Shown one piece after another: positions 1 to 64,000 of a stretch of 64,000 bases of DNA (position 1 is its first letter; every line of letters begins with the position of its first letter). The stretch comes from Streptomyces sp. CB02056 (lineage in GTDB: Bacteria > Actinomycetota > Actinomycetes > Streptomycetales > Streptomycetaceae). The notes beneath the pieces were generated by a model that was not told the origin of the DNA, did not search any database, and saw only the letters and a list, made by a program, of their open reading frames with translations. The stretch spans positions 62,001 through 126,000 of the forward strand of contig NZ_LIPD01000019.1 of assembly GCF_001905545.1 (NCBI RefSeq), in the 5' to 3' direction. Both the position numbers and the translations under genes were made by a program.

Positions 1-897
1 GTCGTTGCCCGGGCCGTGCGGGGTGGTGCCCGCGTCCGGGACGGTGGCGAACAGCGTGGTCTTCTTCGTCGCCCAGTCGGTGACGTAGATCCCGCCGGGG
101 CCGCCGGGGCCGTAGGCGGTGGTCCGCTTGGCCTGGGCCGAGGAGAACACCCGCTTGTCGGCCTTGTTCCAGGCGATGCCGTACAGGTTGCCGGTCTGCC
201 CGGCCGTGGCCACGTCGGTCAGGGTGAAGCCGGTGCCGGCCGTGCCCCGGGACTCGTACGGGAAGGACACCAGCGTGTGCTGGGCGGCCCCGTCCTGGGG
301 CGGGTTCTGACAGGTCGACACCAGCGGCGCGTTCTTCTGGCAGTAGTCACCCGGGCTCCAGAGCCCCGTGGTGATCTCCACCTTCTTGCCGCCGGAGAGG
401 TCGACGAACTCCTCGTTGGAGCTCAGCTTGTTCGGCCCGCCGTCCAGACCCTCGCGGGAGGCGAAGGCCGGGTACAGCACGCCCGGCTTCGGGTTCACCA
501 CCTGGACGCGGTACTTGCCGCCGGTCAGCTTGCTCGCGGCCGGCGCCAGCGTCACCGTGCCGTCCGCCGCCGTGGTGCCCTCGATGGCGACCCCGGCCTC
601 GTCGGTGAGCGTCACCTTCACGCCCGCCATGCCCGATTCCAGCCCGGGCGTCCACACACCGTCGGTGTCCACGGCCCGGATCACGTGGACCGCCACCGTG
701 CCGTCGCCGGTCTGGGGGAAGGCCGGCGGGGCCGCCGCCAGGGACCAGGAACCGGCCAGTACGGCCAGCGTCACCGCGCCGCCCGCGGTGCGAAGGCCCG
801 CGGCGCGGCGGCCGGGTGGACCCGTCCGCCGCCCGCCGGAGCCGCGCGCGGCACCGACGGTTCGATCATTTGTCGTCGTCATCCCTGCTCTCATCAT
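1..897 (-). CDS. Secreted SdrD_B/Cna-B-like repeat protein (3' end cut off)
   Basis: The frame is open from a double ATG near 897 to the window edge, giving 299 residues of a longer protein. A basic N-terminus with twin arginines is followed by a hydrophobic stretch (about residues 37-52) that fits a signal peptide. Residues 55-150 hold a beta-rich domain with a motif reading GVKVTLTDEAG, then TAADGTVTL, typical of SdrD_B or Cna-B-type carboxypeptidase-regulatory folds that build surface stalks. The later part (LYGIAWNKADKRVFSSA) looks like the first blades of a beta-propeller. The likely role is in the cell surface or an extracellular matrix; no enzyme is implied. Starts at 894 and 882 are equally possible, because the ribosome-binding sites are weak. 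Confidence 0.75.
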   Translation of the reverse strand, partial: MMRAGMTTTNDRTVGAARGSGGRRTGPPGRRAAGLRTAGGAVTLAVLAGSWSLAAAPPAFPQTGDGTVAVHVIRAVDTDGVWTPGLESGMAGVKVTLTDEAGVAIEGTTAADGTVTLAPAASKLTGGKYRVQVVNPKPGVLYPAFASREGLDGGPNKLSSNEEFVDLSGGKKVEITTGLWSPGDYCQKNAPLVSTCQNPPQDGAAQHTLVSFPYESRGTAGTGFTLTDVATAGQTGNLYGIAWNKADKRVFSSAQAKRTTAYGPGGPGGIYVTDWATKKTTLFATVPDAGTTPHGPGND

Positions 898-1264
898 CCA
901 GTTGGGCCTGCCGCCCGACCTCGGGAGCGAGTTCGCGAGTGGCGGAAAGCCGCCATTGTTAACGGGAGCTTAAAGGGACTTCACACAAGTTCGCCGGGAA
1001 ACAAGGAACTTTGACAGGAGATCAGACGTTACGAGGCCGTCACGGCTGCTCATCCGGCCCCGGCCGTCGAGCCGTTGACCAGCGCCGATCCGCCTGCTGC
1101 GGCCCGCCGCCCCCGGCCGTCACCGTACCGCACCGTTGACCGTCGAACACTCTTCCCCCCGGAACCGTCCACACCGGGCCCCGACTCACCCACCCCACCC
1201 ACAACTTGGGCAACAACCGGCCACCGGCTGGCCCCGCCCCGGGGAGGACTGGCACGATGTCCGA
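898..1264. other. Divergent intergenic region
   Basis: The 367 bases lie between two divergent gene starts. The part at about 940-1030 is distinctly richer in A/T than its surroundings and carries TTAAAG, TTGACA and GTTAAC-like words, so it probably holds the promoter for the leftward surface protein. No coding frame with sensible codon use was seen. Confidence 0.4.
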
Positions 1265-2233
1265 ATGCGCATTCTGGTCATCGGCGGCACCCGCTTCATC
1301 GGATTCCACTTCGCCGAGGCGGCACTGGCCGCCGGGCACGAGGTCACGGTGGTGCACCGGGGCCGCTCCGGCGCCGGACTCCTCCCGGACGCCACCCACC
1401 TGATCGCCGACCGCGACGCCGACCTGTCCGCGCTGCGCGGCCGGCACTGGGACGCCACCGTCGACCTCTGCGCCTACTACCCGCGCCAGGTACGGGAGTT
1501 GGCGGCCGCCCTCGACCCCGGCGCCGCCGGGCGCTACCTGCTGGTCTCCTCGCTCTCGGTGTACGACGTCCCGGCGGCCCCGGGCTACGCCGAGGACTCC
1601 GCCCTGCTCCCCGCCGACGGCCCGGAGGCCGAGGAGATCACCGCCGAGACCTACGGCGTCCTCAAGGTCCAGTGCGAGCGCGCCGCCCGGCAGGCCTTCG
1701 GCCCGGAGACCCTGCTGGTCCGCCCGACGTACGTGATCGGCCCCCGCGACTACACCCACCGCTTCGACTACTGGGTGGAGCGCCTCACCCGGGGCGGCGA
1801 GGTGCTCGCCCCGGGCCGGCCGGAAGCGCCGCTCCAGGTGGTCGACGTCCGCGACCTCGCCGCCTGGATGCTCGCCCTGCTGGAGCGGGGCGCCTCCGGC
1901 GCCTACCACGCCGCCACTCCCCCGCCGTTCGGCATCGGCGACCTGCTCGACGCCGTCGCCACGGCGGTCGCCCCGCCCGGCACCACCCTCACCTGGGTGG
2001 ACGAGGACTTCCTCCGGGCCGCCGGCGTCCAGGAGCGCGCCCTCCCGCTCTGGCCCGCCGACCCGGAGAGCCGCGCCACCAGCACCGCCGACCCGGCGGC
2101 CGCCCTCGCCACCGGCCTCGCCCTCCGGCCGGTGGCCGACAGCGCCCGCGACATCCAGCCGTTCGAGCGCGTGTCGGGCACCCTCGACCCCGAGCGGGAG
2201 GCCGAACTCCTCGCCGCCTGGCACCAGCGGTAG
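1265..2233 (+). CDS. NAD-dependent epimerase/dehydratase family protein
   Basis: This 322-residue protein begins MRILVIGGTRFIG, the Rossmann GxxGxxG nucleotide-binding motif of extended short-chain dehydrogenases. It keeps the usual middle elements: a strand ending in SSLSVYD with the catalytic Ser region, then YGVLK as the YxxxK pair. It resembles the isoflavone-reductase/CSP41-like branch often annotated simply as SDR oxidoreductase, so the substrate is unknown. The start was chosen because the Rossmann strand begins there. A longer reading to 1136 would add a proline-rich, non-conserved tail. A -10-like CACGAT ends 6 bases before the ATG, suggesting a leaderless transcript. Confidence 0.85.
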   Translation: MRILVIGGTRFIGFHFAEAALAAGHEVTVVHRGRSGAGLLPDATHLIADRDADLSALRGRHWDATVDLCAYYPRQVRELAAALDPGAAGRYLLVSSLSVYDVPAAPGYAEDSALLPADGPEAEEITAETYGVLKVQCERAARQAFGPETLLVRPTYVIGPRDYTHRFDYWVERLTRGGEVLAPGRPEAPLQVVDVRDLAAWMLALLERGASGAYHAATPPPFGIGDLLDAVATAVAPPGTTLTWVDEDFLRAAGVQERALPLWPADPESRATSTADPAAALATGLALRPVADSARDIQPFERVSGTLDPEREAELLAAWHQR

Positions 2234-2298
2234 CGGTAGCGGCGCCGACGCGGAGTCCACCGGCACGGGGCCGACCGCCGCCCCGCGACAGCCGGTCC

Positions 2299-2331
2299 GG
2301 CCCCGGCCCGGACATCTCCCGGGCCGGGGCC
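2299..2331. terminator. Bidirectional hairpin between convergent genes
   Basis: A perfect 13-base stem (GGCCCCGGCCCGG with its complement) closes a 7-base loop between the ends of the epimerase and the aldo/keto reductase genes. There is no T-run, as is usual for actinomycete terminators. Confidence 0.7.
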
Positions 2332-2397
2332 CACGCCGCTCGGGCCTCCCTCGCCTCCGCTGGTCGCCACGCCCCTCCCCGTCCCTCCCCGCGCGCC

Positions 2398-3453
2398 TCA
2401 GCCCGCCAGGGGCGGGTTGAGCCGGGCGAACGCCTCCTGCCGCCGGTACGGGAAGTACGGGTACGGCGCGGTGCGGGCGCTCGCCGCGTCCAGCCGGGCC
2501 ACCTGCTCCTCCGTCAGGGACCAACCGACCGCGCCGAGGTTCTGCCGCAGCTGCTCCTCGTTGCGGGCGCCGATGATGACCGAGGAGACGGTCGGACGGC
2601 GCAGCAGCCAGTTGATCGCCACCTGGGGGACGGTGCGTTCGGTCTCGGCGGCGACCTCGACCAGCGCGTCGACCACCCGGTACAGCAGCTCGTCCTCCAC
2701 CGGCGGGCCGTAGTCGGCGGTGTCGTGCAGCCGGCTGCCGTCCGGGAGCGGCTGCCCGCGGCGGATCTTCCCCGTGAGCCGGCCCCAGCCGAGCGGGCTC
2801 CAGACCAGGGCGCCGACGCCTTCCTCCTGTGCGAGCGGCATCAGTTCCCACTCGTAGTCGCGGCCGACGAGCGAGTAGTAGACCTGGTGGGCGGCGTACC
2901 GGGGGCGGCCGTGCCGGTCGGCGAGGGCGAGGGACTTCATCAGCTGCCAGCCGGAGAAGTTGGAGACGCCGGTGTAGCGGATCTTGCCGGCCCGGACCAG
3001 GTCCTCCAGGGTGGCGAGCACCTCCTCGATCGGGGTGCCGGCGTCGTAGGCGTGCAGCTGGAAGAGGTCCAGGTAATCGGTGCCGAGGCGGCGCAGCGCG
3101 TCGTCGACGCTCCGGACCAGCCGGGCGCGGGAGGTGCCGGCGTCCTGCGGGCCGTCGCCGGTGGGCAGTCCGGCCTTGGTGGAGATCAGCACCTGGTCGC
3201 GGCGGCCGCGGACCGCCTGACCGAGCACCTCCTCGGAGGCGCCGTCGGAGTAGACGTCGGCGGTGTCGAAGAGGGTGACCCCGGCGTCGATGGAGATGTC
3301 GAGGAGCCGGCGGGCCTCCTGGACGTCGGTGGTGCCCCAGGCGCCGAACAGCGGGCCGCGCCCGCCGAAGGTGCCGGTGCCGAGACTGAGCGCGGGCACC
3401 TTGAGTCCGGACGCGCCGAGCCGGCGGTACTCCATGTCGGTGGCGATGGTCAT
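2398..3453 (-). CDS. Aldo/keto reductase
   Basis: This 351-residue TIM-barrel oxidoreductase starts MEYRRLGASGLKVP after a short lead and has the family's GTGTFGG and DTADVYSDGASE motifs (catalytic Asp and Tyr). It also has YLDLFQLH and a C-terminal NADPH-binding stretch with QVAINWLLRRP and GARNEEQL. It should reduce aldehydes or ketones with NADPH; the substrate is not evident. The gene is divergent from a TetR regulator 101 bases away. Two copies of a palindrome-like operator sit between them, so induction by a ligand of that regulator is very likely. The RBS GAGGGGAG precedes the ATG. Confidence 0.92.
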   Translation of the reverse strand: MTIATDMEYRRLGASGLKVPALSLGTGTFGGRGPLFGAWGTTDVQEARRLLDISIDAGVTLFDTADVYSDGASEEVLGQAVRGRRDQVLISTKAGLPTGDGPQDAGTSRARLVRSVDDALRRLGTDYLDLFQLHAYDAGTPIEEVLATLEDLVRAGKIRYTGVSNFSGWQLMKSLALADRHGRPRYAAHQVYYSLVGRDYEWELMPLAQEEGVGALVWSPLGWGRLTGKIRRGQPLPDGSRLHDTADYGPPVEDELLYRVVDALVEVAAETERTVPQVAINWLLRRPTVSSVIIGARNEEQLRQNLGAVGWSLTEEQVARLDAASARTAPYPYFPYRRQEAFARLNPPLAG

Positions 3454-3478
3454 GGCGGATTTCTCCCCTCGAAGCCCC

Positions 3479-3500
3479 TAATGGGACCACTGTTCCGTTA
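3479..3500. promoter_or_regulatory. TetR-type operator, copy 1
   Basis: The site reads TAATGGGA-N6-TTCCGTTA, an imperfect inverted repeat of two 8-base arms (6 of 8 matched). A second copy with the same 8-6-8 layout lies 54 bases away in the same divergent gap. It sits just upstream of the aldo/keto reductase start. Confidence 0.7.
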
Positions 3501-3532
3501 GGATGCTCTGAACCTAGCAGAGTCCACCCGTC

Positions 3533-3554
3533 TAATGGAACAGGAATCCCGTTA
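3533..3554. promoter_or_regulatory. TetR-type operator, copy 2
   Basis: The site reads TAATGGAA-N6-TCCCGTTA and ends one base before the TetR start codon. It shares the 8-6-8 architecture and most bases with the first copy, so autoregulation and co-regulation of the divergent reductase are both likely. Confidence 0.7.
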
Positions 3555-4175
3555 ATGGCCGTCGAGCCCTCCACGCCCGGCACGGTCCGCCCCGGCGGCC
3601 GGACCGCCCGGGTCCGCGCCGCCGTCCTGCGCGCCGCCGAGGACGCCCTGGTCGAGCGCGGCTTCAGCGGCCTCGACCTCGGCGACATCGCCCAGCGGGC
3701 CGAGGTCGGCCGCACCACCGTCTACCGCCGCTGGGGCAGCACCACCGCGCTGGTCGCCGACCTGCTCGCGGACATGGCCGAGCAGTCGCTGCCGCGCACC
3801 GACAGCGGCTCCCTCGCCGGGGACCTCCGGGCCAACGCCCGGCTCGTCCAGCGCACCCTGGCCGACCCCCGGCAGGGCGCGCTGTTCCGCGCCGTCATCG
3901 TGGCGGCGACCTGCGACCCGGACGCGGCCGAGGCCCTGCGGCACTTCTACCGGCGCCGGATCGAGGAGTGGGCGCCGTGCGTCGCCGCGGCCGTCGAGCG
4001 CGGCGAACTCCTGCCGGACACCGACGGGTTCGAGGTCGTCCGGGCGGTCTCGGCGCCGCTCTACTACCGGATGCTCACCACCGCCGAGCCGCTGGACGAG
4101 GCCGCCGCGGACCGCGCGGCGGAGGCCGCCGAGGCGGCGGCCCGCGCCGGGGCGTACCGGCGGCAGGGCGGCTAG
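3555..4175 (+). CDS. TetR/AcrR family transcriptional regulator
   Basis: This 206-residue protein has a typical N-terminal helix-turn-helix at about residues 15-65, with the signatures VERGFSGLDLGDIAQRAEVG and TTVYRRWGS. A helical ligand-binding domain follows, of the TetR_C_11-like kind (FYRRRIEEWAP, RMLTTAEPLD). It probably represses both itself and the divergent aldo/keto reductase through the two operators at 3479-3500 and 3533-3554. The start codon directly abuts operator copy 2, leaving little room for a separate RBS. Confidence 0.92.
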   Translation: MAVEPSTPGTVRPGGRTARVRAAVLRAAEDALVERGFSGLDLGDIAQRAEVGRTTVYRRWGSTTALVADLLADMAEQSLPRTDSGSLAGDLRANARLVQRTLADPRQGALFRAVIVAATCDPDAAEALRHFYRRRIEEWAPCVAAAVERGELLPDTDGFEVVRAVSAPLYYRMLTTAEPLDEAAADRAAEAAEAAARAGAYRRQGG

Positions 4176-4184
4176 GGACGCGAA

Positions 4185-4216
4185 CGGCCGCACAGCGCCG
4201 AAGCGTTGTGCGGCCG
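4185..4216 (+). terminator. Terminator after tetR-type gene
   Basis: A perfect 10-base stem (CGGCCGCACA and its complement) with a 12-base loop begins 9 bases after the regulator's stop codon. Confidence 0.65.
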
Positions 4217-4280
4217 CCGGGTGCGGCGAGGGCCCTGGAAGGCCGGAACGACGCTCCGACATCATCCGACCGACGGCGGG

Positions 4281-4307
4281 GGCCGCCGGGGGGCTCCCCC
4301 GGCGGCC
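4281..4307 (-). terminator. Terminator after the TerD gene
   Basis: A perfect 12-base stem (GGCCGCCGGGGG and its complement) with a 3-base loop lies just downstream of the leftward TerD gene. Confidence 0.65.
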
Positions 4308-4344
4308 CTCGCCGCGGCCGCGACCTGACGGTTCAGAAGACGGT

Positions 4345-5430
4345 TTAGAAGAAGCCGTCGTCCTCGTAGTAGTTGTTGACGACCACCTGCGGGTCGTCGT
4401 CGAAGGCCTCGTTCAGCAGCGCGCCGCCGACCAGGCCGGCCGCGCCGGCGCCGATCAGCGCGCCGGTGCCGAAGCGCCGTCCGCCCTGGGCCTGCTGGCC
4501 GGGCACCTGCGGCGGCTGGCCCTGCTGGACCGGCTGCGGGTAGCCCGCCTGCGCCGGGGTGTAGAACGGCGGGACGTTGGTCTGCACCCGCTGGGCGCAG
4601 GCCACGCAGGCCTCGATCTGGCGCGGCACGCCCCACTGCGGCGACCAGTACACCGCCGTGGTGCCGGCGCCGTGCGAGGGGTCGAAGAAACACGTCACGG
4701 GGTAACTCCCTGGTCCTTGCCGGGTCATCGGAACGGCGGGCGCGGCGGCGGGCAGCACGGCCGGCACCGGGGCCGCGACCGGCGCCGGCGGCGCGGCGGG
4801 CAGAACCACGGGCGGGGCGGGCGGCGCGACCGGCGGCTTCACCGGGGCGGGCGGGGCGGCGGCGGGCGCCGGCTGCAGGACGTCCACCCCGAAGTCGGTG
4901 GCGATGCCCGCGAGCCCGTCGGCGTACCCCTGCCCGACCGCCCGGAACTTCCAGTCCGCGCCGTGCCGGTACAGCTCGCCGAACACCATCGCCGTCTCGC
5001 TGCCGGCCTCCGACGCCACGTCGTACCGGGCCACCTCGGTGCCGCTGTCCGGGTCGACGACCCGGATGTGGGCGCCGCGGACCTGCCCGAAGGACTGCCG
5101 CCGCTGCGCCGCGTCGTAGATCGCCACCGCGAAGACGACCTTCTCCACCCCGGCGGGGACCTCCGCGAGCCGGACCTCGACCTGCTCGCGGTCGGCGCCG
5201 CCGCCGGCCCCGCCCAGGTGGCGGACCGAGCCGTCCGGGCTCCGCAGGTTGTTGAAGAAGACGAAGTGCTGGTCCGAGGCGACCTTCCCGTCCGCCCCGC
5301 AGAGCAGCGCGCTGGCGTCCAGGTCGTACCCGTCACCGGCCGTCCAGCCCAGGCCCACCCGCACCACCCGCACCCCGGGGGCCTGCTTGCCCAGGGAGAC
5401 GTTGCCACCCTTCGTCAGGGCCACGCTCAT
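4345..5430 (-). CDS. terD: TerD family protein with C-terminal cysteine-rich and glycine/alanine segments
   Basis: The 361-residue protein opens with a full TerD domain (residues 1-185): MSVALTKGGNVSLGK, GLGWTAGDGYDLDASALLC and NNLRSPDGSVRHLGG, the acidic loops that bind calcium in this family. After a Pro/Ala linker (186-240) comes a short region with Cys247, Cys275 and Cys278 (PVTCFFDPSHG, IEACVACAQ) resembling a partial zinc ribbon. A glycine/alanine-rich hydrophobic stretch (about 323-339) and an acidic, aromatic tail follow. TerD proteins belong to a predicted stress or membrane-linked signalling system (tellurite resistance). The RBS GGAGGAAG sets the start; a longer in-frame reading to 5649 lacks conservation. 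No other ter operon genes adjoin it. Confidence 0.9.
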   Translation of the reverse strand: MSVALTKGGNVSLGKQAPGVRVVRVGLGWTAGDGYDLDASALLCGADGKVASDQHFVFFNNLRSPDGSVRHLGGAGGGADREQVEVRLAEVPAGVEKVVFAVAIYDAAQRRQSFGQVRGAHIRVVDPDSGTEVARYDVASEAGSETAMVFGELYRHGADWKFRAVGQGYADGLAGIATDFGVDVLQPAPAAAPPAPVKPPVAPPAPPVVLPAAPPAPVAAPVPAVLPAAAPAVPMTRQGPGSYPVTCFFDPSHGAGTTAVYWSPQWGVPRQIEACVACAQRVQTNVPPFYTPAQAGYPQPVQQGQPPQVPGQQAQGGRRFGTGALIGAGAAGLVGGALLNEAFDDDPQVVVNNYYEDDGFF

Positions 5431-5674
5431 GGAACTTCCTCCACCACCGTACGAGTACCGCTGTTCGACCACGACAACGCTGTAGAACTCGCGGCGGTTC
5501 CCGGTCGAACCGCCGGCTTTCCGTCCGGGCCGGAACGCCGTCCCACCAGCGGCGGAACGCCGCCCGAGGGGCCCCCGGCGGCGCCTCCCGGTACCGGGCG
5601 GGCCGGTCCGGCGGCCCTTGGACCGGCGTACGGCGCGCCGGGTCGGCACTCTGGCGGGCCGTCAGGTCCGGACC

Positions 5675-5689
5675 TATTGTCAGCGCACA
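5675..5689 (+). promoter_or_regulatory. -10 element for the pyroglutamyl-peptidase-like gene
   Basis: TATTGT at 5675-5680 lies 8 bases before the ATG, and a poor CTGGCG -35 lies 18 bases upstream of it. The spacing suggests a leaderless or near-leaderless transcript. Confidence 0.35.
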
Positions 5690-6948
5690 TGACATGTCTA
5701 CGCCGCACCGCCGGACTGGCCGCCGCGCTCGCCGGAACCCTCGTCGCCCTGCTGGCCCCGGCCGCCGCCCAGGCCGCCCCGGCCGGCTGCCGCACCTCCG
5801 CCACGGTGCCGCTGGACGCCGAGCAGGCCCGCCTCCAGGACGCCCGCACGGCCGGCTTCACCGAGCGCTCCGGCCTGGGCGAGCTGCTCGGGGGCTTCCC
5901 CTCCGCGCTGTGCGCCGCCCGCAACGCCCGGCAGGCCGAGCGGGTGGCCGACACCTGGGGCCGGACGCTCTGGCAGGCGGGCGTGGACCGCGCCCAGGGC
6001 CGGCGGCCGAGCGGCGAACTGCCCGCCCGGGACGACCGCCCGCTGTACTGGACCAGGCTCGCCATGACCGTCCAGCTCGCCCGCTGGCAGCCCCGGTTCG
6101 ACGTCGACCACGCCGCGCTGCGGGCCCGTTTCGAGGACGCCTCGCGCGGCCTGGACGACGGTTTCAGCGCCGCCCCCGGCGTCCGGCGGATCTTCGTCAG
6201 CGGCTTCGACCCGTTCGGCTTGGACGCCGAGGCGCGCCGCGCCAACCCCTCCGGGTCCGCCGTCCTGCAGCTGCACGGGCAGCGGATCACGCTCGCCGAC
6301 GGCAGCACCGCCGAGGTCCGGGCGGTCGTCCTGCCGGTGCGCTACGGGGACTTCGACAAGGGCATCGTGGAGCGCGCCTTCACCCCGCACCTGCGGCCGG
6401 GCCGGCAGTCCGCCGACCTGATCACCAGCATCAGCCAGGGCTACCCGGGCAAGTTCACCCTGGAGGAGTGGGCCGGGCGCGCCCGCTCCGCCGACCCGGC
6501 CACCGACAACGTGGCCGCGCTCTCCGGCGGCACCTCCCAGCACCCGGTGGACGCCCCGGGGCTGGCCCCCGGGCCGCAGTTCGTCCGCACCACCCTGCCG
6601 ACCGACGCCATGCGGGCCGTCCAGCAGCCCTTCCCGGTGCTGCTCAACACCTTCGTCACCGAGATCCCGGCGGGCGCCACCGGGCCGGTCTTCCGGCCGG
6701 ACGGCCCCACCCCCGGCTCCCGCGCGGTCTCCGGTGGCGGCGGCGGGTACCTCTCCAACGAGGTCGCCTACCGCTCCAACCGGCTGCGCCTGTTCCTCGC
6801 CCCGGACCTCCCCGGCGGCCATCTGCACACCCCGGTCCTGAACGGCCTGCCGGCCGACCCGGACCGGCTCACCGCACCGGAGTTCGAGCAGAACGAGGCC
6901 GCGATCGGCGACGAGGTCCGCGCGATCCTGAGCGCCGCCAGGCTCTGA
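5689..6948 (+). CDS. Secreted pyroglutamyl-peptidase-I-like protein, catalytic Cys apparently replaced by Ser
   Basis: This 419-residue protein has a Sec-type signal peptide (LAAALAGTLVALLAPAAAQA, cut after AQA). About 140 residues without a recognised fold follow, then a C-terminal domain that starts VSGFDPFG, the hallmark of pyroglutamyl peptidase I (peptidase family C15). The histidine region GGHLHTP matches the family. Where the family has the nucleophile in a sequence like GTYVCN, this protein reads GGYLSNEVAYR, with Ser instead of Cys. It is therefore either an altered or an inactive enzyme. Known enzymes are cytoplasmic and about 215 residues, so the export signal and the extra N-terminal half are unusual. 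Confidence 0.8.
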   Translation: MTCLRRTAGLAAALAGTLVALLAPAAAQAAPAGCRTSATVPLDAEQARLQDARTAGFTERSGLGELLGGFPSALCAARNARQAERVADTWGRTLWQAGVDRAQGRRPSGELPARDDRPLYWTRLAMTVQLARWQPRFDVDHAALRARFEDASRGLDDGFSAAPGVRRIFVSGFDPFGLDAEARRANPSGSAVLQLHGQRITLADGSTAEVRAVVLPVRYGDFDKGIVERAFTPHLRPGRQSADLITSISQGYPGKFTLEEWAGRARSADPATDNVAALSGGTSQHPVDAPGLAPGPQFVRTTLPTDAMRAVQQPFPVLLNTFVTEIPAGATGPVFRPDGPTPGSRAVSGGGGGYLSNEVAYRSNRLRLFLAPDLPGGHLHTPVLNGLPADPDRLTAPEFEQNEAAIGDEVRAILSAARL

Positions 6949-6949
6949 C

Positions 6950-6991
6950 GGACCGTCCGGGCACGCCCCGGGCACGCCCCGCGGACGGTCC
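6950..6991. terminator. Inverted repeat between convergent genes
   Basis: GGACCGTCCG and its exact complement flank a 22-base spacer between the peptidase-like gene and the pyrophosphatase gene. It could terminate both. Confidence 0.45.
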
Positions 6992-7023
6992 GGGACGGCC
7001 CGGGGCGGCCCGGGGGGCGCCCG

Positions 7024-7524
7024 CTACGCCGGGTCGGCGAAGCGGGTGCCCGCCGCGCGGGCCCGCGACTCGGCGATCTCCGCGTAGGCGGCGTCGCGGC
7101 CCGCCCAGTGCGAGCCCTCGACGGACTTGCCGCGCTCCAGGTCCTTGTACACCTGGAAGAAGTGGGTGATCTCCAGCAGGTCGAACTCGCGCAGGTCGCC
7201 GATGTCCCGCAGGTCGGCGTAGCGCGGGTCGTGGGCCGGGACGCAGAGCACCTTCTGGTCCGGGCCGCGTTCGTCGCGCATCACCCACACGCCCACCGCC
7301 CGGCAGGTGAGCACGCAGCCGGGGACGGCCGGCTCGCCGCCGAGCACCAGGGCGTCCAGCGGCTCGCCGTCGCCGCCGAGGGTGCCCTCGACGTAGCCGT
7401 AGTCGGCGGGGTAGGCGGTGGCCGTGAAGAGGGTGCGGTCCAGCCGGATCCGGCCCGCCACGAAGTCCATCACGTACTTGTTCCGCGACCCCTGCGGGGT
7501 CTCGATCATGACCTCGAACTCCAC
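7024..7524 (-). CDS. ppa: Inorganic pyrophosphatase (family I)
   Basis: This 166-residue protein has the family I soluble pyrophosphatase layout: MEFEVMIETPQGSRNKY (substrate-binding Lys), YPADYGYVEGTLGGDGEPLD with the metal-binding Asp cluster, and LREFDLLEITHFFQVYKDLE. It hydrolyses diphosphate to phosphate in the cytoplasm and so drives biosynthetic reactions. Length and motifs are complete. It stands alone here, divergent from the nuclease-TerD gene. Confidence 0.95.
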   Translation of the reverse strand: MEFEVMIETPQGSRNKYVMDFVAGRIRLDRTLFTATAYPADYGYVEGTLGGDGEPLDALVLGGEPAVPGCVLTCRAVGVWVMRDERGPDQKVLCVPAHDPRYADLRDIGDLREFDLLEITHFFQVYKDLERGKSVEGSHWAGRDAAYAEIAESRARAAGTRFADPA

Positions 7525-7560
7525 CGCTGGCCTCCTCCTCGGCTCCTGGGGGGATTGTCC

Positions 7561-7574
7561 GCCGTCCGGACGGC
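7561..7574. repeat. Perfect 14-base palindrome in divergent promoter region
   Basis: GCCGTCCGGACGGC is perfectly self-complementary and lies 37 bases upstream of the ppa start, in the gap shared with the nuclease-TerD gene. It may be a dimeric regulator site, but no regulator gene is adjacent. Confidence 0.35.
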
Positions 7575-7708
7575 CACCGGAAGCACCCCCGCCGTCGAGC
7601 CGCCCCCGCGCCGCCCGAGGCCCGTGCGCACGCCGGTGCCCGTGTGCCAGGTCTCGATTGTGCGGCGGAAGTGACGGCCCGACAATTCTTCGTCCACGAT
7701 TCCTCTAC

Positions 7709-7733
7709 GGTGACGCCTGCAACAGCCGTCACC
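7709..7733 (+). promoter_or_regulatory. Inverted repeat upstream of the nuclease-TerD gene
   Basis: GGTGACG and CGTCACC flank an 11-base spacer 20 bases before the start codon. A -10-like TACGGT overlaps its left arm at 7706-7711, so the repeat would cover the transcription start. It could be an operator or a leader hairpin. Confidence 0.35.
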
Positions 7734-7753
7734 ATGCAAGAGGGGGCACGCCC

Positions 7754-8830
7754 ATGTCCCGGAGCCGGAAGCTCCACCGCCTCAGCAACCCCGACGCCGA
7801 CGAACGCCGCGCCCAGCGCGCGCTCTTCCGTCACCTCCGAGACGACACCAACGCCAACCGCGGCCGGATGGCCCGGCGCGTCCGCGAACTCCAGCTCCTG
7901 CTGGCGATGGACCCGGTCGAGTTCGAAGGCCTCATCGCCCGGCTGATGGAGGCGATGGGCATGAAGGTCGAGCTCACCGCCCGGTCCCGGGACGGCGGGG
8001 TGGACGTCCGCGGCATCGACCCCGACCCGTTCCGCGGCGGCAACGTCATCGTGCAGGTGAAGCGGTACCGGGACACGGTGGCGCCCACCGCGGTGCGGGA
8101 CCTGTACGGGACGCTGCGCCACGACCAGGCCGCGACCAAGGCCGTCCTGGTCACCACCAGCAGGTTCGGCCCCAGCTCGCACCAGTTCGTCGCGGGCAAG
8201 CCGATCACCCTGCTGAACGGCTCCGAGCTGGTCGGTCTGCTCAAGCACCACGGCTTCCACGAGGTCTTCGCGGCCGTCCAGGACGAGGCCTCCGCGGAGG
8301 CCGGCGCCCTGGACGGACTGCCCGCGATCGAGGTGGCCGCCGAGCCCTCCCGGCTGCTCCTGCACTGGACCGGGGAGGAGGAGTACGACATCGCCGCCCT
8401 GGTCTGCCGGGGCAACGTGGCGCTCTCCGACGACCACCTGGTGTTCTACAACAACGGCTCCACGCCGGACGGTTCGGTGCGGCTGGTGACCGGATACGGC
8501 GACGCGAACGCCTGCCTGATGGTCGACTTCGACGCGCTGCCCGCCGACGTCGACCGGCTGGTGGTCATCGCCGCCGCCGACACCGAGAACCACCCCGGGG
8601 CCACCATGGGCGGGTTCGCCGGGCCCGCGCTGATCCTGGAGGCCGGCGCCGGACAGGACGCGGCCGTGGTGCACCTGGCGGACGGCGCGGAGACCAACAC
8701 CGCGATGCGGCTCGGCCGGTTCGACCGCGAGCCCTCCGGGGACTGGGAGTTCACCCCGGCCCTCGCCGGGTACCCGGGCGGGCTGCGGCAGGCCGTGACC
8801 GCGTACGGCCTGGAGGTCGTGGACGCGTGA
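7754..8830 (+). CDS. Mrr-type restriction endonuclease domain fused to a TerD domain
   Basis: The 358-residue protein has two parts. Residues 48-165 form a PD-(D/E)XK nuclease of the Mrr_cat/restriction-endonuclease-like kind: DPVEFEGLIARLMEAMG, then RDGGVDVRG with catalytic Asp84, and VIVQVKRYRD with the Gln101/Lys103 pair. Residues 195-355 form a TerD domain (YDIAALVC, YNNGSTPDGSVRL, GLEVV). Nuclease and TerD domains are known to co-occur in predicted tellurite/stress and defence systems; their joining in one chain suggests a calcium- or stress-gated nuclease. The RBS AGAGGGGG precedes the ATG. It has no operon partner; a strong terminator follows. Confidence 0.85.
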   Translation: MSRSRKLHRLSNPDADERRAQRALFRHLRDDTNANRGRMARRVRELQLLLAMDPVEFEGLIARLMEAMGMKVELTARSRDGGVDVRGIDPDPFRGGNVIVQVKRYRDTVAPTAVRDLYGTLRHDQAATKAVLVTTSRFGPSSHQFVAGKPITLLNGSELVGLLKHHGFHEVFAAVQDEASAEAGALDGLPAIEVAAEPSRLLLHWTGEEEYDIAALVCRGNVALSDDHLVFYNNGSTPDGSVRLVTGYGDANACLMVDFDALPADVDRLVVIAAADTENHPGATMGGFAGPALILEAGAGQDAAVVHLADGAETNTAMRLGRFDREPSGDWEFTPALAGYPGGLRQAVTAYGLEVVDA

Positions 8831-8860
8831 CCCGGCGCGACACGACGTGAGGTGACGTGC

Positions 8861-8900
8861 CGACGCGGGGCGCCCGGCCGAGACCGGGTGCCCCGCGTCG
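8861..8900. terminator. Strong bidirectional terminator hairpin
   Basis: Two 17-base arms (8861-8877 and 8884-8900) pair with one G-U and a 6-base loop, between the convergent nuclease-TerD and CocE-type peptidase genes. Confidence 0.75.
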
Positions 8901-8906
8901 CACCCC

Positions 8907-10802
8907 TCAGCGCACGACGGGCAGCTCCAGCGCCGAGCCGCGGTCGCCGCCCCAGCCGATCCGGTAGCCCGCCTTCCCGTCGGCCGGGAGCAGCTGGAAG
9001 GAGTCGGGGTTGGCGGCCGCGACGGTCAGCCGGATCCGCTCACCGGCCCGGAACAGCACCGAGACGGGCTGGAGGTCGATGGTGACGCGCTGCGCGCGGC
9101 CCTGCGGGAAGTCCTCGGCGTCCTCGGCCGCGTAGCTGCGCGGCGTGCGCAGCCGGCGCCAGTCGGGATTGTCCGAGCGGTCCGCCACCGCCCGGTCGGC
9201 CAGCGAGAGTTGACCCTCCGTCAGATAAGTGACCCGGCCGTCCGGCGCGACGTCCTCCAGGTAGACGTGCAGGGCGCCGCGGGCCGAGCCCGCCAGGCCG
9301 GTGACGTCGAGGGTGACCTTGCCGTTGCCGGTGACCCGGGTGTCGGCGCCCAGCGGCGCGGTGGTGTAGCCGAGCAGCTTGGCGTCGACGGCGGCGCGGT
9401 CGGGGTAACTGACCTCGTCGCCGCTGAGGTTGGTGTTCCAGCGGTCCAGCGGGCCGGTGCCCGCGGTCGGGTCGAGGAGCAGCTGGTCGGAGCCGCCGCG
9501 GCGGTCGTCCGCCCCGTCGACGGACGAACGGCCCGTGGGCGGGTGGTCGGTGAGCGAGCGGCCCGCGCCGAGGTCGAACCGCCGGGTGCGGGTGCCGGGC
9601 ACCGGCCAGCGGGTGGTGGTGCGCCAGACGCCCTCGTTGAAGGTGTAGTAGTGCACCCGCCGGGTGCCGTCGGGGCGGGCGTCGCCGCGGACGTAGCGGT
9701 CGAAGAAGTCGAGCACCCGCTGGTCGTTCTCCTGGTGCTCCTGCCCGGTGAGCGGGCGGGCGGGCTGGAACGGGTCGGCGAACCAGCCGGCGCCGTGGTT
9801 CCACGGGCCGATCCAGTCGTCCTGGGTGTTGGACAGGCCGGTGAACTGGGAGAGCACCCCGTTGGCGGTGCCCGCGTCGAGCCAGCCGGCCCTGGTCAGG
9901 ACCGGCACCCCGCCGGCCTCGACGGCGTCGGTCCGCTCGCCGACGCTGCCGACCGTCCAGCTCTTCGGCCCGTCCCGGTAGTCGCGGTGGACGCCGGAGT
10001 GCGCCATCTCGACCAGGTTGGCGTTGTTCGCGTGCTCGGCGCGCGCGGCGGCGAGCAGGGCGGGGCCGTCGGGCCCGTCGACCGGCCGGGGCTGGAGGCC
10101 GGTGAGGCCGATGCGCGCGCAGAGCTGCCGGGTGTCCTCGTCCGTCTCGCAGGTGGTGCCGCCGGCCTGGTCGAGGATGCGCAGCAGCAGCGCGTACGGG
10201 GCGACCCGGGGTTCGATGAGCAGGCCGCCGGGGCGCACCAGGTCCTCGTAGGGGTCAAAGTCGTAGGAGATCGGGGCGGCGGCGGTGATGTGGTGGTTGC
10301 CGAGGGAGGTGGCGAGCATCGCGGTGTCGCCGCCGTAGGAGATGCCGGTGGTGCCGATCCGGCCGTTGGACCAGGGCTGGGCGGCGATCCAGTCGCTGAG
10401 CGGGCCGCTGTCGGCGGTCACGTCGGCGCCGAGTTCGGAGGTGAGGGTGCCGAAGGAGGCGCCGGTGCCGCGCAGGTCGGCGACCACGTAGGCGTAGCCG
10501 CGGGCGGTCCACCGCTCGGCCTCGCCACTGGTGCCGCCGGGTTGGCCTGCCTTGACCCTGGCCCGCCAGTAGCGCTGGGTGACCAGGACGGTGGGCAGGT
10601 CGGCGCCGGCCCGGGTGCCCTCGGGCAGGTAGACGTCGACGGCGAGGCGGACCCCGTCCGGCATGGTCACGTAGCGCGACCGCAGATGCGGCTCGGCGGG
10701 CCCGGACGGCCCGGCGGCGGCCGCCGGGGCGACCGAGAGCCCGAGCACGGCCGCGGCGGCGACCAGCGCCGCCAGCGGGCGGCGCAGCACTCCCCGCCTC
10801 AT
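8907..10802 (-). CDS. Secreted CocE/NonD-type X-Pro dipeptidyl-peptidase or esterase
   Basis: The 631-residue protein begins with an Arg-rich signal peptide (RRPLAALVAAAAVLGLSVAP). An alpha/beta-hydrolase (peptidase S15) domain follows, with VTMPDGVRLAVDVYLP, RYW and the nucleophile elbow GTTGISYGGDTAM, and then a C-terminal jelly-roll (X-Pro dipeptidyl-peptidase C-terminal) domain ending at LPVVR. It should cleave N-terminal X-Pro dipeptides or esters outside the cell. The start codon overlaps the stop of the 43-residue small gene 10799-10930 (ATGA), so translation is probably coupled. The RBS GGAAGG lies inside that small gene. Confidence 0.88.
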   Translation of the reverse strand: MRRGVLRRPLAALVAAAAVLGLSVAPAAAAGPSGPAEPHLRSRYVTMPDGVRLAVDVYLPEGTRAGADLPTVLVTQRYWRARVKAGQPGGTSGEAERWTARGYAYVVADLRGTGASFGTLTSELGADVTADSGPLSDWIAAQPWSNGRIGTTGISYGGDTAMLATSLGNHHITAAAPISYDFDPYEDLVRPGGLLIEPRVAPYALLLRILDQAGGTTCETDEDTRQLCARIGLTGLQPRPVDGPDGPALLAAARAEHANNANLVEMAHSGVHRDYRDGPKSWTVGSVGERTDAVEAGGVPVLTRAGWLDAGTANGVLSQFTGLSNTQDDWIGPWNHGAGWFADPFQPARPLTGQEHQENDQRVLDFFDRYVRGDARPDGTRRVHYYTFNEGVWRTTTRWPVPGTRTRRFDLGAGRSLTDHPPTGRSSVDGADDRRGGSDQLLLDPTAGTGPLDRWNTNLSGDEVSYPDRAAVDAKLLGYTTAPLGADTRVTGNGKVTLDVTGLAGSARGALHVYLEDVAPDGRVTYLTEGQLSLADRAVADRSDNPDWRRLRTPRSYAAEDAEDFPQGRAQRVTIDLQPVSVLFRAGERIRLTVAAANPDSFQLLPADGKAGYRIGWGGDRGSALELPVVR

Positions 10803-10930
10803 CGGACGGTCGCCTTCCAGGGGTCTTCCTCCGGGCGTGCCTCGGCCCCGACCGGGATGGTCACCACCGCGGTGTCCGTGTCCCCCGTGTCCGTGGTGCG
10901 GAAGGGCTGTTGCCCTGGCTGAGTACTCAT
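10799..10930 (-). CDS. Small 43-residue gene coupled to the CocE-type peptidase
   Basis: An ATG at 10930 with an upstream AGGAGAGAGG opens a 43-codon frame. After its first few codons the frame shows the strong third-position G/C bias of real genes here. The product has no Cys, is rich in Thr/Asp/Glu, and ends in DPWKATVR. Its stop overlaps the peptidase start as ATGA. I do not recognise a family. It could be a coupling leader peptide, a precursor peptide matured by the secreted proline-specific peptidase, or a simple translational enhancer; no peptide-modifying enzyme is nearby. Confidence 0.5.
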   Translation of the reverse strand: MSTQPGQQPFRTTDTGDTDTAVVTIPVGAEARPEEDPWKATVR

Positions 10931-11024
10931 ACGACGACCTGGCCTCTCTCCTGCGAGCGAGTAGCGTGGTCTCGTCCCCCACCGCCGATGGGACCACGGG
11001 CGCCGGGCCGTCCGCCAGAGCGCA

Positions 11025-11858
11025 CTACCCTGAGACGACCCCGATCCGACCCTGGCCCTCCCCGGACCCGTGGACCTCCCCGAACTCCCCGAACTCCCCG
11101 ACCGGCCCGGGCTCCTGGCCCGGTCCGCCGGCCCGGCCTGGCCCGAAGTCGCGCACCGCCTCGGCGACGATCGCCTCCAGCCGGGCGTGGTGGGCGCCGC
11201 GCCAGTAGGCCTGGCCGCAGTCCTCGCACTGGGCGAAGGCGTCGTACGAGCGCTCGGTGCCGTCCCGCAGCTGCTCGCGCACCGAGGTCTTGGTGGCCGG
11301 GTGCAGCCTGCCGTTGCAGGCGGTGCAGCGGCTCCACGGGGTGAGCGGCGGCGCGAAGCGGGAGAGCACGTCGCGCAGTTGCTCGGCGGGGCGGTGGCTG
11401 TAGACGTAGGCGCCGGCCCACAGTTCGCGGCGGCGCAGCAGGCCGCGGTCGCGGGAGAGCATGATCCGCTGCTCGGCGGCCGAGCGGGCGGCCAGGGCGG
11501 CGTCGCCGATGTCGGGGTTCTCGTACGCGGCGTCCACGCCGAGCAGGCGCAGCCGGCGGGCGAGGGTGCCGAGGTGGACGTCCAGCAGGAAGCGCGCCGG
11601 GACGGGCGAGGGCTGCGGCCTGGCCACGGCCCGGACGGTGATCTCCTCGCCGTCGGCCGGGATGTGGCTGTCGGGCACCGCCCGGCCGTCCACCAGCAGG
11701 GCGCCGACCTCGGTGAGCGGCACCCCCAGGGACTCGACGACGTGGCCGAGGGTGGAGGCGCCGTCGGTGCGCAGCGCGGTACGGCCGGCCCGCCGGGGCG
11801 CGGAGACGAAGAGGTGCAGCTCGGGGGCGAAGTCGAGCTGGATCTGGGGTCGGTCCAC
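11025..11858 (-). CDS. Mut7-C RNase-domain protein with N-terminal ubiquitin-like domain
   Basis: This 277-residue protein joins an N-terminal ThiS/MoaD-like ubiquitin fold (residues 1-80, VESLGVPLTEVGALLVDGR) to a Mut7-C domain. The latter has FLLDVHLGTLARRLRLLGVD with its conserved Asp, then DRGLLRRRELW, and two CxxC pairs (RCTACNGRL, CEDCGQAYW) forming a zinc ribbon. The family is a PIN-like predicted RNase widespread in actinobacteria. The tail is low-complexity Gly/Glu. The GTG start is preceded by a CATGCT hexamer ending 6 bases upstream, which fits a leaderless transcript. Confidence 0.88.
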   Translation of the reverse strand: MDRPQIQLDFAPELHLFVSAPRRAGRTALRTDGASTLGHVVESLGVPLTEVGALLVDGRAVPDSHIPADGEEITVRAVARPQPSPVPARFLLDVHLGTLARRLRLLGVDAAYENPDIGDAALAARSAAEQRIMLSRDRGLLRRRELWAGAYVYSHRPAEQLRDVLSRFAPPLTPWSRCTACNGRLHPATKTSVREQLRDGTERSYDAFAQCEDCGQAYWRGAHHARLEAIVAEAVRDFGPGRAGGPGQEPGPVGEFGEFGEVHGSGEGQGRIGVVSG

Positions 11859-11960
11859 GCGGCCAGCATGCCAGCGGGCGGCGGCCCGGGGCCACCGGGT
11901 TTCCGGCCCGGTCCCGTCGGATGCTCCCCGGGCCGCCTTGGGGGTTCCCGTCCGGTACGG

Positions 11961-13238
11961 TCAGGCCCCCGGCGCCGCTCCCGCCACCACCGGCGGCGCC
12001 GGCGGTGACACCGCGTGACCGCGGTCCCGGGCCGCCCAGCGGGCGACCGGCCCCATCGCGTACCCCGCCGCGAGGAACACCCCGCCCAGGACCAGCCAGC
12101 CGGCCAGGCCCCCCTCCAGCAGCAGCGCGGTGAGCAGCAGCGGTCCGAGGGTGCGGGCGACGGCGACGCCGGTGCCGAAGAAGCCCTGGTACTGGCCGAT
12201 CCGCCCGGGCGGGGCGAGGTCGAAGGCGATCTGCCAGCTGCCGGCCGACTGCCGCATCTCCCCGGCCACCTGCAGGACGGAGGCGGCGACCAGCAGCGCG
12301 CCGACCGCCCAGACCGGCACGTCCAGCGCGGACAGCCCGAACACGGCGCAGGAGCCGAGCAGCAGCAGCCCGGCGGAGCGGACCGCCCGGGCGGCCGGTT
12401 CCAGTCCGGTGATGCCGCGGGCCGCCCGGACCTGGAAGGCCAGCACCGCGAGGGTGTTGAGCACGAACAGCGCCGAGCCGAGCCAGCCGATCCCGGGGGC
12501 GCGCGCGGCGATCCAGAGCGGGATGATCAGGCTGAGCAGCGGCATCCGCAGCAGCAGGACGGCGTTGACCGCGGTGACGGCGGCGTACCGGCGGTCGCGC
12601 AGCACGGCCAGGCGCGGCCCGGCGTCCGACGGCCCGGTCGCGGGCGGGGCTTCGGGCAGCCGCCGCAGGACCAGCGCGCCGATCAGGAAGCCGAGCGCGG
12701 TGACGGCGAAGGCGGCCAGGTAGGCGGCGCGGGTGCCGACGCTGAGCGCGATGCCGCCGATCGCCGCGCCGACGGCCAGTCCGCCGTTGAGGGTCGACTG
12801 GATGTGGGCGAGCAGCGCGGTCCGCTGCGCGGGCGGCACCAGGGCGGCGACCAGCGCCTGCCGGGCGGCGGTCAGGCCGGACTGCGCGGTGGCGTAGAGG
12901 CAGACCGCGAGCAGGAACAGCGGGTAGGAGCGGATCACCAGGAAAGCGGCGACCACGGCCGCCGTGCCGAGCGCGAGCGCCATCGAGGTGCGGCGCGGGC
13001 CCCGCTGGTCGGCGAGGTGTCCGAGCGGGACGCCGGCGAGGGAGCCGAGCGCCCAGGCGAGGGTGAGGCCGAGCCCGAGGGCGGTCGGGGACATCCCGAC
13101 CACCCGGGTGAAGTAGAGGGCGGAGCAGGTGTAGTACGCGCCGTCGCCCACGGCGGCGGCCAACTGGGCGGCCGCGAGGGTCCGCTGGGGCCCGGCGGGC
13201 GGCAGGGCGCCCCAACGGGCGGTTCGGTCGGACGGCAT
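11961..13238 (-). CDS. MFS transporter
   Basis: The 425-residue protein shows about 12 hydrophobic segments and the family's loop motif GHLADQRGPRRTS (GxxxDRxGRR-like) between helices 2 and 3. It belongs to the drug/proton antiporter-like major facilitator proteins and should export a small molecule from the cytoplasm. The substrate is unknown. The strong RBS GAAGGAGGGGC fixes the start. A possible -10 (TAGGCT) on this strand at 13425-13430 would give a 5' leader of about 180 bases. Confidence 0.9.
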   Translation of the reverse strand: MPSDRTARWGALPPAGPQRTLAAAQLAAAVGDGAYYTCSALYFTRVVGMSPTALGLGLTLAWALGSLAGVPLGHLADQRGPRRTSMALALGTAAVVAAFLVIRSYPLFLLAVCLYATAQSGLTAARQALVAALVPPAQRTALLAHIQSTLNGGLAVGAAIGGIALSVGTRAAYLAAFAVTALGFLIGALVLRRLPEAPPATGPSDAGPRLAVLRDRRYAAVTAVNAVLLLRMPLLSLIIPLWIAARAPGIGWLGSALFVLNTLAVLAFQVRAARGITGLEPAARAVRSAGLLLLGSCAVFGLSALDVPVWAVGALLVAASVLQVAGEMRQSAGSWQIAFDLAPPGRIGQYQGFFGTGVAVARTLGPLLLTALLLEGGLAGWLVLGGVFLAAGYAMGPVARWAARDRGHAVSPPAPPVVAGAAPGA

Positions 13239-13533
13239 GCCCCTCCTTCACTCGTTCGCGGGCGCCACCGGCCGGAGGCGTCCGGGCGGTCACCCGCACG
13301 CGCCCCCAGGGCCGTCAACGCCCTGCGGCCGTAAACGCCTCACGGACCGTCACCCTTGTTCCCGGCCCCCGGACGGGCGGCGCGCGGAGTCGGTCTTCGC
13401 AACCGCCGGTTCGGGTGCGCCCCCAGCCTACGGAAGAACCGGCCCAGTGGAACGGTCCAGTGATCAAGGAATTTCCTGGGCCAATTCCCCTTGCCGCCGC
13501 ACCGTCGACCGACCCCTGAACCCGCGTGCGAGG

Positions 13534-13549
13534 GGCGCCAGTTGGCGCC
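13534..13549. promoter_or_regulatory. 16-base inverted repeat, possible operator
   Basis: GGCGCCA-GT-TGGCGCC has two perfect 7-base arms. It lies about 125 bases upstream of the molybdenum hydroxylase promoter. The binding protein is unknown. Confidence 0.35.
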
Positions 13550-13674
13550 TCCGAGCCCGTCCCGGCGGCCCTGCTCCGGCCCCGCCCGCAGCTCCGAAGC
13601 GCCGTCCGTACCCGCTCCGACTCCGCTCCCGCCGACCGCCGCACAACCGTGATCGGGCCGACCAAGGGCCAACT

Positions 13675-13701
13675 TTGACCGTGTTGACCCGTCAGTAGCC
13701 T
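13675..13701 (+). promoter_or_regulatory. Promoter of the molybdenum hydroxylase operon
   Basis: TTGACC (-35) and TAGCCT (-10) are separated by 15 bases, and the -10 ends 6 bases before the ATG at 13708. The transcript would start at or next to the start codon, which also explains the absence of an RBS. Confidence 0.55.
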
Positions 13702-13707
13702 CCTTTT

Positions 13708-16164
13708 ATGCTCAACGGCGTTCGCGATCCGGCACCGGCCCGGGGCCGCCCCGCCCGCCCGTTCCGTCGCCGTCTCCGGCCCGAAGGGTGTCCTCCCATC
13801 AGCACCTCCCTCGCCCCCTCGGACTCCAACGGCCGACCGCGCGACGCCGGGCACCCGCACGGTACGGCTGCTGCCACGGACGCCCCGGGCACCGCCGGCG
13901 CTCCGGCCGACCCGGACGCCCCGGGCCCGGAGGGCACCCGCCGCCGGCGCTTCCTCACCTACCTGCTGGCCGCGCCCACCCTCACCGTCGGCGCCCGCCT
14001 CGGCGCCGACGCCGTCGCACCCGCCACCGCACAGGCCGCCCCGCGCCCCGTCCCGTCCCCCGCCGCGGCCGCCGTGCCGGTCCGCGAGACCGCCCTCCCC
14101 CAGCAGCTGATCGGCCTGCCCGGCATCCCGGACATCGTCGACCTCGGCGACGCGATGATCATCGCCGGGCTGCCGACCGCCCACCTGCTGGTCCTCGAAG
14201 TCACCCCCGCCGGACGCGCCGTGCTGCACCTGCCCCGGCTGGAGGTCGGCCAGGGCCTCACCACCGCGATCGCCGTCATCGTCGCCGAGGAGCTCGACGC
14301 CCGGCTCTCCGACGTCGACGTCCCGCTCTCCGACGCCCGCCCCGAACTGCTCTTCAACCAGCTGACCGGCGGCTCCAACTCGATCCGCTCGCTGTACGAC
14401 CCGGTGCGCGCCGCGGCCGCCGCCGCCCGGGCCCGGCTGGTGACCGCCGCCGCCAGGCGCTGGAACGTTCCCGCGCCCACCCTGCGCACCGCCGACTCCG
14501 CCGTCCTCGCCCCCGACGGCCGCCGGCTCGGCTACGGCGACCTCGCCGCCGAGGCCGCCACCGTCGCCGCACCCGCCGTCCCGGCCCTCCCCAAGACCCC
14601 CGACCAGCTGCGCCTGGTCGGCCGGCCGACCGGCCGGATCGACGCCCGCGACATCGTCACCGGCCGTGCCAAGTACGCCGGGGACCTCGACGTCCCGGGC
14701 GCCGTGCCCACCGTGGTCGCCCGCCCGACCACCGTCAACGGCACCCTCAAGTCCCTGGACGCCTCCGCCGCCCGCGCCATGCCCGGAGTCCTCGGGGTGG
14801 TGCAGATCCCGACCGGCGTCGCCGTCCTCGCCGAGACCTTCGACCAGGCGCTCAAGGCCCGCGACGCACTGCGCACCACCTGGAACCCGGGGCCGGTCGC
14901 CGGCCTGTCCGACGCCGACGTACGGTCCCGGCTGCGCGCCGCCCACCTGCCGTCCCTCCCACCGCCGCTGCTCTCCCACCGGGTGGAGGGCGAGTTCGAC
15001 TTCGCCTTCGTCAACCACGCCCCGATGGAGGTGCTCACCGCCGTCGCCGACGTCCGGCCGAACCGGGCCGAGCTGTGGTTCGCCGCGCAGAGCCCGATCC
15101 TCGCCCAGGGCACCATCGCCGCCGAACTCGGCCTGCCGACGAACGCCGTCACCGTCCACGTGGTGCGCGGCGGCGGCTCGTTCGGCCGCCGGCTGTTCTT
15201 CGACGCCGCCCTGGAGGCCGCCCAGGTCTCCAAGGCCGCCGGCCGCCCGGTCAAGCTGATGTGGACCCGCAACGACGACATGCGCCACGGCCGGATGCGC
15301 CCCGCCAGCCACCACATCGTCCGGGCCACCTACGGCCTCGGCCAGGTGTTCAGCTGGGAGCACCACGTGGCCGGCGTCCGCACCGACCTCGGACACGGCC
15401 TCGGCGACGTGTTCACCGCCGCCGGCTACAAGCTCCCGCTGGCCGGGCTCACCGGCGCCGAGCTGTTCTTCCTGCTCACCGAGAAGATCCCGTACGACGT
15501 CGGGGTGACCAACCAGCTGCTCGCCGAGGTGCCACTGGAACTGCACACCGGCAGCTGGCGCTCCGTCTACTCCGGCACCGTCCGGGTCTCCGACGAGATC
15601 ATGATGGACGAACTCGCCCGCCGGATGGGCCAGGACGAACTCGCCTTCCGCCGCGACCGGATGCGCAGCGCCACCGGGCGGGCGGTGCTGGACGAGCTCG
15701 CCAAACGGGGCGGCTGGGGCCGCCCGATGCCCCCCGGCCAGGCCCAGGGCATCGGCTACCACGACGAGCACAGCGCCTCCGTCGCCTACCTCGTCGAGCT
15801 GGACGCCACCGACCGCGCCAACCCCCGGGTCACCAAGGCCGTCGTCGTCGCCGACGTCGGCCGGGTGATCAACCCCACCGGCCTGGAGGCCCAGCTCACC
15901 GGCGCGCTGGTCGACGGCATCTCGGTGATCCTCCAGGCCGGCAACCACCTGGACAACGGCGCGTTCCGGGAAGGCAGTTACGGCGACTTCCACTACGCCC
16001 GGCAGCGGCACACCCCGCCGGTGGTCGAGATCCACCTGATGCCGCCGAGCGGACCGCCCGGCGGCGCGGGCGAGCTGGGCGTCCCGGCCGCCTCCGCCGC
16101 CGTCGCCAACGCCTACGCCCGCGCGACCGGCACCAGCCCGCGCTCCTTCCCGATCAACTTCTGA
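13708..16164 (+). CDS. Tat-exported xanthine dehydrogenase-family molybdopterin-binding subunit (IorB-like)
   Basis: The 818-residue protein has a long N-terminal tail and a twin-arginine signal (TRRRRFLTYLLAAPTLTVGA, about residues 76-95). The two-part molybdenum-binding domain follows: RLVGRPTGRIDARDIVTGRAKYAGD (aldehyde oxidase a/b hammerhead), then GGGSFGRRLFFDAALEA with the Mo-cofactor loop. It ends near GAGELGVPAASAAVANA, where the family has its catalytic Glu. It resembles isoquinoline 1-oxidoreductase and related periplasmic aldehyde oxidases that hydroxylate heterocycles or aldehydes with water as oxygen source. It pairs with the 2Fe-2S subunit 35 bases downstream; no FAD subunit is present, as in IorAB. 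Confidence 0.9.
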   Translation: MLNGVRDPAPARGRPARPFRRRLRPEGCPPISTSLAPSDSNGRPRDAGHPHGTAAATDAPGTAGAPADPDAPGPEGTRRRRFLTYLLAAPTLTVGARLGADAVAPATAQAAPRPVPSPAAAAVPVRETALPQQLIGLPGIPDIVDLGDAMIIAGLPTAHLLVLEVTPAGRAVLHLPRLEVGQGLTTAIAVIVAEELDARLSDVDVPLSDARPELLFNQLTGGSNSIRSLYDPVRAAAAAARARLVTAAARRWNVPAPTLRTADSAVLAPDGRRLGYGDLAAEAATVAAPAVPALPKTPDQLRLVGRPTGRIDARDIVTGRAKYAGDLDVPGAVPTVVARPTTVNGTLKSLDASAARAMPGVLGVVQIPTGVAVLAETFDQALKARDALRTTWNPGPVAGLSDADVRSRLRAAHLPSLPPPLLSHRVEGEFDFAFVNHAPMEVLTAVADVRPNRAELWFAAQSPILAQGTIAAELGLPTNAVTVHVVRGGGSFGRRLFFDAALEAAQVSKAAGRPVKLMWTRNDDMRHGRMRPASHHIVRATYGLGQVFSWEHHVAGVRTDLGHGLGDVFTAAGYKLPLAGLTGAELFFLLTEKIPYDVGVTNQLLAEVPLELHTGSWRSVYSGTVRVSDEIMMDELARRMGQDELAFRRDRMRSATGRAVLDELAKRGGWGRPMPPGQAQGIGYHDEHSASVAYLVELDATDRANPRVTKAVVVADVGRVINPTGLEAQLTGALVDGISVILQAGNHLDNGAFREGSYGDFHYARQRHTPPVVEIHLMPPSGPPGGAGELGVPAASAAVANAYARATGTSPRSFPINF

Positions 16165-16199
16165 CCACCAGCCGAGCCAGCCGAGGAACCGCGACCCCC

Positions 16200-16667
16200 A
16201 TGCCCAGCCACACCTTCGTCCTCAACGGGCAGCCCGTGACCGTCGAGGCCCCGGACGACATGCCCCTGCTCTGGGTGCTGCGCGACAAGCTCGGCGTCAC
16301 CGGCCCCAAGTACGGCTGCGGGGTGGGCGTCTGCCGCGCCTGCACCAGCCACCTGGACGGCCAGGAGTTCCAGCCCTGCACCCGTTCCGTCAAGGACTGC
16401 GCGGGCCACACCGTCACCACCATCGAGGGCCTGGCCGACGGCGAGGTCCTCCACCCCGTCCAGGAGGCCTGGCTCGCCTGCGACGTCGCCCAGTGCGGCT
16501 TCTGCCAGCCGGGCCAGATCATGACCGCCGTCGCCCTGCTGCGCCGCACCCCGAACCCGACGGACGCGGACATCGACCAGATCCAGAACATCTGCCGCTG
16601 CGGCACGTACCCGCGCATCCGCGAGGCGATCAAGCAGGCCGCCACCCGGCAGGGCGCCAAGCCCTGA
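16200..16667 (+). CDS. (2Fe-2S)-binding subunit of the molybdenum hydroxylase (IorA-like)
   Basis: This 155-residue protein carries a plant-type ferredoxin cluster near the N-terminus (YGCGVGVCRACTSHLDG, then PCTRS) and an alpha-helical second cluster (CGFCQPGQIM, NICRCGTYPRI). It passes electrons from the molybdenum centre of the preceding subunit to an acceptor. Size and both clusters are complete. It has no signal peptide, so it is probably carried out of the cell by the Tat signal of its partner. No cofactor-inserting XdhC-like gene is nearby. Confidence 0.93.
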   Translation: MPSHTFVLNGQPVTVEAPDDMPLLWVLRDKLGVTGPKYGCGVGVCRACTSHLDGQEFQPCTRSVKDCAGHTVTTIEGLADGEVLHPVQEAWLACDVAQCGFCQPGQIMTAVALLRRTPNPTDADIDQIQNICRCGTYPRIREAIKQAATRQGAKP

Positions 16668-16793
16668 GCCCCGGGCCCGGGTTCGGCCCACCGCCGTCCC
16701 GCCGCCGATCCTCCGCCGGTCCGAACCCTGGCGTCACCGGTCCAGACCACCTAGGCTGACCGGGCCCCGTCGCCGAGCCGGCAAGGATGACGC

Positions 16794-17951
16794 ATGATCA
16801 GGCGCCGTTCACTGCTCGCCCTCACGGGCCTGGGCGGGACCGCCGCCCTGCTGCCCGCCGCGCCCGCCCTCGCCGCGCCGGTCGCTCCGACCGCCCCGCC
16901 GCGCACCATCGACCTCCCCGCGCCCACTGTCGGCCGGCCGGTCGGCACCGTCAGCCTGCACCTGGTCGACCACGACCGGCTCGACCCCTTCGCGCCCACG
17001 CCCGGCCCACGCGAGCTGATGGTGCAGTTCTGGTACCCGGCGCGCGGCACCGCCGGCCGGCCCCGCGCGCCGTACACCACCCCCCGGGTCGCGGCCGTGA
17101 TCGAACAGGCCCTGCCGCTGGACCCGGGCACCCTCGGCCTGGTCCGCCCCACCGCCCGCGCCGGCGCACCCGCCCACCCCGGCCCGCTCCCCCTGCTGCT
17201 GCTCGGCCACGGCCGTAAGGGCGGGCGCAGCAACTGCACCGCGCTGGCCGAGGAGTTGGCCGCGCACGGCTACCTCGTCGCGGCTCTCGACCACACCTAC
17301 GACGCCGCCGCCGTCGAGTTCCCGGACGGCCGGCTGGTGCGCAGCGTCCTGTCGGAGGAGCCACCGGACTGGGACGCCGCCGAGCGCGAGGAGATCGCCG
17401 CGCGGGTCGGCGACCTGCGCTTCGTGACCGGCCGACTGACCGGCGGCCGACTGCCGTTCCGGGTCGACGAGGCGCGGATCGGCGTGCTCGGCCACTCCAT
17501 GGGCGGAGCCGCGGCCGCCGAGGCGCTGCGCCAGGACCCGCGCTTCCGGATCGGCCTCGACCTGGACGGCGGCCTGTTCGGCTCCCCCGTCCCGGAGCTC
17601 GGGCTGGACCGGCCGTTCCTGCTGCTCACCTCGCTCGAGGACCACGACACCTGGCGGCGCTGGCGCGAGCACCACCACGCCTGGGGGCGCCAACTGCGCA
17701 CCCTGGGCGCGGGCCACTTCAGCTTCACCGACCTGCCGCACGCCGCCGTCCCCGGCAACCTCCCGGGCCACCTGCCCCCCGAGCGCTACGCCGCCCTGCT
17801 CGGCACCATCGCCCCCGCCCGCGCCACCGCACTCACCCGCACCTACGTCCGGGCCTTCGCCGACCACTTCCTCCGCGACCGCCCCGCCCCGCTCCTCGAC
17901 GCCCCGTCCCCGCGCCACCCGGAGATCGAGTTCCGCTGGAGCCGCCGGTAG
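16794..17951 (+). CDS. Exported alpha/beta hydrolase (PAF-acetylhydrolase/lipase-like)
   Basis: This 385-residue protein starts with IRRRSLLALTGLGG, a Tat-like signal followed by ALAA. The hydrolase core shows PLLLLGHGRKGGRSN, the oxyanion region typical of platelet-activating-factor acetylhydrolase-like enzymes. The nucleophile elbow is GVLGHSMGGAAAAEA, then LDLDGG, with a late histidine in AGHFSFTDLP. It should hydrolyse a carboxylic ester, perhaps a lipid or polyester, outside the cell. A TAGGCT -10-like element lies at 16752-16757, and GGCAAGGA serves as RBS. Confidence 0.88.
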   Translation: MIRRRSLLALTGLGGTAALLPAAPALAAPVAPTAPPRTIDLPAPTVGRPVGTVSLHLVDHDRLDPFAPTPGPRELMVQFWYPARGTAGRPRAPYTTPRVAAVIEQALPLDPGTLGLVRPTARAGAPAHPGPLPLLLLGHGRKGGRSNCTALAEELAAHGYLVAALDHTYDAAAVEFPDGRLVRSVLSEEPPDWDAAEREEIAARVGDLRFVTGRLTGGRLPFRVDEARIGVLGHSMGGAAAAEALRQDPRFRIGLDLDGGLFGSPVPELGLDRPFLLLTSLEDHDTWRRWREHHHAWGRQLRTLGAGHFSFTDLPHAAVPGNLPGHLPPERYAALLGTIAPARATALTRTYVRAFADHFLRDRPAPLLDAPSPRHPEIEFRWSRR

Positions 17952-17963
17952 GCTCCGACCCCG

Positions 17964-18560
17964 TCAGGTGGCCGCCGGGTCGCGGCCGAAGAAGGCGGCG
18001 AGCCGGTCGTACGCCGGGGCGTCCTCGGGGACGTCGACGGCGGGCCCGAAGGCGTGCTGCTCCTCCTCGGCGCCCCGGTACCCGGGTTTGAGCGCGCCGG
18101 CCGCCCAGGCGAGCGCGGCGAGCGCGACCTCGTGGTCCAGGCCCTCGGTGGACTGGCCGGTGGCATGGGCCAAGTCCCAGCCGTGGACGGCGAATTCGGT
18201 GGTCTGCTGGTCCACCGGGAAGCGGGCCGGGAGGGTGCCGACGCCGGGGACCTCCAGGGTGCCGCCGAGGTCGCCGGCCGCGCGCCAGGCGTCGACCAGC
18301 TCCTCCGCCCCGGCCTCGAAGGCGTGCAGCCAGTCCTCCTCGACCCGTTCGAAGGGCTGCGACCAGTCCGGCTGCCCGCCCTTCGCCCGGACGGTGAACT
18401 GCCGCAGGTCGTGCAGGAGGTGGCTGACCAGGTCGCCGACGTCCCAGGAGCGGCAGGGCGTCGGGTGGCCGGCCAGCTCGACGCCGGTGCCGTCGATCAG
18501 CCCGGCGGTCTGCGCGAGCGCCCGGGCGAGCAGCCCGATCGGGTCTTCCGCTGCGGTCAT
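17964..18560 (-). CDS. TIGR03086/DinB-like mycothiol-dependent family protein
   Basis: The 198-residue helical-bundle protein has the N-terminal TPCRSWDVGDLVSHLLHDLRQF motif region, whose His and Asp bind metal, and a later EFAVHGWDLAHATGQ with another metal ligand. This is the maleylpyruvate-isomerase-like N-terminal domain family. Members use mycothiol as cofactor for isomerisation or thiol transfer, or have unknown roles. No catalytic C-terminal domain is present. The stop is only 12 bases from the convergent hydrolase gene's end. Confidence 0.85.
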   Translation of the reverse strand: MTAAEDPIGLLARALAQTAGLIDGTGVELAGHPTPCRSWDVGDLVSHLLHDLRQFTVRAKGGQPDWSQPFERVEEDWLHAFEAGAEELVDAWRAAGDLGGTLEVPGVGTLPARFPVDQQTTEFAVHGWDLAHATGQSTEGLDHEVALAALAWAAGALKPGYRGAEEEQHAFGPAVDVPEDAPAYDRLAAFFGRDPAAT

Positions 18561-18736
18561 GGCACACCTCTCGGTACGGGTCCCGGTCCGGGAGCACGGG
18601 TCGTGCCGGGCGATCGTAAGCGCGTGCGCCGACAACCGCCCGGCGCGACACCGGGCCCGCCGCCGCCCGGGGCGCGCCCCGCGGATCCCTGCCGGGCCTG
18701 CGGGACACGCCCCGGGGGCCTGCCGTCGAACCCGCG

Positions 18737-19501
18737 TCAGGCGGCGAAGCCGCCGTCCACCGCCAGCTCGGCGCCGGTGACGTACCGGCCGCCCTCGCCG
18801 ACCAGGTAGGAGACCGCGGCGGCGACCTCCGCGCCGGTGCCGAAGCGGCCGAGCGCGGTGAGCTCGCGCTGGCCCTCCGCCGCGGGGCCGCCGGCCGGGT
18901 TCATGTCGGTGTCGATCGGCCCGGGGTGGACCAGGTTGGCGGTGATCCCGCGCGGCCCGAGCTCCCGGGCCAGCGCCTTGGTCAGGCCGATCAGCGCGGC
19001 CTTGCTCGTCCCGTACAGCGTGGCGCCGGGGAAGGCGACGCGCTGGGCTATGCAGCTGCCGAGGTTGACGATCCGCCCGCCCTCGGTCAGGTGCGCGGAG
19101 GCCGCCCGGGCGTACAGGAAGGGTGCCCGGACGTTCACCTCCAGGACCCGGTCGACGTCCTCCAGCGTGAGGTCGCCGATCGGGCCGAGGACGCCGACGC
19201 CCGCGTTGTTCACCAGGACGTCCAGCCTCCCGAACCGCTCGACGACGGCCTCGACCACGCCCCGCACCGCCTCCGGGTCGGCGCTGTCCGCCCGTACGGC
19301 CCAGCCGGTCCGCCCCATCGCGGTGATCTTCGCGGCGACCTCCTCGGCCCGCTCCGCGCCGCCCTGGTAGGTCAGCACCACGTGGGCGCCGTCCTCGGCG
19401 AGCCGCAGGGCGACCGCCGCCCCGATCCCCCGGCTGCCGCCGGTCACCAGGGCCACCTTGCCGTCGAGGCTGTCGAGCACTGCCGCACCGTTCATCGTCA
19501 T
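18737..19501 (-). CDS. SDR family NAD(P)-dependent oxidoreductase
   Basis: A classical short-chain dehydrogenase of 254 residues: GKVALVTGGSRGIGAAVA (cofactor), NNAGVGV, the catalytic Ser region NLGSC, YGTSKAAL (YxxxK) and the C-terminal VDGGFA. It resembles 3-oxoacyl-ACP reductase-like enzymes, with unknown substrate. ATG codons at 19501 and 19495 are both usable. GAGGAG and GGAG lie at suitable distances, and a more upstream ATG at 19534 is less well placed. Upstream on this strand, a repeated GTTGAAC lies at a plausible -35 position. Confidence 0.9.
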   Translation of the reverse strand: MTMNGAAVLDSLDGKVALVTGGSRGIGAAVALRLAEDGAHVVLTYQGGAERAEEVAAKITAMGRTGWAVRADSADPEAVRGVVEAVVERFGRLDVLVNNAGVGVLGPIGDLTLEDVDRVLEVNVRAPFLYARAASAHLTEGGRIVNLGSCIAQRVAFPGATLYGTSKAALIGLTKALARELGPRGITANLVHPGPIDTDMNPAGGPAAEGQRELTALGRFGTGAEVAAAVSYLVGEGGRYVTGAELAVDGGFAA

Positions 19502-19782
19502 ATCTCCAGAACTCCTCGTTCCGATCTCGGACATGACTCGATCCTGGCCCGGGGCCCTTCAAACCTCCGGCGGTATTCGGACGTTGCGTTCAACGTTCAA
19601 CCAAGTCGCGACGTGCTCCCGTGCCCCGGCGTGTGCGCCGACCACCGGTGGTGCGGTCCGACCGCCGGCCGCCCGGCCCGGGACCCCGGGAACGGACCGC
19701 GAACGCGCCGGGACCGGCCGAGCGGCCGCCCTGATGGGGGCGGCCGCTCGGCCGGTCGGACAGCCGTCAGTCGGTCAGACGG

Positions 19783-20526
19783 TCAGACGGTCAGCGTCTG
19801 GCCCGGGAAGATCAGGTCCGGGTCGGCGCCGATGGTGCGCAGGTTCTTCTGGTACAGGCTGTCCGTGTCGGTGCCGAACTTGGCCGCGATGTCGCTCAGG
19901 GTGTCACCGCTCCTGACGGTGTAGCCGCCCGCGGCGGTGTTCTTCGGCGCGACCGGCGCGGACTGCGCCGGCTTGGCCGAGGGCTGCCCCTTGGGCGCCT
20001 GCTGCGCGGCCGCCAGCTTGGCGGCGGGCTTGGCCGCGGGCTTGGCGGCCTTCGTGGCCGGCTTGGCGGCGGGCTTGGCCGCCTTGGCCGCCGTGCCGCC
20101 CGAGGTGTCGGCGACGGCCGGGGCGCCGCCCTTGCCCAGGCCCGCCCTCTGCGAGCAGACGGGCCAGGCGCCCGCACCCTGCGAGGCGAGGACCTTCTCC
20201 GCGACGGCGATCTGCTGCGCCTTGGTCGCCTTGTTGGCCTGGGAGGCGTACGCGGTCCCGCCGTACGCGGCCCAGGTGGACGGGCTGAACTGCAGTCCTC
20301 CGTGGAAGCCGTTGCCGGTGCTGGTGCTCCAGTTCCCGCCGCTCTCGCACTGGGCGACGGCGTCCCAGGTCGAGGAGGTAGCGGCGGAGGCCGAGGTGGC
20401 CGTGACGAGGCCGGCCACCGGCAGGGCCGCGACGGCGGCGCCCGCGAGGACCGCCATCCGCACGCGGTGGCGCTTGGTGGTGGCGGTGGTGTCGGTGGCA
20501 GCGGCGGTCTCGTGACGGGGATTCAT
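19783..20526 (-). CDS. rpf-like: Resuscitation-promoting-factor-like transglycosylase with LysM domain
   Basis: The 247-residue secreted protein has a signal peptide ([27 protein letters not shown] region). An Rpf lysozyme-like domain (about residues 48-125) follows: [19 protein letters not shown] with the catalytic Glu, then [14 protein letters not shown], and [10 protein letters not shown] Lys/Pro/Ala repeat linker (KPAAKPA) leads to a C-terminal LysM domain, [17 protein letters not shown]. It should cut peptidoglycan during spore germination or growth resumption. The RBS AGAGGAA sets the start. About 550 bases of non-coding sequence precede it, so a long regulated leader is likely. Confidence 0.92.
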
Positions 20527-21082
20527 ACAGTTCCTCTCGACAAGTCCCGGGTGGGCATGCGGAACCAGGCCCGGGACATGGGCCGGCAGTCTTTCGCTCA
20601 CCTCACTCGACGGGCGGCCGGACACGTGTCGGACGTGTCGTGCCGCCCCGGTCACCTCCGCACGCCGACGGCCTGTTCGAGCCGGTCTCGTCGGCGGGCA
20701 CCGCCCTCACGCCGCGGGTCAGTCGGCGGGCAGTGCGTCGGGGTGAACCCGGGTGGCGCTCGTTGCGCCGCCAATGAAGCTAGGGGGCATCACCCGGACG
20801 CAGCAAGCAATTCTTCGACGTCGCAGGTCAGTTGACTGTTACCGGCGGTACGGGTCAAAAAATCATGCCCGATTTGACCATTTTTGACCAGATTTCCAAG
20901 ATCAAACGGTCAAATTCCGTGCCCTCACTCACACCTGTCCGCCCGAGAAAGCCGTCACACCATCCACGCGGAGGAACCGTCAGCTGACGCACCGTCACCA
21001 CCGCACCCGGAGTTCCCGGTTCCGCGCCGCCATCGAGTGGCATCCGTCACGTCCGACACGTACGGCGACCACACGAACGCCC
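20527..21082. other. Long regulatory region upstream of the Rpf-like gene
   Basis: The 556 bases contain no convincing gene. They hold a perfect palindrome GACACGTGTC (20621-20630), a cluster of four TTTGACC/GGTCAAA words at 20853-20914 in the most A/T-rich stretch of the window, and a GTCAGTTGACTG word at 20827-20838. In relatives, rpf genes have a c-di-AMP riboswitch in a long leader; I could not find its conserved signature clearly here. Confidence 0.5.
20853..20914. promoter_or_regulatory. Cluster of four TTTGACC boxes
   Basis: GGTCAAA at 20853 and 20908 and TTTGACC at 20873 and 20883 give two boxes in each orientation. Three of their start positions are 20 and 10 bases apart, so they face the same side of the helix. 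The cluster lies about 330 bases upstream of the Rpf-like start and could bind a repressor or activator, or include its -35 elements. Confidence 0.45.
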
Positions 21083-21760
21083 TCAGCGACGGCCGTCGAG
21101 CTCCGCGTCCCGCGCCAACAGGGCCGCCTGGACCCGGTTGTCGCAGCCCAGCTTGGCCAGGATCCGGCTGACATAGGTCTTCACCGTCGCCTCGCTCATG
21201 TGGATCCGCGCCCCCGCGTCGGCGTTGGACAGACCCTCTCCGAGCAGGGCCAACACCTCCAGCTCGCGCGGGGTGAGCACCTCCAGCCGACGCCGCGCCG
21301 CGACGGCGCGGGCGGCCAGCGAGGCGCTGCGCCCGGAGGCCAGCGAGTCGACGATGTGCCGGGTCGCGGCCGGCGAGAGGAAGGCGTTCCCGCCCGCCGC
21401 CGCCCGGACGGCCTGGATCAGCTCGTGCGGCGCGGTGTCCTTGAGCAGGAAGCCGGCACCGCCCTCGGTCACGGCGCGCAGGACGTTCTCGCGCTCCCCG
21501 AAGGTGGTGAGGATCAGCGCCCGCGCGCCGGGGGCGACCTTCGCCAGTTCCCCGAGCGCCGTCAGCCCGTCCATCACCGGCATCTGGATGTCCAGCAGCA
21601 CCACGTCCACCCGGTGCGCCCGCGCGAGCTCCAGCGCCTCCCGCCCGTCGGCGGCCTCCGCGACCACCTCGATGTCCTCGGCGGAACCGAGGATCATCCT
21701 GATTCCGGCCCGGATCAGCGGCTCGTCGTCGGCGACGAGGACTCGGATCACGCTGGTCAT
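21083..21760 (-). CDS. LuxR/NarL-family response regulator
   Basis: The 225-residue regulator has a receiver domain (residues 5-120: VLVADDEPLIRAGI, phospho-acceptor Asp57 in LLDIQMP, KD at GFLLKDTAP). A C-terminal LuxR-type helix-turn-helix (about 160-215: LTPRELEVLALLGEGLSN, EATVKTYVSRILAKL) follows. It is the partner of the kinase encoded 141 bases upstream on the same strand. The RBS GAGGGGA precedes ATG 21760; the longer frame upstream is not conserved. Confidence 0.94.
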   Translation of the reverse strand: MTSVIRVLVADDEPLIRAGIRMILGSAEDIEVVAEAADGREALELARAHRVDVVLLDIQMPVMDGLTALGELAKVAPGARALILTTFGERENVLRAVTEGGAGFLLKDTAPHELIQAVRAAAGGNAFLSPAATRHIVDSLASGRSASLAARAVAARRRLEVLTPRELEVLALLGEGLSNADAGARIHMSEATVKTYVSRILAKLGCDNRVQAALLARDAELDGRR

Positions 21761-21901
21761 TCCCCTCGAACGGTGCTGTGGGCTGCGGCACCCATCCTCA
21801 CATCCCGGCAGGACCGTTCCGAACCACCCCGATCCGGACCACCGTGATCCGAAACCGGCCCGGCCCGCCCGGCCGGGGCACCCGCCCGCGCACGGGGTCA
21901 C

Positions 21902-23602
21902 TCAGCCCTTGGCCACGTACTCCTGTTTCTCCACCAGCGCCCCGTCCCGGAAGCAGAATCGCGCCACGTGCTCCTCGTTCCAGCCGGCGCCGGGCGCACC
22001 GTTCAGGACGAACCAGCGGCAGCGCGCGCCCTCCGGGATCTCCGGCCCTGTCCCCTTATACGTGTCGGTGATGAAGTCGTTGCCGCGCGGCAGCGTCTGC
22101 AGCACCTCGGACTCGGCGGTGCCCACCCTGATCTGGTCGTACATCGGCTGCTGCACGGTCGCGTCGTTGGTGCCCTTGACGAAGGCGACCACGCCCCAGA
22201 CCGCCAGGCCGAGCACGGTCACCGCGATCGCGACCACCCCGAGGGCGCAGCCCATCGCCGGACTGCGCCGCTTGCGCTCCGGCTCCTCGACGGGCGGCAG
22301 GCCGTCCAGCATCCAGTCCTCGGCCCCGTCCGCCGCCGCGGCCTGCTCCTCCCCTTCATAGGGGAGCACCGCCGCCAGCCGGAAGCCCTGCTCCGGCGTG
22401 GGCCCGGCGTGCACCATGCCGCCGACCAAGCGGGCGCGCTCCCGCAGGCCGGTCAGCCCCTGACCGCCGCTGACGGCCGCGCCCACCCCGACGCGTGCCC
22501 CCACGAGCTCCGGCGCGCGGGCGTTGGTGACCTCCACCACCAGCGCGTCCGGCTCGTACCGCAGCGCGACGCCGATCGGCGCGCCGGGGGCGTGCTTGTG
22601 CGCGTTGGTGAGCGCCTCCTGCACGATCCGGTACGCCGCGTGGTCGACGGCGGCCGCCAGCGGACGCCGCTCCCCCTCCACGGTCAGGTCGATCCCGGCC
22701 CCGGCCGCCCGGGAGGACTCCACCAGCCCCTCGATCCCGTCCACCCCGCCCCGGGCCGGCGCCCCGGCACCCGCCCCGGTGGCCGCCGACCCGGCGGTGG
22801 GCACCCCGGCGGCCGCCGGGGCGGCGGCCGGCACCGCCGTCGACTCGTCGTGCAGCACCCCGACCACCTCGCGCAGCTCGCGCATCGCCGCGACCGCCGC
22901 CTGCCGCAGCACCCCGACCGCCTCGCGCTGCCGGTCGGTGAGCGTCCGGTCCACCTCCAGCGCGCCCGAGTGCACCGAGATCAGCGCCAGCTGGTGGCCC
23001 AGGCTGTCGTGCATGTCCTGGGCGATCCGGTGCCGCTCGCGCAGCCGCGCCTGGTGCACCACCATGACCCGCTCGCGCAGCAGCTGCTCGTTGCGCTCGC
23101 GCAGCGCGTCCAGCAGGGCGCGGCGCTGCGCCCGGTAGCGGCCGTAGAGCGCGGGCAGCACGGCCACCACCAGGAAGGCCCCGAAGGACAGCGGCAGCAC
23201 CAGCTTCGGCGAGAGCGAGGCGCCCTCCTTCAGCACCCCCGTCATGGTGAACAGCGCCCAGCCCACCACGAAGGTGCCGACCAGCGACCAGACCCGGCGG
23301 ATCCGCGCCCCGGCCGTCCAGCCCGCGCAGACCAGCATCGGGATCGGGCCGACCGCCCAGCCGGCGGCGGCCGCGACGACGACCAGCACGGTGGCCGGCA
23401 GTCCCTTGCGCAGCACCCACGCCACCGCGACCCCGACGCCGACGAGCACCGCCTGGCCGGTGTTGGAGAGCAGCTCCATCAGCGCGGCGAAGCCGCCCAT
23501 CAACAGGGCGAGCAGTGCCTCGCCCACGACCCGCCGGGGCCGCCAGGGCCCCGGCAGCGCCGTCCGTACCGCCGTGTTCCAGGCCCGCGCGATCGCTTCC
23601 AC
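21902..23602 (-). CDS. NarL-type sensor histidine kinase with extra C-terminal membrane anchor and extracellular tail
   Basis: This 566-residue kinase has about five N-terminal transmembrane helices (30-150) and a coiled linker. A HisKA_3 dimerisation domain carries RHRIAQDMHDSLGHQ (phospho-His198), and the ATPase domain has YRIVQEALTNAHKHA and GQGLTGLRERARL. After the ATPase domain comes an additional transmembrane helix (MGCALGVVAIAVTVLGLAVW) and about 80 residues predicted outside, with two Cys. That extension is not usual for the family and could sense an outside signal. The GTG start follows TAGCCT by 6 bases. It forms an operon with the downstream regulator. Confidence 0.9.
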   Translation of the reverse strand: MEAIARAWNTAVRTALPGPWRPRRVVGEALLALLMGGFAALMELLSNTGQAVLVGVGVAVAWVLRKGLPATVLVVVAAAAGWAVGPIPMLVCAGWTAGARIRRVWSLVGTFVVGWALFTMTGVLKEGASLSPKLVLPLSFGAFLVVAVLPALYGRYRAQRRALLDALRERNEQLLRERVMVVHQARLRERHRIAQDMHDSLGHQLALISVHSGALEVDRTLTDRQREAVGVLRQAAVAAMRELREVVGVLHDESTAVPAAAPAAAGVPTAGSAATGAGAGAPARGGVDGIEGLVESSRAAGAGIDLTVEGERRPLAAAVDHAAYRIVQEALTNAHKHAPGAPIGVALRYEPDALVVEVTNARAPELVGARVGVGAAVSGGQGLTGLRERARLVGGMVHAGPTPEQGFRLAAVLPYEGEEQAAAADGAEDWMLDGLPPVEEPERKRRSPAMGCALGVVAIAVTVLGLAVWGVVAFVKGTNDATVQQPMYDQIRVGTAESEVLQTLPRGNDFITDTYKGTGPEIPEGARCRWFVLNGAPGAGWNEEHVARFCFRDGALVEKQEYVAKG

Positions 23603-23608
23603 CCGTCG

Positions 23609-23614
23609 AGGCTA
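23609..23614 (-). promoter_or_regulatory. -10 element of the kinase gene (leaderless)
   Basis: TAGCCT on the minus strand ends 6 bases before the GTG start codon at 23602, matching the pattern at 13696-13701. Confidence 0.45.
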
Positions 23615-23749
23615 TCGGTCCGGCCGGGTCATCCGCCGTCCTCCTTCGTCGCCGCCCCGGCCGACGAAAGTCGCCTGGTCGGCCCCGTCCCGGCGGCCTG
23701 CCCGCCCGGTCCGCACGGCGCGGCCGCCGGGTCCGAACGGCGTGGCCGC

Positions 23750-26281
23750 TCAGCCGAAGGCCGTGAGCAGCAGTGCCACGTCGTCCACCCGGCGGGCGGA
23801 GCCGACCTCGCGCAGCAGCCGCTCGGCCGCCTGCTCCAGTCCCTCCCCCGCCACCGCCCGGGCCAGCGCGGCCCGCAGCCGGTCCACGCCCTGGTCGATC
23901 GCCACCGCCGGGTCCTCCACCAGCCCGTCGGTGTAGAGGGCGAGCACCGCCCCGCTGCCCAGCCGCAGGTCGCTGACCGGGTAGTCGGCCCGCTCGTCCA
24001 CCCCGAGCAGCGGCCCGCCCGGGACGTACAGCGCCTCGGCCCGCCCGCCGGGGTGGCGCAGCACCGGCGGGAGGTGCCCGGCCCGGGCGATCCGGCCGAG
24101 CCCGACGGCCGGGGTGAGCCGGACCAGGCAGCAGCTGGCGAGCAGCCCGGGGTCGAGGTCGAGCAGCAGCCGGTTGGTGCGGGCGAGCACCTCGTCGGGC
24201 GGGTCGCCACCGGTGGCGAAGGCGCGCACGGCGCTGCGCAGCTGCCCCATCGTGGCGGCCGCGCCGACGCTGTGGCCCTCGACGTCGCCGATCACCAGGG
24301 TGACGTCCTCGCCGGTGACGATCGCGTCGTACCAGTCGCCGCCGATCTCCATGCCCTGGGTGCCGGGCAGGTAGCGGGCGGTGATCCGGATGCCGGGCAC
24401 CTCGGGCAGCCGGTGCGGCAGCAGCGCCTGCTGCAGGCCGCGGGCCAGGGCGAACTCGGCGTCGTACAGCCGGGCGCGCTCCAGGGCCTGGGCGATGAAG
24501 CCGCCGAGCGCGGTGAGCAGGCCGCGCTCCTCCACGGTGAACGGGCGCGGCAGGTCGAAGCCGACGATGCAGGTGCCGACCGGACGGCCGGAGGCGATCA
24601 GCGGCAGGAAGGCCCAGGCGCCCATCTCGTCCAGGGCCAGGCCGGGGTAGGTGGCGGCGAGTTCGCGCACCGACTCGAAGAAGACCGGGGTGCCGGTGCG
24701 GAGCGTCTCCGCGCCGGGCACCCGGGTGTCCATCGGGATGCCCTCGAAGGCATCCAGGAAGCCGTCCGGGTAGCCGGTCTGCGAGAGCAGGTGCAGCCGC
24801 TGCTCGCGCACCGCGTAGATGGCGAGCTCCTGGCCGCCGAAGGCCGGCAGGAGTTCCTCGGCCACCGCCCGGCAGACGTCCCGGACGGTGACCGCCTCGG
24901 TGAGCGCGCTGGCCAGTTGGAGCAGGTGGTGGGTGCCGCCCATCCCCGTGCGGGCGGCGGGCGGCGGCGGGACGGCGGCCGGCTCGGCGGCGCCGGGCGG
25001 GGCCTCGGCCGTGACCACCCGGGCGGTGACGCCGTGCGGGTCCGGGTAGAGCGAGAAGGCGAGCCAGCCGTCCGGCGGGCGGGCGGCCAGGAAGGCGGTG
25101 GGCCGCTGGGAGAGCTGGGCGGCGCGGTAGCGGTTCTCGTAGAAGGGGTCGGCGAGCCAGGGCAGCGCCTCCCACGGGGGGCGGTGGACCAGGTCCTCGC
25201 GGCGGGCCCGGAGCAGTGGTTCGACGGCGCGGTTGGCGTAGCCGATCCGGCCGTCCTGGTCGAGCGCGAACACGCCCTCGGGCAGCCGGTCGACGGCGGC
25301 CGCGGCGGCGGTCAGGCTCCGGAGATCCAGCACCGCGCCGACCAGGTGGGTCCGGCCGTCGGAGATCGCCCGGGGCACCCGGGCCCACAGCTCCACCGGG
25401 TACGGCAGGCCGTCCGGGCCGAGCACCCGGACCCGGGCGGCCAGCACCTCGCCGCGCTCCAGCGCGATCCGGGCGGCGGCCCGGAACCCGGGCAGGTCGC
25501 CGGGGGCGACGCGACGGCCCAGGGCGGCCACCGTGCCGTCGAACTCCCCGGGTCCGAAACCGAAGATCTCCAGGAACTGGGTGTCGGCGGCGAGCGACCC
25601 GGTGGCCACGTCCCAGTCGAACATCCCGACCCGGGTGGTCGGCACCGACGGCGGCGGCAGCTCCACCACGGCCGCCTCGCAGCCCGGCTCCACCGACTGC
25701 CCGGACTCCGCCAACCCGGCCAGGCCGTCGGCCAGTTGGGCGGCCGCCTCGGCCAGCTGCCGGGCCGCCGGCGCCGCCACCCCCTCGTCCGAGGCCGGCC
25801 ACAGCGCGGTCAGCACCCCGAACGTCTCCCCGCCGTGCCCCACCGGCTCGCAGGCGGAGACGAAGTCGTACGGCAGGCCGACCGCGAGCTGCGGGAAGCG
25901 CCGCATGGTGTCCTCGGCGTCGGTGAGGACGACGGCGCGCCCGGTCCGGAAGGCGACCGCGACCGGCAGCGGCCCCGCGGCGGCCACCCGCCGGAACGGG
26001 CCCATCACCGACAGCGGCACGCCCGCGATGGTGCGCAGCACCAGCGAGCGGCGGTCCCGCGAGCGCAGGTACACCAGCGAGCCGTACGCCCCGGTCGACT
26101 CCAGCACCCGGCGCGCGGCCAGGGCGAGCAGCTCGTCGCGCCGGTGGTCCGCCCGCCGGGCCGTCTCCCGGACGGACGGCGGGGCCGCCCGGCCGGTCTC
26201 CGCGCCGGCCCCGGGCTCCGGCGGCCGGTCCGGGCCCGGCCGCGCCCCAGGGGCCCCGCCGGTCGCGTGCGGATGGCGCAT
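23750..26281 (-). CDS. GAF-PAS-GAF SpoIIE-type PP2C phosphatase
   Basis: The 843-residue cytoplasmic protein carries a first GAF domain (about 45-195), PAS domains (about 225-430; MFDWDVATGSL, then VFALDQDGRIGYANRAVEPLL) and a second GAF domain (about 445-600). It ends in a SpoIIE/PP2C phosphatase (about 620-843; YLPGTQGMEIGGDWYDAI with metal Asp, IGDVEGHSVGAAATM, LYTDGLVE). Such proteins dephosphorylate anti-sigma antagonists in actinomycete partner-switching cascades. No anti-sigma or STAS gene is adjacent. The ATG follows a TAGCAA hexamer by 6 bases. Confidence 0.93.
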   Translation of the reverse strand: MRHPHATGGAPGARPGPDRPPEPGAGAETGRAAPPSVRETARRADHRRDELLALAARRVLESTGAYGSLVYLRSRDRRSLVLRTIAGVPLSVMGPFRRVAAAGPLPVAVAFRTGRAVVLTDAEDTMRRFPQLAVGLPYDFVSACEPVGHGGETFGVLTALWPASDEGVAAPAARQLAEAAAQLADGLAGLAESGQSVEPGCEAAVVELPPPSVPTTRVGMFDWDVATGSLAADTQFLEIFGFGPGEFDGTVAALGRRVAPGDLPGFRAAARIALERGEVLAARVRVLGPDGLPYPVELWARVPRAISDGRTHLVGAVLDLRSLTAAAAAVDRLPEGVFALDQDGRIGYANRAVEPLLRARREDLVHRPPWEALPWLADPFYENRYRAAQLSQRPTAFLAARPPDGWLAFSLYPDPHGVTARVVTAEAPPGAAEPAAVPPPPAARTGMGGTHHLLQLASALTEAVTVRDVCRAVAEELLPAFGGQELAIYAVREQRLHLLSQTGYPDGFLDAFEGIPMDTRVPGAETLRTGTPVFFESVRELAATYPGLALDEMGAWAFLPLIASGRPVGTCIVGFDLPRPFTVEERGLLTALGGFIAQALERARLYDAEFALARGLQQALLPHRLPEVPGIRITARYLPGTQGMEIGGDWYDAIVTGEDVTLVIGDVEGHSVGAAATMGQLRSAVRAFATGGDPPDEVLARTNRLLLDLDPGLLASCCLVRLTPAVGLGRIARAGHLPPVLRHPGGRAEALYVPGGPLLGVDERADYPVSDLRLGSGAVLALYTDGLVEDPAVAIDQGVDRLRAALARAVAGEGLEQAAERLLREVGSARRVDDVALLLTAFG

Positions 26282-26366
26282 GCTCTTTTGCTACGCCCGG
26301 CCCGCACCGGTGTCAAGGCGAGCCCGCACCGGCCCCGGGCTGCCCCGTGGCCCGCCGTGCGCCAGC

Positions 26367-26702
26367 ATGGACGGCATGCCGAGCGAACCCCGCCGCACCA
26401 CCGTGGTCAACCTCAAGGGCCACCGCGACGACCCCGGGTACCGCGACGTCGTCTACGTCGGCCGCGCCATGCACCGCGGCGGCTGGCACCTCGCCGAGTC
26501 CCCGCTGCACTGCCCGTACCGCCCAGGCCCGGACCTCACCCGCGAGGAGATGGTCGCCAAGTACCGCGCCCACCTGCTCGCCCACCCCGACCTGCTCGCC
26601 CTCGTCCCGCCCCTGCGCGGCCACCGCCTCGGCTGCTGGTGCGCCCCGCTCCCCTGCCACGCCGACGTCCTCGCCGACCTCGCCGACCACCCGCCTGCGT
26701 GA
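26367..26702 (+). CDS. DUF4326 domain protein
   Basis: The 111-residue protein shows TTVVNLKGH, VVYVGRAMHRGGWHL, KYRAHLLAHP and GCWCAPLPCHADVLADL, the conserved features of the DUF4326 family. The Cys/His motif CWCAPLPCHADVL is typical of it. The function is unknown; such proteins occur singly in phages and many bacteria. An alternative ATG lies 9 bases further in (26376). Confidence 0.88.
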   Translation: MDGMPSEPRRTTVVNLKGHRDDPGYRDVVYVGRAMHRGGWHLAESPLHCPYRPGPDLTREEMVAKYRAHLLAHPDLLALVPPLRGHRLGCWCAPLPCHADVLADLADHPPA

Positions 26703-26806
26703 TCCGCTTTCCCCACCTCTTCCACCATTTCGTATGCATAGCTGACTGTTCGATATTCTCCGGGCGGGTGGCGGCGTGGGGCCGCCGGTGGGGAAGCGAG
26801 AGCCGT

Positions 26807-28144
26807 ATGCAGTCGTCGTCCGGGGGTCCCGCGAGCGGGACGGCGTGGCAGTGGGACGAGGAGACGGACGGCGGCGGGGCCCCCGAGGACGTGATCGCGG
26901 GCGGCGGGGAGCGCGCGCGGCCGAGCCGGCGCCGGCTGCTGCTCGGGGCCGGGGTGCTCGCGGCGGGCGGGGCCGCCTGGGCGTTCGGCCGTTCGGGTGT
27001 CGGCGGGGCCTTCCCCTCGCCCGGGCCGACCGGGCCGGTCCCGACCGCGCTGTCCGGGCCGACGCCGCTCTGGACGTACCGCGGCCCGGAGGCGATGACC
27101 CCGGAACGCCTCACCGACCCGCCGAGCCACCCGGTCTACCTCTCCAGGAACGGCCTGCAGGTCCTCGACCACGAGAAGGGCACCGCCGCCCGGCTGCTGG
27201 TCTTCGACCCGCCGGCCGCCCGCAGCTGGCCCATCGACGGCGACGTGCTCGGCAAGGTGGTGGTCGGGCCCGACCACCTCTTCACGATCTACGAGGGCCA
27301 CCTCGACGCCCGGCACTTCACCGACCCGGCCGGCGACTGGAGCCTGCCGCTGCCCGACGAGCTCCAGGGGCAGGTCCGCCTCGCCGGCTACGACCGCCAG
27401 GCCCCGGGCATCCTCTACGGCTACGCCTGGGGCCGACCGCGGTCCGACGGCACCCGCACGGAGAACCGCCTGTTCGCGCTGCGGGTCACCGACCGCTCCC
27501 TGCTCTGGTCCGTCCGCACCGAGCAGACGGAGCAGCCGGTCACGCCCGCCACCCACATCGGAGGCGGCCTCCTCGCCTGCCTCCGCTTCCTCGGCGGCCG
27601 CGCCGAGGTGGTGGCCCGGGACGCCGCCACCGGCCGCGAGCTGTGGACCGCCCCCGGTGAGGAGGACCTGCGCTGGTGCGTGGCCGGCTCGGGGGGCTTC
27701 TTCGTCCCGGACGGCAACGGCGGCGTGCGCAGGCTGCTTCCCGCCGGCGAGCCGGGCTGGACCTACGTGCCCCACCGGGGCGAGTCCTGGCGGGCGCTCC
27801 CGCCCCTCGAACACAGCGGCCGGGTGTACGTCCCGTGGGACCAGGGTGTCGTCAGCTGCCTCGACCTGTCCTCCGGCGCGGAGCTCTGGTCCTGCCGGCT
27901 GCCGTTCCCGCTGGACCGCCGCAGCCGACCGCTGGTCGCCAGGGACACGCTGTTCGTCCCGGGTACGGCGGCCGGCGGGGTCAGCGCGATCCACCCCGCG
28001 ACCGGCGAGCTGGGGTGGACCTTCCACGACTCCGGTCCGGGGAAGGACGTCTGGACCCTCGCCACCGACGCGGCCCACCAGTTCGACGGCACCCGCCTCT
28101 ACGCGGGCCACGACGACGTCCTGCACGCCCTCCCCCTGAGCTGA
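26807..28144 (+). CDS. PQQ-like beta-propeller repeat protein with Tat-like N-terminus
   Basis: The 445-residue protein has a short acidic N-terminus, then PSRRRLLLGAGVLAAGGAAWAFG, which reads as a Tat signal or membrane anchor. At least five propeller repeats follow, typified by VVARDAATGRELWTAPG, LDLSSGAELWSCRL and IHPATGELGWTFHD. These PQQ_2-type repeats form a beta-propeller. Similar actinomycete proteins often follow protein kinase domains; here the propeller stands alone. It is probably a surface binding protein. Its stop is 30 bases before the kinase-like gene, so the two may be co-transcribed. Confidence 0.85.
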   Translation: MQSSSGGPASGTAWQWDEETDGGGAPEDVIAGGGERARPSRRRLLLGAGVLAAGGAAWAFGRSGVGGAFPSPGPTGPVPTALSGPTPLWTYRGPEAMTPERLTDPPSHPVYLSRNGLQVLDHEKGTAARLLVFDPPAARSWPIDGDVLGKVVVGPDHLFTIYEGHLDARHFTDPAGDWSLPLPDELQGQVRLAGYDRQAPGILYGYAWGRPRSDGTRTENRLFALRVTDRSLLWSVRTEQTEQPVTPATHIGGGLLACLRFLGGRAEVVARDAATGRELWTAPGEEDLRWCVAGSGGFFVPDGNGGVRRLLPAGEPGWTYVPHRGESWRALPPLEHSGRVYVPWDQGVVSCLDLSSGAELWSCRLPFPLDRRSRPLVARDTLFVPGTAAGGVSAIHPATGELGWTFHDSGPGKDVWTLATDAAHQFDGTRLYAGHDDVLHALPLS

Positions 28145-28174
28145 GCGCCCCCTACGACACGGCAGGACGGCCCG

Positions 28175-28810
28175 ATGCAGGTACGCCCGATCTCCCCCGA
28201 CAACCTGGCCGAGCTGCTCGCCGACCGCATCGCCGCCCTGCCCGACGCCCGCGGCCGGCGCCTGCGGGTGGCCGTGGACGGTGCGCCGGCCGCCCGCCCC
28301 GGGGCGCTCGCCGACGCGCTGGTGGAGCCGCTGCGGCTGCGCGGCCACCCGACGCTGCGGGTCTCGGCCGACGGCTTCCTGCGCCCGGCCTCGATCCGGC
28401 TGGAGTACGGCCACCAGGACGCGGACGCCTTCCACGACCTCTGGCTGGACGACGGCGCCCTGGCCCGCGAGGTGCTCGACCCGCTGGAGCCGGGCGGCAG
28501 CGGCCGCGTCCTGCCCTCCCTGCGCGACCCGGCCACCGACCGGTCGACCCGCGCCCCGTACACCGAACTCCCGCCCGGCGGCGTGCTGTTGCTGGACGGG
28601 GCGCTGCTGCTCGGCCGCTGGCTGCCGCTGGAGCTGACCGTCCACCTGGCGCTCGGCCCGGCCGCGCTGGCCCGCCGCACCCCGGCCGACCAGCAGTGGA
28701 CGCTGCCCGCCTTCGCCCGCTACGAGGCGGAGACCGGGCCCGCCGCGACGGCCGACGTCACCGTCCGGGTGGACGACCCGCGCCACCCCGCGCTGGTCGA
28801 GCGGCCGTGA
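28175..28810 (+). CDS. Uridine-kinase-like protein lacking a P-loop
   Basis: The 211-residue protein aligns by pattern with actinomycete uridine kinases: VAVDG at the first strand, a SADGFLRP and EYGHQDADAFHDLWLDDG middle region, LLLDGALLLGR and a C-terminal VRVDDPRHP. The stretch after VAVDG reads APAARPGALADAL, where a functional P-loop has GxxxxGKT; both the Lys and the Thr/Ser are absent. It is probably inactive as a kinase or has changed function. The 3' end overlaps the convergent DNA glycosylase gene by 53 bases. Confidence 0.78.
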   Translation: MQVRPISPDNLAELLADRIAALPDARGRRLRVAVDGAPAARPGALADALVEPLRLRGHPTLRVSADGFLRPASIRLEYGHQDADAFHDLWLDDGALAREVLDPLEPGGSGRVLPSLRDPATDRSTRAPYTELPPGGVLLLDGALLLGRWLPLELTVHLALGPAALARRTPADQQWTLPAFARYEAETGPAATADVTVRVDDPRHPALVERP

Positions 28811-29606
28811 CCTCCGGGGCCGGGCCGCGCTGGCAGTACGGGCACCAGAACACCGTCCGGTCGCGCGGCGGCGAGCCCTGGCGCCCGGTGACGACGGGGG
28901 TGACGCAGCGCGGGCAGGGCCGTCCGGCCCGGCCGTAGACCCAGTGCTGGTAGCCGGGCCGGGTGTCGCCGGTGGTGATGTGGCCGGGGCGCAGCTTGTT
29001 GGCCTCCAGCATCTGCCGGGCGCGCTCCACCAGCCGGTCGGGGTGCGGGAGTTCGCCGACCTCGGTCCACGGCGTCACGCCCGCGACGAAGCACAGCTCG
29101 TTCGCGTAGACGTTGCCGATCCCGGCGAGGTTGCGCTGGTCGAGCAGGGCCTCGACGACCGGGCGCCCCGGGCGGGCGAGCAGCCGGCGGACCGCCTCGA
29201 CCGGGTCCCAGTCGGAGCCGAGCAGGTCGGGGCCGAGATGGCCGACGATCCGCCGTTCGTCGGCGGTGCGCAGCAGTTCCACGACGGGCAGCCGGTAGCC
29301 GACGGCGGTGCCCCGGTCGGTGCCGAGGACGGCGCGGATCTGCCACTCCGGGCCGCCGGTCCACCGCTCGCCGGGGCGGTAGACCACCCAGCGGCCGTCC
29401 ATCCTCAAGTGGGTGTGCAAGGTGAGGCCGCCTTCGAAGCGGGCGAGCAGGTGCTTGCCGCGCGGGGCGACCTCCAGCACCCGGCGGCCGGTGAGGTCGG
29501 CGGTGGCGTGCGCGGGCACCCGCAGGTCGGCGCTGGTCAGCGGCTGTCCGGCGAGGGCCTCGTGCAAGTGGGCCGCCACGCGGTAGACGGAGTCACCTTC
29601 TGGCAT
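28758..29606 (-). CDS. nei: Fpg/Nei family DNA glycosylase/AP lyase
   Basis: The 282-residue protein begins MPEGDSVYR, giving the N-terminal Pro2 nucleophile and Glu3 of the Fpg/Nei family once Met is removed. It also has RGKHLLARF, the helix-two-turn-helix ALLDQRNLAGIGNVYANE, and a C-terminal zinc finger (CPRC, CPYC). It excises oxidised bases and cleaves the abasic site. The motif pattern fits the actinobacterial Nei branch better than Fpg (MutM). GGAGG precedes the ATG, with a CAGAAT -10-like hexamer 6 bases upstream. Confidence 0.93.
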   Translation of the reverse strand: MPEGDSVYRVAAHLHEALAGQPLTSADLRVPAHATADLTGRRVLEVAPRGKHLLARFEGGLTLHTHLRMDGRWVVYRPGERWTGGPEWQIRAVLGTDRGTAVGYRLPVVELLRTADERRIVGHLGPDLLGSDWDPVEAVRRLLARPGRPVVEALLDQRNLAGIGNVYANELCFVAGVTPWTEVGELPHPDRLVERARQMLEANKLRPGHITTGDTRPGYQHWVYGRAGRPCPRCVTPVVTGRQGSPPRDRTVFWCPYCQRGPAPEVTAARPARGGAGRPPGR

Positions 29607-29658
29607 GCCTCCATTCTGGTCCGCGCGGCGGCCCGCCGGGGCACCGCCCCCGGGTGCG

Positions 29659-30120
29659 CTACTCCGACTGCTCGGCGGCGCCGTGGGCCTCGCGCACCAC
29701 GACCACCGGGCAGGGCGCGTGCTCGGTGAGGTGGCGGCTGACCGAACCGAGCAGCACGCCGGAGAAGCCGCCCAGGCCGCGGCTGCCGACGACGAGCAGC
29801 GCGGCGCCCTTGGCGGCCTCCAGCAGCGCCTGGGCGGCGTTGCCGGGCATCACGCTCTCGGTGATCCGCACGCCGGCGTCGTCGCCGGCCACCTTGGCGA
29901 CGGTCTCGCTGAGGGTCTTCCCGGCGAGCTCCTCGGGGTTGAAGGCCTCGACGGTCGGCACGCCCGCGCCGGCCCAGCCGTAGAAGGCCGGGTACTCCCA
30001 GGCGGCGATCGCGTGGACCGTCCCGCCGACGGCCCGCGCGTAGTCGATCGCCCAGCGCAGCGCCTGCTCCGAGGCGGGCGAGCCGTCCACGCCGACGACG
30101 ATCCGGGGATTGGCACTCAT
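29659..30120 (-). CDS. Universal stress protein (UspA family)
   Basis: The 153-residue single-domain protein has the UspA fold signatures PRIVVGVDGSPASEQALRWA at the start and the ATP-binding loop LLVVGSRGLGGFSGVLLGSVS followed by PCPVVVVR. ATP-binding members dimerise in the cytoplasm and act in stress or dormancy. AAGGAGC lies before ATG 30120; the longer frame to 30168 has no conserved residues. Confidence 0.93.
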   Translation of the reverse strand: MSANPRIVVGVDGSPASEQALRWAIDYARAVGGTVHAIAAWEYPAFYGWAGAGVPTVEAFNPEELAGKTLSETVAKVAGDDAGVRITESVMPGNAAQALLEAAKGAALLVVGSRGLGGFSGVLLGSVSRHLTEHAPCPVVVVREAHGAAEQSE

Positions 30121-30268
30121 GCCCTTGCTCCTTCGGTTGCTCCTGATCGGTCCCGACCCTCCGAACATAGATCAAATCGGACAAACGGTCGGTATCTGCC
30201 ACGCCGGAAGCGGCCCGCCGCATTCAATTCCAGTGCGCGCGGCCCGCGACGCCTGCAAGGATCCCCGG

Positions 30269-30652
30269 ATGCCGCACAAGCCCCGCCGCCGCACCGGCGG
30301 CTTCGCCGAGGTCCTGGCCGCCCTGCCGCCGAAGGAGGAGCACGAGTACTGGAACCTCGACGACCCGCTCGCGTCGGGCGGCTTCGTGGACGCCGGGGGG
30401 CGCTACTGGCGGCTGGCCCGCGGCCCGGTGGACCGGCGGCTGGCGAAGCGGCTGGCGGCCGACGCGGACGAGATGACGCTGGGCTTGTGGGGCCGGCTGC
30501 ACGAGGCCTCCCCGGGCGTCTTCGTGCCCGCCCTGCTCACCCCCGAGGAGCGGCCGGCCGCCTGGCTGGACGCCTCCGCCCTGGAGTACCTGGCGTACGA
30601 GTTCCGGGCCTCCGGCGACCGGACGCTGCTCTACCTCGTGGTGCGCTGCTGA
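30269..30652 (+). CDS. Conserved hypothetical protein
   Basis: I do not recognise this 127-residue protein. It starts with a basic stretch (PHKPRRRTGGF), then an acidic NLDDPLASGG segment and a GGRYWRLARG strand. It ends in a predicted alpha/beta region (LEYLAYEFRASGDRTLLYLVV). No signal or membrane segment is seen. Codon use is like its neighbours. AAGGAT may serve as RBS. It is convergent with the M43 protease gene, 13 bases apart. Confidence 0.7.
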   Translation: MPHKPRRRTGGFAEVLAALPPKEEHEYWNLDDPLASGGFVDAGGRYWRLARGPVDRRLAKRLAADADEMTLGLWGRLHEASPGVFVPALLTPEERPAAWLDASALEYLAYEFRASGDRTLLYLVVRC

Positions 30653-30665
30653 TCCGCTGTCACCG

Positions 30666-31664
30666 TCAACTCCGGTAGGCCGCCCAGATGTTGGCCATCC
30701 GCTGGACCTGTCCCGGGGTGAACCCGGTCATGCAGGAGTCGTAGCTGTAGTCCATGAAGTTGTGGATCGGGTCGAGCCCCGGGCCGGGGCAGGTGTCCCG
30801 GCCCTCGGGGCAGCCGGAGGCGGCGGTGCGTTCGGCCGGGGTGTCCTCCACGTAGTCGCCCGGGGCCCGGCAGCCGTTCTGGAAGGTGTGGAAGAGGCCG
30901 AGCCAGTGGCCGATCTCGTGGGTCGCGGTGTCGCCCTCGTCGTAGTGGACGGCGGAGCCGCCCGGCAGGGAGGCGTCGAGCACCACCACGCCGTCGTCGG
31001 TCGGGTGCGTCCGGTAGGCGTTCGGGAAGGTCGACCAGCCGAGCAGGGAGTCGCCGAGCCTGGCGGTGTAGAGGTTGAGGGTTCCCTGGTCGCCCTTGCG
31101 CAGGGCGGTCTTCATCGCCTGCTCGGCCGAGGAGCCCGGGGTCATGCCGGTGTACCAGGAGGCGTTGTCGCTCCAGTCGGTGCCGACCAGTTCGAAGTGG
31201 AACGGGCTCGGGACGTTGCCCTCGCCCTGGCCGCCGTAGCTCTCGTTGAGGTGGTCGATCTGGCCCGCGACGGCGGCCGCGTCCAGCCGCCCCTCGTCGC
31301 CGTCGTGGATCACGTGGAAGTAGACCGGGATCGTGGTCGGGGCGGCGGACCGGACCCGGCCGACGCCCAGTTCGGCGAGCCGCTGGGCGAGGTCCGCCTG
31401 CATCGCCCGGGCCTGTCGGGGGCTGACCGCGTTCGGGTCCCGGTCCGGCCGGCTGCCGGCCGGCAGCCGCGCCGCGACACCGCCCGCACCGACGACGTCG
31501 TCCGGACCGACGCCGTCGTCCGCGCACCGCTCCACCGCCGGAGCGACGGCGGCGCGGTGCGCGGCCGGTGCGGCGAACTGGCTCAGACCGGCCGCGGCGA
31601 CCAGCGCGGCGGCGCAGGGGAACAGGCGTGGGGCACGCGAGCGCACCCGGGCAGTACGGCGCAT
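30666..31664 (-). CDS. Secreted M43-family zinc metalloprotease
   Basis: The 332-residue protein has a Sec signal peptide ([19 protein letters not shown]) and a propeptide-like region. A metzincin catalytic domain follows with [11 protein letters not shown] (His249, Glu250, His253, His259) and the Met-turn [10 protein letters not shown]. The layout matches pappalysin-like M43B/cytophagalysin family proteases, with conserved Cys near the active site. It should cut extracellular proteins. The RBS AGGAG stands 7 bases before the ATG. Confidence 0.93.
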
Positions 31665-31757
31665 CAGCGCTCCTGACAGGGGAGTTGACGGGGTGTCGGC
31701 CGCGCCCGTGGCCTGCTCCGGCCGGACCCGCCGGCGCCCGGCGCGGACCCGCCGAGA

Positions 31758-32453
31758 CTACGACGCCGTGAAGTCGATCCCCCGCAGGGCGCGCGCGGCG
31801 GCCCGGTCGAGTACCACGGCCGACGCACAGCCGGCCGGCAGCCGTCCGGTCTCCAGGATCCGGCGGCGCAGCCGGGCGACGGCGGCCTGGTGCCGGGCGA
31901 AGGCGTAGCGCGAGACGCCGCGCCGGCGCCGCCGCTGCCCGTCCAGCGCCTCGGCCGGGTCGGCGTCGAGCAGCAGCAGGTGCACCCGGCGGCCCTGCCG
32001 GGCGGCGGCCCGCACCAGCCAGGCCCGCACCCAGGGCTGGGTGCCGCAGTCGTGCACCGCGAGCGGCCCGCCGTCCAGCACGGCCCGGCGCAACCGCAGG
32101 TAGTGGGCGAGCCGGGCCAGCGGGCGGTAGAGCGCGTACGGCAGGCGGCCGGGCAGCCGGGCCGCGTACTCCTCGCGGACCAGCTGGGAGTCGATCAGCG
32201 GGGCGCGGACGCAGCGGCGCATCAGGGTGCTCTTGCCGCTGCCGGGCAGGCCGGTGACGACCAGCAGGTCCCCGGCCGGGTAGCGCAGGACCGCCGGCCC
32301 GGGCCCGCGCAGCTCGTGCCGGGCGCTCGGGTCGTGCGGCGCGGACGGGTCGGACGGCTCGTAGGACGCGGGCAGGACGACCCGTTCCCCTGCGGTGCGC
32401 GGCGGCGGCACCCTCGGCGCCGCCGCCGTCCGCACCGTTCTCGTCCCACTCAC
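31758..32453 (-). CDS. P-loop ATPase/kinase-like protein
   Basis: The protein is 231 residues from the GTG at 32453. It has VVTGLPGSGKSTLMRR (Walker A), QLVREEYAARLPG, a LAVHDCGTQPWV strand and an Arg-rich lid (QRRRRRGVSRYAF). It resembles the zeta-toxin/2-phosphotransferase-like AAA_33 group that phosphorylates small molecules or RNA ends. The substrate is unknown, and no antitoxin is adjacent. GGGGGGAG before GTG 32453 is a better RBS than that of an in-frame ATG at 32495, which would add 14 residues. Confidence 0.8.
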   Translation of the reverse strand: MSGTRTVRTAAAPRVPPPRTAGERVVLPASYEPSDPSAPHDPSARHELRGPGPAVLRYPAGDLLVVTGLPGSGKSTLMRRCVRAPLIDSQLVREEYAARLPGRLPYALYRPLARLAHYLRLRRAVLDGGPLAVHDCGTQPWVRAWLVRAAARQGRRVHLLLLDADPAEALDGQRRRRRGVSRYAFARHQAAVARLRRRILETGRLPAGCASAVVLDRAAARALRGIDFTAS

Positions 32454-32588
32454 CCGGTCTCCCCCCGCCGTTCCCCTTCGAGGAGCATCGCTCATTCCCA
32501 AGAACGAGTAAAGGGCGGAGGTCGGAGCGGGTACGGACGACCGCGGCCGGGCCCGGAGCGTGGCGGCGCCGAGGCCCGGCGGCGGGTG

Positions 32589-33515
32589 TCAGCCCAGCTG
32601 CGGGGCGATCCGGGAGGCGATCAGCTCCAGGTGGTCGAGGTCGTCCAGGTCGAGGATCTGGAGGTAGAACCGCTCGCTGCCGACCGCCGCGTACCGGCCG
32701 ATCCTCTCGACCACCTCGTCCGGGGTGCCGGCCAGGCCGTTCTCCTTCAGCTCGTCGACCTCGCGGCCGATCGCGGCGGCCCGGCGGGCGACCTCGGCGT
32801 CGTCGCGGCCGACGCAAGCCACCATGGCGTTGGAGTAGACCAGGTCGTCGGCGGAGCGCCCGGCCGCCTCGACGGCGGCGCGGACCCGGCCGAACAGGGC
32901 CGCGGTGTCGTCCACCGAGGCGAACGGCAGGTTGAACTCGTCGGCGAAGCGGGCGGCCAGGGCCGGGGTGCGCTTGGGGCCGAGGCCGCCGACCAGCACC
33001 GGGACGTGCTCCTGGGCGGGCTTGGGCAGGGCCGGCGAGTCGGTCAGCGTGTAGTACTCGCCGGCGAAGTCGAAGGTGTCGCCGAGCTTGGTGTTCCACA
33101 GCCCGGTGATGATCGCCAGCTGCTCCTCCAGCCGCCCGAACTTCTCCTTCGGGAAGGGGATGCCGTACGCGGTGTGCTCGGCCTCGTACCAGCCGGCGCC
33201 GAGGCCGAACTCGACCCGGCCGCCGCTCATCGCGTCCACCTGGGCGACCTGGATCGCGGTGACGCCCGGCAGCCGGAAGGTGGCGGCGGTCATCAGGGTG
33301 CCCAGGCGGATGGTGCTGGTGTCGCGGGCGAGGCCGGCCAGGGTGATCCAGGCGTCGGTGGGCCCGGGCAGGCCGTCGACGTCGCCCATCTTCAGGTAGT
33401 GGTCGGAGCGGAAGAAGGCGCTGAAGGCCCCGAGCTCCTCGGCGGTGCGGGCGACCTTGAGGAGGGTGTCGTAACTCGCACCCTGCTGGGGTTCGGTGAA
33501 GACGCGGAGATCCAT
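32589..33515 (-). CDS. LLM-class F420-dependent oxidoreductase
   Basis: The 308-residue TIM-barrel protein reads MDLRVFTEPQQGASYDTLL, FFRSDHYLKMGD, TSTIRLGTLMTAATFR and GRVEFGLGAGWYEAEH. These are signatures of the luciferase-like family that uses coenzyme F420 (or FMN). Its substrate is unknown. The start was chosen at MDLRVF because the first barrel strand starts there; an upstream reading adds basic, non-conserved residues. A CAGAAT hexamer ends 7 bases before the ATG. Confidence 0.9.
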   Translation of the reverse strand: MDLRVFTEPQQGASYDTLLKVARTAEELGAFSAFFRSDHYLKMGDVDGLPGPTDAWITLAGLARDTSTIRLGTLMTAATFRLPGVTAIQVAQVDAMSGGRVEFGLGAGWYEAEHTAYGIPFPKEKFGRLEEQLAIITGLWNTKLGDTFDFAGEYYTLTDSPALPKPAQEHVPVLVGGLGPKRTPALAARFADEFNLPFASVDDTAALFGRVRAAVEAAGRSADDLVYSNAMVACVGRDDAEVARRAAAIGREVDELKENGLAGTPDEVVERIGRYAAVGSERFYLQILDLDDLDHLELIASRIAPQLG

Positions 33516-33679
33516 GCCGGCCATTCTGGTACGGACCGACCGGTGATCGGCACAGCGCGTCCGCCGCGCCACGGACGGTTTCCGATCCGGCCGGGTGGGG
33601 CGGCAGGGGTGGCCAAGGTCTCAGTACGGAACCGTCACGGGCGCCCGTTCCCGCTCGGAGGGTCGCCTACCGTGGACGG

Positions 33680-34033
33680 ATGTTCGCGACCCCCGACGAG
33701 TCCTTCCGGCGCTCCCCCGACGAGCCGGCCGGCTGTCCGCTGCCCGGCATCGTGACGGCCTTCACGCCCCGGCTGGCCGAGTTCGCCTTCGAGCCCGGTT
33801 TCGTCGCGGCGGTCGACCAGCACGCGGCGATGCTGCGGGAGCTGCTGTACGCGCAGGGGCCGGAGCTCGCGCCCCGGCCCCTGGACCGTGAGGAGTTGTC
33901 GGACTACGCGCTGGGTTTCCTGGACGCGCTCGCCGAGATCGGCTGGCGGGAGCCGGTCGGCCACGACTACGCCGTGATCCGGCTCACCGCGATCTGCTGG
34001 CTGGTTCGCGAGCAGGGCCTGCTCGGGGTCTGA
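33680..34033 (+). CDS. Small conserved hypothetical protein, possibly DUF6401-like
   Basis: This 117-residue helical protein has PGFVAAVDQHAAMLRELL and SDYALGFLDALAEIGW, which resembles the actinomycete-specific DUF6401 family by memory only. No membrane segment or catalytic motif is visible. A -10-like TACCGT ends 6 bases before the ATG, so the transcript is probably leaderless. Confidence 0.65.
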   Translation: MFATPDESFRRSPDEPAGCPLPGIVTAFTPRLAEFAFEPGFVAAVDQHAAMLRELLYAQGPELAPRPLDREELSDYALGFLDALAEIGWREPVGHDYAVIRLTAICWLVREQGLLGV

Positions 34034-34071
34034 GCCCCGGCAGGCCCTCCCGGACCGCCCGGTGCGGCGGG

Positions 34072-34878
34072 CTACCGGTTCTGGTCGCCCTCGATGCCCG
34101 GCGCGGGCGGGGTGCCCGGACCGGTCTGGGTGGTCGGCCGGACCGGCTGGTTGGACAGCGCGTCGGAGCGGCCGGCCTGGTAGGCGGTGCCGCGCAGCCG
34201 GGCGGTCTCCCGCTCGGCGCCGTCCAGCCACCGCTCCCAGCGCTGGCGCATCGGGATGATCAGGCCGCCGCCGACACCGACCACCAGCACACCGGCGATG
34301 GTGGCGAGCGCGGCGATCAGGACCGGCCCGGTGATCGAGGTGGCGATCCCGGCCTGGCCCAGCGCGGCGATCACGCCGAGGCCGACGATGAACGCCCAGA
34401 CCAGGGTGGAGACCGTCCGGCCGTACGAGGCGCCGGAGAGCGTGCTGCCCACGATGTCGCGCACCGCGTTGGCGATGGCCATCGCGACCACCACGATCAC
34501 CACGGCGACGATGCCGCGCGGCAGCCAGGCGACGATGCTGTGGATCATCGTGCTGATCGGGTTCGAGCCGAAGACGCCGAACGCCAACTGCAGGGCCATC
34601 AGCAGGACGATGTAGTACACGACCTTGCAGATGATGCCGGTCATGTCGTACTTGGAACCCTGCAGGTGGGCGGCCACTCCGGACCGCTCCGCGACCCGTT
34701 CGGAGCCGACCCTGCGCAGCACCCGGTCGAGGATCTTGGCGATCGCCTTGGCCACGAACCAGCCGACGACCAGGATCGCCAGGAAGGCGATGAACTGCGG
34801 AATGACCTTGGCGATCTTCGACCAGGCCTCGGTGAAGCCCGACCCGAAATCGACGGACAGTGCGAGCTGCTGAGCCAC
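34072..34878 (-). CDS. Membrane protein with mechanosensitive-channel TM-helix repeats
   Basis: The 268-residue protein has about five hydrophobic segments. It carries two copies of the TM-helix repeat found in MscS-like and CmpX proteins: FIAFLAILVVGWFVAKAIAK and RGIVAVVIVVVAMAIANAV, each followed by a basic amphipathic stretch. It lacks the cytoplasmic beta domain of MscS. It probably protects membranes in osmotic stress or acts as a scaffold. The GTG start at 34878 is set by GGAGG 5 bases upstream, so several longer in-frame readings are rejected. Confidence 0.85.
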   Translation of the reverse strand: MAQQLALSVDFGSGFTEAWSKIAKVIPQFIAFLAILVVGWFVAKAIAKILDRVLRRVGSERVAERSGVAAHLQGSKYDMTGIICKVVYYIVLLMALQLAFGVFGSNPISTMIHSIVAWLPRGIVAVVIVVVAMAIANAVRDIVGSTLSGASYGRTVSTLVWAFIVGLGVIAALGQAGIATSITGPVLIAALATIAGVLVVGVGGGLIIPMRQRWERWLDGAERETARLRGTAYQAGRSDALSNQPVRPTTQTGPGTPPAPGIEGDQNR

Positions 34879-35070
34879 GGAGTCCTCCACTCGGTGACAC
34901 GGCGCCACGAGCGGGCGCTTCGGCCCCCCACCCTTCGTGGATAGCAGGCGCCCGCCCCGGCCGCGCGCGCCCGGTGTCCGGGATGGTCCCCTCGGGTGAA
35001 TGCTCCGGCCGTCCGCACGCGTACAGTGGCGGTCCGGGGGGACGGGCCACGGGGCGGGACGGACGGGACG

Positions 35071-35844
35071 GTGCGGCAAGTGGGCGGTACGGCGGCGGAG
35101 CACGCGGTGGACCACCGGGCGCTGCACTGGCGGGTCCGACCGGAAGCGGCCCGGGCCGCCGTCCTGGTCCTGCACGGCGGCGAGGAGCACAACGTCGCCC
35201 GGCCCGGGCGCCTCAACCTCCCGCTGCTGCGGATGCACGGCTTCCTGCGCGCGCTCACCAGGGCGACCGCGCGGGACGGGGTGGCCATCGGCACCGTCCG
35301 CTACCGCCACCGCGGCTGGAACGGCGAACGGGCCGACGCCGCACGGGACGCGACCGCCGCGCTCGACGAACTCACCGCGCTGCTCGGGCCGGTGCCGACC
35401 GTCCTGGTCGGCCACTCGATGGGCGGGCGCGCCGCCCTCCAGGCCGGCGGACACCCCTCCGTCACCGGCCTGGTCGCCCTCGCACCGTGGTGCCCGCCCG
35501 AGGACCCGTGCGACCAACTCGCCGGGCGGGACGTCCTCCTGCTGCACGGCGACCGCGACACCGTCACCCCGCCCGCCGAAACCCGCGCCTTCGCCGCCCG
35601 CAGCCGCGCCGCGGGCGCCCGGGTCTGCGGCTACACCGTCACCGGCAGCGGCCACGCCATGCTCCAGCGCCTCCCCGACTGGCACCGCGCCACCACCCGC
35701 CTCACCACCGCCCTCCTCGGCCTCCACCCCTTCCCCGCCGAAACCGCCTCCGCCCTCGCCCTCCCACCCGCCTCCCGCGAAGCCCTCACCCTCACCCTCC
35801 CGCCCCAGCCCCGCCGCGCCCCGGCCCTCCCGGCCAACCCCTGA
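35071..35844 (+). CDS. Alpha/beta hydrolase
   Basis: The core shows VLVLHGGEEHN, the nucleophile elbow LVGHSMGGRAALQ, LLLHGDRDTVTPP with the acid, and SGHAML with the histidine, so the triad is complete. The substrate is unknown; the layout fits dienelactone-hydrolase or lysophospholipase-like enzymes. The tail is Pro/Ala-rich. A TACAGT -10 at 35022-35027 argues against the upstream in-frame GTG at 34996. The GTG at 35071 is downstream of it with a GGGACGGAC-type RBS, but the start is uncertain. Confidence 0.85.
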   Translation: MRQVGGTAAEHAVDHRALHWRVRPEAARAAVLVLHGGEEHNVARPGRLNLPLLRMHGFLRALTRATARDGVAIGTVRYRHRGWNGERADAARDATAALDELTALLGPVPTVLVGHSMGGRAALQAGGHPSVTGLVALAPWCPPEDPCDQLAGRDVLLLHGDRDTVTPPAETRAFAARSRAAGARVCGYTVTGSGHAMLQRLPDWHRATTRLTTALLGLHPFPAETASALALPPASREALTLTLPPQPRRAPALPANP

Positions 35845-35872
35845 GGCACCGGGGTCCCGCGGGGCCGGTTCC

Positions 35873-38248
35873 TCAGGCCCGGCGCAGCACCCGCCAGGTC
35901 ACCAGGCCGGCGGTCGTCCCCGACAGCAGCAGGCAGGCGAGGACCACGGAGGCCAGCGCCGCCGGGTCCAGGTGGAGCGTGACCGGGGCTCCGGTGCTCT
36001 GGGCGAGGCCGGAGGCGAGACCGGCCAGCGGCGGGAGGGTGGCCAGCAGTCCCAGCAGGGTGCCGATCGCGGTCACCACGGCCGCCTCGCCCGCGGCCAG
36101 CAGGACCAGTTGGCGCACGGTGCCGCCGGTCGAGCGCAGCACGGCGAGGTCACGGCGCCGGCCGTGGGCGGACAGGGCGGTGCTGTTCGCGGTGGCGATC
36201 GCGCTGTAGCCGACGGCCACGGCGATCAGCATGGCTGCCAGGCTGTCGGTCAGCCGGGCGTCGGTGTCGTAGTCGTCCAGGGCGTAACGGACGGCGTCGT
36301 GGACGGCCGTGCCCGGGACGACCGCCACCGGATCCGCCTCCGCCGGGACGAACAGGTCGTCGCCCAGCGCGGCCGGGTCGTGGCCGCGGACCAGGCTCCG
36401 GGCGAGGACGAAGTCGCCGCGGGCCGGGTCGTCCGGCAGGATCCCGGCGATGAGCAGCGGGACGGTCGCCCCGTCGGCGAAGCGGACCGGGTACCGCTGC
36501 CCGGCCGTCACGCCCAGCCAACGCGCCATGGACGTTCCCAGCACCGCCTCGCCGGGCCGGCTCCAGGCCGGGTCGCGGGAGCCGAGGGCGTCGATCACGA
36601 CGGTCGTCCCGTCGGCGCGGTGGACGAAGGCGCGGGTCGGCAGGGCGGCCTTGCCGACCGGGTGGGCGTCGGCCGCCTCGTCGGTGAGGCCCGGGGTGCC
36701 GTCGTTGGTGACGATCGCCTGGCCGGAGAGCCGCAGCGCCTGGCCGGCCGGGTAGGCCGCCCGCATCGTCTCCACCGCGCCGCTGAGCAGCACGGCGAAG
36801 CCGACCGCCGCGATCACCGGTGCCGCCGCCGCGGCGGCGCGGGACGCGCCCGCCGTCAGCCCGGCCCGCAGCAGCAGCGGGCCGGCCGTACCGAGCCGTC
36901 GCAGTGGTGCGGTCACCACCCGGCCCACCGGGCCGACCAGGACCGGGGCGAGCAGGGCGGCGGCCGCGATCAGCAGCATGGTGGCGGTGATCGCCAGGCT
37001 GATCCGGCGGTCCGCGGCGGCGGTCGCGGTGAGCACCGCGCAGCCGGTGCCGAGGCCGAGCACCACCACGCCGCAGATCAGCCGGGTGCGGCCCAACTGC
37101 CCTTCCCCCGTGCGGCTTTCGCGCAGTGCCTGCAGTGGCGCCACCCGGGCGGCGGGGCGGCTCGCCGCCCAGGCTCCGAGCACGCTGACGCCGACGCCGG
37201 TCGCGGCGGCGGTGAGCAGCGGCCAGGCCGTCACCCGCACGGTGAGCCCCGGCGGGGCGACGTCCAGGCGCAGCAGGGCGTCCCGCAGCAGCGGGGCGGC
37301 CGCGAGCCCGGCGAGGCAGCCCGCCGCCGAGCCGAGCAGGCCGACCAGCGCGGCCTCGCCGAGCACCATCCGGCGCAGTTGGCCCGGGGTGGCGCCGAGG
37401 ACGCGCAGCAGGCCGAGTTCGCGCCGCCGCAGGCCGGTGGCGAGGACGAGCATCGAGGCGACCACGAAGCCGGTGGTGAACAGGCCGAGGGTGGCCAGCG
37501 CGGCGATCACCTGGGTGCCGAGGAAGCGCCGGTGCTCGACGTGGCGGGGCTGGAGCGCGGCGCGGCCCTCGCCGGTGACCACGGCCGCCCGGTCGCCGAC
37601 GGCCGTACGGGCGGCCGCGGCCAGGCGGGCGGGCGGGGTGCCGGGGGCGGGGAGCAGGGCGATCGTCCGGACGCCCGGGTCGCGCTGCGCGGCGGCGGCG
37701 TCGCTGAGGTAGTACCCGGGGCCGTCCACCGTGCCGACGACGGTGAACTCGGTACGCCCGGCGGTGAGGTTGACGGTCAGCCGGGCGCCGGCCGGGACGC
37801 CGAGGGACCGGTCGACCACCACCTCGTCGGCGGCCTCCGGCCCCCGGCCCGTGAGCAGCCGGTAGGGGGCCAGCCGCGCCGAGGACCAGCCGTGGCCCGC
37901 CTCGGCCGCGCCCTCGTCGGGGACCGGCCGACCGTCCCGGACGGCCTGGGCGTAGAAGGCGCGGTCCACCACGGCGGCCGCCACGCCGGGCGCCGCGCGC
38001 AGCCGGTCGGTCAGGGCCCCCGCCTCGGCGGCGTTCCACGGGACGCGGTCCTCGGCACTGCCGCCGCGGCCGGTGGCCTGCGGCGGGAGCACCAGGGCGG
38101 TGGCGGCGGAGAGGCGGGGCTGGACGGCGGGCCGGGCGGACTCGTGGACGGTCAGCGTGGCGGTGATCAGCCCGACGCCGACCAGCACGGCGAGCCAGCA
38201 CGCGAGGTGACTCGACCAGCGCTCACGGACGTTGGCGACGATCAGCAT
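35873..38248 (-). CDS. ABC transporter permease, FtsX/MacB type
   Basis: The 791-residue protein has an N-terminal transmembrane helix and an extracellular domain (about 30-240). Two FtsX permease cores follow, with three helices each (about 260-400 and 690-791), separated by a second extracellular region. MLVLATGLRRRELGLLRVLGATPGQLRR is the hallmark intracellular loop. These exporters move antibiotics, peptides or lipids, or act as mechanotransmitters. Its start shares one base with the ATPase stop (TGATG), so the two are translationally coupled. A two-component system is divergent from the pair. Confidence 0.92.
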   Translation of the reverse strand: MLIVANVRERWSSHLACWLAVLVGVGLITATLTVHESARPAVQPRLSAATALVLPPQATGRGGSAEDRVPWNAAEAGALTDRLRAAPGVAAAVVDRAFYAQAVRDGRPVPDEGAAEAGHGWSSARLAPYRLLTGRGPEAADEVVVDRSLGVPAGARLTVNLTAGRTEFTVVGTVDGPGYYLSDAAAAQRDPGVRTIALLPAPGTPPARLAAAARTAVGDRAAVVTGEGRAALQPRHVEHRRFLGTQVIAALATLGLFTTGFVVASMLVLATGLRRRELGLLRVLGATPGQLRRMVLGEAALVGLLGSAAGCLAGLAAAPLLRDALLRLDVAPPGLTVRVTAWPLLTAAATGVGVSVLGAWAASRPAARVAPLQALRESRTGEGQLGRTRLICGVVVLGLGTGCAVLTATAAADRRISLAITATMLLIAAAALLAPVLVGPVGRVVTAPLRRLGTAGPLLLRAGLTAGASRAAAAAAPVIAAVGFAVLLSGAVETMRAAYPAGQALRLSGQAIVTNDGTPGLTDEAADAHPVGKAALPTRAFVHRADGTTVVIDALGSRDPAWSRPGEAVLGTSMARWLGVTAGQRYPVRFADGATVPLLIAGILPDDPARGDFVLARSLVRGHDPAALGDDLFVPAEADPVAVVPGTAVHDAVRYALDDYDTDARLTDSLAAMLIAVAVGYSAIATANSTALSAHGRRRDLAVLRSTGGTVRQLVLLAAGEAAVVTAIGTLLGLLATLPPLAGLASGLAQSTGAPVTLHLDPAALASVVLACLLLSGTTAGLVTWRVLRRA

Positions 38249-39045
38249 CACGCCTCCAGCCGGGCCATGCGGGCCGCGACGGCGGCGGCGGCGCGGGCGT
38301 GGTCGCCGTCGAGGTCCAGCCGGTCGGCGATCCGGCCGTCCTGGAGGAAGACCACGGTGTCGGCGACGGCGGCGGCTGCCGGGTCGTGGGTGACCATGAC
38401 CGTGGTCTGTGCCTGCTCGTCCACCAACCGCCGCAGCAGGCGCAGGACTTCGCCGGAGGTCCGGGTGTCCAGGGCGCCGGTGGGCTCGTCGGCGAAGAGC
38501 ACGTCGGGGCGGGTGACCAGGGCGCGGGCCAGGGCGACGCGCTGCTGCTGGCCTCCGGAGAGCCGGCTCGGCCGGTGCCCGGCGCGCTCGGCCAGCCCGA
38601 CGGCGCGCAGCGCGGCGGCCACCTCCTCGCGGCCGACGGTCCCGCCCTTCCGGCGGCCCGCGAAGCGCGCGGGCAGTTCGACGTTCTGGGCGGCGGTCAG
38701 CGACTCGACCAGGTTGTACGCCTGGAACACGAAGCCGATCCGCTCGCGCCGCAGTTCGGTGCGGCGGCGCTCGCTCTGGGCGCCGAGGTCGAGGCCGGCC
38801 AGCAGCACCCGGCCGCCGGTGGGCCGGTCCAGTCCGGCGGCGCACTGGAGCAGCGTGGACTTCCCGGAGCCGGAGGGCCCCATGATCGCGGTCAGGGTGC
38901 CGCGCGGAAAGCCGAGCGTGACCCGGTCGAGCGCGGTCACCGCCCCTTCGCCGCTGCCGTGCACCTTGCGGACGTCGTGCAGCTCCACCACGCCGTGCGG
39001 TTCGGCGGCGCCCCGCTCCGCCCTGGGTTCCCGATGGTTCGTCAT
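38248..39045 (-). CDS. ABC transporter ATP-binding protein
   Basis: The 265-residue ATPase has Walker A GPSGSGKST, Q-loop FVFQAYNLVESLTA, signature LSGGQQQRVALARAL, Walker B VLFADEPTGALD and H-loop VMVTHD. It belongs to the MacB/LolD-like group that works with FtsX-type permeases. It powers the permease encoded directly downstream. The gene starts 110 bases from the divergent sensor kinase; the palindrome at 39103-39120 lies between them. The RBS is poor. Confidence 0.95.
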   Translation of the reverse strand: MTNHREPRAERGAAEPHGVVELHDVRKVHGSGEGAVTALDRVTLGFPRGTLTAIMGPSGSGKSTLLQCAAGLDRPTGGRVLLAGLDLGAQSERRRTELRRERIGFVFQAYNLVESLTAAQNVELPARFAGRRKGGTVGREEVAAALRAVGLAERAGHRPSRLSGGQQQRVALARALVTRPDVLFADEPTGALDTRTSGEVLRLLRRLVDEQAQTTVMVTHDPAAAAVADTVVFLQDGRIADRLDLDGDHARAAAAVAARMARLEA

Positions 39046-39102
39046 GCCGAGGATTCCAGCGGACCCGCGGACCGGGGGCACTGATCCGGGCACCACCGGG
39101 AA

Positions 39103-39120
39103 GGTAGTGCCTGCACTACC
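39103..39120. promoter_or_regulatory. Perfect 8-base-arm palindrome between exporter and its sensor genes
   Basis: GGTAGTGC-CT-GCACTACC is a perfect inverted repeat centred about 43 bases upstream of the sensor kinase start, with a TATCGT -10 at 39142-39147. The likely binder is the NarL-type regulator encoded at 40360-41007. This arrangement would control both the exporter and the two-component genes. Confidence 0.6.
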
Positions 39121-39154
39121 CCGCCCGACGGACCACCCCACTATCGTTCTTCGC

Positions 39155-40375
39155 ATGCGTCCGAGAACGGCATGGCAGGCGATGGCCCAACGGCCGTTGA
39201 GCTTCCTCGGCTCCGCGTGGCCGTGGCGTTCGCTGGCGTACCTGGCCAGCGGGGTGCTGGTGGGGGCCGCGGCGCTGGTGGTGCTGGCCGCCGGCCTGGT
39301 GGCGGGGGCGGTGCTGCTGGTGGTGCTGGTCGGGGTGGCGCCGCTGGTCGGGGTGGTGCTGTCGGCGGTGGCGGTCGCGGCCGTCGAGCGGTGGCGGCTG
39401 CGGCTGGTGGACCTGGACCCGGCCGAGGACCCGCACCGGGCGCCGGACGCCCCGGGGCCGCGCGCCTGGGCGGCCACCCGGCTGACCGAACCGGTGACCT
39501 GGCGCGAACTGGGCTTCACCCTGCTCTCGGCCGCCGCGCTGTGGTGGCTGGACCTGCTGGTGCTGCTCTTCTCCTTCGGGGTGCCGGCGCTCTGCTTCTC
39601 GTCGCTCGACGGCGCCACCTGGCCGTGGTCGGTCTTCGGGGCCCTCGTGCTGCTCGCCTCGCCGTACACGGTGACCTCCTGGGCGGGCGCCCGCGCGGCC
39701 CTCGCCCGCACCCTGCTCGCCCCGCGCGACGCGGAGTTGGGCGCGCGGCTGCGGGAGGTGAAGGCCTCCCGGGCGCGACTGGTGGACGCCTTCGACGCCG
39801 AGCGGCAGCGGATCGAGCGGGACCTGCACGACGGCGCGCAGCAGCAGCTGGTCTCGCTGGGGATGACCCTCGGGCTGATGCACCTGGACGTCCCGCCGGG
39901 CTCGCCGCTCGGCCCGCAGCTGGCCCGGGCGCAGGAGCAACTCGGCACCGCGCACGAGGAGTTGCGCCGGATCGTACGCGGCCTCAACCCTCCGGTGCTG
40001 GCCGACCACGGGCTGGCCGCCGCCGTCCGGGAGCAGGCCGGACGGTTCCCGATCCCGGTCACCGTCGACCTGGACCTGCCCGTCCGGCTGCCCCGGCAGC
40101 TGGAGACCGGCGTCTACTACCTGATCAGCGAGGCGATGACCAACATCGCCCGCCACAGCGGCGCCGGCCGCGCCCGGGTCTCCGGCCGCTACCACGCGGA
40201 CCTGCTCGTCCTGGAGATCGCCGACGACGGCCGCGGCGGCGCGGACCCGGCGCTCGGCAGCGGGCTGACCGGGCTCGCCGACCGCCTCACCGCCGTCGAC
40301 GGCCGGATGCGGGTGTCCAGCCCGGCCGGCGGCCCGACCCTGCTCCACGTGGAGATACCGTGCCGCTTCGGGTGA
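39155..40375 (+). CDS. NarL-type sensor histidine kinase
   Basis: The 406-residue kinase has an N-terminal domain of about four hydrophobic segments (30-75 and 120-175). The HisKA_3 domain ([17 protein letters not shown], phospho-His225) follows, then a HATPase domain with [14 protein letters not shown] and [13 protein letters not shown]. Short extracellular loops suggest it senses the membrane or the linked ABC exporter itself. TATCGT ends 7 bases before the ATG, fitting a leaderless mRNA. Its last 16 bases overlap the response-regulator gene. Confidence 0.92.
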
Positions 40376-41007
40376 TCGTCGCCGAGGACGCCGTCCTGCT
40401 CCGCGAGGGACTGATCGGCCTGCTGCACCGCTTCGGGCACCACGTCCTCGCCGCCGTCGGCGACGCGGACGCCCTGGCCGCCGCCGTGCGCACGCAGCGG
40501 CCCGACCTCGTGGTCACGGACGTCCGGATGCCCCCGGACCACCGCGACGACGGCCTGCGCGCCGCCGTCCGGCTGCGCCGGGAGTACCCCGGGCTGCCGG
40601 TGGTGGTGCTCAGCCAGTACGTCGAACAGTCCTACGCGACACGGCTGTTGGACTCGGACGGCGGACGGGCGGTCGGCTACCTCCTGAAGGAGCGGGTGGG
40701 CGCGGTGGCCGACTTCATGGCCGGCCTGGAACGGGTGGCCGGCGGCGGGACGGTGGTGGACCGGGAGGTGGTCCAGCAGCTGGTCCGGCTGCGGCACGAC
40801 CCGCTGGAGCGCCTCAGCGCCCGCGAGCGCGAGGTGCTGGCGCTGATGGCCCAGGGCCGCTCCAACGCCACGCTCGCGGCTGAACTCTTCATCAGCGACG
40901 CGGCGGTGAACAAGCACATCGGCAACATCTTCGCCAAGCTGGACCTGCCGGTGGACGTGGACGGCCACCGGCGGGTCCTGGCGGTGCTGCGCTACCTGGG
41001 GGCGTGA
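40360..41007 (+). CDS. LuxR/NarL-family response regulator
   Basis: The 215-residue regulator has a receiver domain ([14 protein letters not shown], phospho-acceptor Asp54 in [17 protein letters not shown]) and a LuxR helix-turn-helix ([32 protein letters not shown]). It starts with GTG inside the end of the kinase gene, with GGAG as RBS. Together with that kinase it likely controls the divergent ABC exporter through the palindrome at 39103-39120. The longer [12 protein letters not shown] loop marks a common actinomycete subgroup, shared with the regulator at 56858. Confidence 0.94.
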
Positions 41008-41030
41008 GGGCCGCAGAAGCGGGTCGGTTC

Positions 41031-41507
41031 CTAGACCGTGTGCCAGAGGGCGGCCGCGAAGACCGCCGTCACCCAGGTCCACAGGACGGAGAGGCCGAGG
41101 TGCGCGACCGTGCGCAGGCGGTCGCCGCGCCACAGGCGGGGCGAGAAGTAGGCGAACTCGAAGAGCCAGCGCAGGCCCCAGAAGAGGGTCTGGCCGGCCA
41201 GCAGGGCGGTGCCGAGCCGGCCGCCGGCGAGCAGGTCGGGGGCCAGGCAGAGCGGGAGCAGGCCGAGCAGCGCGCAGGCGAGGCCGATGAAGAAGAGGTG
41301 GGCGTAGGAGACCTGGCGGGTCAGCAGGGTGGTGCCGGCGAGGTCGGCGGGCCAGCCGATGGCGCGGGGCAGGACGGCGTGGACCAGGCCAGCGGTCACG
41401 AGGGCGGCGCCGACCAGGCGCAACTGGGCCTCGAGGGTGAGGAGTCCGGGCGTACCGGTCAGTTCGGCCAGTACGGTCAGCTCGGTCAGTCCGGTCGGCC
41501 CGGTCAT
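41031..41507 (-). CDS. Small multi-pass membrane protein
   Basis: The 158-residue protein has about four hydrophobic helices (ALVTAGLVHAVLP, FFIGLACALLGLLPL, ALLAGQTLFWGL, VLWTWVTAVFAAAL) and few charges. No family was recognised. Its ATG overlaps the stop of the upstream methyltransferase gene (ATGA), making it the third gene of a coupled operon (DUF2071, methyltransferase, this). A role together with those genes at the membrane is inferred from this alone. Confidence 0.8.
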   Translation of the reverse strand: MTGPTGLTELTVLAELTGTPGLLTLEAQLRLVGAALVTAGLVHAVLPRAIGWPADLAGTTLLTRQVSYAHLFFIGLACALLGLLPLCLAPDLLAGGRLGTALLAGQTLFWGLRWLFEFAYFSPRLWRGDRLRTVAHLGLSVLWTWVTAVFAAALWHTV

Positions 41508-42301
41508 GAGGCGGGCTTCCGGAGGGCGAAGGCGGTGACCAGGCCGGCGATCCGGCGTTCGGCGGCCGGGCGCAGGCCCGCCTCGGCGGCGTGCCGGAGC
41601 CAGGTGGCCCGGGGCAGGAAGTGCCAGGCGCCGGGGCCGTAGACGGCGGTGTTGGCGGCGTCCCGCAGGTGCTCGACCAGCAGCAGGGTGCCGCCGGGGC
41701 GCAGGGTGCGGGCGGCCTCGGCGAACAGGGCGGTGCGGTCGGCGGGGCGGCGCAGCTCGTGGGCGGCGAAGACGGCGAACACGGTGTCCAGGGTGCCCGT
41801 CGCGGCGGGCAGGGCGTCCGGCCGGGACGGGATGCCGCCGGGGGCGGGCGGGGCGTGGCGGCGGGCGCGGCGGATCGAGCCGCTGGAGGTCAGCGCCGGG
41901 TCGTACAGGTCGGCGAGCCGTCCGCGGGCCCCGGGGTGGCGGGCGGCGAGCGGGCGGCCGGCCTCGTCCAGGCCGGTGCTGATCACCAGGTGGTCGCCGG
42001 GGCCGTCGGGCAGCAGGGCGGGTAGCCAGTCGTAGCTGTGGAGCCCGGAGCGGTCGTAGACGCACCAGGTGGCGAGGGTGCCGAGGGCGAGGTACCCGGC
42101 GGCGGTGGCGGCGGCCGCCCGGGAGAGCGCGGCGGCGGGGCCGGGCAGCCGGCGGGCCAGCACCCCGCCGGCGACGACGGTGAACGCGCCGGCGGCGTAC
42201 ATCGGCCAGTTGTAGCGGACGACCTCGCGCACACCCGACGGGCGGGGGCCGTCCGGGACGGGAGCGGCGACGGGGGCGGCGGGGGCGGCGGGTGCGGTCA
42301 T
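41504..42301 (-). CDS. Membrane-anchored class I SAM-dependent methyltransferase-like protein
   Basis: The 265-residue protein has a Pro/Ala-rich start and two N-terminal hydrophobic segments (MYAAGAFTVVAGGVLA, AATAAGYLALGTLATW). A late methyltransferase-like half follows: TLDTVFAVFAAHELRR, RPGGTLLLVEHLRDAANTAV and WLRHAAEAGLR, matching the post-motif region of small-molecule methyltransferases. The N-terminal glycine motif that holds SAM is weak (HLVISTGLDEAGRP), so activity is uncertain. Start and stop both overlap neighbouring genes as ATGA. Confidence 0.8.
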   Translation of the reverse strand: MTAPAAPAAPVAAPVPDGPRPSGVREVVRYNWPMYAAGAFTVVAGGVLARRLPGPAAALSRAAAATAAGYLALGTLATWCVYDRSGLHSYDWLPALLPDGPGDHLVISTGLDEAGRPLAARHPGARGRLADLYDPALTSSGSIRRARRHAPPAPGGIPSRPDALPAATGTLDTVFAVFAAHELRRPADRTALFAEAARTLRPGGTLLLVEHLRDAANTAVYGPGAWHFLPRATWLRHAAEAGLRPAAERRIAGLVTAFALRKPAS

Positions 42302-43077
42302 CGGGCGGCTCCGGTGAGGGTGCGGCGCTCCCCGGCGTGCCAGCCGTAGTCGAGGCCGGCGACGTGGAAGGCGTTGGCGAGCACCGGCCGGCTGCCGGCC
42401 AGCGGGCCGTGGTCGAAGAAGGTGAGCCGGGGCACCTCGACGGCCACCGGGGCGGGTTCCCAGTGGGCGCGGGTGGCCTTGACCACGATCATCGACCGGG
42501 TCTGCGGCTCGTACTCGAAGGTGTAGGGCAGCGGGCCGGCGAAGCGGCGCGCGGCGCGGGCGTCCGCGAACGGGCTGCCCGGCGGGAGGGCGGCGGGGGC
42601 GCTGCCGAGGTCGGCGCGCACGTGCAGGTCGGCGCGGCCGTCGCCGCTGACCACCTTGAACTCCAGGGTCCCGTCGACCACCCGGGTGCCGATCCGGGCG
42701 TGCCGGTAGTGGTAGCGGGAGAAGGCGTTGCCGCCGAGCGCCATCATCCGGCTGTCCGTGTCGGAGCGCAGGATGCGCAGGCCGCGCATGGTGCGGCCGC
42801 CGGGGGTCGGGAAGCGGGTGAAGACCCGGTAGCCGGTCAGGATGAAGTCCCGGCCGAGGCGGGCGGGCAGGGCGGCCGGGCGCAGTGCCCGGGCGTCCAC
42901 GACGGCGGCGGCCACGAAGCCGTGCTCGGCGCCGTCGGGGTCGGTGTAGGTGTCGAGGGCGAGGCCGGGCGGCACCAGCGGGGCGAGCAGGCGGGGCGGC
43001 AGGGCGTAGGTGAGGACGAGCGAGTGCGCGAAGCGGGTGCGCATCGCGAAGGGGTGGCGTTGCAGCAGGTGTCGCAC
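42298..43077 (-). CDS. DUF2071 family protein
   Basis: The 259-residue protein shows MRTRFAHSLVLTYALPP, LVPPGLALDTY and a C-terminal TFFDHGP motif, fitting the YqjF/DUF2071 beta-barrel family of unknown function. The GTG at 43077 has GGAG 7 bases upstream. Longer readings to 43206 run through the putative promoter and are rejected. It is the first gene of a three-gene coupled operon. The operator TTGAAC-GT-GTTCAA lies about 117 bases upstream. Confidence 0.82.
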   Translation of the reverse strand: MRHLLQRHPFAMRTRFAHSLVLTYALPPRLLAPLVPPGLALDTYTDPDGAEHGFVAAAVVDARALRPAALPARLGRDFILTGYRVFTRFPTPGGRTMRGLRILRSDTDSRMMALGGNAFSRYHYRHARIGTRVVDGTLEFKVVSGDGRADLHVRADLGSAPAALPPGSPFADARAARRFAGPLPYTFEYEPQTRSMIVVKATRAHWEPAPVAVEVPRLTFFDHGPLAGSRPVLANAFHVAGLDYGWHAGERRTLTGAAR

Positions 43078-43177
43078 GGTCGACTCCGTGGTCGGGTAGG
43101 GGGGTTCGGAGCGTGACGGGGCAGCACGGGACCGCCCTTCGCCGCGGGCCGCGGCGGGGTTTTCTCGCGCGTCCTCA

Positions 43178-43207
43178 TCATGGCGCACGACTTTGAACGT
43201 GTTCAAC
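43178..43207 (-). promoter_or_regulatory. Promoter with overlapping operator for the DUF2071 operon
   Basis: TTGAAC (-35) and CATGAT (-10) are 18 bases apart on the minus strand. The -35 is one arm of a perfect 14-base inverted repeat at 43194-43207 (TTGAAC-GT-GTTCAA), an arrangement typical of repression by a dimeric regulator. Confidence 0.5.
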
Positions 43208-43240
43208 TCGGGGCTTGGAGGGGTGGGCGGGGTACGCGAA

Positions 43241-43281
43241 CGCCCGGGGCCCGCGCTGCGCGAGCGCGGGCCCCGGGCGTG
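43241..43281 (-). terminator. Very strong terminator after the ArsR-like gene
   Basis: Two perfectly complementary 17-base arms (43241-43257 and 43265-43281) enclose a 7-base loop. It separates the ArsR-like gene from the DUF2071 operon, so the latter must have its own promoter. Confidence 0.8.
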
Positions 43282-43315
43282 GCGGAGGCGGGGTCAGGGT
43301 GTGGCGGAGACGGGG

Positions 43316-44311
43316 TCAGGCCGGGTCGTCCTCGGGGTCCGGGGCCGGGACGCGGCCGGCCAGCAGGGCGTGGCCGAGCGCGGTGGGGCGGTGGGTGACG
43401 GAGCGGCCGGTGCGGTCCTTGGTGGTCAGGCCGGAGTCGGCCAGGACGGTGGCGTGCTCGCTCGCGGAGGCGGTGGAGATGTCGAGATGGCCCGCCAGGT
43501 CCTTGGTCGAGCAGGGCCCGTGGGCCGCGATGGCCTCCAGGGCGGCGGCCCTGGTCTGCCCGAGCAGCGCGGTGAGGGTGCGACTGGGGGTCGGCTCGGG
43601 CTCGGCGCGCAAGGGACCACCGATCCGGGCGGGGTAGAGGAGCACCGGCTGCTGGGCCGGGTCCTCGAAACGGGCGATGACGGGCCGGCGGGGGCCGAAC
43701 ACGCACGGCTGGAGCAGCAGCCCCCGGCCGTCCAGGCGCACGTCGTGCCGGCATCCGCCGGCCAGCGGGAAGCTCAGCACCGGGCGGCGCCAGGACACCG
43801 TCGGGTGCAGCGAGCCGAGCACCCGGTCCGGCTCGGCGATCCGGCGCCGGCGCCCGTGCTCGGTGGTGACGATGGTCTCGATCTGCCGCCGGTACGGGTC
43901 GATCGCCCGGGTCTGGTAGTCGGCGGTGACGTTGCCCAGCAGCCTGCGGGCCCGGCGGTCGCCGGCCGCGACGCCCCGGGCGAAGGCGCTCAACTGCCGC
44001 TCCCCGCCGACCGAGCGCAGGTGGTCGCGCAGCGGCGCCTCGGGCGCCTGGGCGGTGGCGCTCTCGGTGGCGCCCGGGTCGCGCCGCACCGCGAGGAACT
44101 CCGGGATCGCCGTGGGGGTGTAGAGGTCGAAGAGCAGCGCGGTGCGCGGGTTCCAGGAGGCCCGCAGCTGCTCGCGCCAGGCCTGGAAGCGCGGGTCGCG
44201 CACCCCGCTGACCAGGGCGTGCACGCTCAGGGAGAGCTCCATCGACATGTCGGGGCGCTCCGCCACCCGGAGCCGCTCCAGGTCGTCCGTACCGAAGAAG
44301 ATTCGCAGCAC
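43316..44311 (-). CDS. ArsR-family winged-helix regulator with long N-terminal domain
   Basis: The 331-residue protein begins VLRIFFGTDDLERLRVAE, the usual start of the large actinomycete ArsR/HTH_5 regulators with an N-terminal ligand domain of about 240 residues. The winged helix lies at about 255-310 (ALEAIAAHGPCSTKDLAGH, STASASEHATVLADSGL, VTHRPTALGHALL). It probably represses a membrane or export function, perhaps the operon 41031-43077 through the TTGAAC palindrome; this link is inferred from position. The GTG start was chosen by the conserved first residues. No good RBS is present, which is common for this group. Confidence 0.85.
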   Translation of the reverse strand: MLRIFFGTDDLERLRVAERPDMSMELSLSVHALVSGVRDPRFQAWREQLRASWNPRTALLFDLYTPTAIPEFLAVRRDPGATESATAQAPEAPLRDHLRSVGGERQLSAFARGVAAGDRRARRLLGNVTADYQTRAIDPYRRQIETIVTTEHGRRRRIAEPDRVLGSLHPTVSWRRPVLSFPLAGGCRHDVRLDGRGLLLQPCVFGPRRPVIARFEDPAQQPVLLYPARIGGPLRAEPEPTPSRTLTALLGQTRAAALEAIAAHGPCSTKDLAGHLDISTASASEHATVLADSGLTTKDRTGRSVTHRPTALGHALLAGRVPAPDPEDDPA

Positions 44312-44650
44312 GGTCGCGATCGTCGCCCGGATGCGGCACCGCCGCAAGACCGTTCGGCGAGAACCGAATCCATTGCCGGGCGGGCCGCCGTCCGGCGGGC
44401 ATCGGGCTGTCGGCCGGCCCGGATTCAGGGCTCTCGGGCGGGAGGCCCGAGAGCCGGACCGGACACCCGGCGGGCACCCGGCGGGCGGCCGTCCCGGGGG
44501 GCTTCCGCGCCTGGACGAACCACCCCGGCCCGCTCCCCGCTCCCCCCGCACGAGTGGTTTCGTCCCCCGCCTCGGCCCCGGAGACGGTCGGTGGACGGAT
44601 GATCGCTTCCGGGGCCGTACCGGGCGGCCAGGGAAGGACGGTTCGGGACG
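44312..44650. other. Divergent intergenic region
   Basis: The 339 bases between the ArsR-like gene and the exported protein gene are very G/C-rich. They show no clear -10, operator or small gene. Confidence 0.35.
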
Positions 44651-45331
44651 ATGGGCACGACGCGGCGTTCGCTGCTGGGCGCGGCGCTGGGCGCCCCGCT
44701 ACTGGGGTGGCTCACCGGGACGGCGGCCGGTGCCGTTGACGGCGGCACCGACCGCACCGGGAGTCTGGGCACGCTCTCCGACGGCTGGGTGGAGGTGCGC
44801 TGGACCCCGGAGGCACAGGCCCAGCTGGACCGCTTCCACGCGATGGTGGACGTCGTCGCCCCGGCGCGCATGGTGCTGGACCAACGGGGCCCGGCGGTCC
44901 ACCTGCCGATCCGCTCCGCCGTGGGCGACCCGTCCCTCGCCAACCCGCCGAAGGCGCACGGCGACGGGGCCCTGGACGGCGGGGTCTCCGTCCGCACCTC
45001 CAAGGGCGACTACCGGGTGGTCAACCTGTCCGGCGCGATCAAGGACGGCCTGGGCTCGGGCCGGTGCGAGGTGAGCGGGGCGGAGATGGGGCACCGCTCG
45101 GCCTTCCGCTGCGGCCTCACCGAGGGCAAGCTGACGGCCGATCCGGTGCCGGCCGGGAAGCCGATGAAGGTCCGGCTCAGCGGGGTGCCGCTGCGCCCCA
45201 CCCAGGAGGCGGTGGACGCGTACACCGCCAACTTCGGCGCGCACCCGGTCACCGTGGACACGGTGCTCGCCTACGTCACGGCCCAGGGGACGTACACCCC
45301 TCCTCCGGCCGCCCAGGAGCAGAAGGCGTAG
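44651..45331 (+). CDS. Exported protein of unknown function (Tat-type signal)
   Basis: The 226-residue protein starts MGTTRRSLLGAALGAPLLGW, a twin-arginine signal ending near AAGA. The mature part has one pair of Cys (SGRCEVSG, FRCGLTEG) that may form a disulphide, and a GDYRVVNLSGAIKDGLGSG strand region. I know no family for it; it has some resemblance to secreted actinomycete proteins of unknown role. GGAAGG precedes the start. The 3' end overlaps the convergent prenyltransferase fusion by 56 bases. Confidence 0.75.
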   Translation: MGTTRRSLLGAALGAPLLGWLTGTAAGAVDGGTDRTGSLGTLSDGWVEVRWTPEAQAQLDRFHAMVDVVAPARMVLDQRGPAVHLPIRSAVGDPSLANPPKAHGDGALDGGVSVRTSKGDYRVVNLSGAIKDGLGSGRCEVSGAEMGHRSAFRCGLTEGKLTADPVPAGKPMKVRLSGVPLRPTQEAVDAYTANFGAHPVTVDTVLAYVTAQGTYTPPPAAQEQKA

Positions 45332-47033
45332 CGGGCCGGTCTCGGCGGGGTGTCCGGGACTGGGCGGGCACGCCGCCGCCGAAGCGCCGCTCGCGCACCG
45401 CGTACGCCCGGACCGCCCCGCGCAGCCGGGCCAGGTCGTAGTCCGGCCACGGCGTGGGGTCGAACAGCAGCTCGGCGTAGGCGAGCTGCCAGGGCAGGAA
45501 GTTGCTGATCCGCTGCTCCCCGGAGGTGCGGATCAGCAGGTCCACGTCCGGGAGGTCCGGGGCGTACAGGTGCCGGGCGAGGTCGGCCGGGCCGATCGCC
45601 TCCGGGCTGATCCGGCCCGCCACCGCCTCGGCGGCCAGGCTCCGTGCCGCGGCGGCCAGTTCCTCCCGTCCGCCGTAGTCCACGCAGACCGTCAGGGTCA
45701 GCGTGCCGTTGTTCGACGTCAGGCTCTCCACCAGCGCGATGGAGGAGGCGAGCGACTCGTCCACCCGGTCCCGCCGGCCGCACCAGCGGATCCGTACGCC
45801 GAGCGCGTGCAGGCCCTCCGCGCTGCGGGTGAGGCCGTCGGCCAGCGAGTCGAACAGCGCGGTCAGTTCCTCGGGCGGGCGGTCCCAGTTCTCGGTGGAG
45901 AAGGCGTACAGGCTCAGGTGGCGGATGCCCAGCCGCAGCGCCGCGTTGACCAGGCGCAGCGCGGCCCGCTGCCCGGCCCGGTGGCCGTGCTGCGCGGGCA
46001 GCCGACGGGCCTCGGCCCAGCGGCGGTTGCCGTCCATGATCACGGCGACGTGGGCGGGCGCGCCCTCGGGAGGCGCGGGCCGGGCGCGGCGGTGGGGCGT
46101 GGTGCCGTCGGAGCTCAGCGGGGTGAGGCCCTCGGTCAGGACGCGTGAGCGCAGCAGGGTCACTTCGTCGTACTGGAGCTGGGCGCCGAGAAGCAGGGTG
46201 TGCAGGAACGGGCGGCAGCCGGGGGCGGCGAGCCAGGTGGCGGGCAGGGCCTGCTCCAGCAGGCGGTGCAGGTGCCTCTGCTGGCTCTCGACCAGCTCGT
46301 CCAGGGCGGCGCGGCGGTCGGGTCGGCGGTCGGGTCGGCGGTCGTCCTGACTCGTGTCCCGGCCGAAGTCGGCGACGGTCAGGCCGAGTCGGCGCAGGTC
46401 GTCCTGCGGCAGGTAGCAGCGGCCGGCCGCGAGGTCGAGCGGGAGGTCCTCCAGGATGTCCGCCAGCTGGCAGGCCTCCCCCAGCGCGGACAGCGCGCCC
46501 GCCGCCCGCGGGCCCCGCGCGCCCAGCAGCGGGGCCCACAGCTCGGTGACCGTCCCCGCGACGCCCCGCAGGTGGCGGCGCTGGTCCGCGTGGGTCTCGA
46601 AGGCGGGCGGGCGGGCGCCGTCGGCCCGGGTGGCGTCCAGGAACTCCTCGACCAGCGCCCGGTCCAGCTCCCAGCGCCGCACGGTGTCGACGAAGGCCCG
46701 GCGCAGCGGGTGGTCGCTGCGGCCGGCCACGAGGTCGGCCAGGGTGTCGGCCCGCCAGCGGGCGAACCGGCGCTCGCGCTCGGCGGGGTCGGCGGCGCCC
46801 TGGGTGTCCTCGTCACCGTAGGAGTCGGAGTCGGCAGCGGCGTCGTCGGCGATCCGGTCGGACCGGGAGGCGAAGCCGTTGACGGCGTGGAAGTACGGCC
46901 GCACCTCGGGCGGCAGCGTGTCGCTGATCGCCCGCAGCGGGGCCTGGTGGGCGGCCACCTCCCGCTCGCAGAGCCGGTACGACTCCGCCAGCTCCGGCGG
47001 ACCGCCCACCGCTGCCGCCCCGTTCGCCGCCAT
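45276..47033 (-). CDS. Fusion of squalene/phytoene-synthase-like domain and cis-prenyltransferase (UppS-like)
   Basis: The 585-residue protein has two full enzyme domains. Residues 1-300 form a trans-prenyl head-to-head synthase fold: Asp-rich motif 1 at 59-68 (SDRIADDAAAD) and motif 2 at 192-205 (LADILEDLPLDLAAGRCYLP). Residues 325-560 form a cis-prenyltransferase: IMDGNRRWA with catalytic Asp334, HGHRAG, YAFSTENW and DLLIRTSGEQRISNF with the basic IPP-binding residues. Both sets are intact. It could make a cis-polyprenyl diphosphate and then condense or cyclise it in one chain. The ATG at 47033 follows a weak GGGGAACGGG. Confidence 0.88.
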   Translation of the reverse strand: MAANGAAAVGGPPELAESYRLCEREVAAHQAPLRAISDTLPPEVRPYFHAVNGFASRSDRIADDAAADSDSYGDEDTQGAADPAERERRFARWRADTLADLVAGRSDHPLRRAFVDTVRRWELDRALVEEFLDATRADGARPPAFETHADQRRHLRGVAGTVTELWAPLLGARGPRAAGALSALGEACQLADILEDLPLDLAAGRCYLPQDDLRRLGLTVADFGRDTSQDDRRPDRRPDRRAALDELVESQQRHLHRLLEQALPATWLAAPGCRPFLHTLLLGAQLQYDEVTLLRSRVLTEGLTPLSSDGTTPHRRARPAPPEGAPAHVAVIMDGNRRWAEARRLPAQHGHRAGQRAALRLVNAALRLGIRHLSLYAFSTENWDRPPEELTALFDSLADGLTRSAEGLHALGVRIRWCGRRDRVDESLASSIALVESLTSNNGTLTLTVCVDYGGREELAAAARSLAAEAVAGRISPEAIGPADLARHLYAPDLPDVDLLIRTSGEQRISNFLPWQLAYAELLFDPTPWPDYDLARLRGAVRAYAVRERRFGGGVPAQSRTPRRDRPATPSAPGRPEEGCTSPGP

Positions 47034-47165
47034 GCCCGTTCCCCGCCCCTCTCCGCCACCGCGCACCGTGCACCGCTGTTCGCCGTGCACCGTCTGGTCA
47101 ACGAGGCGGCGGCGGATCGGTGGCGATCCGGGCGGACCCCGGCTGTCGGCCCCGGCTCCGCGCGC

Positions 47166-47220
47166 GGTCCGGTCCGGTCCGGTCCGGTCCGGCCTGGCCT
47201 GGCCTGGCCTGGCCTGGCCT
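47166..47220. repeat. Tandem 5-base repeats (GGTCC)5(GGCCT)6
   Basis: Eleven perfect 5-base units, five GGTCC then six GGCCT, lie head to tail and touch the stop codon of the isochorismatase gene. They sit between it and the start of the prenyltransferase fusion. Confidence 0.95.
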
Positions 47221-47810
47221 CAGCCGAGGTCGGCCGGGGACTCCACCACCACGCCGTACAGGTCGCCGATCGTCGCCAGCGCCGCGCGGTGGACCTGGGT
47301 GGCCGTCAGCCCGGTGCCCGCCGAGTCCAGCGGGCGGGTGGCGCAGGCGGCGGCCACGACGGTCGGGCGGTTGCCGCGCAGGAAGGCGCCGGCCGTCGTG
47401 AAGGCCACGCACATGTGGGTCATGAACCCGGCGACGACGACATCCCGGCGGCCGGCGGCGTCGAGCAGTTCGCCCAGCTCGGTGCCGACGAAGGCGTCCG
47501 GGGCCTGCTTGACCACCACCCGCTCGCCCTCGGCCGGGGCCACGCTCGGGTGGATCCGCCCGATCTCGGCCCGGATGTCGTACGGGGTGCCCTCGCCGCC
47601 GTCGTTGATCACGTGGATCACGGGGGCGCCGGCATCCCGGGCCCGGGCGAGCAGGTCGGCACCGGCGTCGAGCGCCTCCTGCCAGCCCTCCAGTTCCATC
47701 ACGCCGCGCACGTAGGTGTTCTGGTAGTCGATCATGATCAGGGTCGAGTCGCCGAGCGCGGCGGGCTGCTCGTCGAGGCCGTTGAGGGTGCGCAGGGTCG
47801 TCGTGGGCAT
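47220..47810 (-). CDS. Isochorismatase-family cysteine hydrolase
   Basis: The 196-residue protein has the catalytic triad of the family: Asp28 in LIMIDYQNTY, Lys101 in VVVKQAPDAF and Cys134 in GFMTHMCVAF preceded by a cis-peptide region. Members hydrolyse isochorismate, nicotinamide or other small amides; the exact substrate is unknown. It is divergent from a GlxA-type regulator, which probably controls it. Its length matches the small cysteine-hydrolase group. Confidence 0.92.
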   Translation of the reverse strand: MPTTTLRTLNGLDEQPAALGDSTLIMIDYQNTYVRGVMELEGWQEALDAGADLLARARDAGAPVIHVINDGGEGTPYDIRAEIGRIHPSVAPAEGERVVVKQAPDAFVGTELGELLDAAGRRDVVVAGFMTHMCVAFTTAGAFLRGNRPTVVAAACATRPLDSAGTGLTATQVHRAALATIGDLYGVVVESPADLG

Positions 47811-47974
47811 GGGATGCCGCCTTCACGGTCGGGAGTCGGGGATCTCGCAGGTCACACCTGGTGCGGCCGGCTTCGAAAACGCTACGGGCGGTGCTCGCGT
47901 GTCGGCAATGTCGCCTAACATGCAGATTCCGACATCGACGGGGAAGAGCGCCCCGGGGAACGAGGGGGCAGGCA

Positions 47975-49024
47975 GTGGCCGCACCGGTTGCGCAACGGCT
48001 GATCGTCATCGTGCTGTTCGAGGGCGTCGACCTGCTCGACGTGACCGGCCCGCCCGAGGTGTTCTCCCTGGTCCGCCGGGAGACCGACGACGCGACCGGC
48101 TACCGGGTCGTCCTCGCCGCCGAGACGGCGGCGCCGGTCACCACCTCGGCGGGCGTGCGCATCCTGCCCGACCTCACCTTCGACGAGGCCGCCCGGAGCC
48201 GGATCGACACCCTGCTGGTGCCCGGCTCGGTCGAGGTGGACGAGCGCCGCCGGGTCCGCGCGCTCACCGACCCGGCGGTGGTCGACCGGGTCCGCTCCCT
48301 GGCCGCCCGCTCGCGCCGGGTGGCGAGCGTCTGCGTCGGCGCGCACCTGCTCGCCGCCGCCGGGCTGCTGGACGGGCGGCGCGCCACCACCCACTGGTCC
48401 ACGGCCGGCCAACTCGCCGAGGAGCACCCGGAGATCGAGGTCGACCCGGACCCGATCTTCATCCGCGAGGGCGAGGTCTGGACGGGCGCGGGCATCAGCG
48501 CCTGCCTGGACCTGTCGCTCGCCCTGGTCGCCGAGGACTTCGGCGAGGAGCTGGCCCTGCGGGTCGCCCGCCAGCTCGTCATGTACCTCAAACGCCCCAG
48601 CGGCCAGAGCCAGTTCAGCGTCCCACTGGAACCCGTGTCGACCACCCGGCGGATCGAGGAACTGCGCCACCACATCCTGCGCAACCTCTCCGGACGGCTC
48701 ACCGTCCCGGACCTCGCGGCCCACGCCCACGTCAGCGAACGGCAGTTGACCCGGATCTTCAAGACGGAGCTGGGCACCACCCCGAGCGCCTACGTCGAGT
48801 CGGCCCGGGTCGAACTGGCCCGCCACCGGCTGGAGTCCACCGACGCGACGCTCGAACGCATCGCCACCGCCTGCGGGTTCGGCACCGTCGACACCCTGGT
48901 GCGCGCCTTCCGCCGCCGCCTCGGGACGACGCCGACCGACTACCGGCAGCGCTTCCGGACGGCTGCCGCACCCACCGCGATCCCCACCGCTGCCAGGGCG
49001 ACCGTCACGGCAGCCGGACGGTGA
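47975..49024 (+). CDS. GlxA-type AraC family regulator with DJ-1/PfpI domain
   Basis: The 349-residue protein has an N-terminal DJ-1/PfpI-like domain (VIVLFEGVDLLDVTGPPEVF, VASVCVGAHLLAAAGLLDGRRATTHW) and a C-terminal AraC helix-turn-helix (VPDLAAHAHVSERQLTRIFK, ACGFGTVDTLVRAFRRRLG). It belongs to the FtrA/GlxA group that often regulates divergent hydrolase genes and is here divergent from an isochorismatase. The GTG start is set by GAGGGGGC. Repeated TGTCGGC and ATGTCGCC words lie between the two genes (about 47900-47915), possible half-sites. The 3' end overlaps the kinase gene by 20 bases. Confidence 0.92.
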   Translation: MAAPVAQRLIVIVLFEGVDLLDVTGPPEVFSLVRRETDDATGYRVVLAAETAAPVTTSAGVRILPDLTFDEAARSRIDTLLVPGSVEVDERRRVRALTDPAVVDRVRSLAARSRRVASVCVGAHLLAAAGLLDGRRATTHWSTAGQLAEEHPEIEVDPDPIFIREGEVWTGAGISACLDLSLALVAEDFGEELALRVARQLVMYLKRPSGQSQFSVPLEPVSTTRRIEELRHHILRNLSGRLTVPDLAAHAHVSERQLTRIFKTELGTTPSAYVESARVELARHRLESTDATLERIATACGFGTVDTLVRAFRRRLGTTPTDYRQRFRTAAAPTAIPTAARATVTAAGR

Positions 49025-50540
49025 ACTCCGTACGGCCGGGCCGGCTCGCCACCGTCACCGTGCCGCCGTGCGCCCCGACCACGGCCCGGACGATCGCCAG
49101 GCCGAGCCCGGTCGAGCCGGTGGCCCGGGAGCGGGCCCGGTCGCCCCGGACGAAGCGCTCGAAGACCCGCTCGGCCAGCTCCGGCGCGATCCCCGGGCCG
49201 TCGTCCGTGACGCTCAACTCGACCTGGCCGTCCGCCCGTTCGAGCCGCAGCTCGACCTCGGTGCCGGGCGGGGTGTGGCTCCGGGCGTTGGCCAGCAGGT
49301 TGGCCACCACCTGGCTCAGCCGGTGCCCGTCCCCGCGCACCAGCACCGGTTCCTCGGGCAGGACGAGCCGCCAGCGGTGCTCCGGTCCGGCGGCACGGGC
49401 GTCGGCCACCGCGTCGAGGGCGGTCCGGGTCAGGTCCACCTCCTCCTCGGCCAGCGGGCGGCCGGCGTCCAGCCGGGCGAGCAGCAGCAGGTCCTCGACG
49501 ATCGCCCCCATCCGCAGCGCCTCGGCGTCGATCCGCTCCAGCGAGTGCCGCACCTCGGGCGGCACCGGCCCGGGGTGGCGCAGCGCCAGCTCGGCGTGGC
49601 CGCGGACCGCCGCGACCGGGGTGCGCAACTCGTGGCTGGCGTCGGCGGCGAAGCCGCGCAGCCGCTCCTCCACCGCGTGGCGGCGGGCGAGTGCGCCGCC
49701 GACGTGCCCGAGCATCCGGTTGAGCGCGGCGCCGACCCGGCCGACCTCGGTGCGCGGGTCGTCGTCGGGCACGCGCTCGGCGAGCATCACCTCACCGCTG
49801 GCGAGCGGCAGCGCGCTGACCCGCTCGGCCATGCCCACCACCCGCCGCAGCGGGCGCAGCGAGACGCCGACCCAGGCGGCCCCGGCAGCACCGGCCGCGG
49901 CGACGGAGATCGCGAACACGGTGAGCTCCAGGGTCGCCAGCCGCTCGACGGTGTCCTCGGCCGGGCGCAGCGGCAGACCGCTGACCAGCACGTCGCCGTC
50001 CCGCCCGGTGACCGCGCGGACCCGGTAGCGCCCCAGGGCCCGGCCGAGGTCGAGGGTGCGGGCCGGGCCGTCGACGGACAGGGCGGCCAGCGCGTGCTGC
50101 TGCTCGGGGGTGAAGGCGACCCGGTCGTCCTCGTCGCCGGGGCTGTCCACGTCGTCGGCGTCCCCGTCGACCACGCCCGCGGCGGTGACCCGGCCGCCGA
50201 GCAGCCGTACGCCGAGGGTGCCGGGGGTCTGGGCCCGGGTGTCGGGGCCGGCGCCCTGGGCGGTGTGCTCCAGGCTCGCGGCGTAGCGTCCGCCGGACTC
50301 GGTGAGCTGCTGGTCCAGCCGGTCGACCAGGAAGTGGCGCAGCGCGGCGGTGGTGGCGAGGCCGACGGCGGCGCAGGTGACGACCAGCAGCACCAGCAGT
50401 CCGGCGATCAGCCGGGCCCGCAGGGTGCGGGGCACCAGCCGGGCGACGCGGGACCCCAGGCGCTTCGCGTCGCGGGACCCCAGGCGCTTCGGGCCGCGGG
50501 ACTTTTGGCGCTTCGCGTCGCGGGCCTGCGCGCCGCTCAC
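49005..50540 (-). CDS. OmpR-type sensor histidine kinase
   Basis: The 511-residue kinase has an N-terminal 24-base-repeat segment (three RDAKRQKS-like units). A transmembrane helix (LIAGLLVLLVVTCAAVGLA), an extracellular domain and a second helix follow, then HAMP, the HisKA domain (FAADASHELRTPVAAVRG) and a HATPase domain (NLLANARSHT, DDGPGI, STGLGLAIV). Its GTG start overlaps the regulator stop. It pairs with the downstream-facing regulator 50537-51253 and is likely to sense an envelope signal. The flavin operon is divergent. Confidence 0.92.
   Translation of the reverse strand: MSGAQARDAKRQKSRGPKRLGSRDAKRLGSRVARLVPRTLRARLIAGLLVLLVVTCAAVGLATTAALRHFLVDRLDQQLTESGGRYAASLEHTAQGAGPDTRAQTPGTLGVRLLGGRVTAAGVVDGDADDVDSPGDEDDRVAFTPEQQHALAALSVDGPARTLDLGRALGRYRVRAVTGRDGDVLVSGLPLRPAEDTVERLATLELTVFAISVAAAGAAGAAWVGVSLRPLRRVVGMAERVSALPLASGEVMLAERVPDDDPRTEVGRVGAALNRMLGHVGGALARRHAVEERLRGFAADASHELRTPVAAVRGHAELALRHPGPVPPEVRHSLERIDAEALRMGAIVEDLLLLARLDAGRPLAEEEVDLTRTALDAVADARAAGPEHRWRLVLPEEPVLVRGDGHRLSQVVANLLANARSHTPPGTEVELRLERADGQVELSVTDDGPGIAPELAERVFERFVRGDRARSRATGSTGLGLAIVRAVVGAHGGTVTVASRPGRTEFTVRLP
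50449..50520 (-). repeat. Three tandem 24-base repeats in the kinase N-terminus
   Basis: Units at 50449-50472, 50473-50496 and 50497-50520 are near-identical and in frame. They encode RDAKRQKS, RGPKRLGS and RDAKRLGS next to the first membrane helix. Copy number may vary between strains. Confidence 0.9.
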
Positions 50541-51253
50541 GTCGCGGCCTTGATCAGGTAACCCGCGCCGCGCACCGTGTGGATCATCGGACTGCGCCCG
50601 GCGTCCACCTTCTTGCGCAGGTAGCTGATGTACAGCTCCACGATGTGCGCCTGCCCGCCGAAGTCGTACGACCAGACGGCGTCCAGGATCTGCGCCTTGC
50701 TGAGCACCTGCCGGGGGTGGCGCATCAGGTGGGCGAGCAGCGCGTACTCGGTGGGGCTGAGCTCGACCGCCTCCCCGCCCCGGGTGACCTCGCGGGCCCG
50801 GTCGTCCAGCACCAGGTCGCCGAGCACCAGGGCGTGCGGGGGCGGCTGCCCGGGCGCGGCGGGCGGGGCGGCCCGGCGCAGCAGGCCGCGCAGCCGGACC
50901 ACCACCTCGGCCAGACTGAACGGCTTGGTCACGTAGTCGTCGCCGCCGGCCGCGATGCCGGCGATCCGCTCCTCGACGGCGTCCCGGGCGGTGAGGAAGA
51001 GCACCCGCGCCTCGGGCTGCCCGGCGTGGATGCGGCGCAGCACCTCCAGGCCGTCGAGGTCGGGCAGCATCACGTCCAGCACCACGGCGTGCGGCCGCCA
51101 TTCCGCGGCGGCCTCGACGGCGGCCAGGCCGGTGGTCGCGCCGCGCGCCTGCCAGCCCTCGTAGCGGACGGCCCCGCACACCACCTCGACCAGGTCCGGT
51201 TCGTCGTCGACGACCAGGACCCGCCAGTCCGGGCGGCCGGCGGTCTCGTCCAT
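50537..51253 (-). CDS. OmpR/PhoP-family response regulator
   Basis: The 238-residue protein has a receiver (VLVVDDEPDLVEVV, phospho-acceptor Asp60 in VVLDVMLPDLDG, TKPFSLAEV) and a winged-helix DNA-binding domain (VELSPTEYALLAHLM, VWSYDFGGQAHIVELYISYLRKK). Its stop overlaps the kinase start (GTGA). The start was set at 51253, with GAGGGAG upstream; an ATG at 51289 is possible. Direct repeats CTCAGAGC at 51402 and 51413 in the divergent promoter are likely binding sites. Confidence 0.94.
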   Translation of the reverse strand: MDETAGRPDWRVLVVDDEPDLVEVVCGAVRYEGWQARGATTGLAAVEAAAEWRPHAVVLDVMLPDLDGLEVLRRIHAGQPEARVLFLTARDAVEERIAGIAAGGDDYVTKPFSLAEVVVRLRGLLRRAAPPAAPGQPPPHALVLGDLVLDDRAREVTRGGEAVELSPTEYALLAHLMRHPRQVLSKAQILDAVWSYDFGGQAHIVELYISYLRKKVDAGRSPMIHTVRGAGYLIKAAT

Positions 51254-51401
51254 GGGGGCTCCCTCGGGCTCGTGCTGCGCGGTGCTCATCCTGACCCGCC
51301 CCGATGAGAAAGCGCTGAGACCCCGGAAAGTGGTTCGTAGACCATCACACTGCCACTGACCTGCATGAACGCCTTCACAGTGGGTACCGCAAGCCGGCCG
51401 A

Positions 51402-51420
51402 CTCAGAGCCGGCTCAGAGC
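51402..51420. promoter_or_regulatory. 11-base-spaced direct repeats, likely OmpR-type binding site
   Basis: CTCAGAGC at 51402-51409 and again at 51413-51420 are exact copies one helical turn apart. This is the spacing of tandem subunits of OmpR-family regulators. They lie in the gap between the regulator gene and the flavin operon. Confidence 0.5.
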
Positions 51421-51480
51421 TTGCGCTGCGATCGTGGGCGGCCCGGCGGTCCTCGCCGCCGGGCGCTGAGGAGGTTCCCG

Positions 51481-52860
51481 ATGAGCACTGCCGCCGCACC
51501 GACGTCGCGGCCCGGGCCCCGGCCGGCACCCGACCGCCCGAGGCACCGGGCGGCGCCACGACCACCGTTCGCCCTCGACCCGCGCGCGGCGCTCGGCCTG
51601 GTCGCCGTGGGCGCGCTCGGCGTGCTCGCGCTGTGGTGGTCGGGCACCCCGGCGGTGGTCGGCGCGGCCGACTGGCTGACCGGCGCCGGCCGGATCACCG
51701 GGCTGCTGGCCGGCTACGCCGCGCCGGTGCTGCTCCTGCTGATGGCCCGGCTGCCGCCGGTGGAGCGCGGGGTCGGGGCGGACCGGCTGGCGCGCTGGCA
51801 CGCCTTCGGCGGGCGGTGGATGGTGGCCCTGGTCTCGGTGCACGTGCTGACGGTCGTCTGGGGCTACGCGCTGACCGACGGGCGCGGGGTGGTCGGCGAG
51901 GGCGTGGAGATCGTCTTCCACTACCCCGAGATGGTCAAGGCCGCCCTGGGCACCCTGCTGCTGCTCGGCACCGGCGCCGTCTCCGCCCGGATCGCGCGAC
52001 GCCGCCTCCCGTACGAGACCTGGTACTACCTGCACCTGGCGACCTACCTCGCGGTGGCGCTGGCCTTCTCCCACCAGCTCGCCACCGGCGCCGACCTGGG
52101 CGGCGGCCCCGGCCGGGCCGCCTGGTACGCGCTCTACTTCGGGACGGCGGCGCTGCTCGGCTGGTTCCGGCTGCTGCGGCCGTGGCTGCTCGACCGGCGG
52201 CACGGCCTGACCGTCGCCGAGGTGCGGCCGGAGGGCCCCGGCGTGGTGTCGCTCTTCCTGACCGGGCGGCGGCTGGACGGACTCCGCGCCGAGCCGGGCC
52301 AGTTCTTCCGGCTCCAGTTCCAAGCCCCCGGGCTGCGCTGGGCCGCCAACCCGTACTCGCTGTCCGCGCCGCCCCACCCGAGCTTCCTGCGCTTCACGGT
52401 CAAGGACCTCGGCGGGCACAGCGCCGCCGTGGCCGCCCTGCGCCCGGGGACCAGGGTGCGCGCCGAGGGCCCGTACGGGGCGTTCACCGGGCGGCGGCTG
52501 CGGCAGCGCCGGGTGCTGCTGCTCGGCGCTGGGGTGGGGATCACCCCGCTGCGCGCCCTGTTCGAGACGCTGCCGGGCGAGCTGACCCTGGTCCAGCGGG
52601 CCCGGCGGCCGCAGGACGTGCTGTTCCGGGCGGAACTGGCCGATGTCGCCCGGCGGCGCGGTGCGGCGGTGCACGAGCTGCTCGGCTCGCGCGAGCAGGT
52701 CGGCGACCTCGGCGCCGCGCTGGCCCGGCTGGTCCCGGACCTCGCCGACCACGAGGTCTACCTGTGCGGCCCGGAGGCGATGGCCGAGGAGGCCGTGCGC
52801 GCACTGCGGGCCGCGGGGGTGCGGCGGGGGCGCATCCACCACGAGAGCTTTTCGTTCTGA
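51481..52860 (+). CDS. Ferric-reductase-like transmembrane/ferredoxin reductase fusion protein
   Basis: The 459-residue protein has about six transmembrane helices (40-225) with His pairs in helices (SVHVLTVVWG, YYLHLATYL) that could bind haem, as in ferric reductase domains. A cytoplasmic FAD-binding (GQFFRLQF, NPYSLSAPP) and NAD(P)-binding domain (LLLGAGVGITPLRALFE, YLCGPEAMAEEAV) follow. It should take electrons from NAD(P)H and move them across the membrane. It is first in an operon with FMN-binding and ApbE proteins. The ATG follows GAGGAGG. Confidence 0.9.
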   Translation: MSTAAAPTSRPGPRPAPDRPRHRAAPRPPFALDPRAALGLVAVGALGVLALWWSGTPAVVGAADWLTGAGRITGLLAGYAAPVLLLLMARLPPVERGVGADRLARWHAFGGRWMVALVSVHVLTVVWGYALTDGRGVVGEGVEIVFHYPEMVKAALGTLLLLGTGAVSARIARRRLPYETWYYLHLATYLAVALAFSHQLATGADLGGGPGRAAWYALYFGTAALLGWFRLLRPWLLDRRHGLTVAEVRPEGPGVVSLFLTGRRLDGLRAEPGQFFRLQFQAPGLRWAANPYSLSAPPHPSFLRFTVKDLGGHSAAVAALRPGTRVRAEGPYGAFTGRRLRQRRVLLLGAGVGITPLRALFETLPGELTLVQRARRPQDVLFRAELADVARRRGAAVHELLGSREQVGDLGAALARLVPDLADHEVYLCGPEAMAEEAVRALRAAGVRRGRIHHESFSF

Positions 52861-52961
52861 GCCCGTCCGCTCGCGGAGTCCGTTCGCCCGCCGAGTCCTT
52901 CCGCCCGCTGAGCCCGTTCGTTCGCCGAGCCCGTCCGCCCGCTGAGCCCGTTCGGCTCGCC
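52859..52961. repeat. Six degenerate 17-base tandem repeats
   Basis: Units such as GAGCCCGTCCGCTCGCG and GAGTCCGTTCGCCCGCC follow head to tail from the reductase stop codon to just before the RBS of the FMN-binding gene. The last unit has 18 bases. This non-coding spacer may set the transcript's stability or structure. Confidence 0.85.
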
Positions 52962-52986
52962 AAGCACCTGAGGAGCGTTGATTTCC

Positions 52987-53457
52987 ATGCGCCGAGCCGT
53001 CGTCACCAGCGCCGCCACCGCGGCCGGGGTGGTGCTGCTGCTGTCCCTCAAGCCGCACGAGGCGGCCGGGCCCGCCCCGGTGATCGGCTCGGGGGCGGGT
53101 ACCGGTTCCGGTTCCGATGTCTCGCAGCCGTCGGAGGCCCCAGCACCCTCCTCTTCCGCCTCCGCCGCGGGCACGGGCGCCACCCGGAAGGTCAACGGCG
53201 ACACCGTCAACACCCGGTACGGGCCGGTCCAGGTGCAGGTCACCCTGGCCGGCAGCCGGATCACCGCCGTCGACGTGGTCAAGTACCCGAACTCCGAGCG
53301 CCGCGACCGCGAGATCAACAGCTCCGCGCTGCCCGTGCTCAACCAGGAGGCGATATCCGCGCAGAGCGCCGCCATCGACGTGGTCAGCGGCGCGACGTAC
53401 ACCAGCGACGGCTACGTCCGCTCCCTGCAGAGCGCCCTCGACCGGGCCAAGGGCTGA
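52987..53457 (+). CDS. Secreted FMN-binding domain protein (covalent flavoprotein)
   Basis: The 156-residue protein has a signal or anchor helix at the N-terminus (VTSAATAAGVVLLLS) and a Ser/Ala-rich linker. An FMN-binding domain ends in DVVSGATYTSDGY, the covalent flavinylation motif (SGATxT, Thr137-Thr139) used in RnfG/NqrC-type proteins. It is expected to be flavinylated by the ApbE protein encoded next and to carry electrons outside the membrane. The ATG was chosen over an upstream TTG because GAGGAG lies at a better distance. Confidence 0.9.
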   Translation: MRRAVVTSAATAAGVVLLLSLKPHEAAGPAPVIGSGAGTGSGSDVSQPSEAPAPSSSASAAGTGATRKVNGDTVNTRYGPVQVQVTLAGSRITAVDVVKYPNSERRDREINSSALPVLNQEAISAQSAAIDVVSGATYTSDGYVRSLQSALDRAKG

Positions 53458-53465
53458 GGCGCCCC

Positions 53466-54242
53466 GTGCTGCGCCACGCCGAGCCCGTGATGGGCACCGT
53501 CTTCTCGATCGCCGTCCGCGACCCCGGCCCCGGCACCGCCGCCGCGCTGGAGCGGATCGCCGAACGGCTGCACCGGATCGACGCGGTGTTCTCCACCTAC
53601 CGGCCGGACAGCGACATCAGCCGCCTCGACCGGGGCGAACTCGCCCTGGACGACTGCGATCCGGAGGTCCGCGCCGTGCTGGCGGCCTGCCGCGACGTGG
53701 CCGCCGAGACGGACGGCCACTTCAGCGAGCGGCCGGGCGGGCGGCTGGACCCGAGCGGCTGGGTCAAGGGGTGGGCGGTCGAGCAGGCAGCCGGCCTGCT
53801 GCGCTCCTCCGGCGCCCGGCAGTACTGCGTCAGCGGCGGCGGGGACGTGCAGACCGCCGGAGGCCCGTGGCGGATCGGCATCGCCGACCCCCGGCAGCCG
53901 GGGCTGCTGGCCGCCGTCCTCGCCGGTGACGACCTCGCCGTGGCCACCTCCGGCACCGCCGAGCGCGGCGCGCACATCCTCGACCCGCACACCGGCCGCC
54001 CGGCCCACGGCCTGGCCTCGCTCACCCTGGTCGGCGCCCCGGGCACCGGCATCGCCCGCACCGACGCCTGGGCCACCGCCGCGTTCGCCATGGGCCCGGA
54101 CCGCGCCCTCGCCTGGGCCGCCCGCCGACCCGGCATCGAGGCCCTGGCCGTCCTGCCGGATGGCTCGAAGCGCTGGACGCCGGGCCTGCCCAGGCACCTC
54201 CCGGCGAGCGGTCCGGCGGACTGGCGAGCCGCCGTCGGCTGA
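53466..54242 (+). CDS. apbE: FAD:FMN transferase (ApbE)
   Basis: The 258-residue protein has the ApbE family layout: MGTVFSIAV at the start, DAVFSTYRPDSDISRLDRGE and DPSGWVKGWAVEQA. Further motifs are SGGGDVQTAG (glycine-rich FAD site), ATSGTAERGAHILDPHTGR and RTDAWATAAF with the metal ligand. It transfers FMN from FAD onto Thr or Ser of the partner protein. The FMN-binding substrate is encoded immediately upstream. It has no signal peptide, so FMN attachment would take place in the cytoplasm, or the protein is exported another way. The GTG start follows TGAGG. Confidence 0.93.
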   Translation: MLRHAEPVMGTVFSIAVRDPGPGTAAALERIAERLHRIDAVFSTYRPDSDISRLDRGELALDDCDPEVRAVLAACRDVAAETDGHFSERPGGRLDPSGWVKGWAVEQAAGLLRSSGARQYCVSGGGDVQTAGGPWRIGIADPRQPGLLAAVLAGDDLAVATSGTAERGAHILDPHTGRPAHGLASLTLVGAPGTGIARTDAWATAAFAMGPDRALAWAARRPGIEALAVLPDGSKRWTPGLPRHLPASGPADWRAAVG

Positions 54243-54277
54243 CCGCGGCCGCCCCGAGAACGCTCGTTCCGTATGCG

Positions 54278-54323
54278 GAACGGTCGTTCTCGGGAATGCC
54301 CGTTCCCGGGAACGACCGTTCCG
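54278..54323. terminator. Bidirectional terminator hairpin
   Basis: Two 18-base arms (54278-54295 and 54306-54323) pair with one G-U and a 10-base loop. It lies between the convergent flavin operon and the Nudix-like gene. Confidence 0.8.
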
Positions 54324-54325
54324 GC

Positions 54326-55351
54326 CTACGCCCGCTCCTGCTGCGCCGCCCGCCAGGCCTCCCAGGCGACCAGCGGCGCGAGGTACGACCAGCGCCGCGA
54401 GCCGTCCGGACAGGTGCCGCCCTCGACCAGCTCGGAGACCGTACGGCGGGTGAAGGGCACCCAGACGGCCATGTCGTGCTCGAAGGTGCTGTGGCAGGCC
54501 TCGCGGCGGCGGTCGATCCCGGCCGCGTCGAGCCGGGACCGGACGGTGGCCACCAGCGTGTAGCAGGAGGCCGGCTCGCTCCAGCCCAGCCAGGTGATCA
54601 CGGTCGGCCCGACGTCGTCCGGCAGCAGCCCCAGCTCCTCCTCCAGCGCCCGCCGGACCAGCCCGTAGAAGTCCTCGGCGGCGCCGGGCTCGTCGCGGTA
54701 CTTCATCGTCTCGTTGATCCCGACCGTCCACTGCGCCGGGAAGGTGTTGACCGCCAGCGAGCGGCGGAGCAGCAGCAGCCGGCCCAGCCGGTCCCGCACC
54801 GCGACGCAGGCGCTGACCATCGTGGGCGGGGCGACGGCCACGAAGCTCGTCAGTCCCTCGTCCAGGGCCGCGCGCAGCAGCCGGGCCGCCGCCGGGTCCT
54901 CCCGGCCCAGCCGGGTGGTGGCCATGCACTCCGCGTAGTCGCTCTCGGCGATGTCCACCTCGCAGACCCGCGCGCCGCCGTGCTCGCCGTGATCGACCGT
55001 CAGCCGCGAGATGTACGCCGTCCGGCCCGCCGCACCGGCCGCCCGCTGGCGCGCCACCTCCTCGGCCCACCCGGCCGCGTCCAGCGCGTGCGGGCGCTCC
55101 ACCCGCCCGCGGTGCGCCGTCACCAGCGTGCCCGGCACCAGCGGCCGGGCCACGGACCAGGTGATCAGCGGCGCCAGCCCGTCCGCCCGCACGTCGTGCG
55201 CCCGGGCCGCCGCCGTCAGGCTCGCCCGCCGGACCCGCGGCACCGGCACCCGGGAGCCGAGCCGGGACCCGCCGAACTTGGCGAAGTCGTACACCAGATT
55301 GGTCACCACGCCGAGCAGCAGGGCTCCACCGATCCCCAGCAGCCACTCCAT
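54326..55351 (-). CDS. Membrane-anchored Nudix-like protein
   Basis: The 341-residue protein starts MEWLLGIGGALLLGVVTNLV, one N-terminal transmembrane helix. The C-terminal half (about 195-310) resembles a Nudix hydrolase: VRDRLGRLLLLRRS, GINETMKYRD, then DFYGLVRRALEEELGL, in which the REx2EE core reads RALEEEL. The middle part (LITWSVARPLVPGTLV, RTAYISRLTVDHGE) has no known fold. It may clear a nucleotide or sugar-nucleotide signal near the membrane. The start was chosen because the helix begins there. Confidence 0.8.
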   Translation of the reverse strand: MEWLLGIGGALLLGVVTNLVYDFAKFGGSRLGSRVPVPRVRRASLTAAARAHDVRADGLAPLITWSVARPLVPGTLVTAHRGRVERPHALDAAGWAEEVARQRAAGAAGRTAYISRLTVDHGEHGGARVCEVDIAESDYAECMATTRLGREDPAAARLLRAALDEGLTSFVAVAPPTMVSACVAVRDRLGRLLLLRRSLAVNTFPAQWTVGINETMKYRDEPGAAEDFYGLVRRALEEELGLLPDDVGPTVITWLGWSEPASCYTLVATVRSRLDAAGIDRRREACHSTFEHDMAVWVPFTRRTVSELVEGGTCPDGSRRWSYLAPLVAWEAWRAAQQERA

Positions 55352-55520
55352 CCCGGTTCCCCCACTTCCGCGATCGATCCGCCCATTGTGGAGGCGCCCC
55401 GCGTGGCGGCGGAAGGGCCTTCGCCCTCGGGGCGGCCTGCGGAGCGATTCCAGGGCGGTCCCGGGGCCGGTGCTAGGGTGATCGAAAAGTCGGCTCGGGG
55501 CTCGGAGGCACTGAACAGTC

Positions 55521-56870
55521 GTGCGGACGCCGAGGATTGACGGGTCCACGGCCCGGCCGACCGTCCGCCCGGGCCGCCCGGGCCCGCGCGCCTTCGCCCG
55601 GTCCGCGGCTCGCCGCTTCCCCGCCGCCGCCCGCTACCTCCTGCTCTGCCTCGGCACCGGTCTGGCCGCGCTGGTCGGGCTCTGCCTGCTGCTCGTCGTC
55701 CTCGCCCTCTGCCTGGTCGGCGTGGGCCTGCCGCTCCTCCCGCCGGCCCTGCGACTGCTGCGCCGCTCCGCCGACTTCCACCGACGCCGGGTCGGCGCCC
55801 GGCTCGGCGGCGAGCGGCTGCGCACGCCGTACGGCGACCGGCTGTCCCTACGCGACCCGGCCGCCGGCAAGGACCTGCTCTGGCTGCTCGCCCACGGCAC
55901 GGCCGGGACGGCCCTGTGCGCCGGCGCCCTCACCCTGTGCAGCCACGCCTTCAACTGGCTGACGGCACCGGTGTGGTGGCAGCTGCTGCCGGACGAGCGC
56001 GGGAAGATCATCCTGCTGACCGTCGACTCCTGGCCGATGGCCGCCGCCGCGGCGCTGGGCGGCATCGGCTACGCCGCCGTCACCCTGGTCGCACTGCCGC
56101 CGCTCGCCGACCTGCACGCCCGGGCCTCCGGCCGACTGCTGGTCGCCCGGCCCCGCGTCTCGCTCGCCCACCGCGTCCGGGAGCTGACCACCAGCCGGTC
56201 CGAGGCGCTGGACGCCCACGCCGCCGAACTGCGCCGGATCGAACGGGACTTGCACGACGGCGCCCAGGCCAACCTGGTGGCCGTCTCGCTCCGGCTCGGC
56301 ATGATCCGCCGCGCGCTCGACCAACGCCCCGAGCAGGCAGCCGCGTTGGTGGACTCCACCCAACTCGTCGCCGAACAGGCCCTGGAGTCGCTGCGCTCCC
56401 TGGTGCGCGGCATCCACCCGCCGCTGCTCGCCGACCGCGGCCTGGCCGAGGCCGTACGGTCGCTCGCCGCCCGCTGCGCCGTACCGACCCGGGTCGAGCT
56501 GCACAACTCCGAGGCGCCCGTGGGAAGTTCCGCAGGCCGTTCCGCGGGCCCGTCCCCCGACCGCTCCGCCGACCCGCCGCCGCGCGCACCGGCCGCCGCC
56601 GAGGCCGCCGCCTACTTCGTGGTCTCCGAGGCGCTCGCCAACGTCGCCCGGCACAGCGGCGCCCGCGGCGCCCTGGTCCGGCTGCGGATCACCACTGCCG
56701 CCATCGCCGTCCGGGTCGAGGACGACGGCCGGGGCGGCGCCGTCGAGGGCGCCGGAAGCGGGCTGCCCGGACTGCGCCGCCGGGCCGCCGCGTTCGACGG
56801 CACCACCCGCCTGTCCAGCCCGCCCGGGGGCCCGACCATCCTGGAAGTGGAGATCCCGTGCGGATCCTGA
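55521..56870 (+). CDS. NarL-type sensor histidine kinase
   Basis: The 449-residue kinase has about four membrane segments (38-75, 120-145, 160-195) and the HisKA_3 domain with [16 protein letters not shown] (phospho-His244). Its ATPase domain has FVVSEALANVARHS and GSGLPGLRRRAAA, and a Ser/Pro-rich insert sits in between. It resembles the kinase at 39155-40375 in layout. The GTG start is downstream of a TAGGGT (55474-55479) and GGAGG. Its 3' end overlaps the regulator gene by 13 bases. Confidence 0.91.
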   Translation: MRTPRIDGSTARPTVRPGRPGPRAFARSAARRFPAAARYLLLCLGTGLAALVGLCLLLVVLALCLVGVGLPLLPPALRLLRRSADFHRRRVGARLGGERLRTPYGDRLSLRDPAAGKDLLWLLAHGTAGTALCAGALTLCSHAFNWLTAPVWWQLLPDERGKIILLTVDSWPMAAAAALGGIGYAAVTLVALPPLADLHARASGRLLVARPRVSLAHRVRELTTSRSEALDAHAAELRRIERDLHDGAQANLVAVSLRLGMIRRALDQRPEQAAALVDSTQLVAEQALESLRSLVRGIHPPLLADRGLAEAVRSLAARCAVPTRVELHNSEAPVGSSAGRSAGPSPDRSADPPPRAPAAAEAAAYFVVSEALANVARHSGARGALVRLRITTAAIAVRVEDDGRGGAVEGAGSGLPGLRRRAAAFDGTTRLSSPPGGPTILEVEIPCGS

Positions 56871-57511
56871 TCGCCGAGGACAACGCCCTGCTCCGCGAGG
56901 GCCTGGTCCTGCTGCTGCACAGCGAGGGACACGAGGTGTGCGCGACCGTCGAGCACGGCGACGACCTGCTGCCCGCCCTGCTCGACCACCGCCCCGACGT
57001 CGCCGTGGTCGACGTCCGGCTGCCCCCGGACTTCCGCGACGAGGGCCTGCGCGCCGCCGTCGAGGCCCGCCGCCGACTGCCCGCGCTGCCCGTCCTGATC
57101 CTCTCCCAGTACGTCGAACGCGCCTACGCCGCCGAGCTGCTCGCCGACAGCGCCACCGGCGTCGGCTACCTCCTCAAGGACCGGGTCGGCCGCGCCGAGG
57201 AGTTCCTCCAGGCGCTGCGGCGGGTCGCCGAGGGCGGCACCGCGATGGACCCGGAGGTCATCTCCCAGCTGATGGCCCACCGCACCGGTCCCGACCCGCT
57301 GGCCGCCCTCACCCCGCGCGAGCGCGAGGTGCTCGCCCTGATGGCCGAGGGCCACAACAACCCGACCATCGCCCGGCTCCTCTTCCTCGCCGAGAGCTCG
57401 GTGAACAAGCACATCGGCAGCATCTTCGGCAAGCTCGGCATGCCCACCCCCGACACCGGCCACCGCCGGGTCCGTGCCGTCCTCACCTACCTGCGCACGC
57501 TCGCCGATTGA
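56858..57511 (+). CDS. LuxR/NarL-family response regulator
   Basis: The 217-residue regulator has VRILIAEDNALLREGL, phospho-acceptor Asp52 in VVDVRLPPD and YLLKDRVG. The helix-turn-helix shows [18 protein letters not shown] and SSVNKHIGSIFGKL. It starts inside the kinase gene with GGAG before GTG. It is close to the regulator at 40360-41007, sharing the PPDFRDEGLRAA receiver loop. The downstream end is 5 bases from the convergent SNF2 gene, so there is no room for a conventional terminator. The target genes are unknown. Confidence 0.93.
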   Translation: MRILIAEDNALLREGLVLLLHSEGHEVCATVEHGDDLLPALLDHRPDVAVVDVRLPPDFRDEGLRAAVEARRRLPALPVLILSQYVERAYAAELLADSATGVGYLLKDRVGRAEEFLQALRRVAEGGTAMDPEVISQLMAHRTGPDPLAALTPREREVLALMAEGHNNPTIARLLFLAESSVNKHIGSIFGKLGMPTPDTGHRRVRAVLTYLRTLAD

Positions 57512-57516
57512 CGCGT

Positions 57517-59682
57517 TCAGCCCTCGGCGGCCGCCAGCCGCAGCTGCTCCTCCTCGACGATCAGCGCCGCCAGCGACTGCTCCGACACGTCCACCGCCTC
57601 CGGCGTCGACTCCGCCACCTCGCTGCGCCGCGCGTACTCGTCGAACAGCCGGCCCTTCGCCCGCAGCAGGTCCAGCACCCGCTGGTCGACGCTGTCCGCG
57701 GCGAGCAGCCGGTGCACCCGCACCCGGCGGACCTGCCCCATCCGGCGCGAGCGGGCCACCGCCTGCTCCTCCAGGGTCGGTTTGACCTGCGGCTCGCACA
57801 GGATCACCACCGAGGCCGCCTGGATGTTCAGCCCCACGCCCCCGGCCTGGATCTGGCAGAGCAGCACCGCGTGCCCGGGCGCGGCGCTGAACCCGTCCAC
57901 CACGTCCTGCCGCCGCGCCGACTCCAGCGAACCGTCGATCGGCCCGAACGCCCGCTGGTCCAGGGCCGTTTGGACGGCCGCCAGGACGTCCCGGAAGAAC
58001 GAGAAGACCACCACCTTCAGCCCGCCGTCCGCCGCCTCCCGGACGATCTCCAGCAGCCGCCTCAGCTTGGCCGAATCCGCCGGGTCCGCGTACCCGGCGC
58101 GGCGCATCGCCGGGAAGTTGCCCGCCGCGACGGCCGACCGGTAGGCGGCGAGGTCGGCGGGCGAGAACTCCTCCCACTCGTCCACGTGCACCACCTCGGG
58201 CAGCTCGGTGAGCACGTCCTGCTGGTTGCGGCGCAGGTAGGCCGGGGCGACGGCCTTGCGGAAGGCCGCCGGCCCGGCGGCCGCCGAACCCTGCCGGACC
58301 AGCGGCACCAGCGCGGGCTGGAGGTACTCCACCAGGGTGCGGAACTCCTCCACCCGGTTCTCCATCGGCGTCCCGGTGAGGAACAGCACCCGCTCCACCC
58401 GCTCCGCCCAGGCCGCCACCGCCCGGGAGCGCTGCGCGGCACGGTTCTTGACGAAGTGCGCCTCGTCCACCACGACCATCCCGACCGCGGCCGACTCCGC
58501 CACCTCCGACGCCTCCAGGCGGCGCAGCCCGTCGAAGGTCACCACCGCGACCCCGCCGTCCCGGAGCCACTCGGCGAGCGCCGCCTCCCGCTCCGGGCCG
58601 TGCACCCGGAACGCCCGCAGGGTGCTGCGCGACTCGACCTCCCGGATCCAGTTGATCAGGACGCTGGCCGGGCAGACCACCAGGAAGTGGGTGCTCCCCC
58701 GGGCCCGCAGGTGCGCCAGCACGGCGATCGCCTGCACCGTCTTGCCGAGGCCCATCTCGTCCCCGATGATCACCCGCCGCTGGGCGAGCGCGAACCGCGC
58801 CCCGAACGCCTGGTAGCCGCGCAGCGAGACCCGGCAGTGGGCGTCGTCCAGCGGCTCGGCCCGCACCCGGTCCGACAGGTCCTCCGGCAGGAACCCCTCG
58901 GCGGCGGCGAGTTCGACCCCGGCCTCCTCGACGATCCCGCCGAGCACGCCGTAGTAGTCGGCCGAGCGGAGCTCGAAGTCCGTCCACGCCTCGACCGGGT
59001 CGAGCGACGGACGCAGCAGGTCGACCGAGGCCTGGGCGAACAGCACCGGGACCTCCCGCGCCGCGAACCCGACCAGCGCCTCCGCCAGGGACTCGACCGC
59101 CGCCTGCGCCTGCGCCCGCCGCTCCCGCCCGGCGAACAGCCCGCGCAGCACCCCCCGGGCCGGCCCCGCGGCCGCCACCAGCGGCTCGACCTCGGCCAGG
59201 ACCCGCTCCGCGGTCTCCCGGGCCCGCCGCGCCTCCGGCCCCGCGGCCACCAGCCGCTGGAGCGCCACGACCAGCGCGGAGCTCATCGCGTCCTGCCGCT
59301 CGACGTCCAGCCGCACCGCCACCGTCTGCTCGACCGCCCGGGCGATCTGCCCAGCCGCGGCCAGCGCCTGCGCCGCCGTCTGCGCCCCGACCCCCGGGAT
59401 CAGCCGCAGCGTGTAGCCGGAGGCCTCCACCACCTGCCGCACCGTCCCCAGCCCGGCCGCCTCCAGCGCCCCGACCCGCAGCCGCCCCTCCGTCACGTCC
59501 CGGAGCCGCGCCACCGGGATGGCCCCCAACTCCTCCCGCACCAGCCGGTCCCGGACCCCGACGTACGCCACCCGCACCTGCTCCACGGCCTCCCGGTGGT
59601 CCGCCACCACCGCCCCGGCCGCCGCCCGCAACCCCTCCGCCTCGGCCACGACCATCCCGACCCGCCGCCGCTCCCCCACCAC
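57517..59682 (-). CDS. SNF2/RapA-like DEAD/DEAH helicase
   Basis: The 721-residue protein has a helical N-terminal region (1-280, with GVGAQTAAQALAAAGQIA). A SNF2 ATPase follows: RRVIIGDEMGLGKTVQAIAV (motif I), VVDEAHFVKNR (motif II), LFLTGTPMENR (motif III), then GGVGLNIQAASVVILCEP and QAVARSRRMGQ (motifs V-VI). It probably remodels DNA-protein complexes or moves along DNA. SNF2 proteins are parts of several phage-defence systems, and a helicase-nuclease and HEPN-like pair lies just upstream on the same strand. The GTG start is uncertain; an in-frame ATG lies 9 codons in. Confidence 0.9.
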   Translation of the reverse strand: MVGERRRVGMVVAEAEGLRAAAGAVVADHREAVEQVRVAYVGVRDRLVREELGAIPVARLRDVTEGRLRVGALEAAGLGTVRQVVEASGYTLRLIPGVGAQTAAQALAAAGQIARAVEQTVAVRLDVERQDAMSSALVVALQRLVAAGPEARRARETAERVLAEVEPLVAAAGPARGVLRGLFAGRERRAQAQAAVESLAEALVGFAAREVPVLFAQASVDLLRPSLDPVEAWTDFELRSADYYGVLGGIVEEAGVELAAAEGFLPEDLSDRVRAEPLDDAHCRVSLRGYQAFGARFALAQRRVIIGDEMGLGKTVQAIAVLAHLRARGSTHFLVVCPASVLINWIREVESRSTLRAFRVHGPEREAALAEWLRDGGVAVVTFDGLRRLEASEVAESAAVGMVVVDEAHFVKNRAAQRSRAVAAWAERVERVLFLTGTPMENRVEEFRTLVEYLQPALVPLVRQGSAAAGPAAFRKAVAPAYLRRNQQDVLTELPEVVHVDEWEEFSPADLAAYRSAVAAGNFPAMRRAGYADPADSAKLRRLLEIVREAADGGLKVVVFSFFRDVLAAVQTALDQRAFGPIDGSLESARRQDVVDGFSAAPGHAVLLCQIQAGGVGLNIQAASVVILCEPQVKPTLEEQAVARSRRMGQVRRVRVHRLLAADSVDQRVLDLLRAKGRLFDEYARRSEVAESTPEAVDVSEQSLAALIVEEEQLRLAAAEG

Positions 59683-59961
59683 CCGACCCCCGCCTCACTC
59701 CGCACACCCAGGACGGCACCATGATCCCACCCACCACTCCCCGCCGTCCTGGCCCACGACCGACCGGCGGCCCCGGTGGACACCAACCCCCCTCCACCGA
59801 AGCCGCCGGCCCCCGCACCTACGGCTCGGGCGTCACCGCGGAACCCGAATCGCCGTGGCCGCCCCGTCCTGCTTCAGCGAGACCGGCCGCCGCCGCTTCC
59901 TGAAGTCCCACGACTCCTCGGACCACTCCGACCGCGACGCGTGTGCCCTGCGCCGGCCCTG

Positions 59962-60813
59962 CTACCGGGCACGGCCGGGGTGCGTGTCGGCGAGGTCGTT
60001 CAGGGCCGCGTTGACCACCTGCCAGCAGATGGCCAGGGTGTCGCGGTCCGGCCGGTGGCTCTGCCGGGCCTCGGCCTTGGGGTGCACGAAGTTCCGGTAC
60101 CTGCGCAGCTCGTGGCTGAACTTCTCGGCATCCGGGCCGAGCCACCCGACTCGGTGACACGCCTTGATCAACCTGTCCAGATTGATGCTGTCCTCGGAGT
60201 CCCTGCCCAGGAGAGACGGGTCCCGTTCCACGACGGTCTGGAGCAGCACACCCTCCATCAACGAGCCGAGCATGATGATCGCCGCGACGTGGGCGCCGTT
60301 GGCGTAGCAGGTGCGGGCCTCGTCCAGGCGCCACTGGAGCAGTTCCGCCATGGCCCCGTCGGCGATGAGGTCCGCCATGACGACCTTCAGCTCGGCGGAG
60401 CCGTAGTGCGTCGGGTGCGCCAGTGCCGGGTCGCACGACACCAGCCTGGGGCTGCCGCCGGGGTTCTCCAGCCGGTACCCCTCGTGGATGAGGAAGGTGT
60501 TGACCGCCGTCACGACCTCGGTGAGCAGGCCGGGCTCCTCGAGGTACTCACGCGGATCGGCCAGCCTGAGCAGCACCTTCTCGATCTCCCCGGGCTGGTC
60601 GCGCCGGGCCATCAGCAGTTCGGCGGCCCACTCCCTGCGGTACTGGCCGTCGTACTCGGGCACCTCCCGCCAGCCGGCCCGCTTGAGGAAGGCCGCGATC
60701 TCGAAGCCGCGGCGGTAGAGGAGGTCGTCGTCGCCCGCGACGACGCGGGCGAGTTCCTCCAGGGTGTTCTCGTCCAGCGTGCGGTCGTCCTGCCGGCTGT
60801 GCGTCTGGGTCAT
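59962..60813 (-). CDS. AbiJ/HEPN-like protein, candidate defence effector
   Basis: The 283-residue protein begins with an acidic lead. Its N-terminal domain contains LLYRRGFEIAAFLKRAGWREV, YDGQYRREWAAELL and RRDQPGEIEKVLLRLADPREY, which resembles the AbiJ N-terminal domain family. The C-terminal helical domain (about 155-275) ends in LRRYRNFVHP, a RNxxH-type motif of HEPN RNase/abortive-infection proteins. It may cleave RNA or shut down the cell upon infection. The start overlaps the helicase stop as ATGA, so the two are translated together. The family assignments are from pattern only. Confidence 0.65.
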   Translation of the reverse strand: MTQTHSRQDDRTLDENTLEELARVVAGDDDLLYRRGFEIAAFLKRAGWREVPEYDGQYRREWAAELLMARRDQPGEIEKVLLRLADPREYLEEPGLLTEVVTAVNTFLIHEGYRLENPGGSPRLVSCDPALAHPTHYGSAELKVVMADLIADGAMAELLQWRLDEARTCYANGAHVAAIIMLGSLMEGVLLQTVVERDPSLLGRDSEDSINLDRLIKACHRVGWLGPDAEKFSHELRRYRNFVHPKAEARQSHRPDRDTLAICWQVVNAALNDLADTHPGRAR

Positions 60814-63800
60814 GCCGTTCCTCCGGTCGAATCGGTGTCAGGGGCGGGGGCGGATTCGGCACCGTCCCCGTCGTCGGGGCCCTGTTGCCCCGGCGGCTCG
60901 TGGTTCTCCGCGCCTTCGTCGGGCAGTTCGTCGCCCTCCGGCAGTTCCAGTGGCGTCCACGGCCGCGTGTCTCCCGGCGGCGGGGAGGGCCGGGAGTAGT
61001 TCGCCGGGCGGATGCCCTGCCGGTCGAGTTCCTCCCACAGGCCCGCCAGGGCCTCGTCCGGGTCGAACCTGAACTCGCTCTCCCGGATGCGCCAGAACCG
61101 CCAGCCGACCCGCTGGAGTTCACGGTCGCGCTGCTGGTCGTGCCGGATCTGGTCGAGGGTCGAGTGGTAGTAGTCGCCGTCGCACTCCACGCCCAGGCGG
61201 CCGCGCGCGCCGATCACCACCAGGTCGATGCGCTTGCTGCCCGCCGGGTACTGGGGCACCACGTGGTAGCCGCGCTCCTTGAGCCGCAGGTAGACCTGCT
61301 GTTCGAAGAGGGAGTCGAAGGGCGGGCGCCGGACGTCGGGCAGCACGGCGCCGAGGTCGGCCGCCTCCGCCAGTGCGGCCGGCGGATTCTGCATGTAGCC
61401 CAGGAGGTTGAGCCGCAGGTCCCCGGGTTTGAGCTGGTCCGGCGGCACCGAGTAGAAGAGCCGCATCTGGTCCTGGGCGCGGCTGGCCGCCACGTTGTAG
61501 GCCTGCTGCTCGCTGCGCATGCCGCCGGCGATCTTCCGCACCCGGTCGACCACCATCGACAGCAGGATGACGTGCCGCTCGTCGCCCTGGAACTGGGCCG
61601 GGGTTCCCACCCGGATGCGGTGGCGCTCCCGGACCGGGGCCGGCAGGCGCTGTTCGATCAGCTGCTCCAGCAGTTTGACCTGGCCGAAGCCCTGGAGCAC
61701 GATCACGCCCATGGTCTTGTGCTCGTACGCCGGGTCCGCGGCCAGCTCGGCGAGGCAGTCCACGATCGCCTCCGCTTCCTTCGGGTTGCGGATCCGTCCG
61801 TCGCGTCCCTCGGTGACCCCGCCCTCGACGTAGTGCGTCAGCAGCGGGTCGAGCCGCTCACCGCCGTACTGCCGCAGCGGGATGAGGCCCGGCGGGGTGT
61901 AGAAGGTCTCCGAGGACCAGCCGATGATCTCGGGCATGCAGCGGAAGTGCTCCTGCAGGCGGATGGTGGACGGGAAGAACGTCGACAGCAGCTGGTACAG
62001 GTTGGAGTGCGGCATGTACAACTGGCGCAGGTGGGCGGGGACTTCCGGCAGGTGCGCGGACAGCCGGTCCTGGATCTGCTGGGTGCGGCCCAGCCCGGTG
62101 ACCGGTGGCGTGCACTGCTTGTCGTCGCCGACCACGATGATCCTCGGCGCGAGCCAGAGCAGGAACAGCGCGTCCATGCCGGCCTGACTGGCCTCGTCGA
62201 CGATCACCACGTCGAAGGCGTCCTGCCTGGGCTTGATCATCTCCGCCACCCGCGCGATGGGCATCACCCAGGCCGGCACCGCTCCCTGGGCGACCTGCAT
62301 CGCGCTGTGGGCGGCCGCCTTGAAGTGGGAGGCGCTCTTGCCCTTGCCCTTGCCGTACGACGCCATGTGCGTGCGGTAGGCCTGGAGTGCCGAGCGCTGC
62401 TCCTGGGTCATCCGCACCAGGCAGTGCAGCCGGCCGTGTGCGGCGGCCAGGTCTCCCGTGAGCTCCTCCAACTTCGCCTCGTGCTCGGTGAGTTCACCGT
62501 CGAGGCGCTGTTCCCGGCCGGGCGCGCGTTCGTCGTCGATGAACTCGGACGCCTTCGCCCAGGCCCAGGCGTCCCGGAGCCGGGCGAGCCGCTCGTCCCA
62601 GGCCGGGTCCTCGGCCTCCGCTTCGAGCCTGCCGGCGAGCGCGGGCGACGCGCTGCGCAGTCCGTCGAGCAACTCCACGCAGCGACGCCGCCGTTGGTCC
62701 CGTTGCTGCGCTGCCGCGAGCGCTTCGAGCTCCTTGGTGTACCGGTCGACGTCGCGGTCGCGCAGGGCCTGCGCCATGGCGAGCGCCTCGACCGGCGCGG
62801 CCACGCCGTCCTCCCCGCCGCGCAGGAGCCGGTCCCATCGGCCGAGCCGCTCCGCGGCCTCCTCCGCGCGCTGCCGGCCGGCCAGGGCCGCGACGGCCTC
62901 GGCGAAGTCCTGCCACGCCTGCGGCCGGGTCAGGTCGAGGTAGACCCCGTGGTGGACCAGGAGCTCGTCGACCTGCTCACGGATCCGGCCGAATCCGTCG
63001 ACCTCGGCGAGGTGCCGGTAGCGCTCGGACAGCGAGGCCAGTCGCACCTCCAGCGGCGCTTCCGGCACTGCCGCACCCACCTGCTCCCAGCGGGCCGCCA
63101 CGGCGGCGAGGGCCGCGTGCGCGTGCAGATGGGCCAGCACGGCGCCGAGATCGTCGGCGGAGGCCGGCACCTTGCCGTCCACCGTGCAACTGCCGAGGAG
63201 TTCCTCGGCCTCCCGCTGCGCCCTGAAAGCGAACCGGGTCCGCAGCCTGCGGCCCGCCGACAGCTGCTCCATCAGGGCCGGGATCGTGGCCGCCATCCGG
63301 CGGGCGCGCTCGGGGACCAGGAGGTCCGGGAGGACCACCGTGCGCAGACCGACCCGGTCGAGGCCCTCGGCCACCTCGGGGAGCACGCGCGCGACGTCGG
63401 CGACACGCTGCCAGAGATCGGGGTGGCGCCGGGCCAGCCGGTCCGTCAGCGCGCGCTCCACCCAGCCCTCGTCGCCCCAGCGCGCGGCCTCCCGGTGAAC
63501 ACCCAGACGGTGCAGTCGGTTGCGGCCGGAGCCCAGCAGCTCGGTCAGCCGGTCCGTGGTGGAGGTCTCCAGGGCGGCCAGGACGTTGCGCACCTCGATC
63601 GCCGCCGGCGAGAGACCGTTGACGCTCAGCTGGCTCACCGCGAGGGCCGCCGCGACCTGGCCGGACGTCGGCAGCGTCTCCGCCGCCGGGAACACCCCGG
63701 ACTCCGTCCACTGCCCGGCGCCGTCCCGCAGCAGCGCGAGCAGTTCCTCCGCCTGGACGGGCGAGAGCGGCGGTGCCTCCGGCGCCCGGTTCGGCAGCCT

Positions 63801-64000
63801 GCCGATCCAGCCCAGCCGCACCGCCTCGTCCTGCACCTTCCGCACGATCGCGGCGAGCGTCCCCGAGTAGCCCGGTGCGACCTCCGGGTGCTGGTAGACC
63901 TCCGCCTCCCGCAGCGAGACCACCTGCTCGGTCAGCAGCTTGATCCGGCTGCGCACCTCGTACCGGCGCTGGGTCAGCCGCTGGATCTCGTCCCGCAGCT
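60810..64000 (-). CDS. Large SF1 (Upf1-like) helicase with C-terminal PD-(D/E)XK nuclease domain, 5' part cut off
   Basis: The frame is open to the right edge, so about 1060 residues are visible and the Walker A part is missing. The visible part starts with a coiled coil (RDEIQRLTQ and beyond) and long helical regions. Motif II is VVIVDEASQAGMDA and motif III VVGDDKQCTPP; later come VGTPAQFQGDERHVILLS and YNVAASRAQDQM (motifs V-VI). The C-terminal 120 residues form an MTES_1575/DUF559-like nuclease: KRIDLVVIGARGRLGVECDGD followed by YYH, with catalytic Asp, Glu and Cys/Asp positions. Such proteins occur in defence islands. It is coupled to the HEPN-like gene downstream. Confidence 0.9.
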   Translation of the reverse strand, partial: LRDEIQRLTQRRYEVRSRIKLLTEQVVSLREAEVYQHPEVAPGYSGTLAAIVRKVQDEAVRLGWIGRLPNRAPEAPPLSPVQAEELLALLRDGAGQWTESGVFPAAETLPTSGQVAAALAVSQLSVNGLSPAAIEVRNVLAALETSTTDRLTELLGSGRNRLHRLGVHREAARWGDEGWVERALTDRLARRHPDLWQRVADVARVLPEVAEGLDRVGLRTVVLPDLLVPERARRMAATIPALMEQLSAGRRLRTRFAFRAQREAEELLGSCTVDGKVPASADDLGAVLAHLHAHAALAAVAARWEQVGAAVPEAPLEVRLASLSERYRHLAEVDGFGRIREQVDELLVHHGVYLDLTRPQAWQDFAEAVAALAGRQRAEEAAERLGRWDRLLRGGEDGVAAPVEALAMAQALRDRDVDRYTKELEALAAAQQRDQRRRRCVELLDGLRSASPALAGRLEAEAEDPAWDERLARLRDAWAWAKASEFIDDERAPGREQRLDGELTEHEAKLEELTGDLAAAHGRLHCLVRMTQEQRSALQAYRTHMASYGKGKGKSASHFKAAAHSAMQVAQGAVPAWVMPIARVAEMIKPRQDAFDVVIVDEASQAGMDALFLLWLAPRIIVVGDDKQCTPPVTGLGRTQQIQDRLSAHLPEVPAHLRQLYMPHSNLYQLLSTFFPSTIRLQEHFRCMPEIIGWSSETFYTPPGLIPLRQYGGERLDPLLTHYVEGGVTEGRDGRIRNPKEAEAIVDCLAELAADPAYEHKTMGVIVLQGFGQVKLLEQLIEQRLPAPVRERHRIRVGTPAQFQGDERHVILLSMVVDRVRKIAGGMRSEQQAYNVAASRAQDQMRLFYSVPPDQLKPGDLRLNLLGYMQNPPAALAEAADLGAVLPDVRRPPFDSLFEQQVYLRLKERGYHVVPQYPAGSKRIDLVVIGARGRLGVECDGDYYHSTLDQIRHDQQRDRELQRVGWRFWRIRESEFRFDPDEALAGLWEELDRQGIRPANYSRPSPPPGDTRPWTPLELPEGDELPDEGAENHEPPGQQGPDDGDGAESAPAPDTDSTGGTA

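Follow-up and report, generated by a model that had tools for sequence, protein, structure and literature searches.

This locus raises the question of whether a single bacterial protein, carrying both a squalene/phytoene-synthase-like (SQS-like) domain and a cis-prenyltransferase domain, is a genuine and conserved fusion, and what such a protein could make. The analysis started from a window of 64,000 nucleotides from Streptomyces sp. CB02056, whose genome consists of 9.54 Mb in 34 contigs.

The fusion gene and its predicted structure

The features of the locus are listed in Table 1. The frame of the fusion gene opens with an ATG at 47033 and its stop codon ends at 45276. The coordinates and the length of the protein were already correct in a sequence-only reading of the same DNA, from which the strand and the partner genes were absent.

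Table 1. Position of the fusion gene, its domains and motifs, and the neighbouring partner gene within the window.
Feature	Position	Strand	Basis
Partner gene, convergent to the fusion; encodes a 226-aa protein with a Tat export signal and a predicted HtaA fold	44651..45331	+	Conserved neighbour, fold
SQS-like / cis-prenyltransferase fusion gene, 585 aa	45276..47033	-	Translation, Pfam, AlphaFold2 model, orthologues
Squalene/phytoene-synthase-like domain, residues 35-277	46203..46931	-	PF00494, 112 bits; own clade in tree
Motif I, D59-R-I-A-D63; DxxxD kept, DDxxD not	46845..46859	-	SQS-type alignment
Motif II, D192-ILE-D196-LPL-D200; neither N nor R of NxxRD present	46434..46460	-	SQS-type alignment
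Linker, residues 299-319	46077..46139	-	pLDDT below 50, disordered; region poorly conserved
cis-Prenyltransferase (UppS-type) domain, residues 332-552	45378..46040	-	PF01255, 240 bits; TIGR00055

The presence of both domains in one protein, as claimed by that reading, is confirmed by the Pfam scores. The SQS_PSY family (PF00494) is matched by residues 35-277 at 112.4 bits, against a cut-off of 26 (E 4e-32), and the Prenyltransf family (PF01255) by residues 332-552 at 240 bits, against a cut-off of 27 (E 2e-71). Among NCBIfam models, TIGR00055 (uppS) reaches 228.9 bits, above its cut-off of 109.55; the protein falls below the cut-off of every narrower equivalog model.

The structure modelling suggested earlier was carried out by AlphaFold2, using an alignment of 14 orthologues. 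In the resulting model (mean pLDDT 74), an all-helical N-terminal domain and a mixed alpha/beta C-terminal domain are each folded, with about 20 disordered residues linking them. Foldseek pairs the C-terminal half with Rv2361c and the Thermobifida enzyme (about 50% identity); when the N-terminal half is compared by sequence with solved structures, HpnC, CqsB4 and LvqB4 come out best. A chance overlap or a frame artefact is ruled out, as both domains score far over their cut-offs and are conserved in the orthologues; no stop codon interrupts the frame in any intact orthologue.

Distribution of the fusion

The search for the domain pair in other genomes, also proposed by the earlier reading, was performed at increasing taxonomic depth, up to the class level. 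Fusions are found in 6 of 70 genomes of the host genus. A search of 395 genomes, assigned to Streptomycetaceae on the basis of their named relatives, identified 14 intact copies in 13 of them, and the two populations are clearly separated by score, since intact fusions reach at least 318 bits and all other matches at most 161. One genome (G166) contains two copies, one towards each end of its 5.95-Mb contig. The class-wide search added three more fusions, all in a second family (f19), which its size and range suggest to be Pseudonocardiaceae-like; a dedicated search of this family retrieved 4 fusions in 251 genomes. A diverged fusion is also present in Streptomyces pseudovenezuelae (L039). All together, about 19 distinct loci keep the fusion, and its conservation across two bacterial families argues that the two fused activities belong to one pathway. 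Incomplete copies were observed as well: a partial match in G210, and a truncated fusion (L170:9456-9944 in G295) of about the first 162 residues, lacking the partner gene described below, which represents a decayed cassette.

The host genome also contains an HpnC/HpnD pair, one further SQS-like gene and a second cis-prenyltransferase, and its housekeeping UppS is encoded on contig C1. Because the host has its own HpnC/HpnD, UppS and other family members, the fusion is an addition and not a replacement.

Other candidates were considered for the locus as a whole. The idea that the fusion sits within a large biosynthetic cluster is ruled out, the flanking genes being generic and shared only among close relatives. 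A hopanoid or carotenoid gene is likewise ruled out, as the HpnC/HpnD pair is located elsewhere and CrtB-type genes fall in another clade. Promoter and terminator scans gave no match, and the repeats found resemble the high-GC background. Elsewhere in the window, consecutive plus-strand genes (51607-54242) encode a membrane protein resembling ferric reductases, a small protein that looks secreted and the FMN transferase ApbE; a two-component system (49005-51253) adjoins them.

A convergent partner gene in Streptomycetaceae

In the window, the 3' end of the partner gene overlaps the fusion gene by 56 bases. The same convergent, adjacent arrangement is found in 14 of 14 intact Streptomycetaceae loci, where the two stop codons either overlap or sit a few tens of bases apart. 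The remaining neighbours of the fusion vary outside the closest relatives. Linkage is thus kept while the surroundings change, and fusion and partner constitute a two-gene cassette found at changing chromosomal sites.

The partner protein is about 215 residues long and begins with a sequence, M-S-(T/A)-T-R-R-x-x-L-(G/S), that resembles a signal for twin-arginine export. By profile search, full-length partners are found in 13 of the 395 genomes, the same 13 that contain the fusion. Two sets of 13 genomes would coincide by chance with a probability of about 1e-24 if genomes were independent, which they are not. The other genomes yield no more than fragments or weak matches, in G102, G004, G063 and G285; in G102, the partner fragment is present without a fusion.

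No Pfam family matches the partner protein. Its predicted model (mean pLDDT 60) was compared with known structures, and the CR domains, the heme-binding domains of Corynebacterium HtaA, were retrieved with a Foldseek E of 1e-6 and a Z of 13.0 over 156 residues (rmsd 3.0); the next, unrelated fold group reaches a Z of 6.7. By fold comparison the partner is therefore predicted to adopt the CR-domain (HtaA) fold, although a shared fold shows no function. In the orthologue alignment there is no invariant His, and the sole invariant Tyr is Y215, near the C-terminus, so that heme binding in the known manner is unsupported.

Exporter genes in the other lineage

A different type of neighbour is found in the second family, where an ABC ATPase gene directly follows the fusion in 3 of 4 loci (L211, L213 and L224). 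In S. pseudovenezuelae, ABC ATPase and permease genes precede it. Identity to the L211 copy is 63-71% among these fusion-linked ATPases, compared with at most 36% for unrelated ATPases in the loci, and a matching permease (40-57%) is found in L211, L224 and L039. Judged by these identities, the linked genes encode an orthologous ABC-2-type exporter. Its permease has no match in 12 of the 13 Streptomycetaceae genomes containing the fusion, the exception being G318.

Neither kind of partner is located next to the fusion in L212 (G647), and in L213 (8666-9301, G750) an internal deletion joins the ABC ATPase to the permease tail, so that the exporter looks broken beside an intact fusion. Export is therefore not strictly coupled to the fusion. 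Nevertheless, the fusion nearly always adjoins a gene for either an exported protein or an exporter. The recurrence of different export components around this chemistry is the main reason for thinking that the product of the fusion enzyme is probably exported.

Related arrangements were observed at other loci. In G318, the orthologous ABC exporter adjoins a 615-residue frame with Lipocalin_9 and trans-polyprenyl synthetase domains (L226:7762-11160). On plasmid p1 of Streptomyces sp. BHT-5-2 (L038:11992-15796), unfused, adjacent genes for a cis-prenyltransferase and an SQS-like protein are followed by an MMPL transporter gene, all on one strand; a similar unfused SQS-like gene lies beside an MMPL gene in L191.

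The cis-prenyltransferase domain

The catalytic motifs MDGNxRW, H351, FSTENW, RTSGEQR and E521 are invariant, or nearly so, in the 14 orthologues, in agreement with the earlier claim that the UppS motifs are intact. The domain very probably makes a Z-prenyl diphosphate, to judge from these residues. In the tree, it forms a clade separate from the housekeeping UppS, and the cut-off of the actinobacterial isoprenyl-transferase equivalog is not reached (best score 265.6 bits against 372). An FLPW signature characterizes all fusion domains (19 of 19), versus 7 of 72 unfused ones (6 with FLPW and 1 with FMPW).

A single origin of all fusions, including that of S. pseudovenezuelae, is not rejected (p-AU 0.10). 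A separate origin of the latter is accordingly unproven, and one origin is favoured because both the exporter and the FLPW signature are shared.

The SQS-like domain

None of the four aspartates in the metal-binding DxxxD pairs (D59/D63 and D196/D200) varies among the 14 Streptomycetaceae fusions or in a wider 12-row alignment including the other fusions. Motif I reads D-(R, H, D, A or G)-x-A-D across fusions. In motif II, the first place, occupied by N in NxxRD, is taken by D (E in L211), and the R is replaced by E, Q, T, H or S. The sequence-only reading had described both Asp-rich motifs as intact: this holds for the DxxxD pairs, but the full DDxxD (here DRIAD) and NxxRD (here DILEDLPLD) are not preserved. 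With these aspartates retained, Mg2+-mediated binding of a prenyl diphosphate by the domain is probable. A very diverged SQS-like gene, isolated in the host genome (L004, G000:C31:188977-189693), also has a motif II starting with D, and its motif I is DTLLD.

The same alignment places NxxRD in HpnD, CrtB and CrtM; CqsB4 and LvqB4 carry D, and in HpnC the place is taken by N or E and the R is missing. The presqualene-type motifs of HpnD, CrtM and CrtB (DDxxD and NxxRDxxED) were not found in the fusions, all of which lack the N and the R. By inference from these residues, motif II would be nearer to that of the carbazole prenyltransferases CqsB4 and LvqB4 than to that of presqualene-forming enzymes. 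In the tree, the fusion domains form a clade of their own with full support (100/100) and a long stem, outside the HpnC, HpnD, CrtB and CrtM clades; there is no supported sister and the deeper placement is weak.

These data bear on the earlier designation of the N-terminal half as a head-to-head synthase. Such an enzyme would couple two Z-prenyl diphosphates, via a cyclopropyl diphosphate, into a cis-squalene-like hydrocarbon or alcohol. Membership of the SQS_PSY family, the DxxxD pairs kept in all intact fusions and a partial similarity to NCBIfam models are consistent with this possibility, but the scores of those models (87 bits for HpnD and 64 for HpnC) are far under their cut-offs (278.6 and 250.45, respectively). 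With the NxxRD signature missing, DDxxD reduced to DxxxD and the domain falling outside the clades of known enzymes, the label is unsupported; motif II argues against a standard head-to-head synthase, and we consider this activity unlikely. The dimerisation or cyclisation of a cis-prenyl chain envisaged by the earlier reading likewise finds no support in the data.

Equally unlikely, in our estimate, is that the domain is no longer a synthase at all. It could be a degenerate module with a regulatory or chain-length-setting role, or a prenyl-diphosphate phosphatase like Bacillus YisP, which is among its PDB relatives (E 3e-9); the output would then be a Z-polyprenyl diphosphate or polyprenol. 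Simple Nei-Gojobori counts, which are rough for high-GC genes, put dN/dS at 0.42-0.75 in the SQS-like domain, the top value being reached between near relatives; the cis-prenyltransferase domain lies at 0.13-0.41 and the partner at 0.20-0.53. Purifying selection acts on both domains, less strongly on the SQS-like one, and a relaxed or non-catalytic role is possible because of this faster change and the two missing motif residues. Yet the ratio is still below 1, the four metal-site aspartates are unchanged in every intact fusion, and the domain has been kept fused in two bacterial families.

Proposed function and remaining alternatives

The preferred reading, which we hold to be about evenly balanced between right and wrong, is that of a bifunctional isoprenoid synthase encoded in a small exchangeable cassette, which makes a Z-prenyl diphosphate, performs a second prenyl transfer and yields an exported isoprenoid. 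In the first step, the C-terminal domain would add IPP in cis to an allylic diphosphate, in the manner of UppS, as its intact residues suggest. The N-terminal domain could then ionise a prenyl diphosphate, possibly channelled from the other domain, by means of its two DxxxD metal sites, and transfer it onto another prenyl diphosphate or some other acceptor. The linked genes suggest that the isoprenoid would leave the cytoplasm: in Streptomycetaceae the Tat-exported HtaA-fold protein would take charge of it outside the cell, and in the other lineage the dedicated ABC-2-type exporter would pump it out.

A spare, protective UppS, such as a version of the cell-wall enzyme that inhibitors do not affect and that resides on a mobile cassette, would agree with the patchy distribution, the changing chromosomal sites and the truncated remnants, as well as with a cis-prenyltransferase domain standing apart from a housekeeping UppS that the genome also contains. 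It leaves unexplained why an SQS-like domain is fused to it and why an exported HtaA-fold partner or an exporter lies alongside, and is judged very improbable. The chance joining of two unrelated enzymes, each with a fixed known product, is the least credible possibility. In its favour, both families are common in the host genome and have separate members elsewhere; against it, the fusion is conserved at about 19 loci, with dedicated partners and a signature seldom shared by unfused domains.

If the bifunctional synthase reading is true, one protein both makes and spends a Z-prenyl chain, which would open a route to terpenoids or carrier lipids; ordinary searches label such proteins 'UppS' or 'phytoene synthase'. 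From the export genes linked to it, the product is to be expected either outside the cell or in the envelope. As the cassette consists of two genes only, it is directly expressible and testable. A broader formulation is put forward more tentatively, and we think it rather less likely to hold in full: a new family of single-chain enzymes would make a Z-prenyl diphosphate and join it to a second prenyl unit or acceptor, the cassette partners (HtaA-fold exported carrier or ABC-2 exporter) would deliver the product outside, and the occurrence of the same exporter with a Lipocalin_9-polyprenyl synthase fusion would indicate a wider class of isoprenoid enzymes with two domains and dedicated export.

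Comparison with known systems

Searches of the open literature yielded no description of the SQS-like/cis-prenyltransferase domain pair. Both domain families are already known; the fusion appears to be a rare, undescribed family, seen in two actinobacterial groups within the class searched.

The C-terminal half is closest to UppS, represented by M. tuberculosis Rv2361c and the dodecaprenyl diphosphate synthase of Thermobifida fusca, with which it shares the fold, all catalytic motifs and 49-51% identity. It differs by the added SQS-like domain, its separate clade and the MDGNRRW and FLPW signatures.

For the N-terminal half, Streptomyces CqsB4 and LvqB4 (PDB 7vwt and 7vws) share the SQS fold, the two Asp-rich motifs and the D at the first place of motif II, which reads QLLDFIWD in these proteins and QLADILED in the fusion. 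They belong to another clade and are separate proteins, and carbazole genes are absent near the fusion in the window. CqsB4 and NzsG have been described as SQS-like, with two Asp-rich motifs (PMC7466098), and cyclolavandulyl diphosphate synthase is counted among the head-to-middle prenyl synthases (PMC7839719). HpnC and HpnD share the PF00494 family, and of solved structures HpnC (PDB 4hd1) matches the SQS-like domain best; they fall in clades apart from the fusion, the motif II of HpnD is unlike that of the fusion, and the HpnC/HpnD genes of the host lie elsewhere.

The partner resembles Corynebacterium HtaA and HtaB in its predicted CR-domain fold. It differs from them in sequence (12% identity, with no Pfam HtaA match up to an E of 1), and the conserved Tyr/His heme ligands were not found in it.

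In the lavanduquocin pathway, an SQS-like prenyltransferase takes its donor from a cis-prenyltransferase homologue. This route offers a precedent for a chemistry split between the same two protein families.
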